Assembly (NCBI GenBank): GCA_947179485.1
Contig: OX359245.1
Location: 44,875,067-44,939,066, forward strand
Source of the DNA: Allacma fusca
Taxonomy: Eukaryota > Arthropoda > Collembola > Symphypleona > Sminthuridae
Length of the DNA stretch: 64,000 bases
Reading direction: 5' to 3'
In this document: positions 1 through 64,000 of the stretch, piece by piece
How the letters are laid out: each line of letters begins with the position of its first letter
Numbering within the stretch: position 1 is the first letter of the stretch
Translations under genes and position numbers: made by a program
The notes under the pieces: generated by a model
Told to the model about the DNA's origin: nothing
The model's input: only the letters and a program-made list of their open reading frames with translations
The model's database searches: none

Positions 1-3000
1 AAAGAAATATTTTACCAGCTTCCCTAATACCTGCACAAGCAGCAGTAGTTACTATACGCAATGCAACTGTTTTTGCATTAACGAGGATGTACATCCTATA
101 GTGTTTCATACCCATGTCTCCACTCCCCTGGCCCATGTCAGCAAATATGGGAAAAAATTCAATTATTGCCCCATTTCGAAGAGAATCGTTTTGCTCAAGT
201 TTCAAAATGAGCAACATTGACCTTGCTCACCCACGCCCATATTGTCCTTACTTACATCTGATTGCAACCTGAACTGATGATCACGCTTTTGGATTTTCTC
301 CCACAAAAAAAAAGATTCAATATAATTATTTGGAAATCGTTTTATGAAATTCTCTCTTGGAACAAACCTTCAAGAAAAACATGTTTGACTTGAATTGTTT
401 TTCAACGATAGCATTTCATAAAAGTTCCAAAACAATATTCCAAATTCTCGCCTTGCTCCCAAATACAAATGTACTTTTTTCTGCATTCAGGTAACAATTT
501 GTGCCCTGTAACAATGCGGGCTGGTGATTTTGAAAAATCTGCAAAACAATTCTCCTAAAAATGTAACAATTCAATTTTTTTTACCAATGGGCTAGAGGGG
601 AGAGAGAAGGTCACAGAACACCCGGCATTATACGCAGCTTCATTCCGGGCATTCTCGGGTGGAAATGAGCGGAGATGTTAAGAGGAGATAAAATGTATGA
701 ATGAGCAGCTGTTGGCAGGAACAAAGTGAACCCACAAAAACTGTCTGTGATAATGCAACATCATCTAATTTGTTAAAATTTCCCTCACACAGTTTTAGAT
801 ACATAGTTTCGTATTACTCTTCTTGAAACTCTTCCTATTGCGAATGCTTTAAATTTTGCAAAAAAAAAACCTCGTATAAATTTAATTTATTACTAATGCT
901 GGGAATATCTCAGACTTTCTAACAGTAAAAACTTTCATCTCAATAATACTCTATTCCCACGCCGAAATTTTATCCATATCTTTACTTTTGAAATTATTAA
1001 TAAACCCTTTTTTATTACATCAATTATCCCCTATTTGAAAACACACCATCACACATTATACTTATCCCCCTGCCCTGAAAATTTGACAAAACTTTCCCTC
1101 TATACTAATAAAAAATCCATTCCAATCATATCTTTTGATTTATTTCCCTTCCCTATATAACTTTCCCCCTCCATATAAGAAACTCTTTTACTATTAGCTC
1201 TAATTCTAAAAATTCCAATAATAGAATCGGAACTATCCCAGTAACGACATATGAATGATCCAAGGGTTAAATCGTCCGGAAAGCAAGATTTGGCTATGTA
1301 GAAAATTATTTGGCAAATTGTACTTTATTTTGGCAAATTCTACGTACATAGGAAATGATTTTGGCAAATACTTATACATCCCCGTCCTTTCCGAACAACC
1401 CCCTTTTATTCCTGGTTTGAGGAAGTTCCGCCTTTCTGTAGTATTTCCTAATTAAAATAAAGGGGCACCTTTTTTTTAAAAAAAATCCTCATTTTTGCAA
1501 GAAAAAAAATTCTTTCAGAAAGTTATTGTTCCTAACTTCCGGAGAAATTTGGACGACTCTGCCAAAGCATTAAGCCCACACATCCCTGTACTACTGTCTC
1601 TCCGAGGTGGTAATAGTAGGTGTGTTAATATCCCAAAGAGTTTTTGAAACTCACATTATTAAAAGAGGTTAGGGGGAAAAATGTGCTCGAGAGTCACAAA
1701 ATATGTCCAAACTCATATAGAGAGAAATCCGCTCTACATATTTTCGGTTTGGTGGTTGTAAGATTTTCTGGACGAGTTCCAGAGCATTGAGCCTATAAGG
1801 GTTTTCTCCATTTACACTACCTATAGGTACAGAAGCCTCCAAGTGTATATGTACAGTCTCTTATATAAGATCTATATACACCAGACTGTGTACAGTTACA
1901 GTGTACATTCAAAAGCCCAGGAGATTCTAGTAAGTAGTGGCAGTAGTCAAAAGGTTGACAAAAAAAACTTGATATGATAGATACAGATACATATATCTAT
2001 GTATACACACCCATATGAGTTTATACCCGAATGCATATAAACTTATTGGATTTCTATGCACAAGTTTCTACGTTTGTAAATTTTACCGTGCAGAGCCCCA
2101 AATATATTTATATTCCTTAGAATGTATCATAAGCCCTGGTTTTTGCCTGTGAGTGAAAAATGTCATATACTATTACGACCAACGTTAGAAAACACACACA
2201 GACACACACACGTTGTAGCCGTAGTATCTCCCTATATATGAAATTCCCCCTGTTATTCTTCCCATTTGCTAAATCTCTTTTTCACTTTGGGGTCATTATA
2301 AAAAAAATGGAGAGGAACATAAACTCGGGGATTCACACTATTCTCCGTGAGCCCTGTATACTTTTAAATGAGCAAACTCCTTTATATTTATATACGTGGT
2401 TTTTCTCATATCCTAAAGGATGTATGAGGACTTCCATCACCTCTCTAAATTTACATTATCAATCCTACCTTTGTGTGTGTGTCTCTCTCTCTCTCTTTCT
2501 TACAAACACACACACACACACACATAGATACTACGAGTAGGGATGAGTTAGGTGGGTTTGAGTGTACTCTGTGTGTTTGTGTCTCGTCTCCGTTTTGTTG
2601 TCTTGTTCAAATTCCCATGTGAGTGTCAATTTCCGTGCCTTTTCCACATTTCCATATTTTAAGCTTATTTTACGACCCATTTAGCCATCCGCAACTTCAC
2701 CCCGGGACAAACCTCAAAGAGTCCTAATTGAGGGAAAAAATTGGGATTAGACGTGATTTTTTCCATCCTCATTTAATTCTTCACATAGAGGAAGAAATAG
2801 CACCACGACAAAATGTTCCTTGGTGGGATTCCAAGTCTCCAGTGCTGATGTAGATACAAACTACCTTCCTTATCAATTTGATAAATGTGGACTAGTGTTC
2901 CGTCAAAAAAAAAATATATATACGGGATATCCCGGTGAATGAGTCTGAAGTTACCTTTCCTTCGGATTTTAGTGCTAAAACCCTGAGGAACGTACGGGGC

Positions 3001-3131
3001 TTGTAATGTAATGTGCCAATAGTTTTGTAAAGTTTTTTTTTATAGTCCTTTTTTGGACGTTACCTTAAAAGAATTACGAGCTTTAATAGCAAACCGGCGG
3101 AATTAAATCATTTCCTCCGCACAGACAAAAT
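1..3131. other. 5' flank of dystrophin, no gene seen
   Basis: AT-rich non-coding DNA upstream of the first dystrophin start codon. The longer open frames here are low-complexity and show no splice logic or family resemblance. A mixed TG/CT/CA microsatellite lies at about 2472-2523. The promoter and any 5' UTR exon for the first-exon-A isoform should lie here, but I could not pick out a convincing core promoter. Confidence 0.6.
2472..2523. repeat. compound TG/CT/CA microsatellite
   Basis: A run of TG, then CT, then CA dinucleotides. It makes an open frame appear here that is not a gene. Confidence 0.85.
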
Positions 3132-3237
3132 ATGGATTCAAATGCTAAAGGAAGGGAAGCCCTCGCACTCAAGAAAAAATCCACGGCGAAGAAAACTGAG
3201 GCTGAGATTTACAATGAGAGAATTAAGGAAGTACAAT
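3132..3237 (+). CDS. Dys: dystrophin first exon A
   Basis: ATG in the context aaatATGg opens a 35-residue lysine-rich leader (starts [16 protein letters not shown]) and ends with one base of a codon before GTAAGG. Joined to the exon at 9661 it reads ...KEVQ-Y-EREDVQ, recreating the Y-EREDVQ junction of vertebrate Dp427m. The matching phase and conserved junction are the evidence. I cannot see which tissue uses it. Confidence 0.85.
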
Positions 3238-6200
3238 GTAAGGTTCTTTTTTGTCTTCTTATTTACAAATTCCCTGTGGTGGTAGCCCCCAATAATTTAT
3301 TTATAATGGCTCCTATAATTTTGAAAGGAATTGGAAACCCTTGTGAACACATTTGTTGACAAGGGGAAAAACGTACAAGAAATTCGGATGGATTACTTAC
3401 AAATTGTCCGACACATTTCCCAATAAATCTTCCGGAAAGTGTAAATATCAGTAAAAAAAAGATCTTGCTTTTTGCAGTAAATTGTCACCCATTAGCAATT
3501 GAGTGTACGGTTCCAAAGGAAGGATAGTGAGTGAGTGTATTGTTTGTAAATGTTTTTGCAAAAGTGCTCAAAATTTTTCTTATTATTTTTTTTAAATTGG
3601 AAGCGATGAGTGGGATTCTGACTAAGATTTTGAGCAGTGACTTGTGAGTATAATTGTTCGCCAATTTTATGGTTGCCCGCTAATCATGATGAGGACGGGA
3701 GATGAGAGTAATTATGGGAAGGGTATTGTAAAATCCTACAGGTCTTTGACAGTACGTGAGGAAATGAGGGGATGCGAGTTTCCATTTATATTATATATAT
3801 ATATAACAACATATATGTGAGTGTACAAGTGATGACTGGGGACTATAAATAAAAATGACTATAAACCGGCTTGAGTTTCACAGGAGCAATATTCCCGTGT
3901 CTTTTCCGTATGGGCTCCTTTAAAAAATGCCTGAGCACGTAAAAAGCGAGAGAGAGTCATTTCATTTGAGAGGAAGCCACAAGTTATAAGTCAGGGATAA
4001 GGCGTAAGCCCAAGACTTTAAATCACCGGACGGTCTCTCCGAGACGCCTCATCATATATAAGTATAGGAGGTCTGTGCTTGAAGACGTCTGTGGAGACGC
4101 CTTTCATGTCACGCGCCCAGTCTCTGACATGTACGAACAATGGACTCGCACCCGTCTGCTTATTAATAACTACTTACTGTACATCACCTGTACATTTTGT
4201 TTTTGAGAGCTTGGCATAATAAATAATAAAACGAATTTTTAAAGCCCTGAAATATTTAGGCAACTTTGCATGCGTTGTGGGGGTTGGAAGGGAAAATTTA
4301 TTGACAGGAAACAGTCTCTGCTATAATACTCATTCAAATCGTATTTAGTAACAGTAGCTTCGATTCCCCTTTTATTCCTCAAAAAAAAAAGTGTAACCCC
4401 TTGTAATAAATTTTTTTCAGGTTTTAAATGACACTTGTGCAATGTTATATTTGTTAAATTTTAAAATCTTACAAAAGCAGTAATAATAACTAAAGGTAAA
4501 TTATGACACATGTCTTTTAGCATTTCTGGGCGTAATTATCACTTTGCCCCAAAATTGATAAACATTAATATTCACATCATTGGATATACAGAAATAATAA
4601 TGTAAAATGCGAGTTTGTTTTAAAAATATGCAATAAAAACCTTTAAAGTCGAAAGATTTTCTAGAGTAAAATTATTATTATTGAAATCTGTATTATCGAA
4701 GGTCATTATTTTTAATCTTCCCTCCTGCTCTGCTGTAAAATAATTTTTGAAAATCAGCCCCATGGTATATCATTCCAGGACTTTACTGTTAGCATTGGGG
4801 CAAGTTAAGAAAAACCTCACGGAACTAATGAACCATCCCTGGAAGAGTTTCTCACAGAATTTTGGGACTATTAACGTAACGTGTGTACACATTGTGTATA
4901 GTAGATAGACACTAGTCTTGGTGTTTTAAAAATAGTCCCGGGATCTCTGACTGTGCATCTGTGTGTGTGTGTGTGTGTGTATGTGTGTGTGTGAATCGGA
5001 TCCTTATCCGTTATCCCATAACATAGATCCTTACAGGAAAGTTCACTGGTTCCTTATACCTATAAAGGTGCGTATTATGTAAACAAAAGACTGAGAAAAA
5101 AAATTCCCTGTTCGCAAGTTTCTTTTTTCTTTTTTTTTTTTTTCTTTTTAGTAATCTTCCCTATACAAGGCAGACATAATTTGAACACTTTTTCTCCATA
5201 GCCCTTCCCATCTCATTTAAAGAGTTGAAACTGATCAGGCCGAGCTGGACTCGTACATATACATAATCCCCACTCACTTATCTACAGTAGACTTACTCTT
5301 TAAACTTACTTCTTTCAATCAAAAATAAACAAGCCGTCAGTCAATTTATCAAGCGATTGAGTTAATTTTAGTAGGTTGTTGTTGTCATCCCGGCCGTGCC
5401 TTCCCATTCCGTGAAACACACACCCGGTCCGCCTAGTCAACGTTACGGGTTATAAATTTAGGTGCTCTTTGACTCCCTTGCTAAAAAATACAAGGACTGG
5501 CTCTTTTTCCTTCACACCGCCATTTGCATTATTTTTTCGCGAATTTTCTTGACAAGTCCTGTACACACATTTCTGTCGGGACTATACATATTTTTTCCCT
5601 GATATTGTTCCCCCTTCAGAGTCTCTCCGCACTGTCTCAAAATTTGTTTTTGTTATAACAATATCCCCGTCATCATCATGACCTACACCATTTGATAAAC
5701 TGTATATAATAGTGTGCTATCTTCAGTGTATTTTTGAATGTAGTCTTGTTATTTATTGGCGTCAAGTTTTGTTATTTTTTTAAATATAAATATCCCAAAC
5801 TACCCGCTCTTCATACTCTTACAATTTTAAAACTTCCCCATTTCCATCACAGCCCAGAGTAAAAATGAAGAAATTAAAAAAGAAGGAGGAAGTTCCTGAA
5901 GGTTTGTCCACAAAATATTTCTCATGTGTTTTGTTTAATTTTTTTTTATTAGAAGGTGGGGGGAGCTTATGCATAGCATAAATAATTACATATCCCCTTA
6001 CTCTATTATTTTATCCAATTTGTAACCCCATCCTTTTGGGATTAAAATTCCACTTAGACATTTAATTCCCAAAGTGTACACCCATAAATTATATAACATA
6101 GAACAGTCTTACAATTTCCGTCCCTTGAGACATTTGAATTGTTTTTGATCATATTATATGGAAATTACATAATTAAATGAAATCAATACCAATTTGGGAA

Positions 6201-9200
6201 TCCCTCTCTCGAAATAACTGTCCAAGAATGTTCCTCCATGGAACCCTGCAGCCAGACTTGTTCATTTGTATATCTTCTAATGCTTTGTGTATACGTACAT
6301 ATATAAATGGAATAAATATTTATAAATGGCTATATGTGCTATAATACAGGACAATGAATTCCCAGTATGTAATTATATTCTTGGCAAAACGTTACGTTGA
6401 GGGTTTCAAAGGGTTAGATAGAATGTTATAGAATTATAAGCTCACAGTATATCCAATGAGGATATATCCGGAATTTTGGATAGGAAATTATTAGAGAGTC
6501 TTTTAATTTGTTCTAGTGGAAATATTCAGATTGATTTCCATGTGAGCTATTTATGTTGATTTTTTTTTTGTTTTTTTGCATGAGTTTTTCCAATCTTATT
6601 CCTTAGCAAATAGGAAGAGGGTCTACTAAAGAGTGCTCTAGATAATAGGGCAAGGTTCAATGAAAATTTTTTTAAGCCCCATTATATTGAGTCATAAAAA
6701 ATGTTCATGGAGGAAGGTCATTGCGGGGAAAGGATACAGAGTCTTATTGCCTTGCAAAATTTATCTATAACTGCAGAAATGATTGCAAAATCTCAATCTC
6801 ACGTCATCGGCCGCGAGGGAGGAAACTAAACATGTGCAGTTAGCATAGATATAGAGAGATGTGATGAGGAGCAGGCCATAAAATATTTACTTTTGCTCCG
6901 TCAAATTTTCCGGGTATTAATTTCTGGCGTGAGGACAATATTCATATATCCTTCCCTTCAATAGTAATTCCGATTGGAGTAAGTAAGTACGTACTTGTAC
7001 TGACTCAAGAGGGGTTCAATAAATCCTCCCCGAAGATTGGTAAATCCGCGCCGATAAATACACACAGGGAAATGCAGTATGTCTGGAGGTTTTAGAAACA
7101 TGTAATTACTCATAATTTAAATTGGAGCGGGTATAGAAGTCAGGGTAAAATTATTTATGGTGCATCCGCCAGTTATTTCGGGGACACTGGTAACTTTAAA
7201 TAAACAACACATTTCACGCTGTATGACTTTCGTCCCCCGCCATTAAACCTTGTAAAAAATTCTAGATAGATGCTCATGCATCTTTTTAAAATTTAAATCT
7301 TGTAATGATCTGTAAATCTTTTATTAGCTGCCCATAATTTAAACAAGGTTTGGAAAATGCATGGGTTCCTTTAATACAAATTTGACTCCTCAACGGATTG
7401 AGATCCCGGAGAGGACTTTTTCAGTATGAATTCATAGTGTGGCTAAGGATATACTTTTAATAAAGAGCCACTGAACTGGGCTTCAAAAAACTAGGAATTA
7501 AATAAATACATTTTATTATTTATATTTGATTTTATATTGTCATGTCAAATATGCATGTATAGGATGTCCAGAGACATTGAAATAGTTTACTTCGGGGTGA
7601 TAAGATCAAAGATAGTATTCAATTCCCTCCAAGGGCTTTAGCAAATCTTTTGAAATTTTGTAAAATTTAACCTATGTATGCATCTCCCCGGCCTGAATAT
7701 TTGTATCTTGGTACGTGAAGAAAGAAGTGGAGCTACCTCAACATTGCTTTTAAAAAGAAAGAAAACATTGATTTCAAAAGGAATTTAATGTATTTTGCTA
7801 GCTCACCACCACCCAACAACAAGCTTTACAGTATTACAATTACTTCGTTTTAATGACCTACTGTTACGCCCGCTCGAAGGGCGGGTGAGCTGCATCCATA
7901 AAATAAAAACTATAACAAGTTGTAAATTACATGATGCAATTAACTTCAATAAAAATCAGTAACTCATTAGATTATTTTTAGCTCAGCAAAAAACGCATCT
8001 CTCTACAGAATAGATACACTACGTGGAAACTACGTCTCGGATAATAAACAACAAAAATTCTCCTACAAGGAGACAAATTTTTTGTTATTACTTAAATAAG
8101 GTGGCCAAACATTTTTCCCCTTGCAAATTCTCTTATACTCGAGGATCCAGTCTCTGTCTACAGTTTATCACTGTATTTGATCCTCTTACAAAAATATTAC
8201 TTTTAGTTTTTAATTAAATTCTAAAAATTTATTTCAAATACCGATTTTACACTTAACTAATTTTAATTCTCAATTTAATTGCTACTAAGTTAATTTTAAT
8301 TCTCAATTTAATTGCTACTAAGTTAATTTTAATTCTCAATTTAATTGCTACTAAGTTAATTTTAATTCTCAATTTAATTGCTACTAAGTTAATTTTAATT
8401 CTCAATTTAATTGCTACTAAATTAATTTTTTCCCCTCCGCTGTGGAGATTCATCCAAGTACTCGATTTCTGAGTAATCATTAAAAATACCTCAAAATCAA
8501 AACGACTAAGAGTCAAAGCTATCTAGTGCATATGCTCTAAAAACATAGCATTCAGATCATTTTGCCTCTTCAAACCCCACATACATTTTTCTTATCAATA
8601 AACTCCAATGCTTCCTGTAATAATTATAATAGTCATTAATATCCCGACAAATTTACAATTTTATTCCAAATACATCTGGAAAGAAGCATGAAAGATGCTC
8701 TTCTAAGGGCATCCTGACTATTTCTCATCCACTGTCAACTGTAGAATTTTTAATAAATTAATCCCAGACAAAATTCTTTTTTAAAGCAATAACAATGAGC
8801 CTTGTGGACAAGTGAAGAACTAAACCTTGCGAGGTTTGGACAAATAAATTCAAGATTTATTTTTTCTACATAAGGCCTTCTACTACTACTACTACTACTA
8901 GATATAGGGCTTTCCCAATATGCTCTTTTAAAGCTCTCACACAACAGCTCTAAAGCTCTGACTGTAATAAGAAACTCCGGCAATGGGACTAGTCCCAAGC
9001 CCCTTCATTTAATGGCCAACACTTCACTTGCTCTCACACACTTCTTCCCAATTCCCATCCCCAGCCCTATAATAATAATCCCTAACACATAGAGTTATAA
9101 GTGCTGTAGAGGAAAAAAAGCATTGAGCATTGAGCACTTGAGTTAAAGGAGCTGCTCCCATAAGTCCTTTATGGTACCGCCGGACCCAGCCTTTTTAATA

Positions 9201-12200
9201 CATGGATCTCCAGATAATACTTCAATTGATTCATCCAACTTTTCACACTCCACAACAGTCCGGATGTGATTCCCTTTAAAAATAGTTGATTACTTAAAAA
9301 AAGTGGGATAATAAATTAGAAAAATGTAAAGGAATAAATCCTCCGCAGCTTTAAAATAATTTTTAGTTTTAAACTAATATTTTTTTTAACGAAAAAAACA
9401 AAACAAAACAAAACAAAAATCCTCCAAACATGAATCCAAGTACTCAGTCGGCTATCGGTAAATAGAAATTCCTTGAAATATTTGAAGTCTATTATTGGGC
9501 AAGGGATTGTATATATGTGTATGTAATGTGTGTATATTATATGAGCATGGGAAACAAAAACACCTGTTGAATGTCCCGAATTCGGTGGATGGTTCCGGGC
9601 ACGTGTGTTTTGTGAGGAACTGTTTATAATGTTGGGACTCTTCCTTATTATTTTTTTTAGATGAGCGGGAGGACGTGCAAAAGAAGACTTTTGGCAAATG
9701 GATTAATTCTATGTTGGCGAAGGTGCAAGAAATATTCATTTTTCATCGTCTTGTTAATTGTCTATATAGACCGTTATTTACTTGAGGGTATGCTGTTATG
9801 AGCGGGCTCTGTTTTTGGGAGCTGTGTGTTAATTAATAGGAGTGGAAAGTGTAGGGATTTTGAGTATAGAGTATAGTAAGGTAATTATTGTTTTTATGTT
9901 TTATTTTTTTTTGTAGGGGAACTTCCAAGGGATCCAAGATGTCTTTACTGATCTCCGAGATGGGAATGTCCTCTTGAACTTGTTGGAAGTTTTGACGAAG
10001 AGCTCGATTGTAGGGGAATTTGATGTTTTTGAGGGATATTTTGTTGTTGATGGATGTAACTATGGTGTATGTGTTGCTGTAAAGCTTTGGAGTGTGGTTA
10101 GGTGGTTTTTGTGGCTGTAGGATTTAAGGGTTTTTGAAATGTTTTTAGGATCATATTTTATTGTTGTTGTAGGATTTAGCTTCTTGGGGAATTTCCTTGG
10201 GTTTTGGGATGATACTTTTTTTGACGTTGGAGGACTTAGCTTGGGGAGTTTGTTTACTTTGTCGGGATGACATACTGATGGGTGGATTTTTGACGGTGTC
10301 TTTTGATGGTGGGATTTTTAATAGCGGGCTTCCGGATGTTGTAGTTTTTGACAGGGGGCTTCTAATGTGGAGACTTTTTGACAGCCGGTCTTTTGATGGG
10401 TAGAATTCGGATGCTTGGATTATTGGTGTTTACGTACTTACTTTGAGTTGGTTTGAGAGTTAATATTTATTGATTTTATATTTGACATGTGGAAATTGTA
10501 AGGAGTTTGTTACAATTGGGGGTTTTTAGATGTTGGTAACTACTTGTTTGAGGTTTGGATTTTGCAAGGAGTATGTACTTATTGTATTTCTTATGTCAAA
10601 AATCTGTATCTTTTTGTGAGGATGTTTCCCAGTGTGGAATAATTGTGCTTAATTTGGATTGTATTTTGATGAGAGCCTGCACTTTTGTAGTTTGGTTTTG
10701 ATTCGAGTATTTGTATATTTGTAGACGTTACGTAGTTTTTATTTGTTGGCAGTTATTTTATGTTGGAGTTTTAAGCTGATGATGATATAATTTGTGTTGG
10801 GATTCTAGAAACGAGAAAAAGGTCGGATGAGGGTTCATCATTTAAATAATGTCTCCAGAGCTTTGGAATTACTGAAGGAGCAAAAAGTGCGACTAGTTAA
10901 TATTAGTAACAATGAGATTGTGGATGGGAATAATAAAATCACACTGGCATTGGCCTGGAGTATCTTCTTACATTGGCAGGTTAGCATATATTTTTGGACG
11001 TTGACTTTTATTCAAATTGTGTTAAATGATGTTGACGTTGTAATTTGTGATACTAAATGCATTCCTTAATTCAATTCAATATTTTAATTGTCATCACGAT
11101 CTCGAAGGTATATTTACGTTGATATTCAATGAGATTGATTTGATTGCCCAACTTGTTTTACAAATTCATTGTTGCCAATATTAAAATTTGATGGGAAGAA
11201 GAATTTAATGCTAATTGGTTTTATGGATTTTGGGCAAATAGGTCAACGACATTATGAAGGAGCTGATGGCTTCAACACATCAGTCTAATTTGGAGAAGGC
11301 CTTATTACAGTGGTGTCAGCAGAACACACAGGTATGTTAATCAAATTGAAAATCTATAAATAATATTTTATGCAAACAAGTATGTATATATAGTGTAATG
11401 TGGCGTTTAATGTCTATTGAAAACATTTTGACGTTACATGCAACAAATAGATTTGTCACGTAACTTATTATTTTAGCCCTACCCCGGAGTAGAGATCAAG
11501 AACTTTTCAACGTGCTGGTCGGACGGGAGGGCTTTTGCAGCACTAGTGCATCGATTCAAGCCTGATTCAGTTAATTACGGTTCCATTGCCAATATGAACA
11601 TTATGAACCGGCTTGATACTATTTTCAACTTATGCCATGAACATCTTGGTATTGAAAGACTGTTGGATCCGGAAGGTATGGTCATCAAGTGTGAATCATT
11701 TTGCTAGTTAATAGTGGTTGCTTATGTATGTCAATCGCTAAGAAGCAAAAATTAAACTCTGCAATCGTTTTTGTTTGTTAAAATCATCAAGTGTGCATTA
11801 GATGACACTTTTTTAATGCTCATACTATGCATAACTATTAAAACTTCGTGTTTAGTAAAAATGTGTTGCAAATATTACAGTTTTTTCTCAGTTCCCGAAA
11901 TTTGCTAAATGTGTGAACAAGTTATTTACAGCATTGCAATACTGTAATTTCTTTTTGTATCGTATAAAGTCGTTGTTGCTTCTGAACGGGCGATATGGAG
12001 GTATGGAGTTACTACAATTTAATTATACTATAGCGTAATAGTATATAAAGTTGTACGCTCTATGACTTTGGTGTAACATTAAATTGATTTATGTTGTTAT
12101 GGTTACATTAATGACATTAAAGTATACCATATGTTCAGTGTTGTGCGTGTAATGACGTTACAGATGTGAACACCTCAGTGCCTGACAAGAAGTCTGTGAT

Positions 12201-15200
12201 GATGTATGTCATGTGCCTGTTCCAAGCTCTAACATGCGACTCTTTGGAACCACCACCTTTGCCCCAAACGACAGAGTTGGAAGCAAGTATAGAGCACGAG
12301 TCAAACGTGAATGCTGATGGAGAAACTAAGGAAATTGCAAGTTATAACTCCATAGTAGAAGAGGTTCTGGGCTGGTTGTTGCAAGCAAATGACGTCGCAG
12401 AGAAATTTGGCGAGGTTCAGGATGATCTGGCAGTTGTGAAAAATCTCTTTCAGGAACATGAGGTCTTTTATTTAAGCTAGCTTTCTGTTAGGGCTACGTT
12501 CAAGTTTAAGTAATACGCTCGAAATCTTAAGATCCGGTCAAGTAGGGGTCTTATTCAGTTTGAAGTACCCACCATTTTTATAAAAACGTTTTAGCGAGTC
12601 ATATTTAAAAGAGTTCAGGAGCACAAATTGGAAGTTCGGCTAGGTTGAAGTTCAAGTTCGGGTGCGCTGCTTGACCTAATTATTCAGGATAACAAAAACG
12701 AATGAGAAGAATTAAAGTCTTGTCACGCTAAGGTTCCACGCTTGACTGACAATTTATAAGTAGGAAGCAGACGTAGTTATAATTTTAATCCCAAGTAAGG
12801 TTTTAATTCGGAGGTTGTATATATTACGTCGTTTGTGGGTTAAGCTCAAGTTTAAGTTTTGATGTATTTTAGTTAAAATTCCAACTTGGTACTTCTGATT
12901 CCTACTTTCACTGACCGGAGTACCTAATTTTAGACCAAAAGTTTAGATACTTAAAAATTTAAATGTAGGGGAAGATCGGGGTTCGGATATATTAACCTGA
13001 ACGCAGCTCTATATTTCGTGTCTTGTAATAATCGTTCATTATTCTTAAATTGTAATTTTTTGTTCTGACATAAATTTCATTTCTGAATGTTGTAGCGATT
13101 TATGCTCAACCTCACGGAGCATCAGGCAGATGTGGGCGAGGTTTTGCAGGAAGGATCAAGACTTTTGACAGAATTAAAACTCAAACCAGATGAGATTGAA
13201 CATGTGAAACTGCAGATGAAAATCTTGAATGACAAGTGGGAGGAGTTAAGAATTGCTTCAATGACACGCCAGAATTTGTGAGCGCATTAGTGTATATTTT
13301 ATTTCCAATTTGTAAGGTGTCATAAATAATCTTAATTTTTGGGTCGTAATTTATTTTAAAATAATTATTGTATTTTGGTTCGTACAGAATTCATGAGAAG
13401 CTCATGTCTCTACAATTATCTGAGCTATCAAGTCTCAGGGACTTTTTGACGCAGACAGAGGACGAAATGTCAAAATTATCTGATATGAAATTCCACTTTG
13501 AGACGGTCCGACAGAGGCATCAGGATCTTAGCAAGAAGATAATTGAGATGCAGAGTCGAGTGATTTCTTTGTCTGATTTAGTATTGGTTGTAGATTCCAG
13601 TAATGAGGCCCAAGGAGGTACTATTAGTCCTGGCTTGTAGCCAGTATTTCTTTGTATCAAAATATCGGTTTGTTTGATTAGTCAAATTGTAGATCATTCA
13701 AAAACTTTTAATTCTATTCTGGATGTTTTGGACCCCCTCAGTCAATGATTAAAACATTCTATATTGCTTGAGCAGTCTTACCTTTATCTTAAATAACCTA
13801 AATTTTTCGAACACTTTTTAAAATTCGTTTTGTTTAAATTCGTAAAATAATTATTAATGATCCTATATTAAAAAATGTTGCTTGTTTTTAAAGTTAACCG
13901 TTTGAACTGACGCTTTCTGTTTTGTTTTGCGTGCAGATGATGCGGCAGCTGAATCAACTTTAGAAGATCAATTACAAGGTTTGAGCGAGCGCTGGTCAGT
14001 CATTTGCAACTGGACAGAGAAGCGAAGCAAGCTTTTGAGTAAAGTCCAGGATAGTCACGATCGCTGGGAAAACGACTCTCAGAGGATAGGAGCTTGGCTA
14101 AAAAATATTGAGCTCCAACTAATGAACAACGAGGCTTTAGGAGATGAGCGGGATATTGCACTAACCTCACAGGGAAATGATAGTATTTTGCAGAGATACG
14201 AGCAGTTACAGGTAAATACACAGATGCTACTCAGCGACATAGTTTAAATTATAAGCAAGATACTGTCACATTACTTTAAAAATTATAATTGAAATTATAA
14301 CCAAAAACGTGTATCAAAACAAAACCCAATATGATCTCTTAAATTGTTTCACTGTAATTCTATTATCTTATCAACGTTTAATTTTATTGTTCTTTATTAT
14401 TGTTATAAAAAACATTTAATCACTTCTATTTAACGCAGCGACTTCAAATTGAAATGGAAGAGAAGCTCACCGAGATAAATGCTTTAACTGCTGAGTCCCA
14501 AGATGTCAACGCAGAATTCAACGATCCTTATCACACAGAGTTGCTTATGGACAAATGGGGAGTTGTGTCTGAGATACTTCAGGCCCAGAGTCATCGCGTA
14601 AATATTTTGTTTGTTTATATATTTATGAATCCTTAGATATTATTGGATGTTATGTGTGTAATTTATTTTCAAGTTTTTATTCTGGTAGAATTTTTTATTT
14701 GTGAAACATTTTTTCTTCTATATTCTTCTTTTTTCTTTGAGTTATTGGTTTATTTTTTTGATTGTGTTATACTCAAATAACATTTTGTTGAGTGAAGTTC
14801 GACATACTGATATATGCATGTACTACTTAAACAATGTGTGAAATATTTGTTGGTGTGAAATTTGGCATGACCGTACTAACAGATGAGCAAATATAGTCAG
14901 TATCCCGTTAGTCAGAAATCCCGCTATGATGATTTCATGGACGTGAGTATCTTGCAACAAGTTGTACACCAGGTATGGTTTTTATGTGCACGATTTTGGT
15001 TTTTAAAATCTTCTAATTATAATATTGTGTACCTTTCAACCTGTATTTTTATTAATTATATATTAAATAAAATATTAAGTACTAATCCTTATAACAAAAA
15101 ACTTTAATTTTAGGACGAGCCAAAAGCCAAACGCTTAAAAACGCTCACGTGGTTGAATGAGAACAAACAGAATTTAATGGATTGGATTGACCGTACCAAA

Positions 15201-18200
15201 TCTCTTATTTCCATCACCTTCGACGAACTGAGCGTCGAGGAGCAAATTGTTTTATATGAGGATATTGAAAATGAATTCCAAAACTATGAGGCCATTTATT
15301 CCAAGTACATACAGTCTGTCAATGATCTCGGGGATAAGATCGGTAAGACTTTTGTTTCGTTTAATTTTTGATGGTGTGAAAATGTTTGGGACACTTTTCT
15401 TTAATTACATATGTGATTGAAATTACATTCATATGACTAAAATTACCCATTTGAAACATCAACATAGGTTTATTGTTTATTATGTTCCAGCAAAGCATTT
15501 TTGAATGATGTGTTGATGTGTACATGCGGGTTTTAACCCTAGGATTCATTTAAAATTGTGTGAAACAAATTCTAATTTGATCAATACTTATGATTTCAGA
15601 GCCAGACCTAGCAACTAATTGGACATCGATTGCCAGTTCCCTCCATGATAGGAAAATTTTAATTGATAATTTAGTACAGGAAAAATTAATGCAAACTAGG
15701 ATTAATGACTTGCAGCAAGTTCTCCAGGTATAAATCATTATTTGCTAACAAAAACAAATGCACTTATTATAGATACTACAATTATTATAATTATTACTAT
15801 TCTGTATCTTATTAATATATTATTTATTATATTTCTTATTATTATTACGATTATTATATTATTTATTATATTTCTCGTTATTATTAGGTTTAGTTTATTA
15901 TTTATTGTATAATGCTTATTATCATTATTATTTCGTTATTATTATGCAATTATAATATAATATTATTATGTACTTTATTATAGGGTCTAAATTATAAAAT
16001 TGTCGCCTAAATATTTTTTCTAGTCTTACACTACCTGGTTGGATAGCACAACTCCAACTCAAGCAAACCATATTAGGCTATCCACAGAGCTGAAAATAAA
16101 AATGAAAACACTTTTATCTCACCAAGTCAAAATCAACGAGTTTCAAAAGTTAATCCAGGATGGAACTGTCAAAAGTTCAAACTTACAAGCTGTTATTGAT
16201 GTGTATTCTTCTATACAGCAAAGGTATATAACAAGACCCTCTGTAAAAACTGTTTGAAATTTCAGGAATATAAGTGTGTTTGATTGGTTTCGTTTTAAAT
16301 ATACTAGACTTGACGACCGTCAGCAAGTTCTAGAAAATCTGAAAAAAATGTCCAGTGAAGAAGTACACGACATTCAAGCAAAGCAAGTGAAAGAACTGGT
16401 GGCAAAGTCTAAGGAAACTCTAGAGACTAAGGGAAAAATCACTGTAAATGAATTACCAACTTATATCAATAGTCTCAAGGCATTGCAGGAAGAGCTTAAA
16501 AAGTTAAGTGATGATCAAGTCAGTTCAGAGTTTACCACCGTTTTGAAACAAGTGGAGAAAGAAATTTCGGAACATGAGAAAGGTTCGTGAAAGTATATTC
16601 AAACAGCTATCATTTTCACAAGAACCCTCCTATAGTGAATTTTAAATACGAAACATTTGTTTTGTAATTGGATACCTTTTCATAAATATTATATGAAGTA
16701 ATTTCCCATTTCGAAATATAGATTTACACTTTAATTAAATTTCAGCTATTGAATCTCACAACCGCTGGAAGGAAAAGCTTGAGTCTTTAGAATCCTGGCT
16801 GGATCAAGTTAATGTATTCATTGTGGCAGAGACTCCTGGTGTCGGAGATTGCGATATAATTGAAGCTCAGTTGGAACAGTCTAATGTAAATAACTCAGTC
16901 GATCTTTTATAATCTCGCGTCCCTTGACTTTGTTATAGTATTTTAAATATTAATATCAAAAAGATTACCTGAGGTAAGCAATTTAAAAAATTCGCTCATA
17001 TTTTTTACAGGCTCTGCAAAAGGATATAGAAACACTGGAACCCAAGTACAACGAAATTATTAGTGAAGGGAAAGAGTATAGTACACATGACATTTCTGTC
17101 CGAGCACGTGTTATGAAATTAGTAGGAACGTGGTCAGAGACTGTGAGAAAGGCCAAGGACCAAAATGAGCTCTTGGATGATTGTGCCAAAAAGACCTTCC
17201 AGGTACACATTAATTTTCACGAATAAAGTGTTTGTTAATTGTTTTAGATAGTGGCTAAAATTTCATGCACAAGGTTTTAAATAGAAATGATAAATTTAAA
17301 TTAACACTGCCAGAAGTATTGCATTCACTATCAGTTTAATGTAATCTACCGTAGTTATATAAATACTTTTTTCAATTAATTATAATCACTATTGAAACAT
17401 TAATAAAGGTAACCAAATCTCAAGCGGAGCTGGAATCCTGGCTGAAGACTGTCAAGGATAGTATCGCCTCGGAAATGGAAAGTATTAAATGTGAAACCTC
17501 AATTGAACTGTCCCGACTCACACGGAAGTACCGCTCACTCAGTGAGCAGGTTGATCACAGAGTAGCACTTTTTAAGCAAATTAATGAACTTTCCAATGAC
17601 CTTCTGGTCACTTATAATTGTGAGTGTTTTTAAAGTCCCTGTTCAAGTTTTTCCAAATTATCTAGATACTTTATTCGTTTCTAAAATTATGTCAAAAATG
17701 ACTTAAATTTTAATGGCTCTAAACGAATATTTTCACAGCAACCACCACCAATAATACCATAATGATGCTACAACCTACACAACAGCCTGGACCAATAAAT
17801 TTGGCCAAGTCCATCACAAGTTTGAACTCTCAATGGAATCAAGTCACAGAAGCAGTGAAGCGCAATTTTGAGAATTTAAGAGATGTCACTGAATTGTATG
17901 GGGAATTCAGAAGTAATTCGAATAAACATTTCAAGCCAATGTTATTCCTCGTAGATTAGCTTGATTTTACTTTTGCCAGAATTGGAAGTCATAGTTTCAT
18001 ATTTATACAATTTTTGGATCAATTTTAAAGGTCTCACTGCCACTATGACAGACAGCCTGGACAGATTGGAGAAGAAAATACACGTGGACGATGAACTCGG
18101 TTCTGGAGATATGGAAGAACTTTCCATGCAAATCGACGTATGCTTTTTAATCTGAATAAAAAATATGATTAGAAATCTTTGAAGTTTTGTATACTTTTTA

Positions 18201-21200
18201 TAATCTGTAAGTTTGTGTACTACTGTGTTCTATTTGCGTATTAGTATTTTTTTAAAGTTGTCGTTTTTTATGTATTTTTGAAGGATTTAGATAATACAAT
18301 TCCAGCGATTCAAACCCGTCTGGCGCAGATTCAGGCCATTAATGATAAGTTGGGAAATACAGGTCTGAAAATATCCGACGATATTGAACATATCGAGCGC
18401 CGGTTTGAAAGTCTGCATGACAAGGTACCCTTTTGCGAATTGAATGACTCAATTGAGTTTTTAACAATTAAAAATTTAACAGCGTTTCTAATAATTTTAA
18501 TTCAAGGATAATGTTTATATACACGCCTGTATTTAGTTTACGGAGTGGAAATGCTAAAGTAATTATGATTAATAATTAATATTTAATTAATTAATATATA
18601 AAATAATCCATGCTATGTGTTTGTCGTGTCCATGTCTTATTCCCGATTGTTTGCAGTACTTAGAAAAACGCAGCACCTTGGATAGCCAAGTAACAGCTTT
18701 GAGTTCAATTGAGTCGAATCTAACAAGCATTTCAAAGCAAATTGATGCAATAGTGCAGGATTACCATGATGAGTCTGGTGGATCCGTCGCTGTAATTATT
18801 TTTGAATTTATTATTTCTGACAGTGCTGCGTTCAGGTCTATTGATTCATAAATCCAAACCTTGACCATACTTACTTTTGGAGGTAAAAGTTGGTTTGTAT
18901 TTTAACCGCATTATTTGTGTTCAAATATTGACTATGAGTTCATTGGAACTTCGCGACTATTTGAATTTTTAAATAAACCGTTATCATTTAGAACCAACGC
19001 TAAGAAAAATGCACGAGCTTGTTTAGGTCAAGTTCAGATTATAAAATTTTGGATCTGAATTTGAACATAATCTGACCTCGAAACGTGACCAAAATTAGAA
19101 TTTCCTGTAAGCTTGGGAACTTCATCTGAACTTGAACCGACCTTAAAATTCCATACCTACACTAACCTACATTTATTTGATCTAAAAACCAAAGTCATTA
19201 GGTCATGTCCATCCTAAACCTGGCCTAAACTTGAATCTTAGTTCTACATTGATTAAACTTGAACGCAGCTCTGGTTTATTGATATTGTTTTTTTTGCTAT
19301 GTAATTTGTTTTCATATTTCAGATTAATTAACATTATTGATGCTAAATATGTAGGTAGAAAGTAATTATATTAGGTTGCACTACAACTTTTCTGTGTAAT
19401 TTTGCAGCAAATGAAAGCTCAGCTGGAAAGCCAGTTGGAGAACTTGAACCATATTAAAGGCACTATTGGTGCTACTGTCAATGAAGAGACTAGGACTAGG
19501 CTGGAATTGCAACGACAGCAGTTGGAAAGCAAATTAAATAGAGTGAAGGGTAAGATGGGCAGTTATGATGGCACCAAGTTGGAGAAGATGTGGCAGTATT
19601 TGAGGAATATTCAATGCTCCTTGGCCTTCTTAGAGTTGGGGTCTTGTGAGATTGAGGATGTGTCCAGACAGATTTCATGTGTTGAGGTAAGAAAAATTTG
19701 CTTTAGCTTTTAGCCTTTTATCTTTTTATTTCATTTAGTTGTAAATATTTTTTGTCACTCTTTTCATGTTTTATTGAAATGTTTTTATTTACCAGAAACA
19801 TGTATTTCATTATTATATTTTTTCATTGGAATCTATTGATTTTACTTTTTACTACTAGGATTTTTGTTATTTACAAATTGTGTTTGAAGTGTTTCAAAAG
19901 CCTGACCATTTTATTTTGTAGCGAGAATATGCTACTCTTAAATCCCTGAAACCGCAACTGGAACAAATATTGAAAGAGGGGCGAAAAAAAGTGGGAGATG
20001 ATCAAAAACTATCCACACAACTGGATAGTATCAAGGGGCTTTATAATCAAGTGAGAAATACTGTTTGTTCTTTGGGTTTACTTCTGTAGCATTTTCTTGA
20101 TGTTGTATTTGTTTGTATTTTATTTAATTGTTACATCCATACAAATTATTGTAAACAATATTTTTCATTGATTTTTCGTGTCATTTATAACAGTTTCTTT
20201 AAAGCAGTTATAAATATTAATTCATTGTAATTGTAAACAACTCTAGCTTGGTATCCAAGTATCTGTTATAAAGAACAATTTAGACGAAGGTTTGGACTTG
20301 AGTACAAAAATTCACACGGGGATTCATGTTCTTCGAGATTTTTTGAACCAGCTCCCGCCCGCCGCGCAACTTTCGCAGTTGAATCAAACGGAATTGCAGG
20401 TAATACCTGGAATATTTTTTAATTCCCATGTTGATGTTGTAAAGACTTGCTTCCAATATTTAATTCTGTTCACAGAACAACCTTCAAAACCTCCCCAATA
20501 CGAAAGCTGAAGTGGTAGCATTAGACGAGAATATTAAAGCTATGAGCAAGCTGATTGACCCCATCCTGCTCCAAGACCTTCAAGAAACCTCCGAAGCTTT
20601 AAGAACTGACTACACAGAAAAGACAGAAGCCCTAATTGACCATTACAAGAGGGAGTTTGGAAATGAAACAAAAGACTCGGAAGTGGATTTCCAGAAGATA
20701 CAAGTCTGGATTAAGGATCTTCAGGGCAAAATTGATGATGTTAAGCAGGAATTTAATGCGGAAGGCTGTTTTGTAAGTTTGATCTACTCCACAATTATAA
20801 AGCAAACTACTAGATTTTCCAGCGACCATGTGTACCATCGCATTTCATATCGCGTAACGTGGTACAATCTCAAGTTTTTTGAATGCTTTTATTGAATCAG
20901 TTTCAAACATCACACTTAAAATGTTTTTTTCCAGAATTTATTCCAAACTTGAATGGAATAGTATTTTTAACCTTGATTTAAAATTGCAGTGCATTATTTA
21001 CAGCCTATAAGCTATTTTATGTCTAGGTTACAGACATGTATCTACCTGTAATTGTAAGTGTATCTAATAAAATCAAAATGATGCGAATGATCTCTTCAAA
21101 TGCGCCCCGCAGGACCTTCTCTCACAAATCAACGACATCTCTGAAGTTATGGAAAATCTCCGAAATACTGTAACCCACAATGTGGTCCTAGAGTCAGATC

Positions 21201-24200
21201 CATTTTCCAATAAAAATCCCTTGAACGAACGCTTCACGCGCCTGTATGACCAATTTAACACCCTCTCTCGGGAAGTTCAAACCCTTGAGAACTTCGAGAT
21301 TCATGAAGATGAAGGGGATGTCGAAGAAGAAGAAGAAGAAGAAGAAGATATTCTGTCAGATCTACAGCTGCCTCGCAGAGACCCTCCCTCTTACTCCGAT
21401 AGTGTTGGGATAGTCAACCCTTGTTTTGATGAGGATGATACCAACGAGCTGAATGTAACCGTGTCTTTGCACAAGACTGTGACCACTGGGAAACCTCAGG
21501 AGCCCCAAAATATAATTGAGGAAGAATGGAACGTTGCTTACACAGTTTCTAAGTCCAGTGATGAAGATACCGATGAAGAAGATGAGGAAGAGAATAGTCG
21601 GATTACTGTCATAAATACTGGAAAAGTTCCTTCATCCCACATTACCCCTGCTCCTTTGAACACAAGCAAAAATGTCAAGATCGTTGAGATCCGTGAGAAT
21701 GAAATTGTACAGGGAATCTTACGGATGGAACCGATTATTACCGAAGTAAGTACTTCTCTAATGCCAGCTCTGAAAGCTTTTTTAAATTCCAATTTTTCAA
21801 ATTTGTTTGTTTGTTTTAGTCTAAAGCATTTTATATGTAGTTTGTTAAATATATTGGTAATGTACATAATGTATTTCAATGCCTTTGTTTTACACTGCAT
21901 ATTTTTTAAATGCAACAAACTATTGTCCTAAATCATTTTTATATCTTTACATTTTTGTTTAAAACATTTGACGCTTTTTGGAATTTTTCAACAGTCTATA
22001 TTTTTACTGGAATATAATATTGTATTTTTACATCGTGTACATCCTTATGAAATATGTGAAGGTCACAGTGTTTTTAGTTTCAAACTTTCATAAATAATTT
22101 TACATTTTACAACAGACCAAACCGGAATGCAAGGAGTATGACAACTACCTCAAAAACCTGAGTAACTCCCGTGCTAAGTTATCGGAAATCCAGAACAAGT
22201 TGGAAACGTTAGAGAAGATTCCTGAACCGAGAGATCGAACTTTGGTAGCTTTTAATACATATTGTTGTAATTTATTATTTGGTATAGTTGTATTACGTGA
22301 AGTAGTTGCTTGATAATAATGTATTCATTTGAATGCATATTGAAACAATTACCGGTTTGAAGCACTGTGTGACAAATTTAACTTCGAGTCAATTATACTT
22401 GAACTTGAGTGTATAGTTTATTTTAAATGTAATTTTTTAGTTGTTGGATGAACTCCAAGAAAATCTTGAGTCAATGATCCTGTTTATTTCCCACGGGGAC
22501 TCTCTGTCTATGAAGCTCTCAAAAGAAGACTTGGCGAGTGCAAAGGCAATACTGGAACACAACTCAAAATTTAAAATTGACTGGTCTAATACAAAATCTA
22601 CGATTGAGGTACAGCTTGCCTATTTTATGTAATCCGATTCCATAAAATAGTACTTATAAATTTATTTTATTTTCTGCAATGTGATTTAATGATTTTTCAA
22701 AAATGCATTTCATTTAATTAAACACTTATTAAATTATTGTTTTCACTTATTTTTATAAATATATTTAATCAATACTCGTTTATTATGCTCATTAGTCTTG
22801 GGCGGTATATGTTTGCGTTTGATTTTTTTTAAATGTTGAAGTAATTTTTATCGTTTTTCGTAGAACGGCCGAATGACTTGCCTTTGGCTGGAAACGCTTA
22901 TACTTGAGTGTCAAATCTTGTACAATGGCCAGGATGTAATTGATGAGAATCTGAAGTCGAAGATTGATCAACTACGAAGTCATGGGATACCATTCGAAAC
23001 CAAAGTACGTTATTTTCATATTAACTTACTGTCACTGTAATATGCATAGAGTTTTGCTTGCACTAGTATCAGTATAATATTATTAGTTCATACTTTCACT
23101 GTTGTTGCAACACATTTGGAAACTATGTAGGAACCACCACCAAAGCCACCCGCACCGGAACCACCGGCGAAGCCAAAGAAGTCAGAGGAAAAACCACCGG
23201 AAATGAAGAAACCAGTGCCAGTGCCGGTGTTGTCAGAGGACCAGCAAGAGCTTGTCAAGTTGGAGGCTTTCATTGATGCAACCTTAAAAACTAAATTAGA
23301 AAAGATCGACGATTTAAAGCACGTTGAAATCTCCGTTTCCAAGATGCATCGGTGAGCAATTATAATTTTTTATTTCCAGCAGAGTACAGACTCTCTAATT
23401 AGTTGAATTCTGACTATGAGCAGTGTCGGTGCACCAAACTTATTTATGTTGTTAACATTTTTGCTGCATTATAATTTTAGTCATTATTTGTTGAATGTTG
23501 AGCGGTATACTATGCTATAAAAAAGAGTACTCCTCATATGTCGTCAATACAAAAGTTAGAATTGAAGACAGTTTAAAATTAGCTTTTGGAAATTTGGAGT
23601 TATTAGTTTGGATTTAAAAATATATAGAGTAAAATAAGTAATAAAAGACAACAAATACGTTTATTTACTTAATACTTATTAACATTTAAAAAAATTTTAA
23701 TCGATTTTGAATTTTCTTAATCATTTTGCAGTCCTACAGTTAAGTTGCTGAAAAATCGAAACTTGCCCAGTGACTGCCTTGCTCAACTAGACACTAAATG
23801 GAAGAACCTCTTGGAATTTGTATCTAAGTCCAGAGCTGAATTAGAATCTAAAGAAGAAAAACCGACCGTACCTTCCCCAAAAGCGTCCCCAAAAGCATCC
23901 CCTCCTACAGCAAAATTAACCACCCTGACTCAACTGGCCCCATCCTCTATCAAAGAAACCATCATCGGGCAACCGGTGTCAAAAATACCCATTCTCATGA
24001 AAGAAGTGACCCTTCAACCACAAAAGCCAGTGATAACACCTGTGAATGCCAAACCTGCACAAGCAACCCTAAAGGAGACCACTCTAGACGGCAGGTTAAG
24101 TAAGGAAAGTAGTCCAATGCCTGAAGGTGGATTTTCAAGGGCGGGCTCATTGCCCCGTTGGGTCCGGCAAGACCCATTAGAAGTACTCCAAAAATGGGTA

Positions 24201-27200
24201 GATGAGATAAAAGAACTTCTAGGAACGTCTTTGAACATCACAAATGAGCAAATGATCCGGAATCATGTTTCTAATTTAAAAGTAATTCATACATTTTTAA
24301 AAAGGTTGAGAATATTCCACTGTCTACATAGTTACCATGGTGTATTATTATTTTTATTTCACAAAATTTCAGACTGCCGAACATCAAATTATAGGGAAGC
24401 GATTAGATGCTGAGAAGTTGGACAAAACAAATGAGCAAGCAGAGATTGTTCAAGCGAATGTTCAAGAGGTAATTAAGCGTCTCAGAAAAGTGTCTAATCG
24501 TGATACTAACCTTACTTCCAGTCTTGTAAAACATTTTCACCCCATATTAAAGGAAACATTTATTAATTTTTTTGCACGTTTGAAAATGTGCTAAAGACGC
24601 TGATTTTCAAATCAAGAACCATGCTACTTGATTAATTGCAAAGCAGTTCTAGTAACTCGTAAGTAGATTAGCAATTAATTTTTTTTAAATTGAGAAGCAG
24701 ATAAAAGCGCAACAACATATGCAGGAATAGTTATATGCGTTATTATTAAAAATAACATTATTTAAAACAGCTTAAAATGTCGAAAAACGTTAAATGTTTC
24801 AAGATAAATCTGTGTGTCTAAAAGTTTGAAAAAGTTTCACATGTTGCTAAACCTTTAAAATATGCAATCCAAGGATCGTACTGTAAATGATGTAACAACT
24901 CATCATTCGTACTCAGCCAGAAAAAAATGTAATGATTAAGTTATGTCCTCGAACTATTCCACGCCATATTGCCCCGTTTAGTACACTCTGGAGGAGTGTG
25001 CAATGCACTTGCTGAAAGATAAATAGGTACCGAATGTATAAAAGAGAAATAAAGAAAGAATTGTATTGAATTGTCGTAGTTAATCAAGAAACTGCCCCAA
25101 GAGCGTCAGCTGCTGGAACAAAAGCTCTCCTCACTCCGGAAGCTGAAACTTCAGTTGGACACGACAGCCTCGTGGATTTTGGAAATCCGAGCACAATTAG
25201 CCACTGCCAAATATCGATCTGAGCACGAGAAAGCCCTCATCATTCAAGGCGTCCTGGTATTTCCTACAGAAAAAACTATTATTTGTCCAAATGCCAACAC
25301 ATAATTACCCTCATATTGCCTTTTAACTCCTTATTCTCTCCGGCCCTAAACAATTAAACATCACATGTACACAGGTCTTCTTACAGGGTTCCTCGAAATA
25401 TTTCTCACCCCCTAATTGACCTGTTTCATTAAATAACTAACTACTATTTTGCAGCAATTTATTTTGCGGATTTCTATACTTTGGGGAATTATGATTGTGG
25501 ACAGTATCTATACGTGGAAGATAAAATTAAAACTTTTCTCGTTAGAATCTAATTCTCATTAGTTAATTCCAATTAAGAGAACATTGTGTATCCTTAAATA
25601 GTTGTAACTGTTTGGGGCTTACCGGCTAATGATTTGATGAATCAAAACATTTATTTTAATGTACTTATATTTTTCCTCATGATTTTGTTACATTTTACCT
25701 AGATTTTGAAACAGAGGGACAATTCCGTCATAACATTTTCGCAATTGATAGTATTAATATTTTTATCCCAAATGTATTACAATACAAACTTCATTTTTAA
25801 ATGGCTGTACCTGCCAAAATATCTTCACTTTAAATCCGCTAAGAAATTCACTAAAACATTCGAAATTAAGTTTTATTTAGTACAATGTAAACGTTATGGA
25901 AAAAGAAATAGTTTCCAGCGCCCTGTATGAGATAATTATATACACGGATCTTACGCATAACATATAGTTCATTTGCCCTATTATTCCTTACATTGCAGAC
26001 ACGGGTGAGCGATAAGGAACCTGAAGTACATGATGTGATCCAGAATTACCGCAATTTACAAAACCAGGTGGAAAACCAGGGATTAAGTATGGATCACTAC
26101 ATGAACGTAAGTTATGTAAAAAAATTCTTTGGATGTTTTTGAAAGAATTCGGAACGAAAAATCTTGAAAGAATGTAATACCAAAAGGATAGGTTTTTTAC
26201 TACTCGTTTAAGAGATTTGTAAGTGATAAAGGATCGGGCTGGAGGATGGAAATCCGTGGGTTTAAATCCCTCAAGTGTACATAAAGTTGTTAAAAGAGAT
26301 TTATGTGGCTACTTTTAGGAGAAAATGAAGCAATTGACGGAGGATTGGAATTTCGTCCTTAGCCAGCAGCAGCTCTATCAACCCGAAGGTATAAAGCCCG
26401 GCACTTTTTTCGCATTTCCATATTGCATTGTGTTACCTCGAAACCTCGTGCAAATTTTATGTGGCTTAAGGTGTCATCCACATATTGTATTTTTATGTAA
26501 GCTTTCCAGTTTTTAGCGACCAGTTGTTTTGAATGAGGAGTTAAATAATTTTGGTTATAGTTTTTGAACCCCGACACTTGATAATTTTGTACTGCATAAT
26601 ATTTTTTTCATTGGTTTAAAAATACAGCAAATAATGTTTCCCAATTTTAAAACTTCGTAAATTGACTTGAAAAAGTTTCAGTTTTATTTTATACCCAGTT
26701 TTCCCCAAATTGTTTGCCAAATTTTTTATGTAAAAAATTTACGTCCTGGTTTAATAAATTGAAACAAGCCGAAAAATGGTTTTTCACACTTAGTAATTGT
26801 ACATTAGAATTGCTAGGTTGTTTGCTACAGGTTATTTCAGATTTGGTTGTTATAATAGATTTCTCTGTTATTGTATATACAATTACAAAAAAGTGGCTGA
26901 AAAAAATATTTGTCAAAATCCGTCCTGTTCAGGTTTTGCCTTTCTTTAGGAATGCACCTAGGTCTGTCATGTTAGCAATACTTTAACAACCCCAGGACCC
27001 TCCACTTTGGCCGGTAGTGTTCCCTTGAGACCAATGCTTGAAAATTAAACAATTTATTTGAATTCTTATACAGTATGTAGAGTACTATTCCTACGTACGT
27101 GCATCTATATTTGCTCATGAAAGGGTCTATATATGTATGGTAATAAAAGTTCCCTCCACTTCTTCAATGATATGGTGTACACACAAAAAAGCTAACAGAG

Positions 27201-30200
27201 CTTCGTGCAGTGACGGAAGTAATTTGAAGATTCGGATTTGAATGAATTGTAATGTCTTGAATACCGGAACTTCCACTGAACTGTTGATGTCACTTGAATT
27301 GATTGGAGTCAAATTCTAATGTAAACAATTTAGAAGTCATGGACATTTCAGAAATTGAATGGAAATTAAACCCCAAAGATTAAATTCCCAGTTATTTTTA
27401 CCGGCTTTAGAAAACGAGCTTGGAAAACTTAGACTTGACCTTACAACTGAAGTCTTAGGATATCTAAAAATAGTGCCAGCATTTATAGATGAGAACGTTA
27501 ATATACTTATTTCGAATTTAATGTACACATTTTTGTTCCCCTGGGGACATTTTTGACCCGCCGGTAAACTTAACTCAAATTGAAAATTTTATCTCAGGGA
27601 TCCGGAAGTAAAGTTGTATGTACTTCACCAGAACTTAAACTTGAAATGTTACTGATTTTGAAAAATCATCAAAGTAACTTGACCAACTCAGGCTAGATTA
27701 CACTTGAAATGACAAGTGTAATTGTAATTACTTATATTTGACCTTGATACATTACGAACAATTTGTAGACAGTTGTTAAAAACAATGGAAAGTCAAACGG
27801 CATTTCCCCCTAATTTTACATTAGCATTGAGACTTTAGGAGTATCTAACTCAATATGATCAATCAATCAAATCAATTGATGACTCAAATTGACTTTATTT
27901 ACTCGAACTAATATTTTAATTGTCAAATGCAGTTATCAAGTGTATTTATGATTGACCTCAGCAAAGCAAAAAGAAGGCTAAAGTTAATTTCATTTGACCC
28001 TAACATGACTAGCGACTCATGACATGTGGAGGTGTGAAGTATTAATTCAACACGTCCTCACCTCTTGACAACTTTGCTATATGTAATAATATATTTAGGA
28101 TATACATACATACGTATGTACACACACGTTGTATGTCTATTGAATCGGGAACAGCCGGTTACCCGGGTAGCACGCTTGAGTTACTCTCCCGTATAGGATT
28201 TCCATTGAGAAGGGGAAAGCTACATACAAAAAATCGATTAACAAGAAAAAGCTACTACATCTCTATGCATGTTGTGTGGACGAGGATTTTAGTACGCAAA
28301 AGCAACTATTGTATAGCCTAGCATTGTCTCATCTGACATAAAGGTATTACTTGAGCAGTTGCTGCTTTGACGTCGTACAAAGTAATTTGGGCTAAAACAA
28401 TTTATATAAGTATGGGAAAGTAAATACAGTGGAAATTTGACGAAAACAATTTACAATATAAACAATGTTGATTTTTTAAAGGAACTGGCAGTAAATTCAG
28501 TGGGAAATCTGTTACCCCCTCAAGCTTGGCTGTTGGTGGAATTGCGGTAGCCGATTCATCCTCATCTCCTCCTCCGGAACCTGCTCCTTCAGCATTCTAC
28601 CGACCACAAGGCAGTGCAAATGTTTTCGTACCGAAACCAACATTGTCAACAGGAGCAGCAGCAGCAACAACAACAACACTTACACCTATTAAAGCTCCCA
28701 GTCCGCAGCCGGAAATCCTCAGAGCTGGATCAAATCAAAATTTACTGACTCCAACCCTCCCTTCAACTTCCGAGGATGAAATTGAACTGAAGAATCAGGA
28801 AATCCTTGCAAGTATTCAAAAGGTAAGAATTTACATCAAGGGAATTCTCTCATAGTAAATATGTTGGATTCTGCAAGTGTTACTGGTCAAAACAAAAAAA
28901 AACATTTCTTGACAGTTTTCCGAAAAAAATGCAAACTATATTTTTCCCAAGGAAAACATTTTTTGAGGAAAAGAAATATGATGTGGAGTATAATTTTTGG
29001 TAGGTTATTTTGGGGTATTTGTATACTTCCGGGGACGCTTTTTGGGACATACTATGAATCTGTATTTTTAATACTTAAATACAACTTAGTTACTTGTATA
29101 TATATTATAATTATTATAGCAATATCGGACAATTATTTTTCCTGAAAATTAGCCTGGCGTGTCACAATTTTGTTTCGAGATATGTTTGGATAAAATGTTC
29201 ACTCGTGGAAGTGGGATAAGGAAGAAAAATTAAATTAATTCAGCTCAAGAAACAATTTTCAGATTAAATCAAAGATTATTTATTAAACGTGTAAGGGAGA
29301 CTTATAATGTGGATGATCAGTGGGTGATTAATAAATTTACTAAGTTAATCAGGGGGTCTACACATTCTTTTGTTGGGAATTGTACTGTTAGTCTGATATA
29401 ATTTCAATAAAAATCTGTCCATGTAATACTTAACCCATTATTTGCCTGATAATTTCCAGCTGGAGACAAACATGACGCTGAATTTGAAGCAACTCAAGCA
29501 GCAAATTGTTCTCGTGGGGGACACGGAACATATCCAATTTGTACTGGAGAAACAGAAGGTGAGCAAATAATTAAAATGCAACTAACGTGCAACCACTTCT
29601 TTCTACTCACCTGAACACAATATGTTAAAAATTGTTACTCTTGTAAATTTCAGAATGTGCAAACCGAACTGGAGTTAAAGAGGCCTCAATTAGATGAATT
29701 AATGATGACAGCAGAGAATTTGAAGTCTCAGGAGAATCGGCAGCAGCTTTACGCAAAACGTAAGATTTAGTTCATTTTAACTATTAAACAAGCGTTTTGT
29801 TGTTTCAGTCATAAAAAAATGTTTAATAGGTTCAGTGTAAAAAAATTATCATTAAAATTTGAACTTTCCCAGTGACCCGGCTTATGGATCATTGGACGGA
29901 GACGAACCAAGCTGTTATGGGAAGGCTGCATGCACTTGAAGAATGTCTGCATGATTCCATTAATTGGAATTGTCAGTTCGAGCATATTCAAGTAAGTGTC
30001 AAGTGTCTAGTAATACTCTCAATTCAAAGTTTCTCACTTCCAAGCTGAGTTCAATGCAGACCTTTTGATATGGGGTTAAGAATCAAAGGTGACATGTAGA
30101 AGATTTTTTGGAGAAAAATCATATGGTCGTACACCGGCTAGGAAGAAACAAGATCTATATGTAGATACAAGTTTAAGACTTTTAACCCCCAAAATGAGCA

Positions 30201-32035
30201 CGCTTAAAAGTGGCTAAGGAGCAAATATTGCCTAGGTCATTTGTAGCAACATGAAATTTCATCTTTACTGCTATTGGCAATGCATGGAAATGTATTTTGT
30301 TTCTTTATAGTGTATCTGATTTCTCTTCCTTAGCTTTTCCATAGCCAAACTAAATTCAATACATTGGGTTTTGTCTCTTAACTGGATGTGTATGTTTTAT
30401 ACCTGTATTTTGAAGAGTTGTGTATGAACTCAGTTCTAGTTCTTAACCGGAGATGATTTAGGAACGAAACCACAGACGCATTGTTTAAACTAGGACTAAT
30501 AGGTATATCGGACATAATGTTCCTTTATGGGGCTTGGACCGGTTCCAAAATGCAAAGGCTGTGGAAGGAAAACCGCAGAGGAAGTCTAACCTTCCTTCAG
30601 GAAAGGATTGACAATGTCAATAAACACGGAAAGGAAGCCATAACATTTAAATAATTATTTGCAAGATTCCCCACAAATTCCCACTTCCTTCTCGTCTTCT
30701 GCAGTCCATTAGAAAATTTTTTAGGCGCTTTTACACTTAAGCCCAAATTCTTTTATGCACCTCTTAGCGTCTACTATACCCGCCATAAAATTTTCTGGAA
30801 CATAAAACCATTTACAGGAGATAATAGGTTTAGCGTCAAGGAAGTCTTTACTGCAAGGAAATACAAGCTTGTTTCCGGAAACGGATTTTTTATGTGCATA
30901 ATCAAATTGTTATAAACAAAACCCATTTAGTATACATCTATATATAGACAGGTTTTTTTATTTAGACGGGATGGAAATGGTGTAGTAAAAGGAACCAAGG
31001 GTAGTTGCTAGCTTTTTAGGACTGAATCAAGCTTTTATAGAGATGAAGAGCTAACGTATTACAAGAAATTTGGGGCGAAATGTACAACCGATTTTTTTTT
31101 ATTTCCATATAAATAGGCCACCCTTCATTCTGCACCCGCCCTTAAGGATGAGGTAATGCTGAATAATTTTTCGGACTTCCTCTCGCTTACGAGCAATCTC
31201 ATCGTGAAATATTCGGGTGAGGACGTTTCCAAACTTAATGAGACCTTGCTGACTGCCCAAATTTTGCGAGTCGAGTGGAAACTGGACAGAATAGAGAGTG
31301 GGCAGCCTGTGGAGGGATCGGCATTTCAAGTAAGATTCATATATCTAGCAATGTATGTATGTACATGAACAAATAATGACTTGCGTCTTTTATCCTAAAA
31401 TATTACTTGCCGGCCGAAAATTTCAACCGCGTGTAAATTTTATGAACATCATTAAAATCCTCCCAGAATAATTGCACCAGATCGGTAAATATCTTCCAAC
31501 TTATTCCACTACAAGGAATATGAAAATTATTAAATTTACCTTCAAAAATTTTAACATAATATATGAATTCAGTCCCCCCATTTATGACGACAGATAGTTT
31601 TCTTTTTTCTATAGGTTTATTTTTGTAAATATGTTGATTATTAAAATCCAAAGGAGATTTTGAATGATGGACGGTGGAAAGAAGGTGGTGCTTTAGATAG
31701 ACGCATCAGAAAAATGCGCTTGGACAAAAATTGTTTAAGACATTAAGCTTCACATGGCATGCATACTGTTTTAAAAAGCAGAAGTGTTCTGGTCAAAGGA
31801 ATTTTTTGCATTAAAATTCATTGACTGCTGAAGATGAGATGAGTGAGATTGTTAGTTTATGCAACGTGAAATTTGCATCTTGTTAAGCTAATCTGCATAT
31901 TCCATATGGAAGAATCACTTACGCACCAAGATAAATAAACAGAGATTTAAGACTTTACGTATTACTGTCCATGGATTTATGGATATAGACCGTGTTTTTC
32001 CTTATTACTATGCACACACGGAAATACACCCGCAC

Positions 32036-32080
<45 letters not shown>

Positions 32081-34752
32081 GCTCACTCAGACACAGACTC
32101 GAGTAAAAAAAAGTGTAAATAAACAAAAAAGGGGGTTGAACTCACCCCTAAAAGCTTTAAGGATATATGGGGTGGCAATAGTCTGTAGATGTAGCACATT
32201 CCACCACACCCTAAAGCCAAGATAAAAAAGGCTACTCGTGTGAGGACAGATGAGAGAGATGCAACAACACTCTCCTCTCTCTCTCCAGTCTCTTGTGTCC
32301 ATACACTCCTTTAAATAATCAAATATGTTTGGCGTGTAAATATAAATAAGTTTGCCCTTTAATTTTGTACAAATAATTCTTACTGATAACTTTTTTTTAA
32401 ATTTGATATTATCTCGCTAAAAAGTGCTCTAAAGTGTTGTTTAAACAGAGAAATTCTGTCATACGTACAATTTTTATAACCCTTAAATATTGAACCCTTT
32501 AAATGTACAACGTCAGATTTTGTAATTAACCGTCCAAAATTTCCCAAATTTTGTCATCTACAGTGTCGTATTTAAATTGTATTTAGAAAAAGGGGTTCTC
32601 AAAACAAAAATAGAGAGGGTGAAGACTTTTTAAGGAAGTAAAATATTTCCCCATACAAACATAATAATTAAATCTTCTGAAAGAATGTAATAAACTGGCA
32701 GGAGAATTTTTGTGGGAGTCATTACGTTGTTTTTTTTTCTATTGGAAGAAGTTTAAGAAGGAAGGGAAAGGGAACAGATCAATCTTTGAGATGTGAATTC
32801 TTGGGCGGTTTCTAATTTTAAATAATTACGTTAATTTTTATATATGTTGAGGGTCGTTGGTAAAAAACTAGAATCATAATAGATTTGGAGGAATTGGAAA
32901 ATTCTCAAAATAAATTGAGAATTCCACGCTCTCTCCTCAACTACTACAATGGACAAGGGACAGGGCTGTCGGTGTATTTACATGGACATTTACTCCTCAT
33001 TACGAGACAAATTTACCTGACCTTCCCAGCCTACCATAAGAAGTATGAGAGGGTGTCCATTCTCCCTGACAGTTTTCCCGACCCCAGTGCTAATAAATTT
33101 GACACAATCTCTTACTCTAATGAAACCAGTGAGAAAAGGTTCCCTTCCTCCTCCAATTCTTCCTTCTCCCGCCCCAACTCCTTCCGCATCTGGTTAATCA
33201 ATTTGAATGCTGTGCTCTGGAGGATCCAAAAGGTACATGTGCTTTTTTTCCCTCATGGAATATCCAATTTTTCTTTTCGTTTAAATTTATCTCCTCTTTC
33301 CTATAGTGTACATACATAGATACTAAATATAGACTAAATTGCACTCAACAACTTGTGTTCCCGATGTCACTTTTTCTCGATACTTCACTCCTATTTCCAA
33401 ATTATTCAGGATTATTTGATCTGTAGGATTTTTCTAACTACTCCACTTACAAAAAATATATTTTAAGGTTATATTTTTCATCATTTCCACAAATTACTGA
33501 TAGAGTCAGAGTGTAGCCTTAATTTAAGCAATAAAAACAATGAGTGGCAGTATTTTATATTTTACTAACTTTTTAATTCACGCTGAACATAATTATTGTA
33601 TTGGGCATAAATTTTGAGCCTATCAATCGGAAATAGTTTGTCCATGAGCACATTAAGCTGCTGCACATTGTTGAGAATAAACCGCAAAATAATTTACCTG
33701 CGACAATGTTCCCTCAAAATTATTCTAGAGGGTCTATTACTGAAACCCATATTTTTTGCCACGATCCCTTTCTGTTTTAGCGATTTATTATTGCACCTGT
33801 ACTTTGCAGGGGAAGATTTATGGTCAGGGATGCATAATAATAATTGATTCCAAATAATAGCGTAATCGTGAGCTCATAGTACGACAGTGTTAGTGGACAA
33901 TTTCAATCAATCATGTAAAAACGTGAGGATAATTATGAACAAATGTACATTCATACATAAATTATTACTGTGAAATTATTATTGGCAAATTTAAGGTGCA
34001 TTTTTGAGGGAGGGTTTTTTTATGCAGAGGAAAAATATTTTATCCCAAAATGTCCCCTACAATTTATATCCATCTTTATCTAATAATTTTAGATGAAGTA
34101 AGAATAATAAAATTAGATTGGTTTACAAAATACGGAAGAGAATTCTACACAGTTATAAAAAATGTTACGGCACATTAATATACAATAAAAAATACGAAAT
34201 CATGTAAGGATGGATATAATTATTGTAAAAAAAAAAATATGCTACTCGGGGTAAAGTGAGGCGGAAATTAGTAAAATTTGGCGAAAAAATCCAAGCTGTT
34301 GTGCCCATTTATGGGAGGAAATAATCACCCAATTTGTAGACGCTCTGTAAAATGAAAAAAGTGTGTTAAAATTTATAGCCTCTGTAATAGCTACAGTGTC
34401 TGCTCAACTGGTTTATTTCAAGTAATCTCAATCTGTATGGGAGAGCATGAGTGACCAAGACGAGCGTCAAGGTCCAGTGAAAGAAACTCTTAAGATTTAT
34501 TAGATTTCCTGTCCTTTGAGAGAGGAGTGACTTTTGATACAAAGATTACAAAGCAAAAGGACTGTGGGAATAAGTACAGAAAAAGAAGTCTTCTGTGTGC
34601 TCTTCTGTTCTAGTAATTCTGGTAGATGTACTTATACAGAGAGTCGGAAGAGTCACATTTACGCTGAGTTAGCACGTCCATCCATACGCAGACACACACA
34701 TAGCTTTGAGGAGACATAACTTTTGTTGTAACACAATCCTCGAGTCATGGGG

Positions 34753-34783
<31 letters not shown>

Positions 34784-37700
34784 TCGTGTGCGGAATTGCT
34801 AATGTATTAAATCTAGGTATATATCCCATGTATATATATGTATTGTTCCAATAGATATGCTCCCGGTGGTGGTTCCTTTGTGCCTATTAAGATAATGTGT
34901 GAATTTAAATTTAAAATGAATTGACAACGTGCATCTCATATATGAGCATATATTATTTTTTCATTTTGATTCCTTCCCCCTACTACATGGGGTTTTATGG
35001 TAATTGCACATACTCTCCCAATTACCAACAAGGTACATGACATCAGCACAGACATTAAACATAACATATGGGCAGACGCTTCACACAGTGAAAATTGACC
35101 TCCCTCCGTGTCTTATTAACTCCTGCACGATTTTTTTTTGCATATTTCGTGCCTTCAAGTTATATAGTAGTAACGTAGAATTTTTCAGTGCGTAATGTAA
35201 CTTAACTTAGTACAGGGAACTCGGGAAAATTTCCTAGTCTATCATACTCCTGGGCTTATAACGGTTCACATTTTTTATGCACAAGATTATGCTCAAGAGA
35301 CAATATATAGCCAGTATGTTTTCTATTTATAAGAAAAATGTAACTCTCTTTTAATGGAATTCTCTTTTAAAGAGACAAATTATTATCATTGGGGTAAATG
35401 AGAACGGGATCTAATTTTTTTTCTCGTTTATTTATTACACTATTAAAAAAATACAAAATGAGGCTTCCATATTGCTCTAATTTGTACTATGAGACGCTAC
35501 GTATGGATGTAGGGAATATTATTGTTTTGGTAAATTTTTATGGGGGATTTCATAAAATTTAGCACGTTTGTCTAGGATAATGTTAGTGGTAATTATGGCT
35601 TGTGGCGTGGCTCAAACCGAGGTGTGATTAAAAAATTGGAAGTCGGTCCTCCTGACGTGCTCTCATAATTTTTGAAATTGTTTTGCAGTGGTTGTGAGAA
35701 ACAGGAAAGATTGGGTTAAAGATTGGAGTAATTTTTTTAAAGATATAATTATGGTATCCAATTTATAATACAGTTTCCAGACTGTCTCAGAATTGTCCTC
35801 GCTTTTCCTCTTACCTTAAAAAAAATAAACGTACTCTAACCATGCAAAGCCCATTCTTAAGAGCAGTTTTTACTATGGTAGGGGAAATATTTGGAGGATT
35901 TCCGTTTGTCACAATGTTAATTTTTTGCAGTATTTTGAGAGCATACGCGAGTCAAAGTGGGGTGATTTTACGGGTGGCCTTACTGAGAGAGTAAGCACTT
36001 TAGGTTTTGACTCCTGCTCACTGCAGATGTAGAAATGTTCAGAAGATAATAATTTCTCTGAGGCTAAAGAGTAGGAATGTTTTTAAGTGTCAGGGCTGCA
36101 ATTATTGTAGAATTGGGAGCAAAGGAAATGTTAGGAGGGACCTTGTACAGTTTTGCCATGTAATAACTTAATTTGACTCGATGATTTATTCATTTGGTAT
36201 TAACATATAAGTGGATGTGTAGATATATGTACTTTAATGGTGTAGGTATGTGTCTGTTGGTTTTAATATGATTCCTTGTGGCTTTTGCAGGACTTGGAAG
36301 GCGAACTTAATAGCATGACATATGACGCGAACACGACAGATGAGACAAAACAGAGATGGAATACATTGAGGAATCGGGTTGTTTCTATGCGGTAACTAAC
36401 CTGTTTTTCTATAAGTATTCTGAATTAATTTTACAGCATTATTGTGTATGCGTATTGTAAGAATCTTGTGGTTTATGCAAACCTTTGTAACGGGGAATTT
36501 TTTAATTCTTGTAGATCAAAAATCTCCACAAGCTTGTACAACACTGCCGTGAGCCAACAACCCTCCAACCAACCCAGGAACGTTGAGATTGAGCTGCGGG
36601 AACTCACAGAATGGGTCATCCGCAAGGAAATTCAGTTACCAATAATTAATACCCATGAAGAATTACCGAATCTTGAAGTACAAATTGTAAGATTCTTCTC
36701 AGAAATATTGCATGGATATATTTTCAGCTCTTGGGAAATGAACCAAATATTTTGAAACATTATGAACATGGTTCTTAGATTCAGCGTCTTATACTAAAGA
36801 TGATTCTGCAAAATGATATATAAATCATAGTTCATTTAAATTATTAATGCTAATAGTTGTTAAGTAAAAATTCGACCGTTTTGGAGAAAATGTTTCTGCA
36901 AAATCATTTACCATTGTAAATATTGTGCACGGACTAACATTTTCCTGGGAAATATTTCCTGCCTTATGAGCTGCTATTCTGAAAGGGTAATGATTTTGTG
37001 AGACGCTGGGAATGACGTTGGTAAATTGATTTTGATATTTCTTGTGGCTTCGCAGAATACACTTGTCAATTACATCCAGGAACTGGAGTGTAAACGACCT
37101 ATCATTGAGTCCTGTCTGCGTCAGCACAAGTACCAGCAGCAGTATATGAGCAGTGAGAATTTATGATGCATTAATTCCTTTATTCTGTATACTTTCGGAG
37201 CCTGCCGACAATAATATTTTTCCTACATATGTATATAGACTTGTTATTTAGAAAATCTTGTGGGCAAATTTTGACGGTGGTAGCGTAATTTTTTCTGTAC
37301 TGTGTTTCAACAAAATAGGAGGCGAACCAGAAGAAAAGACCGCACAATTGCAACGAGATGTGGACAGACTCAGTGAGATGTGGAGTATTGTTTGTACTAA
37401 AGCAGAGCAGCTTCATGCTACACTTCAGGAGATTATACTTGTAAGAGCTATTATGTGGGCTAAGAATTTAATTTATAAAATGAAGACATAATGCTATAAT
37501 TTGGCGCAGTTTACAATTTTTCGGCTAATATGAACAAATTTAGTATCAATTCAACAAGTACGTGATTATGTGATAAAAATTTATTTCATGTTATTTTAAG
37601 AAACGTTTTAATTAATGATAACTTTGCACAATTTCAAAAGATGTAGGTTCAATATTTTATGAAATTGTATTTGTTGTGGGAAGTCAAATCCGCCCTGAAT

Positions 37701-40700
37701 TTCTCTTCTATTTTCATCTTAATCCATTTTACCAGTTTTTTAAATGTAGTTACCATTGTGGTTATCGTTTTGAGTTTCGTGTGAAATATTATTTTATATT
37801 TATGTTAGTTGTAATTGTTTGAATTGATTATCTTGGAAAGGTATTGAGGATATTTTGCCTTAAAACTTTGCATTTCTAATTGTAGAAACAAAAGAAGTGG
37901 TCGGAGGAGTTGGATGACTGTAGTGCCCGTCTGGCGACTGCAGAAGCGATCAAGTCCCGCTGGACAACGATTGCTGCGGCAGCTGACAAATCAAGTATAC
38001 TGGATCAATTGAAGACTTTTCGAGAACATATCTGGACAACCAATAAATCAATCCAAGACCTGAATACGCACTTTAAGGCTTTAAATCTTAGTAAAGAACC
38101 ACAGAGGCTTGTGGATCTAAATAATAGACTTTCTTACTTGCTCCAGGACTCTCCCGTTCCCTTACTCCTAGACAATTACATATCACATCCGTGGGAGAAA
38201 TTGCACATTAATGGTGTTCCTTACTATGTCAAGTACGTATCTTTGGTTTCCGTATTTTCTAGTTGGGTTGCATTTGTGGAATCGAGTTACTAATCTATTT
38301 ATTTTTTATTTTAGTCATTCTACTGAAACTACTCAATGGGATCATCCTTCCATGACCCAACTACTAAGTCAATTAACGGACTTCAACATGATTCGCTTCT
38401 CTGCCTATAGAACCGCGTTGAAATTACGTGCAATACAAAAACATGTGCATTGTAAGTTAGCATTTTGTGTGTTTTCTTTTTTCTTTTTTTTTTAATTAAA
38501 TTTTTGCTAAATGATTCTTCAGATCTTGCAAGTTTTTCCAAATGTCAGTGTAGTAAATATTTAGAAAAATGTCAATAAAGTGGATAATTATTTTCATTGT
38601 GTCGCAGTGGATCGTATTCCGCTACCGACGTTGATTTCAACGTTCGAAAACCTCGGACTACGAGGTACAAATGACCGTCTTCTGGATGTGCAAGACATGA
38701 CTTTCACCATTCAAACACTCCATGTGAGCTCGGAGTCATGTGCTTACATTACTGACATGACTATCAACTGGATCTTGAATGTGTACGACGCTGCCAGGAC
38801 TGGCAACGTGAGGAATCTCAGCTTTAAAATTGGTCTGGTGCTGCTAGCCAAGGGATCCATGGAGGATAAGTTTCGATGTAATTTTTAAATAGCAAAACAA
38901 GTTTTTATGTGTGTTACAATTTTGGTACAGTTAAAAGTAACAATGGCGTGGTTGGGGTTTTGTATTCTTACAGACTTGTTCCGATTGGTCGCTGATATCA
39001 ACAAAACTGTGGATCAACGAAAGCTGGGTTTGCTCCTTCACGATTGTATGCAGGTGAGCTTTTGATCACCAAGCGTTGTTATTAGATACATTATTTACAA
39101 ATACTTCTATTTCCAGTGCAATCCCAGTATAAATTATTGTGTGAACATGAATCGTTGACTGTATAGATTATGAAGCCGATTTTTCATTGATATTTTTCAA
39201 CAACGTGGTTAAATATTATTTAATTTACTTTATATTTATTTTTCATTAGATCCCTCGAGTGTTAGGTGAGGTTGCTTCGTTCGGTGGCTCAAATATCGAG
39301 CCATCAGTTCGATCCTGTTTCGAAAGTTGTGGGGATGGGGAAAATCTGAAGATGAACAGTTTCATCGAATGGACCAAACAAGAGCCGCAAAGCTTAGTTT
39401 GGCTTCCAGTTCTGCACAGAGTAGCGGCCTCCGAGGGACAAAGTCATAATGCGAAGTGTAATGCTTGCAAGTGTGTTCCTATTATTGGGCTCCGGTAAGC
39501 TAATTTTTTTCATACGCAGTTATTTTAATTGTAGAATTTGCTGATGTCTTCAGAAAGTCCTAGTAGAGCTTCAAAGAATTTTATTCCGTCGTCTGGCAGT
39601 TTTATACGTATCGTGTGATTTTTTTCCTTTTTAGATACCGATGTCTGAAATGTTTCAACTTTGACATGTGTCAAAAATGCTTCTTTTCTGGCAAGAAATC
39701 CAAATCCCATAAGTTGAGTCATCCTATGCAGGAATACTGTATCGAGGTAAATTCCGTTCTGAATTTCGGTCAAATATTTTTGGTTTTATTCAAAAGTTTT
39801 ATGGAAATATTAAAAAATTCCTTTTTAACTGGATTTCTTTGAAATATTTTTATTAGTTGGTTTCCGTTTTTTATATTTCGACTCTTTAACTTTTATTACA
39901 TTATAATTTCATTTGATTTCATTTGATTTGGTTCTATTCAATATAGTCTACATCGAGTGAAGACGTTCGAGACTTCACACGAGCGCTGAAAAATAAGTTC
40001 AAGTCCAAAAGGAAGCTAGAGAAGACCCGGAAATTGGGTTACTTACCAGTGCAATCTCTGTTGGAAGGCGACACATTTGAGTCACCTGTCCATTCTCCTC
40101 AACACTCCTTGTCACCGGAGCTAAGTCACCATAGATTTGTTATTGATAACAATTTAGCAGCTGCTCCACCCCCGGCAACCAATGGCACCTCCACCCTGCC
40201 TCGACCTGATCCTCCAAACCCTAATGAGGTCATGAATAATAACCGTGGATCCGCTCAGTCCACTTGGGTTCAAAATATCCATTCGACGCAAACGCCCGAG
40301 TCGTAAGTGAAAACCGCTACAAACGTCGTTTTATTATTTTAAAATTTATTGTTTAACACAATTCCTAAAACTATGTTTTGCATTCATTTACTTCTTTTAG
40401 GTTCTAGTAATCATACGTTTCTGACTAATTTAAGCATATTGCAATTATTATGTAGTTATTATTGTATTTTTGATACATAATAAGTCATCTTTATTATCAA
40501 TTTTATGCTTTAAAAAACTGTTTTCTTGGGTGATTTTAAAAAGGGACGATGAACACACCTTAATAGCCGCCTACTGCCAATCACTATCGAAGCCGGCAGC
40601 TGTGATTCCTCGCTCTCCGATCCAAGTCTTGTCCTCCATCGATGCGGATCACTCAATCCAGTTGGAGTCTGTGATTCGTTCCTTGGAGCAAGAGAACAAC

Positions 40701-41435
40701 AATTTGCAGATGGAGTACAATCGCCTCTTAGCCAAGAAATCTTCGTTGAACTCTCCGAATCAGATCTTCAACAACATTGAAAACAACAACATCCTCAACG
40801 AGGCCAGGCTTCTTCGAGTGCACAAAGGCAGGCTGGAAGCCAGGATGCAAATTCTTGAGGAGCACAATCGGCAGCTAGAGCAGCAACTAAATCGGTATGC
40901 ATTTGTTTTCATTTATTTGACTACAAAGGGTAAAACTAAAGTCCAATCCTCCGTACAGTATTAAATAAATTTTAATTTAATTGCGTAGCCTCAGACAACT
41001 ATTGGACGAGCCGAAGACAGAAAGCAGTCGGACGGGGACGTTGCAAAGTAAATCGGTGGTTGCATCGGAACTGGACATGAACGCACCTAACAATCTGAAA
41101 TCGACAAATCAGCCTCAGCCAGGTTGATGCCCTAAAACTTTTCGATTTTCGTGGAGTTGATATAAAAAAGGACCTTCTAATTTTCTCTGGTTTTCATGTA
41201 AACAGACAAACCTTCCCCCACAATCTCAACTTTTGGCCCATCCACCAGTCAAGTCATATCATCCCCAGAGCAACAGACAAACTTGCCTATCTATTCGAAG
41301 AATCTTACAACGATGCAGCAAACCGCCTCGCTCTCGCCTCAAGCCCAGGTTGAAGATTTGTTACATCGGGCAGCTGAAATCGGACAACCTCCCGGAAACC
41401 CAGAATTCAACGTGATGACTGATGAGGAAGAGTAG
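3132..41435 (+). CDS. Dys: dystrophin (full-length, alternative first exons), about 57 coding exons
   Basis: Large cytoskeletal linker joining cortical F-actin to the dystroglycan complex under the plasma membrane of muscle and neurons. Exons were placed by GT-AG sites and reading frame, and every junction is phase-compatible. The model starting at 3132 gives about 3,576 residues, close to the ~3,685 of vertebrate Dp427. Rough residues: CH1 38-145, CH2 150-260, spectrin-like rod 300-2900 with an acidic insert near 1646-1664 and proline-rich hinges near 1940-2080 and 2350-2430, WW 2920-2955, EF-hand region 2960-3150, ZZ 3165-3220, coiled coil 3360-3470. The most conserved stretches ([10 protein letters not shown] in CH1, [19 protein letters not shown] before [15 protein letters not shown] in the coiled coil) are unmistakable dystrophin. 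The stop is TAG at 41433. Exon ranges are given in the entries that follow. Utrophin/dystrophin is one gene in invertebrates, so the call is firm. Individual rod splice sites are good but not proven. Confidence 0.96.
4961..4993. repeat. (TG)n microsatellite
   Basis: About 16 TG units with one interruption, inside dystrophin intron 1. Confidence 0.9.
5703..5728 (+). promoter_or_regulatory. candidate core promoter for first exon B
   Basis: A TATATAA element at 5703-5709 is followed 14 bases on by TCAGTG (5723-5728), which fits the arthropod initiator TCAGT. The spacing is a little short for a canonical TATA-to-start distance. It lies about 140 bases upstream of the exon B start codon. This is inference from motifs only in AT-rich DNA. 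Confidence 0.3.
5865..5901 (+). CDS. Dys: dystrophin alternative first exon B
   Basis: ATG in the context gtaaaaATGa starts a 12-codon lysine/glutamate-rich leader ([12 protein letters not shown]) plus one base before GTTTGT. Spliced to 9661 it gives ...VPE-D-EREDVQ in frame. Vertebrate and insect dystrophins also have several first exons, each with a short unique leader spliced to the same CH exon, so this is probably a second promoter. The donor is weaker than that of exon A. Confidence 0.65.
8254..8427. repeat. 33-bp tandem repeat, about 5 copies
   Basis: Units start at about 8254, 8287, 8320, 8353 and 8386, and the copies are almost identical. The unit is very AT-rich. Because 33 is divisible by 3, the minus strand shows an artificial 11-residue protein repeat ([11 protein letters not shown]), which I do not regard as coding. 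Confidence 0.93.
8881..8900. repeat. (TAC)n microsatellite
   Basis: Nearly seven perfect TAC/ACT units in dystrophin intron 1. Confidence 0.9.
9391..9419. repeat. (CAAAA)n simple repeat
   Basis: Four to five CAAAA units just upstream of the first CH exon. Confidence 0.85.
9661..12462 (+). CDS. Dys: dystrophin exons 2-7: actin-binding CH1-CH2 module and start of rod
   Basis: Exons 9661-9722, 9917-10009, 10809-10979, 11242-11331, 11477-11675 and 12164-12462, all phase-compatible. They encode the tandem calponin-homology actin-binding domain. Visible signatures are [70 protein letters not shown] and [11 protein letters not shown]. The last exon continues through a Pro/Glu linker (hinge 1) into the first spectrin-like helix ([20 protein letters not shown]). 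The module binds F-actin and is close in length to the vertebrate one. The intron at 10010-10808 (799 bases) is unusually G/T-rich on this strand and contains nothing I recognise. Confidence 0.95.
12489..13011. mobile_element. MITE-like element, family 1 copy A (intronic)
   Basis: Ends are imperfect inverted repeats: left TAGGGCTACGTTCAAG, right (reverse complement) TAGAGCTGCGTTCAGG. The interior is rich in repeated CAAGTTTAAG/GAACTT-type segments and has no open frame. The same termini bound a second element at 18821-19273. Target-site duplications are not clear. It lies in the intron between dystrophin exons 7 and 8. Confidence 0.6.
13096..20772 (+). CDS. Dys: dystrophin exons 8-27: spectrin-like rod, first half
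   Basis: Exons 13096-13277, 13388-13617, 13937-14211, 14439-14597, 14883-14972, 15114-15342, 15600-15727, 16024-16223, 16308-16582, 16746-16885, 17011-17202, 17409-17619, 17739-17912, 18031-18137, 18284-18424, 18657-18791, 19408-19686, 19922-20050, 20247-20399 and 20476-20772. They encode about 1,240 residues of heptad-rich three-helix repeats with the usual spaced tryptophans (for example [27 protein letters not shown]). The first repeats align with vertebrate repeat 1-3 sequence, including the VVDSSNEA segment. Later repeats are recognised by coiled-coil pattern and phase only, so their splice ends are less certain. The exon at 14883 has two good in-phase donors (after 14942 or 14972). Confidence 0.85.
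15760..15985. repeat. ATT/TTA-rich low-complexity tract
   Basis: Imperfect runs of TTATTA-type sequence filling most of one dystrophin intron. Confidence 0.8.
18821..19273. mobile_element. MITE-like element, family 1 copy B (intronic)
   Basis: Left end CAGTGCTGCGTTCAGG, right end (reverse complement) CAGAGCTGCGTTCAAG. These are the same termini as the element at 12489-13011. About 453 bases, non-coding, with internal GAACTTGAAC-type repeats. The TIR style resembles hAT-like ends (CAG start), but no 8-bp target duplication can be read. Confidence 0.6.
21113..21745 (+). CDS. Dys: dystrophin exon 28: rod exon with acidic insert and PPxY motif
   Basis: The largest coding exon (211 codons). About 60 residues of coiled coil are followed by a disordered, strongly acidic insert with eight successive glutamates, then [10 protein letters not shown], which contains a PPxY motif, then more acidic clusters ([15 protein letters not shown]). 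It returns to a helical pattern after the next splice. It is a rod hinge in position. The PPxY (PPSY) could be a ligand for WW domains, which is inference. Confidence 0.88.
22116..26388 (+). CDS. Dys: dystrophin exons 29-37: mid-rod with proline-rich hinge
   Basis: Exons 22116-22244, 22441-22608, 22864-23004, 23131-23351, 23732-24281, 24373-24468, 25080-25256, 25999-26106 and 26319-26388. The exon at 23131 opens with a Pro/Lys/Glu hinge ([17 protein letters not shown]), and the exon at 23732 has a second Ser/Pro/Thr-rich linker ([15 protein letters not shown]) between helical segments. Residues about 1794-2346. The introns at 24469-25079 and 25257-25998 hold nothing recognisable. In the first of them the frame stays open for about 40 codons past the chosen donor, so a longer exon cannot be excluded. 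Confidence 0.82.
26389..28481 (+). other. 2.1-kb dystrophin intron
   Basis: AT-rich, with open frames on both strands that lack ATG context, splice logic or protein-like composition. It is one of the introns that could host a promoter for an intermediate-length isoform, but I could not support one. Confidence 0.6.
28482..31329 (+). CDS. Dys: dystrophin exons 38-42: Ser/Pro/Thr/Ala hinge and distal rod
   Basis: Exons 28482-28822, 29460-29558, 29654-29759, 29873-29991 and 31117-31329. The first encodes a low-complexity hinge ([19 protein letters not shown], then a [13 protein letters not shown] tract), and the others return to spectrin-like helices (for example [19 protein letters not shown]). 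Residues about 2347-2639. The intron at 29992-31116 (1.1 kb) shows no gene. Confidence 0.82.
32041..32080. repeat. (CT)n microsatellite
   Basis: About 20 CT units with one interruption in the 4.6-kb intron. Confidence 0.9.
32891..33232 (+). CDS. candidate alternative dystrophin exon (unverified)
   Basis: An open segment of over 110 codons ends CAAAAG|GTACAT at phase 0. That phase matches both the upstream exon ending at 31329 and the downstream exon starting at 35931. The protein is unlike the coiled-coil rod: hydrophobic and Ser/Asn/Pro-rich ([14 protein letters not shown], then [13 protein letters not shown]). The frame is closed upstream by TAA at 32861 and has no in-frame ATG, so it would need an acceptor. 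The only phase-0 choice, ending at 32890, has a poor pyrimidine tract. It could be a unique N-terminal exon of a short isoform, an alternative internal exon, or chance. Confidence 0.35.
34752..34783. repeat. (GA)n microsatellite
   Basis: GA units with one interruption in the 4.6-kb dystrophin intron. Confidence 0.9.
35931..38451 (+). CDS. Dys: dystrophin exons 43-49: distal rod and WW domain
   Basis: Exons 35931-35990, 36291-36391, 36515-36686, 37056-37152, 37319-37440, 37886-38232 and 38315-38451 (optional candidate exon not counted). The last two carry the WW domain, with tryptophans in [15 protein letters not shown] and in [10 protein letters not shown]. An intron splits the domain after PYYV. 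It is followed by the conserved [22 protein letters not shown] start of the EF-hand region. The WW plus EF plus ZZ block is the beta-dystroglycan-binding module. Confidence 0.93.
38608..39746 (+). CDS. Dys: dystrophin exons 50-53: EF-hand region and ZZ zinc finger
   Basis: Exons 38608-38877, 38974-39053, 39250-39494 and 39635-39746. Conserved landmarks are [44 protein letters not shown] and [15 protein letters not shown]. The ZZ finger follows, with CNACKC, then [19 protein letters not shown] and a closing His-rich stretch. All expected zinc-ligand Cys pairs are visible. This part stabilises WW-dystroglycan binding. It is the most conserved block of the protein. Confidence 0.96.
39947..41435 (+). 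CDS. Dys: dystrophin exons 54-57: C-terminal coiled coil and tail
   Basis: Exons 39947-40302, 40544-40894, 40989-41122 and 41206-41435. [19 protein letters not shown] and [13 protein letters not shown] follow the ZZ finger. [14 protein letters not shown] precedes the paired leucine-heptad helices ([36 protein letters not shown]) that bind dystrobrevin, and syntrophin binds nearby. The protein ends ...FNVMTDEEE, which matches the VMTDEEGAE-type end of vertebrate dystrophin, so the stop at 41433 is secure. Confidence 0.95.
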
Positions 41436-42906
41436 ACGACAATGTAGTGAAACTTTTTAGAAAAAATCGGAAACATTTTTTAAAAAATAACATAAAAACG
41501 ATATGAACCGGTATCGTTCCTTTTCTCACACCTTGTTATACCTCGTAGACGTAGGATTACTATGTTTTTTGTAACACCATGGCAGCTTATACCAATCAGT
41601 AATGTGGTAACTAGTAACTATACGACAGTAAATGGCAGAGGAGTACTAATTTTAACCCGTTCCGATGCAATGCATCTGCATCGGAAACTCACTGGGATAT
41701 AATTACATATGTTAAAAAAATAACTGGCAACCATTTTTGGGGGGAAAACATGTTAAAACATATACGTAGAAATCGATAATCTTTCAGGGGAAACATTCAT
41801 AAACAATGGACTGTAGTGTTTTGCATAATGATAAGTATAATTACACGCATATGCTGGTAAGTATATATATTTACTTAATACTAATAGCATTTCGGGATGA
41901 TATGTTTTGTAGTTTTAATCATTCACACGTTATTATTGTCATGGAATACAATGTACCGTCATAATAAACTTGTTTTTATCTAAATACCTAAGCCTTCACT
42001 ATGTCAATATTCACTAGGTTACTACCAGGTGTGTATTGATATGTACATATATGTATAAGTATATGCTCTTACTTTGACACTTTGCTTACACACATGCATA
42101 TTTTCCTCAACACATGTAATTATATAAAGAAATATATATATTGGCTTTTGAAAGTGTTCTCATAGACTTTCTTACAGTCAGGAAAACTGCTGTATTATAA
42201 ATGCTTGGTTAAGTAGCAGCCATCTTGCATACGCATTTTCATTGGTTAATAACCACACTTTGGGGAACGGTCTTGTTGTCACTTTTTTAAACGAATAATG
42301 CCTCAGGCCATGTACAAGGGCAGACATTTTGCTTTTGTCAGACTTCAAATGCTATACTTACCGTCTTCACTCCTAGCACTGCAATTGATTGAGCAAGTAA
42401 ATTATTTGTTGAGTTCCAGTTTCCAAATAAAGTCCCCAGAGAACACAGCAACATCTATGTACATCTCTAATTTTGAAATGTAAGTATTTTCATAAAAATA
42501 TTTAATCCCTGAATATTATACCCTTATTGTCTAATAATTTTGTAAGACGCCAAGTGTATAAAATTCTAAACTTTGCAGTTGCTACAAGTGCACTGAATAC
42601 AACATATTCAGACCAGTTTATTATTAACCATATTAAAATTCCAAAAACCTTATGTTAATACTAATTGAAAGATTTCATTAAAGATTAGAGTTGCATTTTA
42701 CAGAAACAAATAATTATTACATCCACTGTATTTCTCTTTTCAAGCAATGATTTAAAAATTGTCAAAGTTCAAATTAAATCTTTACAGCCCGTTATTTCAG
42801 ATCAATGAGTTCCCTAATAGTTTTTAAAATTATCATTCTGTGGCAGCCAGATTTAAATGTTGAACTTTAAAATTGCAGCGTATTTTTTTAGTTTTTACGG
42901 GAAACC
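41436..42906 (+). other. dystrophin 3' UTR and intergenic region
   Basis: AT-rich, with a candidate poly(A) signal AATAAA at 41963-41968, about 530 bases after the stop. An open frame starting with ATG at 42298 ends at a strong donor (GTAAGT after 42480), but its phase does not fit the next coding exon. It may be part of a 5' non-coding exon of the following gene or chance. Confidence 0.5.
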
Positions 42907-43888
42907 ATGGACTGGTGGCAATACTATCCCCCATTCTTTTGTATGTGCTGTCGTCCAACGGTGATTGTGAGACATCATTGTGATTACCATCATCCGAGCC
43001 AGAATTTATTCATTCCGGGAATGAGGTATCCAACCCAACCGTACCAGCAACCCAGCTGGGAAGTCTATAACCCCCCATCACCGGGGTATATAGAAGAGCT
43101 ACTGAGTAGTCCTGACGTTTCCGCAAAATCCTTACGAACTGATGCGGTCAATCGTTCTGAAAATGTCCCTACGGTTGGACATTCTGAGGAGGGTTTTGCA
43201 ACAGTTCCGACTGAATCTTGTCCCAGTGATTTAGAACACATTTCTGAGGCACCTACGCTTGACAATGACGGATGTGACGATGATCTTGAGACATACTCCA
43301 TCGAAACTAGTGACACAGGAAATAGTTCTATAAGAGAGTCTCAAGATCTATTCCTCCAAGTGTCTAAAGATCCTTCAGAAGCACTTGAAGAGGAACTCCA
43401 AGCTTCTGTCGAGGATGTGGAAGATTCATCTATGATTAGGAACAGCATTGAAACGAATAAACATAAAAAAGACCTGAAGGAAATTAACAATGGTTAGGAC
43501 AGCACTTGCGTTTAGCATTTTATTACATTAATATAAATTTTTCCTTCAAATTGATTATGAGGGGTGTTTGGGTAAAATTTGCTTGAAGCCCACTTGGTCC
43601 TTGCTTGGCCAACATTACAAATATGATTTCAGCATGTAATTTTTTGTTGTAACCCCTGTTAATAATCACATTTTTGATTTTTTTTTTGTTTAAACAGAAT
43701 CCCTTCAAAATAAACCCGTCACACATGTTGAGGAGGACGCTCGACGAAGTTCCCGAATTGCCATTAAACGAGCAAAGTTGGAGGAGCAGTCAGAGCGTGA
43801 AAATGTTAAAGAAAAATTGGCAAATGAGAAGCTCCTCAAGAGGGGATTTATTTGCGAGCGCGCCAATTGTTTTTGTCGCAAGTCTTAA
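42907..43888 (+). CDS. uncharacterised 258-residue protein, two coding exons
   Basis: I do not recognise this family. ATG in a strong context (gaaaccATGg) lies just after a T-rich acceptor ending at 42891. Exons 42907-43492 and 43698-43888 join at phase 1 and stop at TAA 43886. The N-terminus is aromatic- and Cys/His-rich (MDWWQYYPPFFCMCC, then RHHCDYHH), followed by a Pro/Tyr/Gln-rich patch, a long acidic Ser/Thr/Glu-rich disordered middle, and a basic helical C-terminus (RRSSRIAIKRAKLEEQ) closing with a small Cys cluster (CERANCFC). No signal peptide or membrane segment is visible. The basic RRSSRIA segment suggests nuclear or nucleic-acid association, which is inference. Codon composition and the clean intron argue that it is real. 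It converges on the ADAM-like gene. Confidence 0.65.
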
Positions 43889-44354
43889 GTCCCTCTTCGC
43901 AGGCAATTTTAGCCTACCTGTTATTTCTTGCAACAAATATTTTGCTACATATGACATTCCCTAAATAATTCGGTTACTGCCTCAGAAATTACTCTATTTC
44001 TGGCAGTTCTTAATATTTGTAATTGTACAGAACCGTTTCTCACACTGTGGTCAAAATTTTAACATGACATCTTTTTTCAAACCTTATGAATTTTTTATTA
44101 GCGAATACTAGTTGTCAGTAAAATTATTTTCGAATTATAATAATAATTACAGTCAATGTATTACTACTGGATTTTACTTTATGCTTCGTACAAAATACAT
44201 TTGGTTTCTTGGATCATACAAGTGTGCTCCTGTTTCATTTAGTTGGATCATAAGAGACGATGTAGACAATAAATAGGATATACAGAATATAACTGGGGGT
44301 ACATATACCAGTAAACCAGGGTTTTGCTTCTGTAAATGTTTTTCGGAAAGAATT
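43889..44354. other. intergenic between two convergent genes
   Basis: Short AT-rich spacer. AATAAA at 44268-44273 could serve the plus-strand gene, and a TTTATT at about 44094 (minus-strand AATAAA) could serve the ADAM-like gene. No coding potential seen. Confidence 0.5.
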
Positions 44355-47300
44355 TTATGCCAACAACATTGCTACGAGCAACATGAGTGGTAGGGAGAGG
44401 AAGAGCTGAGTGATGTCACTGCTGGAGTGACATGACAAGCCGGTTTTGCGGCATGGGAACTTGCCATTCCTGGGGTAACAACATTTCTGGCCAGAACAAT
44501 TATAGGCACTTCCGCAGTCGCATTCTTCACCGTCTTCGATAATTCCTATTCAAATAAATATAGAAAAATCCTGTCAAATGTTGCAGGGATAGGAAACTCA
44601 ATAAAATTATTTAATTGGATCACGAAGAACACAAGATGCAATTTTTGCTTCGTATCTTCCTGAAGGATCGTAATACAGTAGTGCATTTTTTACGCTAAAA
44701 TATGGTTATGTACCATTTCCACAGAAGGGATGCATATTGGTCTCGAAGCATGCTGCCCTGCAACCAGATAGGACACTGTGAACATTGCGAATGGTACAAG
44801 AACTAAAACGCTTCTCTTCCTCAGATATATTCCGAAGGACATCTGGCCACATGATAAAGTGCCGGACTTGGTTTTTATGGTCCCAGAACTGATCGCAGAC
44901 TTCCTTCCCAGTTGCATCCAAAGACGCTCCAAAGGACTTTGCAATTTCGTGGGCCGTCACATATATGAGCTGGTCCTCTGACATGGACGAGTAATTACCT
45001 TCCCGATTATTGGCGGAGATTAAAATGACATTACTGGACATTCCAGCAGAACGAACCGCACACATTCCGGATGGATAGGTGGCTTGAGCTGAAAAAATCA
45101 TTTAGTTTTATCCTTCAAAAAACAGAACAGAATTTTTCTTCAGGAAATTAATCGCCATTGGTAATTAAATTACAGCTTGGCGTAAGTGTCAATAATAAGT
45201 GTAATAACTTTCGAGTTATCATAATCTTTATTAAATGAATTAAAATAGAATAATAAAAGAGGATTTTGATTCCTTTTGATATGTAGAAGCTCAAGTGAGA
45301 TCAAGTTCACATGGAAATCTTCAGATTATCTGAGTCAAAGACAGCTTGGATCTAAATTATATTTACCATTGACAGCAGATGATCTTGCATAAATCTGTTC
45401 CTGGAAGCCCTTCATAGTATAAGCGATAGCGAGACAACATTCAGAAAAATCCATCTGGGAGAGTTTCGTGAAGACTACGTCCAGGTCATCTTTAGATATG
45501 AATTCTTTTGTATCCATACTTTCAATGTTCCAAATATTGACTTGGGCGTCATATTCCAGGCCAATGTTGTCAGGGACATCGTCCAAGTCCCAGTCCACTG
45601 AACGGAAGATCCAAGAGACTCTGTCAATAATATAGCTCAAGTTCTCTAGGGTTGATGACTCGTTCCTCGTTGACTTGAAAAATTGTTGGAAAGTTGGGTC
45701 CACTAGGAGGCATATTCGGCAGAGGTAGCCGCCTTGTCTAAAATTCGGAAGAGAAAATATTAAAAGTTCGATTTGCATCTAACAATAATATTCACTCTCA
45801 ATTCTGGTTCTAAATCCAACACACTCAAATATTAAAATACAATAAGTGCACATATAATTTGAATCGTAATTATTCACCAGGGAAATAGCATTTAAGTTCT
45901 AAAAAAACCTGTTGCTTCGAAAAGATGGGGGAGGCAAGACACAGTCATATTCCATAGAGCTTGCAAAAGCCATTATAGCAACGGTTCCTTCATGCTCATG
46001 CAGAGTCCTCACATTCGTTCCTGCATTGTACGATTTTTTAAATGTGACATTTTAAAAATCACACGAACGTTTTTTGACGTACTAAAATGCTACCTTCTGT
46101 TAGGATAGTTTGGCCATTGGGTCTGAACTTGTACTTCTTACTTTCGGCGGCTGTAAAATATTATGAGAAATTCTATAATAATAATTAATTCACAGAATAT
46201 TGCAAGGGAGCTGGTAATATTAAGCTATGCTCTAGTTTCTATCAACAACTTCAATTTGATCAAGTCTGAGTCAATCTCAAAAGTGCATCTCTTTAAATTG
46301 ATTGACATTCAAGCAGCTTTACGTCTACGTTACTTGTATGGAGTACAAATATTATTCTTACGTACTTAAGAGCGACACAGATCCATCATGCTCAATTATT
46401 ACAGAATCCCCTGGAGCTTCTATAAATAATAAGCATGTTTTATTAAAACAACCAAGCTCTAACTCAAACCTTATTTTGAAATCGTAGTTCAATTATTACT
46501 GAAAGTCAGTCGTCCTTCCTCATCGACTTTAATAGAAGGCTCGCCCTCCGCAATGTAGGAGTTCCTACTGGTACTAAATATCAGGAAAGGCTTCGTACTT
46601 CTATCATGGGGGTTGTCATTCGTCATGAAGTATAGCAAACTGATTCCCCGGGTCACGACAGCATTGAAAGGTTTATTGTCACTTTCCTCCTGCTTCTTTG
46701 GAATCGACGGCCTCAGAACGTACAAGATGTTCTGGAGGAACTTCCTCTCATGCCTCAAAAGCTTCGTTAGTAATGCTATTTCCTCCACTTCATACACGAT
46801 CAGTTCTTGGAGCTCTTCGTCAAAATACGACACCTCGCCGTAGAATAATCTTTTAAAATAAATTACGAAATTAGATACTCCAATTTGGCTTCAATGTAGG
46901 ATATACTTATAGTAAGTTGGTGCTCATCCAAACTCATATCATAATTACCTGTCAACCATCCTCCCAAAAACTGTTGATTTCTTGATGCCCCGAACATACC
47001 CATGAACCTTCATCTCTCGATCCTCGAACAAGTCATAATGGGACTGAAAAAAATGGGGGTTTGCATTTTTAGCGAAGGCTACTTTCACTCATGTTGTTTC
47101 TACCATTGACCCTAAGTTTTAATAAAATTGGTTGGATTTGCTTGCATATGTGATTTAACCAATTTCATATCCCCTAACTCTTCTTTCCCATGTTGACCAC
47201 TTTTTATTCAAATAAGTATTTGTGTTCATATATGTTGTGCTAATTTTAAAAATGACATTTCAGCTATCATTCGTACATTGCACTCTGTATTTGTGACTGC

Positions 47301-47817
47301 CCTTCAAAATGCAAAAAGTATTCCCTTTTTAAACTGTCACTATTTACAAGGAGATAAATTAATATTTTTGTAAGTGTTCCAGTACCTAAAATAATTGTAT
47401 TGGTCATTTAGATAAAAGGGTCTCACAATGAGGTCACGTTGTGGAAAGAGTTGCCGCATTTTGCGCATACAATTTCGTTACTTTCTTTACGTAATTTAAA
47501 AAAAAATAACCCCTGAATACTTAGCGTACTTCAGCAGGATGAAGAAATGATTCAAAATTATTTGTGAATTCCAGCTGTTGTCTGAAAATACAAATGGTAA
47601 TATTTTCTCGACCAGGACGTTCATCCGGGACCTTGAGGCTAAAGGGTCGACAAGGAGCCTCACGGCTTTTCCACAAGAACTTTTCCCGGTAAGGAATGGC
47701 TGGCCAAGTGGAGCCCGCGTCGGTATTAGCAATTGTGAACATTATCAAAGGGTTTGGGGACGGCAAGTCTTCAGGAGTCTGAGGCCTTGAGTCAGTTAAG
47801 GGACTTATTGCAATCAT
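44355..47817 (-). CDS. ADAM10/17-like membrane metalloprotease homologue, predicted catalytically dead and truncated
   Basis: Nine exons in transcription order: 47817-47530, 47043-46949, 46849-46500, 46419-46366, 46150-46094, 46020-45909, 45737-45367, 45088-44714 and 44545-44355. All phases agree and they read as about 630 residues. A prodomain leads to an RSNR site (furin-like RxxR), then the metalloprotease fold (LCRICLLVDPTFQQFF; YIIDRVSWIFRSVDWD), which resembles ADAM17. The zinc helix reads HEIAKSFGASLD where active ADAMs have HExxHxxGxxHD, so two of the three zinc histidines are Lys and Leu. After RFSSCTIRNV and CGNG comes a shortened disintegrin segment (EDGEECDCG), then a C-terminal hydrophobic run (LFLSLPLMLLVAMLLA) directly before the stop, like a GPI-anchor signal or a tail anchor. 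Cysteine-rich, EGF and cytoplasmic regions are absent. The 5' end is uncertain: no signal peptide is seen after the 47817 Met, and a good acceptor lies just before it, so an upstream exon is likely missing. Confidence 0.75.
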
Positions 47818-47819
47818 GA

Positions 47820-49092
47820 CTGTGGAAGCAGAGTATGTAATTCCACGTTAATTACAATCTTATACAAACAAGTATCAGCAAAAGTGTATTTCCAAATGAT
47901 TTAGAGATGTACGTAGATCCTTACTTGACAAATAAATTGGTATGAATTTAATTATCCCTGGTATATTCATCATTAGCGTTGATAGATATTATAGCTGGAA
48001 AATATATAAACTAATTTTAATATTGTTTCTACAACTGTTCCACAGGGCCACTTTGGAGGTTACGCGTAAAAGGCAATCAATCCTGGTTCATTTGGAGGTA
48101 ATTTTGGTTCCTTATTTTACTTTACGCCAAAAAATAAACCTAATATTTCAAATTCTTTTTTCTAGATGAATTCAAAATCAAGTTCATACAGCAGAGATCT
48201 AACATCAATAACACTCCACACCACACCACACTAACATTCTAAATTATGTTTGTTTTTTTGATATTGTAAATGGTAATGGTAATCTGGCGACTCGTACGGA
48301 CAGGGACTACGGAGAGCTATTTCTTGGGAAAGAAAGTGGCCAATTTTGTAGAATCCACTATTGTGTACAACTTTCAGACAGAATTTAAATTGTTTCATTT
48401 GTTTCATTGTCAAAATAGTTATTACTAAATTTTTTTAATTGAATTACAATAATAATACAAGGATTTAATTTTTTTTTCACCATTATTTTTTGATTTAAAT
48501 TTATTTTATTGCATAAATATTAAAATTATCATTAAAATTACAAAAATCATCTTTGAATTCTAAACTAACAAATTATTGATTTTAACAAAAAGTTTCAACA
48601 ATCAAGCCATCCGCCGAAACGAATGGGAAGTATGGCAGCCATGAATTTGAATTTTAATAATAATTTGAGTACAATAATGTTTTATATACGAATATCTTAG
48701 AAGTTTTATTTTTTTGCAGTAATTACACAGAGAATTATATAGATATTATATAAACTGCCAAAACCGCTAAATAATCTTAACTTATAAGGGGTTATCTATG
48801 TGATTTGGTGTCTGGCCTATTTAAAAAATTAACCTATCTAATACTCAGTAATTATTGCTCTTTTTACAACATTTCTTATATACATAGGTATTCGCAGTAA
48901 CTTAATTGGTGCAGTCACTTTATCTATTGTTACAGTAAACAAAAATCGTATGGAAACTTTCATGTGGGTTTATAGCCCTTTGAATCAATCAGCTGTTTTT
49001 AAAATTAAGTTAGAATGCCTGTAATTCGGTTGAAAAAAAATATCAGAATTCTTTTTAAATTAATCTGATATTTTTTACTGAATTTTACTGAA
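47820..49092. other. AT-rich intergenic stretch
   Basis: Should contain the missing 5' exon and promoter of the minus-strand ADAM-like gene. I could not identify a signal-peptide exon. No other gene seen. Confidence 0.5.
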
Positions 49093-49585
49093 TTAATAAC
49101 TGATTGTGAGTCCTAAATCAAGTAGCAATAAACATTTATACTGGGAGTCAGTCTGGTACACATGTGCTTCTAATTTATGTGTATTTAGTCTTTCAATTAT
49201 TCTTGAAATTCTAATGTTGTTTTAGTAAAACCTTGTATATAACCTTTCACATACACGAGATGTAGGTACGTATTTCTCAAGGAAGGCTTGGCAACTGTAA
49301 TTTATATATATATGTATATATATATGCCCTGTATATATTAAAGAAAGAAATACTGTGAAGCTCCCATATTTTCATGAGAATAAATTATCAAAATCTCTGA
49401 TGAAAACTTGTAGGTAATAAAATATTGTTATATCCCTGAGAGTCGTGGAATCATTTTTATGAAATGAGACAATTAAATAATTGCTTAAACCATTGTATAA
49501 AATAACTAACCCTATAAGTTTTGGAATTAATTACAAACTGACTACAACAGAAGATAAAGCCTTCCTTTTGAAATACAACAACCAT
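49093..49585 (+). repeat. segmental duplicate, copy 1 (P450-promoter-like block)
   Basis: Matches 57203-57722 along most of its length in the same orientation: shared AATTAATAAC, CAGTCTGGTACACAT, TTGTATA, ACTGTGAAGCTC, GAGAATAAAT and CTGACTAC-ACAGAAGA stretches in the same order. It includes a conserved TATAAAA (49496-49502), which in copy 2 sits 150 bases before a P450 start codon. No P450 exon follows directly here, so the gene part was lost, displaced or never copied. Confidence 0.75.
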
Positions 49586-50118
49586 AGTTGTGAGTTGCTG
49601 CGTGTTTTGAGTGCCTACATTACGCACCTGCACGTACACATCATCCGAAGGCAATTGAAAGAACAACGAAACAAAATATTTGACCTTCATTGTGAAACAT
49701 AATGAACATGATGTTTGGAGAATTGTTGGCATTCCAAATATTTGTTCACAGTCGTAATTTTTTAAAAATAGTTTTGGAGGATCATTGGTAGAAAATCGGA
49801 TGAGCTTTCCCGTGAGATATTTAGTAGGTTTCTGCGTGGAGATTTTCGGACATGACCTGTAATGTAAGGACAAGAAGGCGTTATAATTACAGCATCATCA
49901 TTACATTCTGCTCATTTCACAAACAGCCTAATTGTCGTAGGCGATATTAAGGACACCGGGATAACTACCAGCAGGAGTGGGCGGGATTAGATCTTAACTC
50001 TGTGTAGCCAAAAATTCTTTTTAACATGGTCCTCGATGACTATGTTAAGGTGACTCGGTCAGGTGATCAGCCATTCTATGAAAAACAAGCGAACACGAGA
50101 GTTCAGTATACAACATAG

Positions 50119-51290
50119 CTGATGTGAACAAATCAAATTATATAAATGCGCAGATATTAAATTAGCAGGAAGACCTTGTCAGTTTTCACATCTGATTTGC
50201 TACACAATAAATGTGGTCGGGTGCTATAAAAACAACTTCAGGGTTGATGATTTGATATATGGCAATGTATTTGCACAACAAATGTATGGTATATTTTTGC
50301 CATCGTGTTCTAAGTTTTATTGTAACTAATGAGGTAATTATCATATGACAGGAATATGTGTATTCACTTTCTGTTCATGTCGATTGGAATGAGCTTGATA
50401 CAAATGCGTCGTTTGAAGAACTCGTTAAAATGTTCTTAAAAATAAGCCAACACGATGGTTCTGCTTACCACGTATAGTTAATGTAAAGAAACTAGATTAT
50501 ATAGCTGCGCAGATAGTTAGCCGGAAGAACTTGTCGGTTTTCACAACTGGGTGGTCACATAATAGGAGTAACCTGGTCATATAAAATCAAATTTAGTTTT
50601 TATTATATGAAAATTGTATGAATACATGCGTACCACATAGACTTGATATATGGTTTCCATTGTGATCCCGGTTTTCTTGTATCTAATCAGATAAATATCT
50701 TATTACGTGAATCTGTGTATTCACATTCGGTTCACGTCGTTTTGTTACGAATAATGTACATTACTCGTTCAGTTTCTCTAGAAAAAGTTAAACTAATATT
50801 TCAGTGTACCTTGTAATTGATGTAAGCAAACCAGATTATATAGCTACGAAGGTAGTTAATTAGAATAGTGACCTTGTCAGTTTTCATGTCTGAGTTGCTA
50901 CAACTCGGGTGCTATAAAAGCTTAAAAATGCTTAAAAACTTCAGTTTTGATGACTTGAAATCTGGTATTTTATTACGACATACATAGACATGGTATATAT
51001 ATTTTTACCGTCGCGTTCCCAGTTTTATTATAGCTAGTGATGTCATTATCAGATGACGAGGATCTTATTTTCACATTATGTTCCTGTCAATGGCAACACA
51101 CTTGTTACGAATACGCCAGGTACTTTAATCGTTCAAATTCTCTGGAAAATAAAAAAAAACACAATAAATGGTTGTACTACGTATCTGTTATAAAGAAACC
51201 AAATTATTTAGATATGCATATGTTAAACTAGCCGGAAGACTATTCAGTTTTCACAGCTTGGTGGTCACATAATAGGAGTAGCTAGAGGCT
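50119..51290 (+). repeat. diverged tandem repeat, about 4 copies of ~355 bp
   Basis: Anchor motif GATGTAA-CAAACCAGATTATATAG recurs near 50121, 50479, 50818 and 51187 (spacings about 358, 339 and 368). In each unit it is followed by CCTTGTCAGTTTTCAC and by CGTGTTC-AGTTTTATT and TTCACATT-GTTCATGTCG segments. Two units also carry GTGCTATAAAA. A degraded fragment seems to reappear near 51955-51990. No transposase or coding frame is shared by the copies, so this may be a satellite-like array or a repeated promoter-proximal segment. Confidence 0.75.
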
Positions 51291-51549
51291 ATGATGAAAA
51301 ATTCGCGTAGCTTTCACACTATAATATATACTGTAAGCCTGAACCATAAACCCATAATCCATTTTAAGTTCTGAGGCTGACAAAGCAACTGATTCGAGGG
51401 TATTTCCAAGTATTGAAAGTACGATTAATATTGTAAATATTTTGTGAACAAACATTTTTCAAAAAATACTTCATGTGTAATTAAACTTTCTCTGGATGAA
51501 ATAAAACGAATTTGCAAAATCCTCAAACAAGCTAGGAATATTTTTTCTA

Positions 51550-51846
51550 ATGAGTTCAACCGATAAAATTGAGTACAAACAAATGGATGAATTGAAACCA
51601 GAATACTTGTGTGAAAATACGCAGAAGTACCGAGATGTATGTCATACCTCTCGTGAAGTTCAGAATAATGGAGGAACAACTAAAAAACGTTTATCAAAAA
51701 GGCCTCATAATGATAAAAACAATTTTAATAAAATAATTTCAAATAATTCATGCAATAATTATGGTATGATAGTAATAGGGCCTAAAAGTATAAGGTATAC
51801 TAAAGTATGGTATTTCATGACGCATAATTTTCCTTTTTATAATTAA
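51550..51846 (+). CDS. hypothetical 98-residue ORF, doubtful
   Basis: A true ATG opens a 98-codon hydrophilic frame rich in Lys, Asn and Glu (MSSTDKIEYKQMDELKPEYL...), ending TAA. The composition of the first 70 residues is protein-like, unlike most AT-rich chance frames nearby. No family resemblance, neighbour or splice evidence supports it, and it lies in relic-rich DNA, so it could be a transposon fragment or chance. Confidence 0.2.
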   Translation: MSSTDKIEYKQMDELKPEYLCENTQKYRDVCHTSREVQNNGGTTKKRLSKRPHNDKNNFNKIISNNSCNNYGMIVIGPKSIRYTKVWYFMTHNFPFYN

Positions 51847-52255
51847 AGCCAATTTAGATTATTTCATTTGAAAGCGGTAATATATTTTTACGACATTGTT
51901 GTGATGTATTTTTAACAGCTTGATTATTATAACCAATCCGACAACTTTCACAGAATTTCTGTACTCACATTCTCCTCATGTCGACTATAAGATGAATGAA
52001 CGAATACAATCATACATATATAGAACGAGTGTGAACGTACGTTATAATTAGCAGCACTAATACATGATTCATATACTGGCGCATATTCTTCTCTAAATCA
52101 TGTCTTTTGAAAGCTATGGCAGGAACCAAGTCTCAAACCGGATTTTAGATTAACTAATATAGTGCAAATAAATTCTGAGCATGATTGCACAACTTTTTAA
52201 AGTAACAGGGAGAAATATTTATATCATTTTGCTTCCTTGTATATGATAGCTCTTA

Positions 52256-52664
52256 GGCGGCATGCATAAATTATGTAACGATCGGTAGTGGTTTTCCTTA
52301 ACGTTATGCTAACGTTACGCACTGTAGGTAGTACTTTTGTACTCTTTTACCAAACGCAATTTGATCTAATTTGATTGGACCCGATTTCAACGCGTAGCCA
52401 TTCTTGGCATATGTAAAGAAAATATTTGAGAGCGAGGTTTAATTTTTAAGAATATGTGTGAAAATCAAAGACTGCAAGTTCTACAAGACAAGAGTAATTT
52501 TCGACATAAGTTTAGTAGTAATTATTTAAGTTATGCATAAATAAATTATCATTGCGTTATGTATGATAGTAGGGGTTAGATGACAGCGTTTCGTATGCGT
52601 TACTCGGGGTCAGAGGTGGTAAAAAATGTGTAAAATTAGCGTTATATAATTTATGCATGCCGCC
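52256..52664. mobile_element. 409-bp MITE, PIF/Harbinger-like
   Basis: Terminal inverted repeats of about 25 bases with one mismatch (left GGCGGCATGCATAAATTATG, right its near-perfect complement), flanked by identical TTA at 52253-52255 and 52665-52667. A 3-bp TWA target duplication is the hallmark of PIF/Harbinger elements. The interior has no open frame, so this is a non-autonomous copy. The high TIR identity suggests fairly recent movement. Confidence 0.85.
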
Positions 52665-53427
52665 TTATCGTATATTAATAACGATATATATTCTTCGAAT
52701 TTCAATAGAACTTTGAATCCAATCTCGGTAACTATAATATGTATAAACTATATATCTAGATTAAAATTTAATGCGTTTACGGATGTATCAATGTTCAATT
52801 AATTAAGTTAAATAGACGTTTTAAGTTTTATTCATCCATCATATGTCATATTTATGCACGGAATTAATATAACAACAGGTTCATATAATAACAATTACAC
52901 TTTTCTCTGTTGTGCATAATAAAATTGATGGGATTAACATGTGTGGTAATATAAAGTTCCCTATAATACTAAATGGAAAAGTGATTATACATGGCTCTTC
53001 GAAATAATAATTAGCGTAATATGAATCCGCATTCAGGATTCACCGACTCCAAATATACAGGCAGTTTCAGATCTAAAACTTCTGCTTTAGTGTGGAAATG
53101 CGATTTGCTTAAATATCGTTTTTATTTGTTGAGCATCTCTTTATGTATGCAACGGAATAATAGCTAGCAAGAATTAAATTGAAACTAAATTATAAAAACG
53201 TGACTCTGAAGTAACTACTCAATACGTAATTCTTGCGTAAAATGGTTTACATTACTTAGAGCTAGCAGAAATAATTAGAGCATGTGTGTATGGATATTGA
53301 CCATATACCTGGCTATGCTGCAACGTTGTGATCAGATTGAAACAATATACCATGACATATTGTTCTTCATACATAGTGGTAGTTAAATTTCCCCGACGAT
53401 AGCATTGCATAGTATAGAGGTGTCAAA

Positions 53428-53920
53428 GGTATTTTGCCATCCCCTAGTAACCCCCATATAGAAAATTCATAGTAAAATATAAAAAGTCGCCTTCAGAATA
53501 CAACGCTTATTCTATTTTACAGATGACAAAATGACTTTCTTACTTTTTGGTTTTTGCAACATCCGTATTTCTAACACGACTTTGCAATTACCTCTAGATA
53601 TGAATTGCGTGATTAATTCCATTTCATCCAGTAAATCGTTGATTGTAATTGTACTGACAGTAATCGCGTATTTACAGGGCCGTTAAACGTCCCATTAATC
53701 GAAAATATACATTGGGTGGCTACATTTTCATGGAAACATATTTCCAAATATGGAAAACAATATACATAGCTCGATTACTAACATGCAAATGGTTTTTACG
53801 CATTCATACAAAAAATCGAATAATCCAGTCTGGTATGCAAACATCCGAACAATTCTACTTTCTGCTGTTTGCTGCGTTTCTATTAATTATTATTATTTAT
53901 TTAATTATTCAAATGTTTCA
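53428..53920 (+). pseudogene. relic of duplicated P450 promoter and first exons
   Basis: Collinear with 54218-54700, about 790 bases upstream of it. The promoter (GGTATTTTGCCATC, then TATAAAA), an exon-1 remnant starting ATGACTTTCTTACTTTTTGG (53531) and an exon-2 remnant from 53678 (PLNVPLIENIHWVATFSWKH) are all recognisable. Exon 1 has an internal deletion of about 20 bases and its donor GT has become AT. Exon 2 hits TAG at 53767. The exon-3 region is a drifted copy. This is a decayed partial tandem duplicate of the P450 that follows. Confidence 0.85.
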
Positions 53921-54262
53921 TAAAATCAGCGAAGTCGTTGTGAAGAATTACTATGTGAACCGACTGAGAAACAAAACCTGTAGTTACCTCTGCGTTTAAT
54001 AGTGTGGACGAAGCGTGTATAGCTTTTGTATAGGGTTCACGTACGCCAAACAATATATGGCTCACAGAACATATATTTTAACAATGTACAGTGAATATTC
54101 TGTTGTGTTGCCCCCAGCATTCCCCTTATATCGGGATAGTTAAATATTACCTTCAACAGCAGAAAATGTCAAAATACATTGTATTGCGGTAACATATATT
54201 GGCATCGTTTTATTGGCAGGTATTTTGCCATCACTTGGGAAACATATTTAAGAAATTCCTCA

Positions 54263-54269
54263 TATAAAA
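54263..54269 (+). promoter_or_regulatory. TATA box of the intact P450
   Basis: TATAAAA 61 bases upstream of the start codon, implying a 5' UTR of about 30 bases. The element is conserved in the upstream relic copy at the same relative place. Confidence 0.6.
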
Positions 54270-54323
54270 CCCCGGTATTTAAAGCGAGATACTTATTCGC
54301 TTTTACCAACCACATACAGCAAG

Positions 54324-56169
54324 ATGATTTCCTTACTTTTTGGATTTGCGATACTTTATTTCCTTGTATCCAAAATCCGTTATTCCGGAACATCTTTAAA
54401 TTTACCTTGTGGTATGAAATTTCTCACTAATTTCATGTTACCAAATAAATTGAATGTTGTGTTGAGATTGATTGAATATTTACAGGTCCATTAAACCTCC
54501 CCTTAATCGGAAATATACAGTGGCTGGCAACATTTCCATGGAAACATTTTTCCAAATATGGAAAACTCTATGGTCCGATTGCTCACCTAAAAATGGGGAA
54601 AACACGGTAAAGTTTTTAATGTGTTCACATGTAAATTCAAATATAGCAGGTTACAAGCAATTCTATATCGTGTTGTTTAGTGCGTTTTTATTGAATGACG
54701 TTATGACATGGAAGGCAGCGTATTCTCAAGCTGAGCTCAGTCGACATCCAGGCAAAGTGTTTGAATCAACTTTGAAAAATAAAAGTACTTTATGCTCACA
54801 TTATTTGCAAATGCAACTCACTTATAAATTAAAATTAAAGGTTTAAATGCATTTCTGTTAAACATGCGCAGGTGTCATTTTTGGCAACGGAAATCCAGAA
54901 ATTAAACATTTTATGATCAAAGCCCTGAATGATTTTGGAAAGGATTCCTTAGAAAATTTGGCATTAAAAGAAATTTCGATTTGTTGTCAAAGATTATTGA
55001 AAACTAATGGGAGGCCCATAGCAATTGAATCACTCTTTCCCATTCCAACAGTTAATGTTCTTTGGACACTGCTACTTGGAAAGCGGATTGAAGAAAGCGA
55101 TCAAAGTTTGCACGATTTTGCGGAAATAATTACAACGTAAGATAATGAACAGGCAAAATTTTCTCACTAATGTCTTCGTGTTTTTTACGAAGTTTTATAA
55201 AAAACATTTTTGGGTATTTCAGTATGTCAAATAACTCCTCCTTTTTGGGAAGGGAATCTATGCTTTTTTTGATTCCTTATGCAAGGAAATTATTTCCTTC
55301 AAAATCCCGCAACGAATCAATTCAAAATATATTATTGAAGTGGACTAACGTTATAAAGGAAAAAATAGAAGAGCGTGTGCGTAATCGCCAGAAGTTTGAA
55401 GTCAGCAACATTACAGACGCCTATTTCGACAAGGTCGAACAAACAGATCCAAACTCGAACTCTTTTTTCGCAGGAGGTATTTGTCTTACTGATATTTTGC
55501 AAATGATACGCAATTTTAAGTATTTACATTATTTGTTTTATTTGTGCAGATAATTCTATTCATTTCGTTTATATGGGCTTATTCATGGCTGGCGCTGACT
55601 CAACAAGTACAAGCTTGGAGTGGTTAATTCTGTTTGTGGCCACAAATCCATTAGTCAAGAAGAGATTTCGTGACGAAATTGAAAATATTATCGGTAACAG
55701 AGCGCCGTCCCTAATTGACCGGCAGCGAATGCCCTATGCATTAGCTGTTATTGAGGAAATGTTTAGACTTTCAGTAATTTCCATTACTCAGTTTCGACAG
55801 GCTAAGGAAGACACAAAACTTCTTGGGTATGACATTCCTAAAGGATCAATACTAATTCCAAATGTTTACGCTATTAATCGAGATCCCAAAGTTTGGCTTG
55901 ATCCGGAAAATTTTAGACCCGAAAGGTTTATTAATGCCGATGGTAAGTTTCAGAAAAGTGACAGATTTAATACTTTCGGATATGGCAAAAGGTCTTGTAT
56001 TGGAGAAACTATTGCACGAAATCAGATCTTCTTGTTTGCCACAAGCATTTTTCAACAGTTTGACGTAACAATATATGGTGATATTCCCCCATTGAATGGA
56101 AACTTTGGGTTTTTGCATCATCCCAAAAGGTACAAGGTATGTTTTGAAAAGATGAACAACAACGTCTAA
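54324..56169 (+). CDS. cytochrome P450, CYP2-clan, intact, 6 exons
   Basis: Microsomal haem monooxygenase, substrate unknown. Exons 54324-54411, 54486-54606, 54681-54784, 54872-55136, 55223-55476 and 55550-56169 are in phase and read as 483 residues, normal for a P450. Seen in order: N-terminal membrane anchor (MISLLFGFAILYFLVSKI), proline hinge (LPCGPLNLPLIGNI), I-helix MAGADSTSTSLEW (oxygen-activation motif with Ser for Thr), K-helix EEMFR (ExxR), DPENFRPERF, and the haem loop FGYGKRSCIGE with the Cys ligand. The C-helix is odd: where CYP2 proteins have WxxxR this reads NPEIK, so the usual haem-propionate Trp and Arg are replaced. ATG 54324 is chosen because it starts the anchor and follows a TATA box. 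The exon-3 acceptor (after 54680) was chosen by phase and P450 alignment. Two related copies nearby are dead. AATAAA follows at 56348. Confidence 0.87.
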
Positions 56170-57202
56170 TATTTACATGTTTATGATATTTACAAAAACC
56201 TGAAGAGTTGGTACCTAATTTTCTGGTTGCATTGGATGTATGTTATAACATTTTGATTAGTAAAGCAAAAATATAAAACTAATTATCACAATCAATACGT
56301 ATCTAAAAACTTGCATGTAATAATTTATTGTGTTGCGCATCTTTTCTAATAAAACGGGCTGCAGAATTTTGACAAAACATGTATGAAATGTTATGTACTT
56401 GTATAAATATGTCGTATATTTAAGCTACTATAGGTAAGGTATTGAATCAATTTTTAGCGGCAAAGACAAAATAAATTTCTGGGAAAAATCATTCGTAATG
56501 AATAAAAACTTGACATTTTAATGACCTTAAAATTTGTAAACGATTTACTCAAGATGGTGCTTTCAAAGTTTTTATAGCTTCTATTCACTTGTTTATTCTC
56601 ACACAAATCCTTTTTCAGATACTCAAGGCTTTAAAGAATGTACATATATTCTTATCTTCTGGTTATACTAGATGAAAATTTATGACAACTAAATTCATTA
56701 CAATCTTAATATTTAGAATAATTTTTATCGCTCCCCCGGATCCTTGTTAACAACGGACGTGAAAAGATCTTCAGGAAAAGAATTTATGAAAATAATAAAA
56801 AGGAAGAAGTTAACATTCTAAAGTAAAATAAATTTCACTTTTACATTTTACCTGAATTTGTAGTTTAAACTTGCACGATCTGTTCTTCGTATGAGTACCT
56901 CAGAAACACTTTTCATGCATGCATAAACACATAAAAGTGTAATCAAAGTAGCCCTTGCCTGCATAAAGATACGACTAGAATAATGGCAAGAATAATCCCC
57001 ATAAGTGAACAAGAACCCCACCACCCGTATAGCTAATTGAAATCAAAACAAAAATCACAATAGAAAATAACTACCCTTCAGTACGCTAGTAATAGTACAA
57101 TAAAACTAGAAAGAAATTATACCCGATTTCATGTGACTGTGTTTGCCTGAAATCCCCAAGATATTCAACTCGCAGTCATTCTTAGCCCATCTTTAATGTT
57201 TT
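56170..57202. other. intergenic between two P450 loci
   Basis: AT-rich, with a candidate poly(A) signal AATAAA at 56348-56353 for the upstream P450. No gene seen. Confidence 0.6.
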
Positions 57203-57722
57203 AATTAATAACATGGAGTCCTAAATAAAAATATATAAAAAACATTTATTTTGGGAAACAGTCTGGTACACATATTCTTTTAATTTATCTGTATTTAATC
57301 TTCCCATTATGCTTCCAATTCTAATATTGTTTTCATAAAGCCTTGTATAACCATTTACCTTCACAGGCAATAGATACGTATTTGACAAGGTTAGAAATGT
57401 GTACGTACATATATGTCATTTTAACAACAATAAAGGCTCAGCAATGTGAATAGTTAACTCATTGTAGAAGCAACATGCTGGAGTATAAAAATGTCAAATT
57501 ATGAAATTAAATTGAATATACATGTATGTCCTGTATATACTACGGAAATACACAATTACTGTGAAGCTCAAATAAATCTATGAGAATAAATGATCAAAAT
57601 TTCCAACGAAAAACTTGTAAATAATTATTTTACGGCTGTATAAAAGAACGAACCCTGTATGTTTCGACTTTAATTATAATCTGACTACGACAGAAGAAAC
57701 GCTTTCTTTTTGAAATATTATT
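57203..57722 (+). repeat. segmental duplicate, copy 2 (upstream of P450 pseudogene)
   Basis: Partner of 49093-49585. Contains the conserved TATAAAA at 57639-57645, 151 bases before the P450 start at 57790, so the duplicated block probably includes a P450 promoter. Confidence 0.75.
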
Positions 57723-57789
57723 ATTTTTGTTAGTAGAACTTCAAAATATAATAGATTTCGTTTAATAGATTTTTCTAGATTCTGAAAAA

Positions 57790-60386
57790 ATGTCAGCTGG
57801 ATTTATTGGTCACATTGTAAAATCGGTTGGATTTGCAGGTAATACTATGCAATTAAAATTACATTAGCGGCTAGAAATATCGTATTTTGTGTGCTTATAA
57901 TTTGGAACTTTTAAGAATAGATTTGTCAACGTTCGTACTTTTGGTTGTTCTATTTCAACCCTGGTACCTGACCAAAAAGAATCCATCTAACTTACCACCC
58001 GGTACTATTGATATTATTGATGACAAATAAAATTCTCATTTTTGATAAACGAGATTTACTGTTTTTTCAAAGGACCAATAAAAATTCCGGTTCTGGGTCA
58101 CCTCCCATTTTTGGGGGGTCAACCACACAAACGGTTTGTACAATGGAAGTCCAAATATGGTCCAATAATGCAGGTTTGGTTCGGAATCTACAGGTGAATA
58201 CAAAGATTCATTGTATGCTTATGTTGTCCTTCCATTAAAACATTTTTTTGTGCATATAGAGCCGTTGTTATACAAGATGTTGATTTAATCCGGAAATCAT
58301 TAAATCTGAAAACGTTTTCTGGAAGACCAGACCTTAATTTTCTGCTGGCATGAAGCAACGGTAAACAGTCTGTAGGTTAGTAATTACTTGCACTTGCAAC
58401 TCGTGGCCTAAGCATAGATTAGTTTGTTAATTTGGCAAATTTACAATGCAGCTTTATACATATTATTCAGAATTTAATATGAAATAACCCAGTCAGTTGA
58501 AATAAATGGGAATTGCAAAATCTAAAGGAAGAAAGCTTCCAATATAGATCAAGGGTTTCATTACAAGTTCCTATGGAATTCTGATGTACCATCCCGAAGT
58601 TACTAACCCCACAAATCGTGATATCCTGTAGATGGTTTACGATTATCATACGAAATCTCTACCTCAACTCCATTTTCGTCATCAATTGTAGCTACATAAC
58701 TATATATATTGCAGTTATTTTAATTTTAGGAAAATTACTATAGTATTCACATTTGCCGACATTTGGATTAAAACTAATGCAATAACTATTTTAACACATA
58801 CACACTCCCCCATCGCTAACCCATACAAAATGACTTTAATAGACAATTAAAATTAACTAAAATAAATATTTGGATACATATACACAAAATGATTGCCCCT
58901 CTCACCCATATAAAACGATAAGCACTAATTCCCCGTAAAATTGGCTACAACCGAAAATACTGAAATATTTATACAACGGCCAAATCTGACAAAACAAATA
59001 CAAAAACCAGAAATTCTTCCTTTTCAGGGCTTTCTACATTTTGTTCTTGAAACTTTATCCTCGCAATTTCGCTCCTTATGTTTATTGTTTATGGTTCATG
59101 AAAATAAAACCTTAACCCACAGAACTGTGAGATAACTTCCTTAAAATCCCAGAAACGTTCCTACAAACAAGCACTAAAACAGGTCCTTACAAGCATTTTG
59201 CGAATTACAGGTGTCAAAAATTGTTCGATTGTATTTTTCGGTGTCAACGTCTACCAACAACGTTACCCGATAATATTTTTCAATCCTGTTTGTGTGTGTA
59301 AAATACAGGTACCACAATTCTATGACTTTTTATTTTAATGACCACGAGTAAATAATTCTAAGCAGGTGGGAAAAAATTCTAAGAATCACTGGTTTTATTC
59401 TTCAAAGGGTTCTCACTAACAATGGGATAATCCAAAACAATCGAGTCTTTTGTTCTAACTTTGCCCCTTATAAACTTTACTATTTAATTACCAGGGCTTT
59501 CGAGAAGACTGGTAACCTAGCAAGTCTTCCCATTTTCATTCCATGGTTGGCTGAATATGCTTCAAAACTGTCTGGGTACAACATAATGGTGGAGGATATA
59601 TTTGTAGCCAAATCGTTTGCAAAAAAGCAACTTGACCAACATGCTCAAAACTATGTACAAGACCAGCCCAGGGATTTCATCGATGTTTATAGAGATGCTG
59701 TCATGAACGCTCAAGGGCCTGAGTCAAGTTTCTACGAAAAGGAGCAACTAGAGTACATATATAGTTTTTGATTTCTTTGCCGCTAGTGGAGAAACAATAG
59801 CTACAGTTTTGTCTTGGTTATGTGCGTTTTTAGTTCATCATGCCGAAGTACAGCAAAAATTACGTGCTGAAATTGACCAAATCATTGGAAGAGACGCTGT
59901 TCCATCGTTAGCTCATCGGCAACAGATGCCATATACACAGGGGCTAATAAACGAAACCATGCGCTTCGCCTCGATTAAACCTTTCTCAGTTGTACATTGC
60001 AATTGCACTACCGAGGATGTCGAGTTTGGCGGCTTTTTTATTCCAAAGGATACCATGATTGTTCCTAATGTTTACGGTGTTCACAAGCTTTGTGGGGCGA
60101 TCCTGAAAATTTCCGCCCGGGAAGATTCCTAGATGAGAATGGAAAGTTTAAAATGAGTCCTAATTTCTTGGCATTTTCAACCGGAAAACGAATTTGTTTG
60201 GGAAAAGGCTTGGCAAGGGACGAGTTGTTTTTATTTATTACCCGAATTTTTCAAAATGTTAGTGTTCATGCAGCGAAAACATTACCCAGTCTGGAACCGC
60301 ATTGTGGATTCACTCATTCACCGCACCCATTTGAAGTTATTTGGAAGCCACGAGAGGATTATGCCAGTAAAAACAATTTGGTATAA
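57790..60386 (+). pseudogene. cytochrome P450 pseudogene, CYP2-clan
   Basis: Exons 57790-57838, 57921-58001, 58073-58193 and 58260-58360 give a proper P450 start (anchor FVLLVVLFQPWYL, hinge NPSNLPPGPIKIPVLGHLP, then YGPIMQVWFG), with the same splice phases as the intact neighbour. An in-frame TGA at 58351 stops it. The next expected exon (C-helix region) cannot be found in 58361-59494. From 59495 the gene resumes (SLPIFIPWLAEYASKLSG) but shifts frame in a T-run at about 59765, just before DFFAASGETIATVLSW, and again at about 60085-60092, before [12 protein letters not shown]. The haem loop [12 protein letters not shown], ExxR (NETMR) and the C-terminus are still readable to a stop at 60384. 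At least four independent lesions make an assembly error unlikely. It is a different paralogue from the intact gene, not a recent copy. Confidence 0.85.
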
Positions 60387-63300
60387 TGCATTGTTTTTGA
60401 ATGGTTTAGAATTCTTTTAAGTGTACATTTAAGTTCAAAACAAATGTTTGAATGATTTGGTGAAATTGTAGAAATAATAATTTTGTAGTTTTAACTGCTA
60501 AATCTATGTGGTATAGTACCACACATTTAATCTTCTAAAATTACAGCCCACGTCTGAGCTTTAGTATATAGGAAATTAATAACAAGGATGTTCACAATAA
60601 ACCTTTGCGAGATTAAAATGTCGAAGAAAATAATCAAGTCTAAAAGTAATTCAACTGGAACAATTGGGTAGTCGTTACTTATGAAACCACCGTTTTTTTA
60701 AACAGTTGTGAATCGTACATACATATGACTACAAGAGTGTAATACCTGGCTAGTTTGTAGTAAAATGTATCGTTTAGCGTATGAACATACCGTCATTTTC
60801 GTCATCAGGATGGTCAAGCAATGTTTGTACTTACTATATGTGTCTGTGTATAAGCTGAAAAAGCTAGGTGAAGTTGAATATTGTGTAGGAATACATTTTC
60901 CTTTACTGCCTTCAAGAAGCGAAGGGAATTTTCCACGTGTAAAATCCTGAATGTAAGGCTACTTCGTTTATCCTAAACATTGCATGAAAGATCATACTTT
61001 TTAATACATGGTATTAAATTTAGTTTAAATACAGTGTGGGTTTCAACGAGAGCATCAGGGATCACATACATTGAAAATCCTTTAAAGTGGGTTCAGTGGG
61101 ATGCTAATGCAGATGGCACTATACATCTTACTACTATGTATGAAATGCACATGTACGCAATTTAATAATGCTATTATAAAGGGAGTGCCATCTAACAACA
61201 ACTATCGTGATCTATCAACTCAGGGTCGGATTGAGCTTCTGTAAGTGTAGGCACTTATTGTTAGTATCTGGCTCAATGTCCCTACAGACTTATATGTTCA
61301 GTTCCTTCGATGAGTGGATATTATCAATGTATGCTGACTTCTCCGCCATGATAGCCATTGGATCTACCCTTTACAACATTCAGCTATCAATGGCATGCCT
61401 TGAAAAAATAAGGTAAACCAATCCATGAGAATCCTACGTATATACACTAAATCGGAAAACATATCTTTATAAAAAATCTAAAAGGTCTAGATTGTGAATT
61501 TTATAGAAACATAAAAAACGAGAGAACCTTCTGCCATCTTCATTGAAACATGCAATTATTTAACCAGTTGTACAACAAGATTTTATCATCCCTTTTCACT
61601 TTTCGTAGGGTGGTCTTGTTTCTGAATCTGGTTTTTAGTAACGCCGCGACCATACGTCTGGCGGATAAAATACCATTTCCGAGGAACACCATGTTTGGGA
61701 TTGGTTAGTTTTGTTTTCACTTGGACCCTCCTGGCAATGTACATCCGCTAGTATGATGGAAATGTCCGAAGGTGTAATCCGTGAGTATGAACTTAGCGTG
61801 GAGAAGTCCCACAGGGTTCTGTCCAGGTCCTGTAGAAGTTTGAGGGTCCAAGTTGGTTCTACATTTCCAGTTAAAAAATCCACCGTAATGGCCGTTATGA
61901 GTGTACCTATTCTGGATTTCTTAAATGTATGAATTACATTACCCTACCCATCACCTCCAAAACATTACCTCCCAATATAACATCCTTATCCATGAATAAT
62001 TTTTGTTTACCCCCCCCCCCACCTTTCTGCTTAGCATTACTCTCCGTAGCCCACCCCATGCTCAATCTTACCCTCACCATCAAGAGCTTTAACCTCCGCT
62101 GCTGTTACCTCCAGTATTAACCGAGGCCTGCTTGAGCTGTTAAATTTAAAACTTAAGATAAAGATTAAAAGACGCGCTTTTATTTAACCTCTTCAAAACT
62201 GAAACTGTATATAGTTAACCCTTTTTTCTTACTGCTGGTTTTAATTTTTTTTAGAAATAAGTTCGTAATTATGTTGCCTTTCCAATGAGAGTGCAAATTT
62301 TCGTATTTGCATAATTTTACAGTAAATTGTGCACAGCCGTACCCTATAATTTTGTTAGAAGTTAAAGTTCCATTGAATTACCCAAATCCGCAAAGATAAC
62401 GGTATGCATAGTTGGATAATGTTTTACGAGGTGTTACATACACTTTGTCTTCCCCAGCGTATATACATATGTAGGGCGATGAGTCTATAAAACATACGCG
62501 ATTGTCCCAATTTTAAGCAAATTTGTTTCCAAATTTTTTACAAATTTCCTCTTGACCAGTTTCAAAAATTGCAGTCATAATCGTCTGATACGTGGAACAA
62601 AGTCGAGAAATTTTTAGATTCAAATTTTTATTTCTCGCCAAATTTGTTCTCAGACTTCTTTTGATGATCATTTGTAGTAAAATTCATTGGTTTTCAGAAG
62701 TACTTTCAGATACAAATCTCTATTGAAAACAATTACTGAGGTTTTGACCTTGACATTTTTCATCGTCCAGAAATATATCCAAAATGGTTCATCGGTAGCA
62801 AATTTTAACCGGATTCATTGAGCGAGTCCTAAATTGTAGCCACAGGAACTGAAAATGTGAGGGAAAATTTGGGAATTGAATTAAGAATTAAATACTTTTT
62901 GTATTTGTTTTAATATTGCGCTACAATGTTATTAGCACCTAAAGCTTAACTGAATACAATGGACTTATTGTGTCATGGAAAATTCAGGCATCAATACTGA
63001 CATGTGTGAACTTTTACCTGCTTGGGTTATTAAGCTTATTAAACTCTAATATGGTAGTGGCTTCGTAATGAGTCTCTAAATACAGGTGATATTCTGTGGC
63101 TTACATTCATAACATATGGGTCGCATTTTAGTATCACAAGTTCTTTCATACGCAATGACTGGAAGTAATTCGTAAAACGTGCTGCTGAATTATAGCAACC
63201 ACTCCAAATTGAGGTAATTATCGCTGGTATGTCTGGACCTTTTGCCGTGACCAAGTTTAATAAAAAACTTAGGAACTGTACCTACGATGAATTACGTACA

Positions 63301-63573
63301 GGAATGATAGAGCTTCCTGTATTCCAACTGCGTACTTATAGTTTCGCCATAATCACTGGAGGCAGGAGACACCGGAAATCCTTGAACTTATTGCTGGCGC
63401 CCGGATAAGTGCAGAAATCATTTGTTTCACTCCAGGAGTGATTCCCTGATATAATTATCAATAATAATTACATATGTTACTTATGGAACGAGCTACCTGT
63501 ATTTTATTTACTCTCCGATGTTGTAATACCCTCGTGCTACGTAGCCTGCCTCTGCATCGTATGTTACAAAATA
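60387..63573. other. no supportable gene; scattered open frames
   Basis: AT-rich. The only structure worth noting is an open segment at about 61276-61411 with a donor (AG|GTAAAC) that would join in phase to 61610-61705, giving a hydrophobic peptide. I see no family signature. A C-run lies near 62010. Confidence 0.4.
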
Positions 63574-64000
63574 CAGTCAAATCTCTCTATAAGGGAGTAC
63601 TCTATAAGGGAAAACTCACTATAAGGGACATAATTGGTTGGTCCCGGCAAAATGCCCATATAACTACATGTATAAGACTCGGCTTATAAGGGATATGTTT
63701 ATAAGGGAAAACTCCCTATAAGGGAACATATTTCAAGGTACGGTGGAGTGGTACACACATTCTATAACGGATTTTCAAAAAATAATTGGTATGTGTGCAG
63801 TCGTTTCCACCAGAATTTGGAAATAAAACGTGAAAACTGCATACTAAGCGTATTTTTGCACTTCAGTTTCCAGTTAACCACGATGTCTCGGGAGATTGAA
63901 TGTGAACTATTACCGACAGTATTGTATAAATTTATTAATATTTATTGACCAATATTTAAAATCAAGGAATACGTGACTTTAAAATGTGCAGCACTAAACG
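63574..64000 (+). mobile_element. terminal region of a pogo/Tigger-like transposon (partial)
   Basis: CAGTCAAATCTCTCTATAAG, preceded by TA (63572-63573), starts a stretch of four to five imperfect CTATAAGGGAAAACTC units running to about 63730. CAGTCnAACCTCnnTATAA ends with internal ATAAnGGAAA-like repeats and TA target sites are typical of pogo/Tigger elements of the Tc1/mariner superfamily. The rest, including any transposase, would lie beyond the window. Confidence 0.45.

What the first reader, a model, noticed from the sequence alone, without database searches (positions are those of the whole stretch)
44355..47817. ADAM17-like pseudoprotease with a hydrophobic C-terminal tail and no cysteine-rich/EGF region
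The zinc helix HEIAKSFGASLD keeps only the first His and the Glu. The second and third zinc ligands are Lys and Leu. The disintegrin domain stops after about 40 residues and is followed at once by a hydrophobic tail that ends the protein, as in GPI-anchored proteins. All nine exons stay in frame, so it looks maintained rather than decayed. A dead, surface-tethered ADAM could act as a decoy or a regulator of sheddases or their substrates.
Basis: partly seen in the sequence, partly recalled or inferred. Interest (0 to 1): 0.75.

Follow-up and report, generated by a model that had tools for sequence, protein, structure and literature searches.

The report
Dead, surface-tethered ADAM in a springtail
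A springtail gene encodes a relative of the cell-surface scissors ADAM10 and ADAM17 that has lost its cutting site but still looks intact and probably sits on the cell surface as a binding protein, and it seems to be one of about ten such blunt relatives in the same genome.

Summary
Nine in-frame exons, HEIAKSFGASLD without two zinc ligands, a truncated disintegrin and a hydrophobic GPI-type end are there. The genome fits Allacma fusca, a springtail. A tenth, upstream exon (47973-47925) probably supplies a signal peptide, giving 647 aa; another candidate exon at 51455 scores almost as well. The gene is not ADAM17: ADAM10 and ADAM17 match about equally and joining it to either is rejected (p-AU 0.002 and 0.006). 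It groups with nine A. fusca paralogues: the canonical HExxHxxGxxHD is absent in 10 of 10 (two models uncertain) and present in 3 of 3 A. fusca ADAM10/17 genes. Seven of ten share an extra cysteine pair, none of five ADAM10/17 sequences. One dead pair shows Ka/Ks 0.06. Best reading: a maintained, zinc-free, probably GPI-anchored binding protein. Expression, anchor, partner and presence in other springtails are untested. Pseudo-ADAMs are known; one of the ADAM10/17 branch with this ending is, as far as I could check, a new variant.

The parts
47925..47973 (-). Probable exon 1, signal peptide start (MMNIPGIIKFIPIYLS)
   Evidence: GTAAGG donor (3.32), phase 1, 105-bp intron to acceptor CTTCCACAG|TC; first of the listed candidates, with a rival at 51455 close behind
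47530..47819 (-).
   Evidence: acceptor CTTCCACAG, donor GAA|GTACGC 0.22
46949..47043 (-). Exon 3, prodomain
46500..46849 (-). Exon 4, prodomain
   Evidence: donor TCA|GTAATA is the weakest of the nine
46366..46419 (-). Exon 5, prodomain
46094..46150 (-). Exon 6, prodomain
45909..46020 (-). Exon 7, end of prodomain; Cys325 (possible cysteine switch) and RSNR (possible furin site)
   Evidence: both roles inferred
45367..45737 (-). Exon 8, first half of metalloprotease-like domain, with extra family cysteines Cys345 and Cys436
   Evidence: Reprolysin_5 spans 325-530 of the 630-aa model, exons 8 and 9; cysteines
44714..45088 (-). Exon 9, second half of metalloprotease-like domain with the dead zinc helix and Met-turn
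44916..44951 (-). HEIAKSFGASLD, zinc ligands 2 and 3 replaced by Lys and Leu
44355..44545 (-). Exon 10, truncated disintegrin part, tail and stop
44358..44429 (-). GPI-type C-terminal signal HSSSDITQLFLSLPLMLLVAMLLA
   Evidence: hydropathy and control; no GPI predictor was run

Best explanation
An intact gene of the springtail Allacma fusca, without a near-identical copy, encodes a secretory-pathway protein with a signal-peptide-like start, a prodomain, a metzincin-type domain without a zinc site, half a disintegrin domain and a GPI-type end. Shown from sequence: the open frame, the lost ligands, the kept structural residues, the tail, and grouping with dead paralogues apart from ADAM10 and ADAM17. 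Inferred: after clipping at RSNR the pseudoprotease plus half-disintegrin is displayed on the outer leaflet by a lipid anchor and works by binding a partner protein, as ADAM22/23 or the sperm ADAMs do, not by cutting.
For: Open frame with hydrophobic start and end. Two zinc ligands lost while Met-turn, Gly, Asp and 14 of 17 cysteines agree with human ADAM10. Best of six paralogues aligned is 34% identical and the branch is 1.1-1.6 amino-acid changes per column; about 82 stops are expected at one neutral substitution per nucleotide, none is seen. Dead paralogue pair L032/L040: Ks 0.105, Ka 0.006, ratio 0.061, Fisher p 6e-9, over 807 bases of the domain. Split from ADAM10/17 supported 100/99. 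A Cys-rich query finds nothing credible in the window (best E 0.31, opposite strand, 38 kb away).
Against: No RNA evidence, no GPI or signal-peptide predictor, no structure model, no dN/dS for the window gene itself. Splice donors are uneven, and one GT inside the last exon (44530, score 0.66) scores above three of the nine donors used, so a different 3' path is not excluded. The Cys-rich query is weak: it finds true ADAM10 only at E 0.08. Of the nine paralogues only L033 and, less clearly, L030 end in a hydrophobic stretch; for the six-member clade none was found and the C-termini are unresolved.
Confidence: 0.5

Rival explanations
1. Decoy or dominant-negative regulator: the GPI-anchored dead domain holds ADAM10/17 substrates, or occupies their partners (tetraspanins, iRhoms), and so restrains shedding.
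For: The domain is closest to ADAM10/17 and true ADAM10/17 genes coexist in the genome.
Against: Far diverged from ADAM10/17; the Cys-rich and membrane-proximal parts through which ADAM10/17 meet their regulators (recalled) were not found.
Confidence: 0.18
2. Soluble or differently anchored main product: an unseen exon path changes the C-terminus, and the hydrophobic tail is a minor isoform or not used.
For: No transcript data; a GT at 44530 scores 0.66, above three of nine used donors; L039 has a Cys-rich region downstream (read by eye; weak match to ADAM10). Raised from 0.13 to 0.17 (best reading lowered from 0.55 to 0.5) after rechecking these donor scores.
Against: No Cys-rich match in the window (weak query); a + strand ORF, read by eye, ends about 470 bp downstream; in the six-member clade the frame, read directly, also stops right after the half disintegrin.
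Confidence: 0.17
3. Pseudogene or silent locus.
For: Active site lost; no expression data.
Against: Open frame at deep divergence and purifying selection in a dead sister pair.
Confidence: 0.05
4. Still an enzyme, with another metal site or acting through a partner.
For: His1 and Glu are retained.
Against: Lys and Leu at ligands 2 and 3; no further His in HEIAKSFGASLDATGKE.
Confidence: 0.03

Closest known systems
ADAM10 / Kuzbanian
   Same: Best solved match, 5.3e-19 (8esv); same domain order up to the disintegrin start; 14 of 17 cysteines shared
   Different: Intact zinc site; full disintegrin, Cys-rich domain and transmembrane segment (recalled; parts read in L037); grouping rejected, p-AU 0.00557
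ADAM17 / TACE
   Same: Nearly equal match, 4.7e-18 (2i47)
   Different: Intact zinc site; grouping rejected, p-AU 0.00225
ADAM pseudoproteases (ADAM2, 7, 11, 18, 22, 23, 29, 32; UNC-71)
   Same: ADAM domain with substituted HExxHxxGxxHD, Met-turn typically kept, non-catalytic binding (PMC11266112, passages)
   Different: The table seen there has no ADAM10/17-branch member (branch by recall), and that review gives ADAMs a Cys-rich, EGF-like and transmembrane part
iRhom pseudoproteases
   Same: Dead protease relatives that govern ADAM17 (titles and abstract starts)
   Different: Rhomboid fold, unrelated in sequence (recalled)

Membership tests
ADAM (M12B, broad) | Metzincin domain of the reprolysin type | tested here: met
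   Reprolysin_5 31.8 bits, cut-off 27
ADAM (M12B, broad) | Disintegrin domain | tested here: inconclusive
   First 43 of 75 positions, 20 bits, cut-off 35.1
ADAM (M12B, broad) | Cys-rich domain and transmembrane segment followed by a cytosolic tail | tested here: not met
   No such Pfam match, no Cys-rich match in the window with a weak query; the hydrophobic stretch ends the protein
ADAM17 | Orthology to ADAM17 | tested here: not met
   p-AU 0.00225; A. fusca ADAM17 is L035 on chromosome 4, joined to human ADAM17 at 99/96
ADAM10 | Orthology to ADAM10 | tested here: not met
   p-AU 0.00557; A. fusca ADAM10-like genes are L037 and L036
ADAM pseudoprotease | Catalytic motif substituted | tested here: met
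   HEIAKSFGASLD
ADAM pseudoprotease | No proteolytic activity | not testable with these tools
   needs an assay
GPI-anchored protein | N-terminal signal peptide | tested here: inconclusive
   Hydrophobic start, 16-aa mean 2.11, if exon 1 is right; two candidate first exons; no predictor run
GPI-anchored protein | C-terminal hydrophobic tail after small residues, no cytosolic part | tested here: met
   HSSSD, then a hydrophobic end; 2 of 685 frames reach it, its own included; no predictor run
GPI-anchored protein | Actual lipid anchor | not testable with these tools
   needs PI-PLC release

The most novel reading that the evidence does not exclude
A. fusca carries a distinct family of about ten catalytically dead ADAM10/17-branch proteins, most marked by an extra cysteine pair, in which the active site was lost by several separate routes (catalytic Glu lost in six, two His lost in the window gene, a one-residue shift in L030, motif gone in L033 and L039), with truncated disintegrins and GPI-type ends in some, on four chromosomes and half of them on X2. 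It would be a separate pseudo-sheddase family serving as surface recognition or reproductive proteins.
Probability: 0.4. Interest if true: 0.75.

Novelty: new variant of a known kind. Interest (0 to 1): 0.55.

Why it matters
The pseudoprotease ADAMs in the review table I saw include none of the ADAM10/17 branch, whose two enzymes control Notch and growth-factor release (recalled). A dead, membrane-tethered family from that branch would give a natural test of what the sheddase fold does when it cannot cut, and would show that the branch can be turned into binding proteins.

Tried and rejected
Rejected: ADAM17 or ADAM10 orthology; recent pseudogene (no near-identical copy in the genome: outside the gene itself the best match is 30% identical, apart from short disintegrin pieces of up to 61%). 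Loci L044 and L049 on chromosome 2 were examined as further members and left out: their disintegrin runs on as in classical ADAMs, by eye. Of the other hits, five (L003, L004, L005, L006, L008) were looked at and left out as another type (HELGHN, HELAHN, HEIGHS motifs); those without a locus there were not looked at.

Led nowhere: viral-contig scan with the seven-sequence alignment, 554 pattern matches, no relative; the answer warns that records near the window's genome may be left out. Search for a hydrophobic-tail exon behind the six-member clade: nothing consistent; all six have GTA across the stop, so a true stop and a splice donor cannot be told apart. Downstream regions of the paralogues: two hits, both on the opposite strand of L033. 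L045 and L046, beside L033, hold no clear further member. Literature: 'collembola' with 'reprolysin', 0 papers; 'folsomia candida' with 'disintegrin', 0 papers; six phrases such as 'GPI-anchored ADAM' or 'inactive ADAM', 94 papers hold at least one, 20 listed, and none of the 20 holds a GPI phrase; some searches listed 12 of 145, 10 of 40,150, 1 of 1, 15 of 6,861 and 6 of 13 papers, nothing on springtail ADAMs among those listed. The library is partial and the lists are short, so absence from print is not shown.

Not done: structure prediction, GPI and signal-peptide predictors, RNA-seq, dN/dS of the window gene, search of other springtails or of GTDB.

Weak points: paralogue models come from a spliced aligner that I wrote; L033, L039 and the start of L036 are the least sure. 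One search dropped L033 and L039 from the tree, and the p-AU tests use those 13 rows; one search has all 15. One search warns that the window row is long and may join falsely with the six-member clade. In the L032/L040 comparison the last three bases of the exon (the stop), where the alignment had a one-base gap, were cut off before counting.

Full report
What was checked. The window lies at C1:44875067-44939066 of a 392,743,791-base genome in 91 contigs. One contig length, 66,084,411 (C10), equals the scaffold N50 printed for Allacma fusca qeAllFusc8.1, and C8, C12 and C5 fit its chromosome table to the digits given (PMC10427803, passages and outline). C9 is about 6 kb shorter than the printed N90 scaffold, the total is about 43 kb below the printed 392,786,974, and the paper counts 95 scaffolds; the length of C1 was not seen. 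I take C1 as chromosome 1 (by elimination), C8 as 2, C10 as 3, C12 as 4, C5 as X1 and C9 as X2.

The gene. On the minus strand nine exons from 47817 to 44355 join in frame. The first of these starts right behind a splice acceptor, and an exon at 47973-47925 with a GTAAGG donor completes a signal-peptide-like start. A second candidate at 51455 scores almost the same, with a weaker donor and a 3.5-kb intron; either would give a hydrophobic start. The model with ten exons has 647 residues: start, prodomain with RSNR at residue 333, metalloprotease-like domain to residue 581, truncated disintegrin from CGNG at 582, then HSSSD and a hydrophobic end; six N-glycosylation sequons. The prodomain has no match in Pfam or the PDB; one stretch recurs weakly in paralogues L031, L032 and L040 (E 0.44 to 2.9), so its ADAM10 resemblance is mostly recalled.

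The active site. HEIAKSFGASLD against HExxHxxGxxHD loses ligands two and three and keeps His1, Glu, Gly and Asp; the Met-turn methionine stays. Known ADAM pseudoproteases show comparable substitutions, for example QLLSLSMGITYD in ADAM2, and typically keep the Met-turn (PMC11266112, passages).

The relatives. Searching the genome with the window protein and with L038, L030, L039 and L033 gives nine further loci that I count with it: L029, L030, L031, L032, L033 on X2, L034 on chromosome 3, L038, L039, L040 on chromosome 2 (loci). These searches score only the best candidates, so ten is a lower bound. Motifs: HALGHLFGAPHD (L029), HALGHLFGAHHD (L031), HAVGHLFGAHHD (L034), HILGHLFGAAHD (L038), HSLGHLFGASHT (L032), HSLGHLFGASHI (L040), HELGHSFGVTRHD with one extra residue (L030), not recognisable in L033 and L039, whose models are uncertain. 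So 0 of 10 show the canonical motif; 3 of 3 A. fusca ADAM10/17 genes (L035, L036, L037) do. L030 may still bind zinc. The Met-turn methionine is kept in the window gene, L030, L031 and L034 and is Leu in L029, L038, L032 and L040.

Tree. With 15 rows the five ADAM10/17 sequences (three A. fusca, two human) split from the ten others with support 100/99; with L033 and L039 dropped the split stays at 100/99. The tree is unrooted, so this is a bipartition, not proof that the ten are one clade; within it the place of the window gene is open or weak (59/16). Holding the window gene with ADAM17 or with ADAM10 is rejected (p-AU 0.00225 and 0.00557); holding it with L030 is not (0.265) (13 rows). An extra cysteine pair (Cys345 and Cys436 here) is present in 7 of 10 members; L034 has the first, and a cysteine four residues off for the second; L033 and L039 lack both; 0 of 5 ADAM10/17 rows have either, though the start of the L036 model is unsure. 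This shared trait supports that the window gene, L030 and the six-member clade belong together. L033 and L039 are the doubtful members.

Selection. L032 (X2) and L040 (chromosome 2) are recent copies that both lack the catalytic Glu: 17 synonymous and 4 non-synonymous differences over 807 bases, Ka/Ks 0.061, Fisher p 6e-9, with 1 to 7.5% difference in the introns and 2 to 4% in other flanking stretches compared. The window gene has no close copy, so the argument for it is indirect: about 82 stops would be expected at one neutral substitution per site, and none is seen.

C-terminus. Inside the last exon the best GT (44530) scores 0.66, above three of the nine donors used; the other twelve are negative. 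A Cys-rich query built from L039 finds nothing credible in the window, but it finds true ADAM10 only at E 0.08, so it is weak. By direct reading L033 also ends in a hydrophobic stretch (last-15 mean 2.26), L030 less clearly (1.58, with an Arg inside), the six-member clade stops right after the half disintegrin with no tail found, and L039 has a Cys-rich region downstream (by eye). The half disintegrin thus appears to be a family feature, the GPI-type end a feature of a few.

Function. Binding without cutting is what pseudo-ADAMs do where tested: ADAM22 and 23 use surface loops at synapses, sperm ADAMs their disintegrin parts (PMC11266112, passages), and ADAM11 binds Wnt and BMP4 pathway proteins (PMC10520719, passages). 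I commit to a GPI-anchored binding or recognition protein (0.5), with sheddase decoy (0.18) and a different C-terminal product (0.17) next. The partner is unknown. Five of ten members lie on X2, which is 48.07 of 392.8 Mb; this hints at sex-linked biology, but duplications are not independent and no test was made.

Novelty. The pseudoprotease table in PMC11266112 lists no ADAM10 or ADAM17 relative that I recognise, and the word GPI does not occur in its main text. PMC3170276 and PMC4848645 (passages only) mention inactive ADAMs without such a case. My searches found no report of such proteins in the papers listed, in a library that lacks most subscription papers. No other springtail genome could be searched.

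Noticed in passing
55573-56169 (+): Cytochrome P450 C-terminal part, Pfam PF00067 at 8.8e-62.
   Followed up: partly
40470-40964 (+): Coiled-coil ORF that resembles the dystrophin C-terminus (recalled); no Pfam match at 0.01.
   Followed up: partly
42907-43888 (+): Convergent ORF (42907-43497) with, by eye, a second exon ending about 470 bp from the ADAM stop; the first ORF has no Pfam match at 0.01.
   Followed up: partly
L032 (X2, 10.86 Mb) and L040 (chr2, 73.89 Mb): A recent inter-chromosomal duplication of several kb holding a dead ADAM gene; the longest piece is 95.8% identical over 4,652 aligned positions.
   Followed up: yes
L044 (chr2, 70.98 Mb), about 6627-4230 minus strand: A classical-type ADAM with HMLGHNLNMPHD, Met in place of the catalytic Glu: another pseudo-ADAM, outside this family.
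   Followed up: partly
L038 domain: The one member of the six-member clade tested scores below the Pfam cut-off (18.5 v 27 bits for Reprolysin_2), so such genes may go unannotated.
   Followed up: no
L029, about 2.9 kb behind the ADAM stop: A reading frame that looks like the start of MLH1 (recalled) on the same strand.
   Followed up: no
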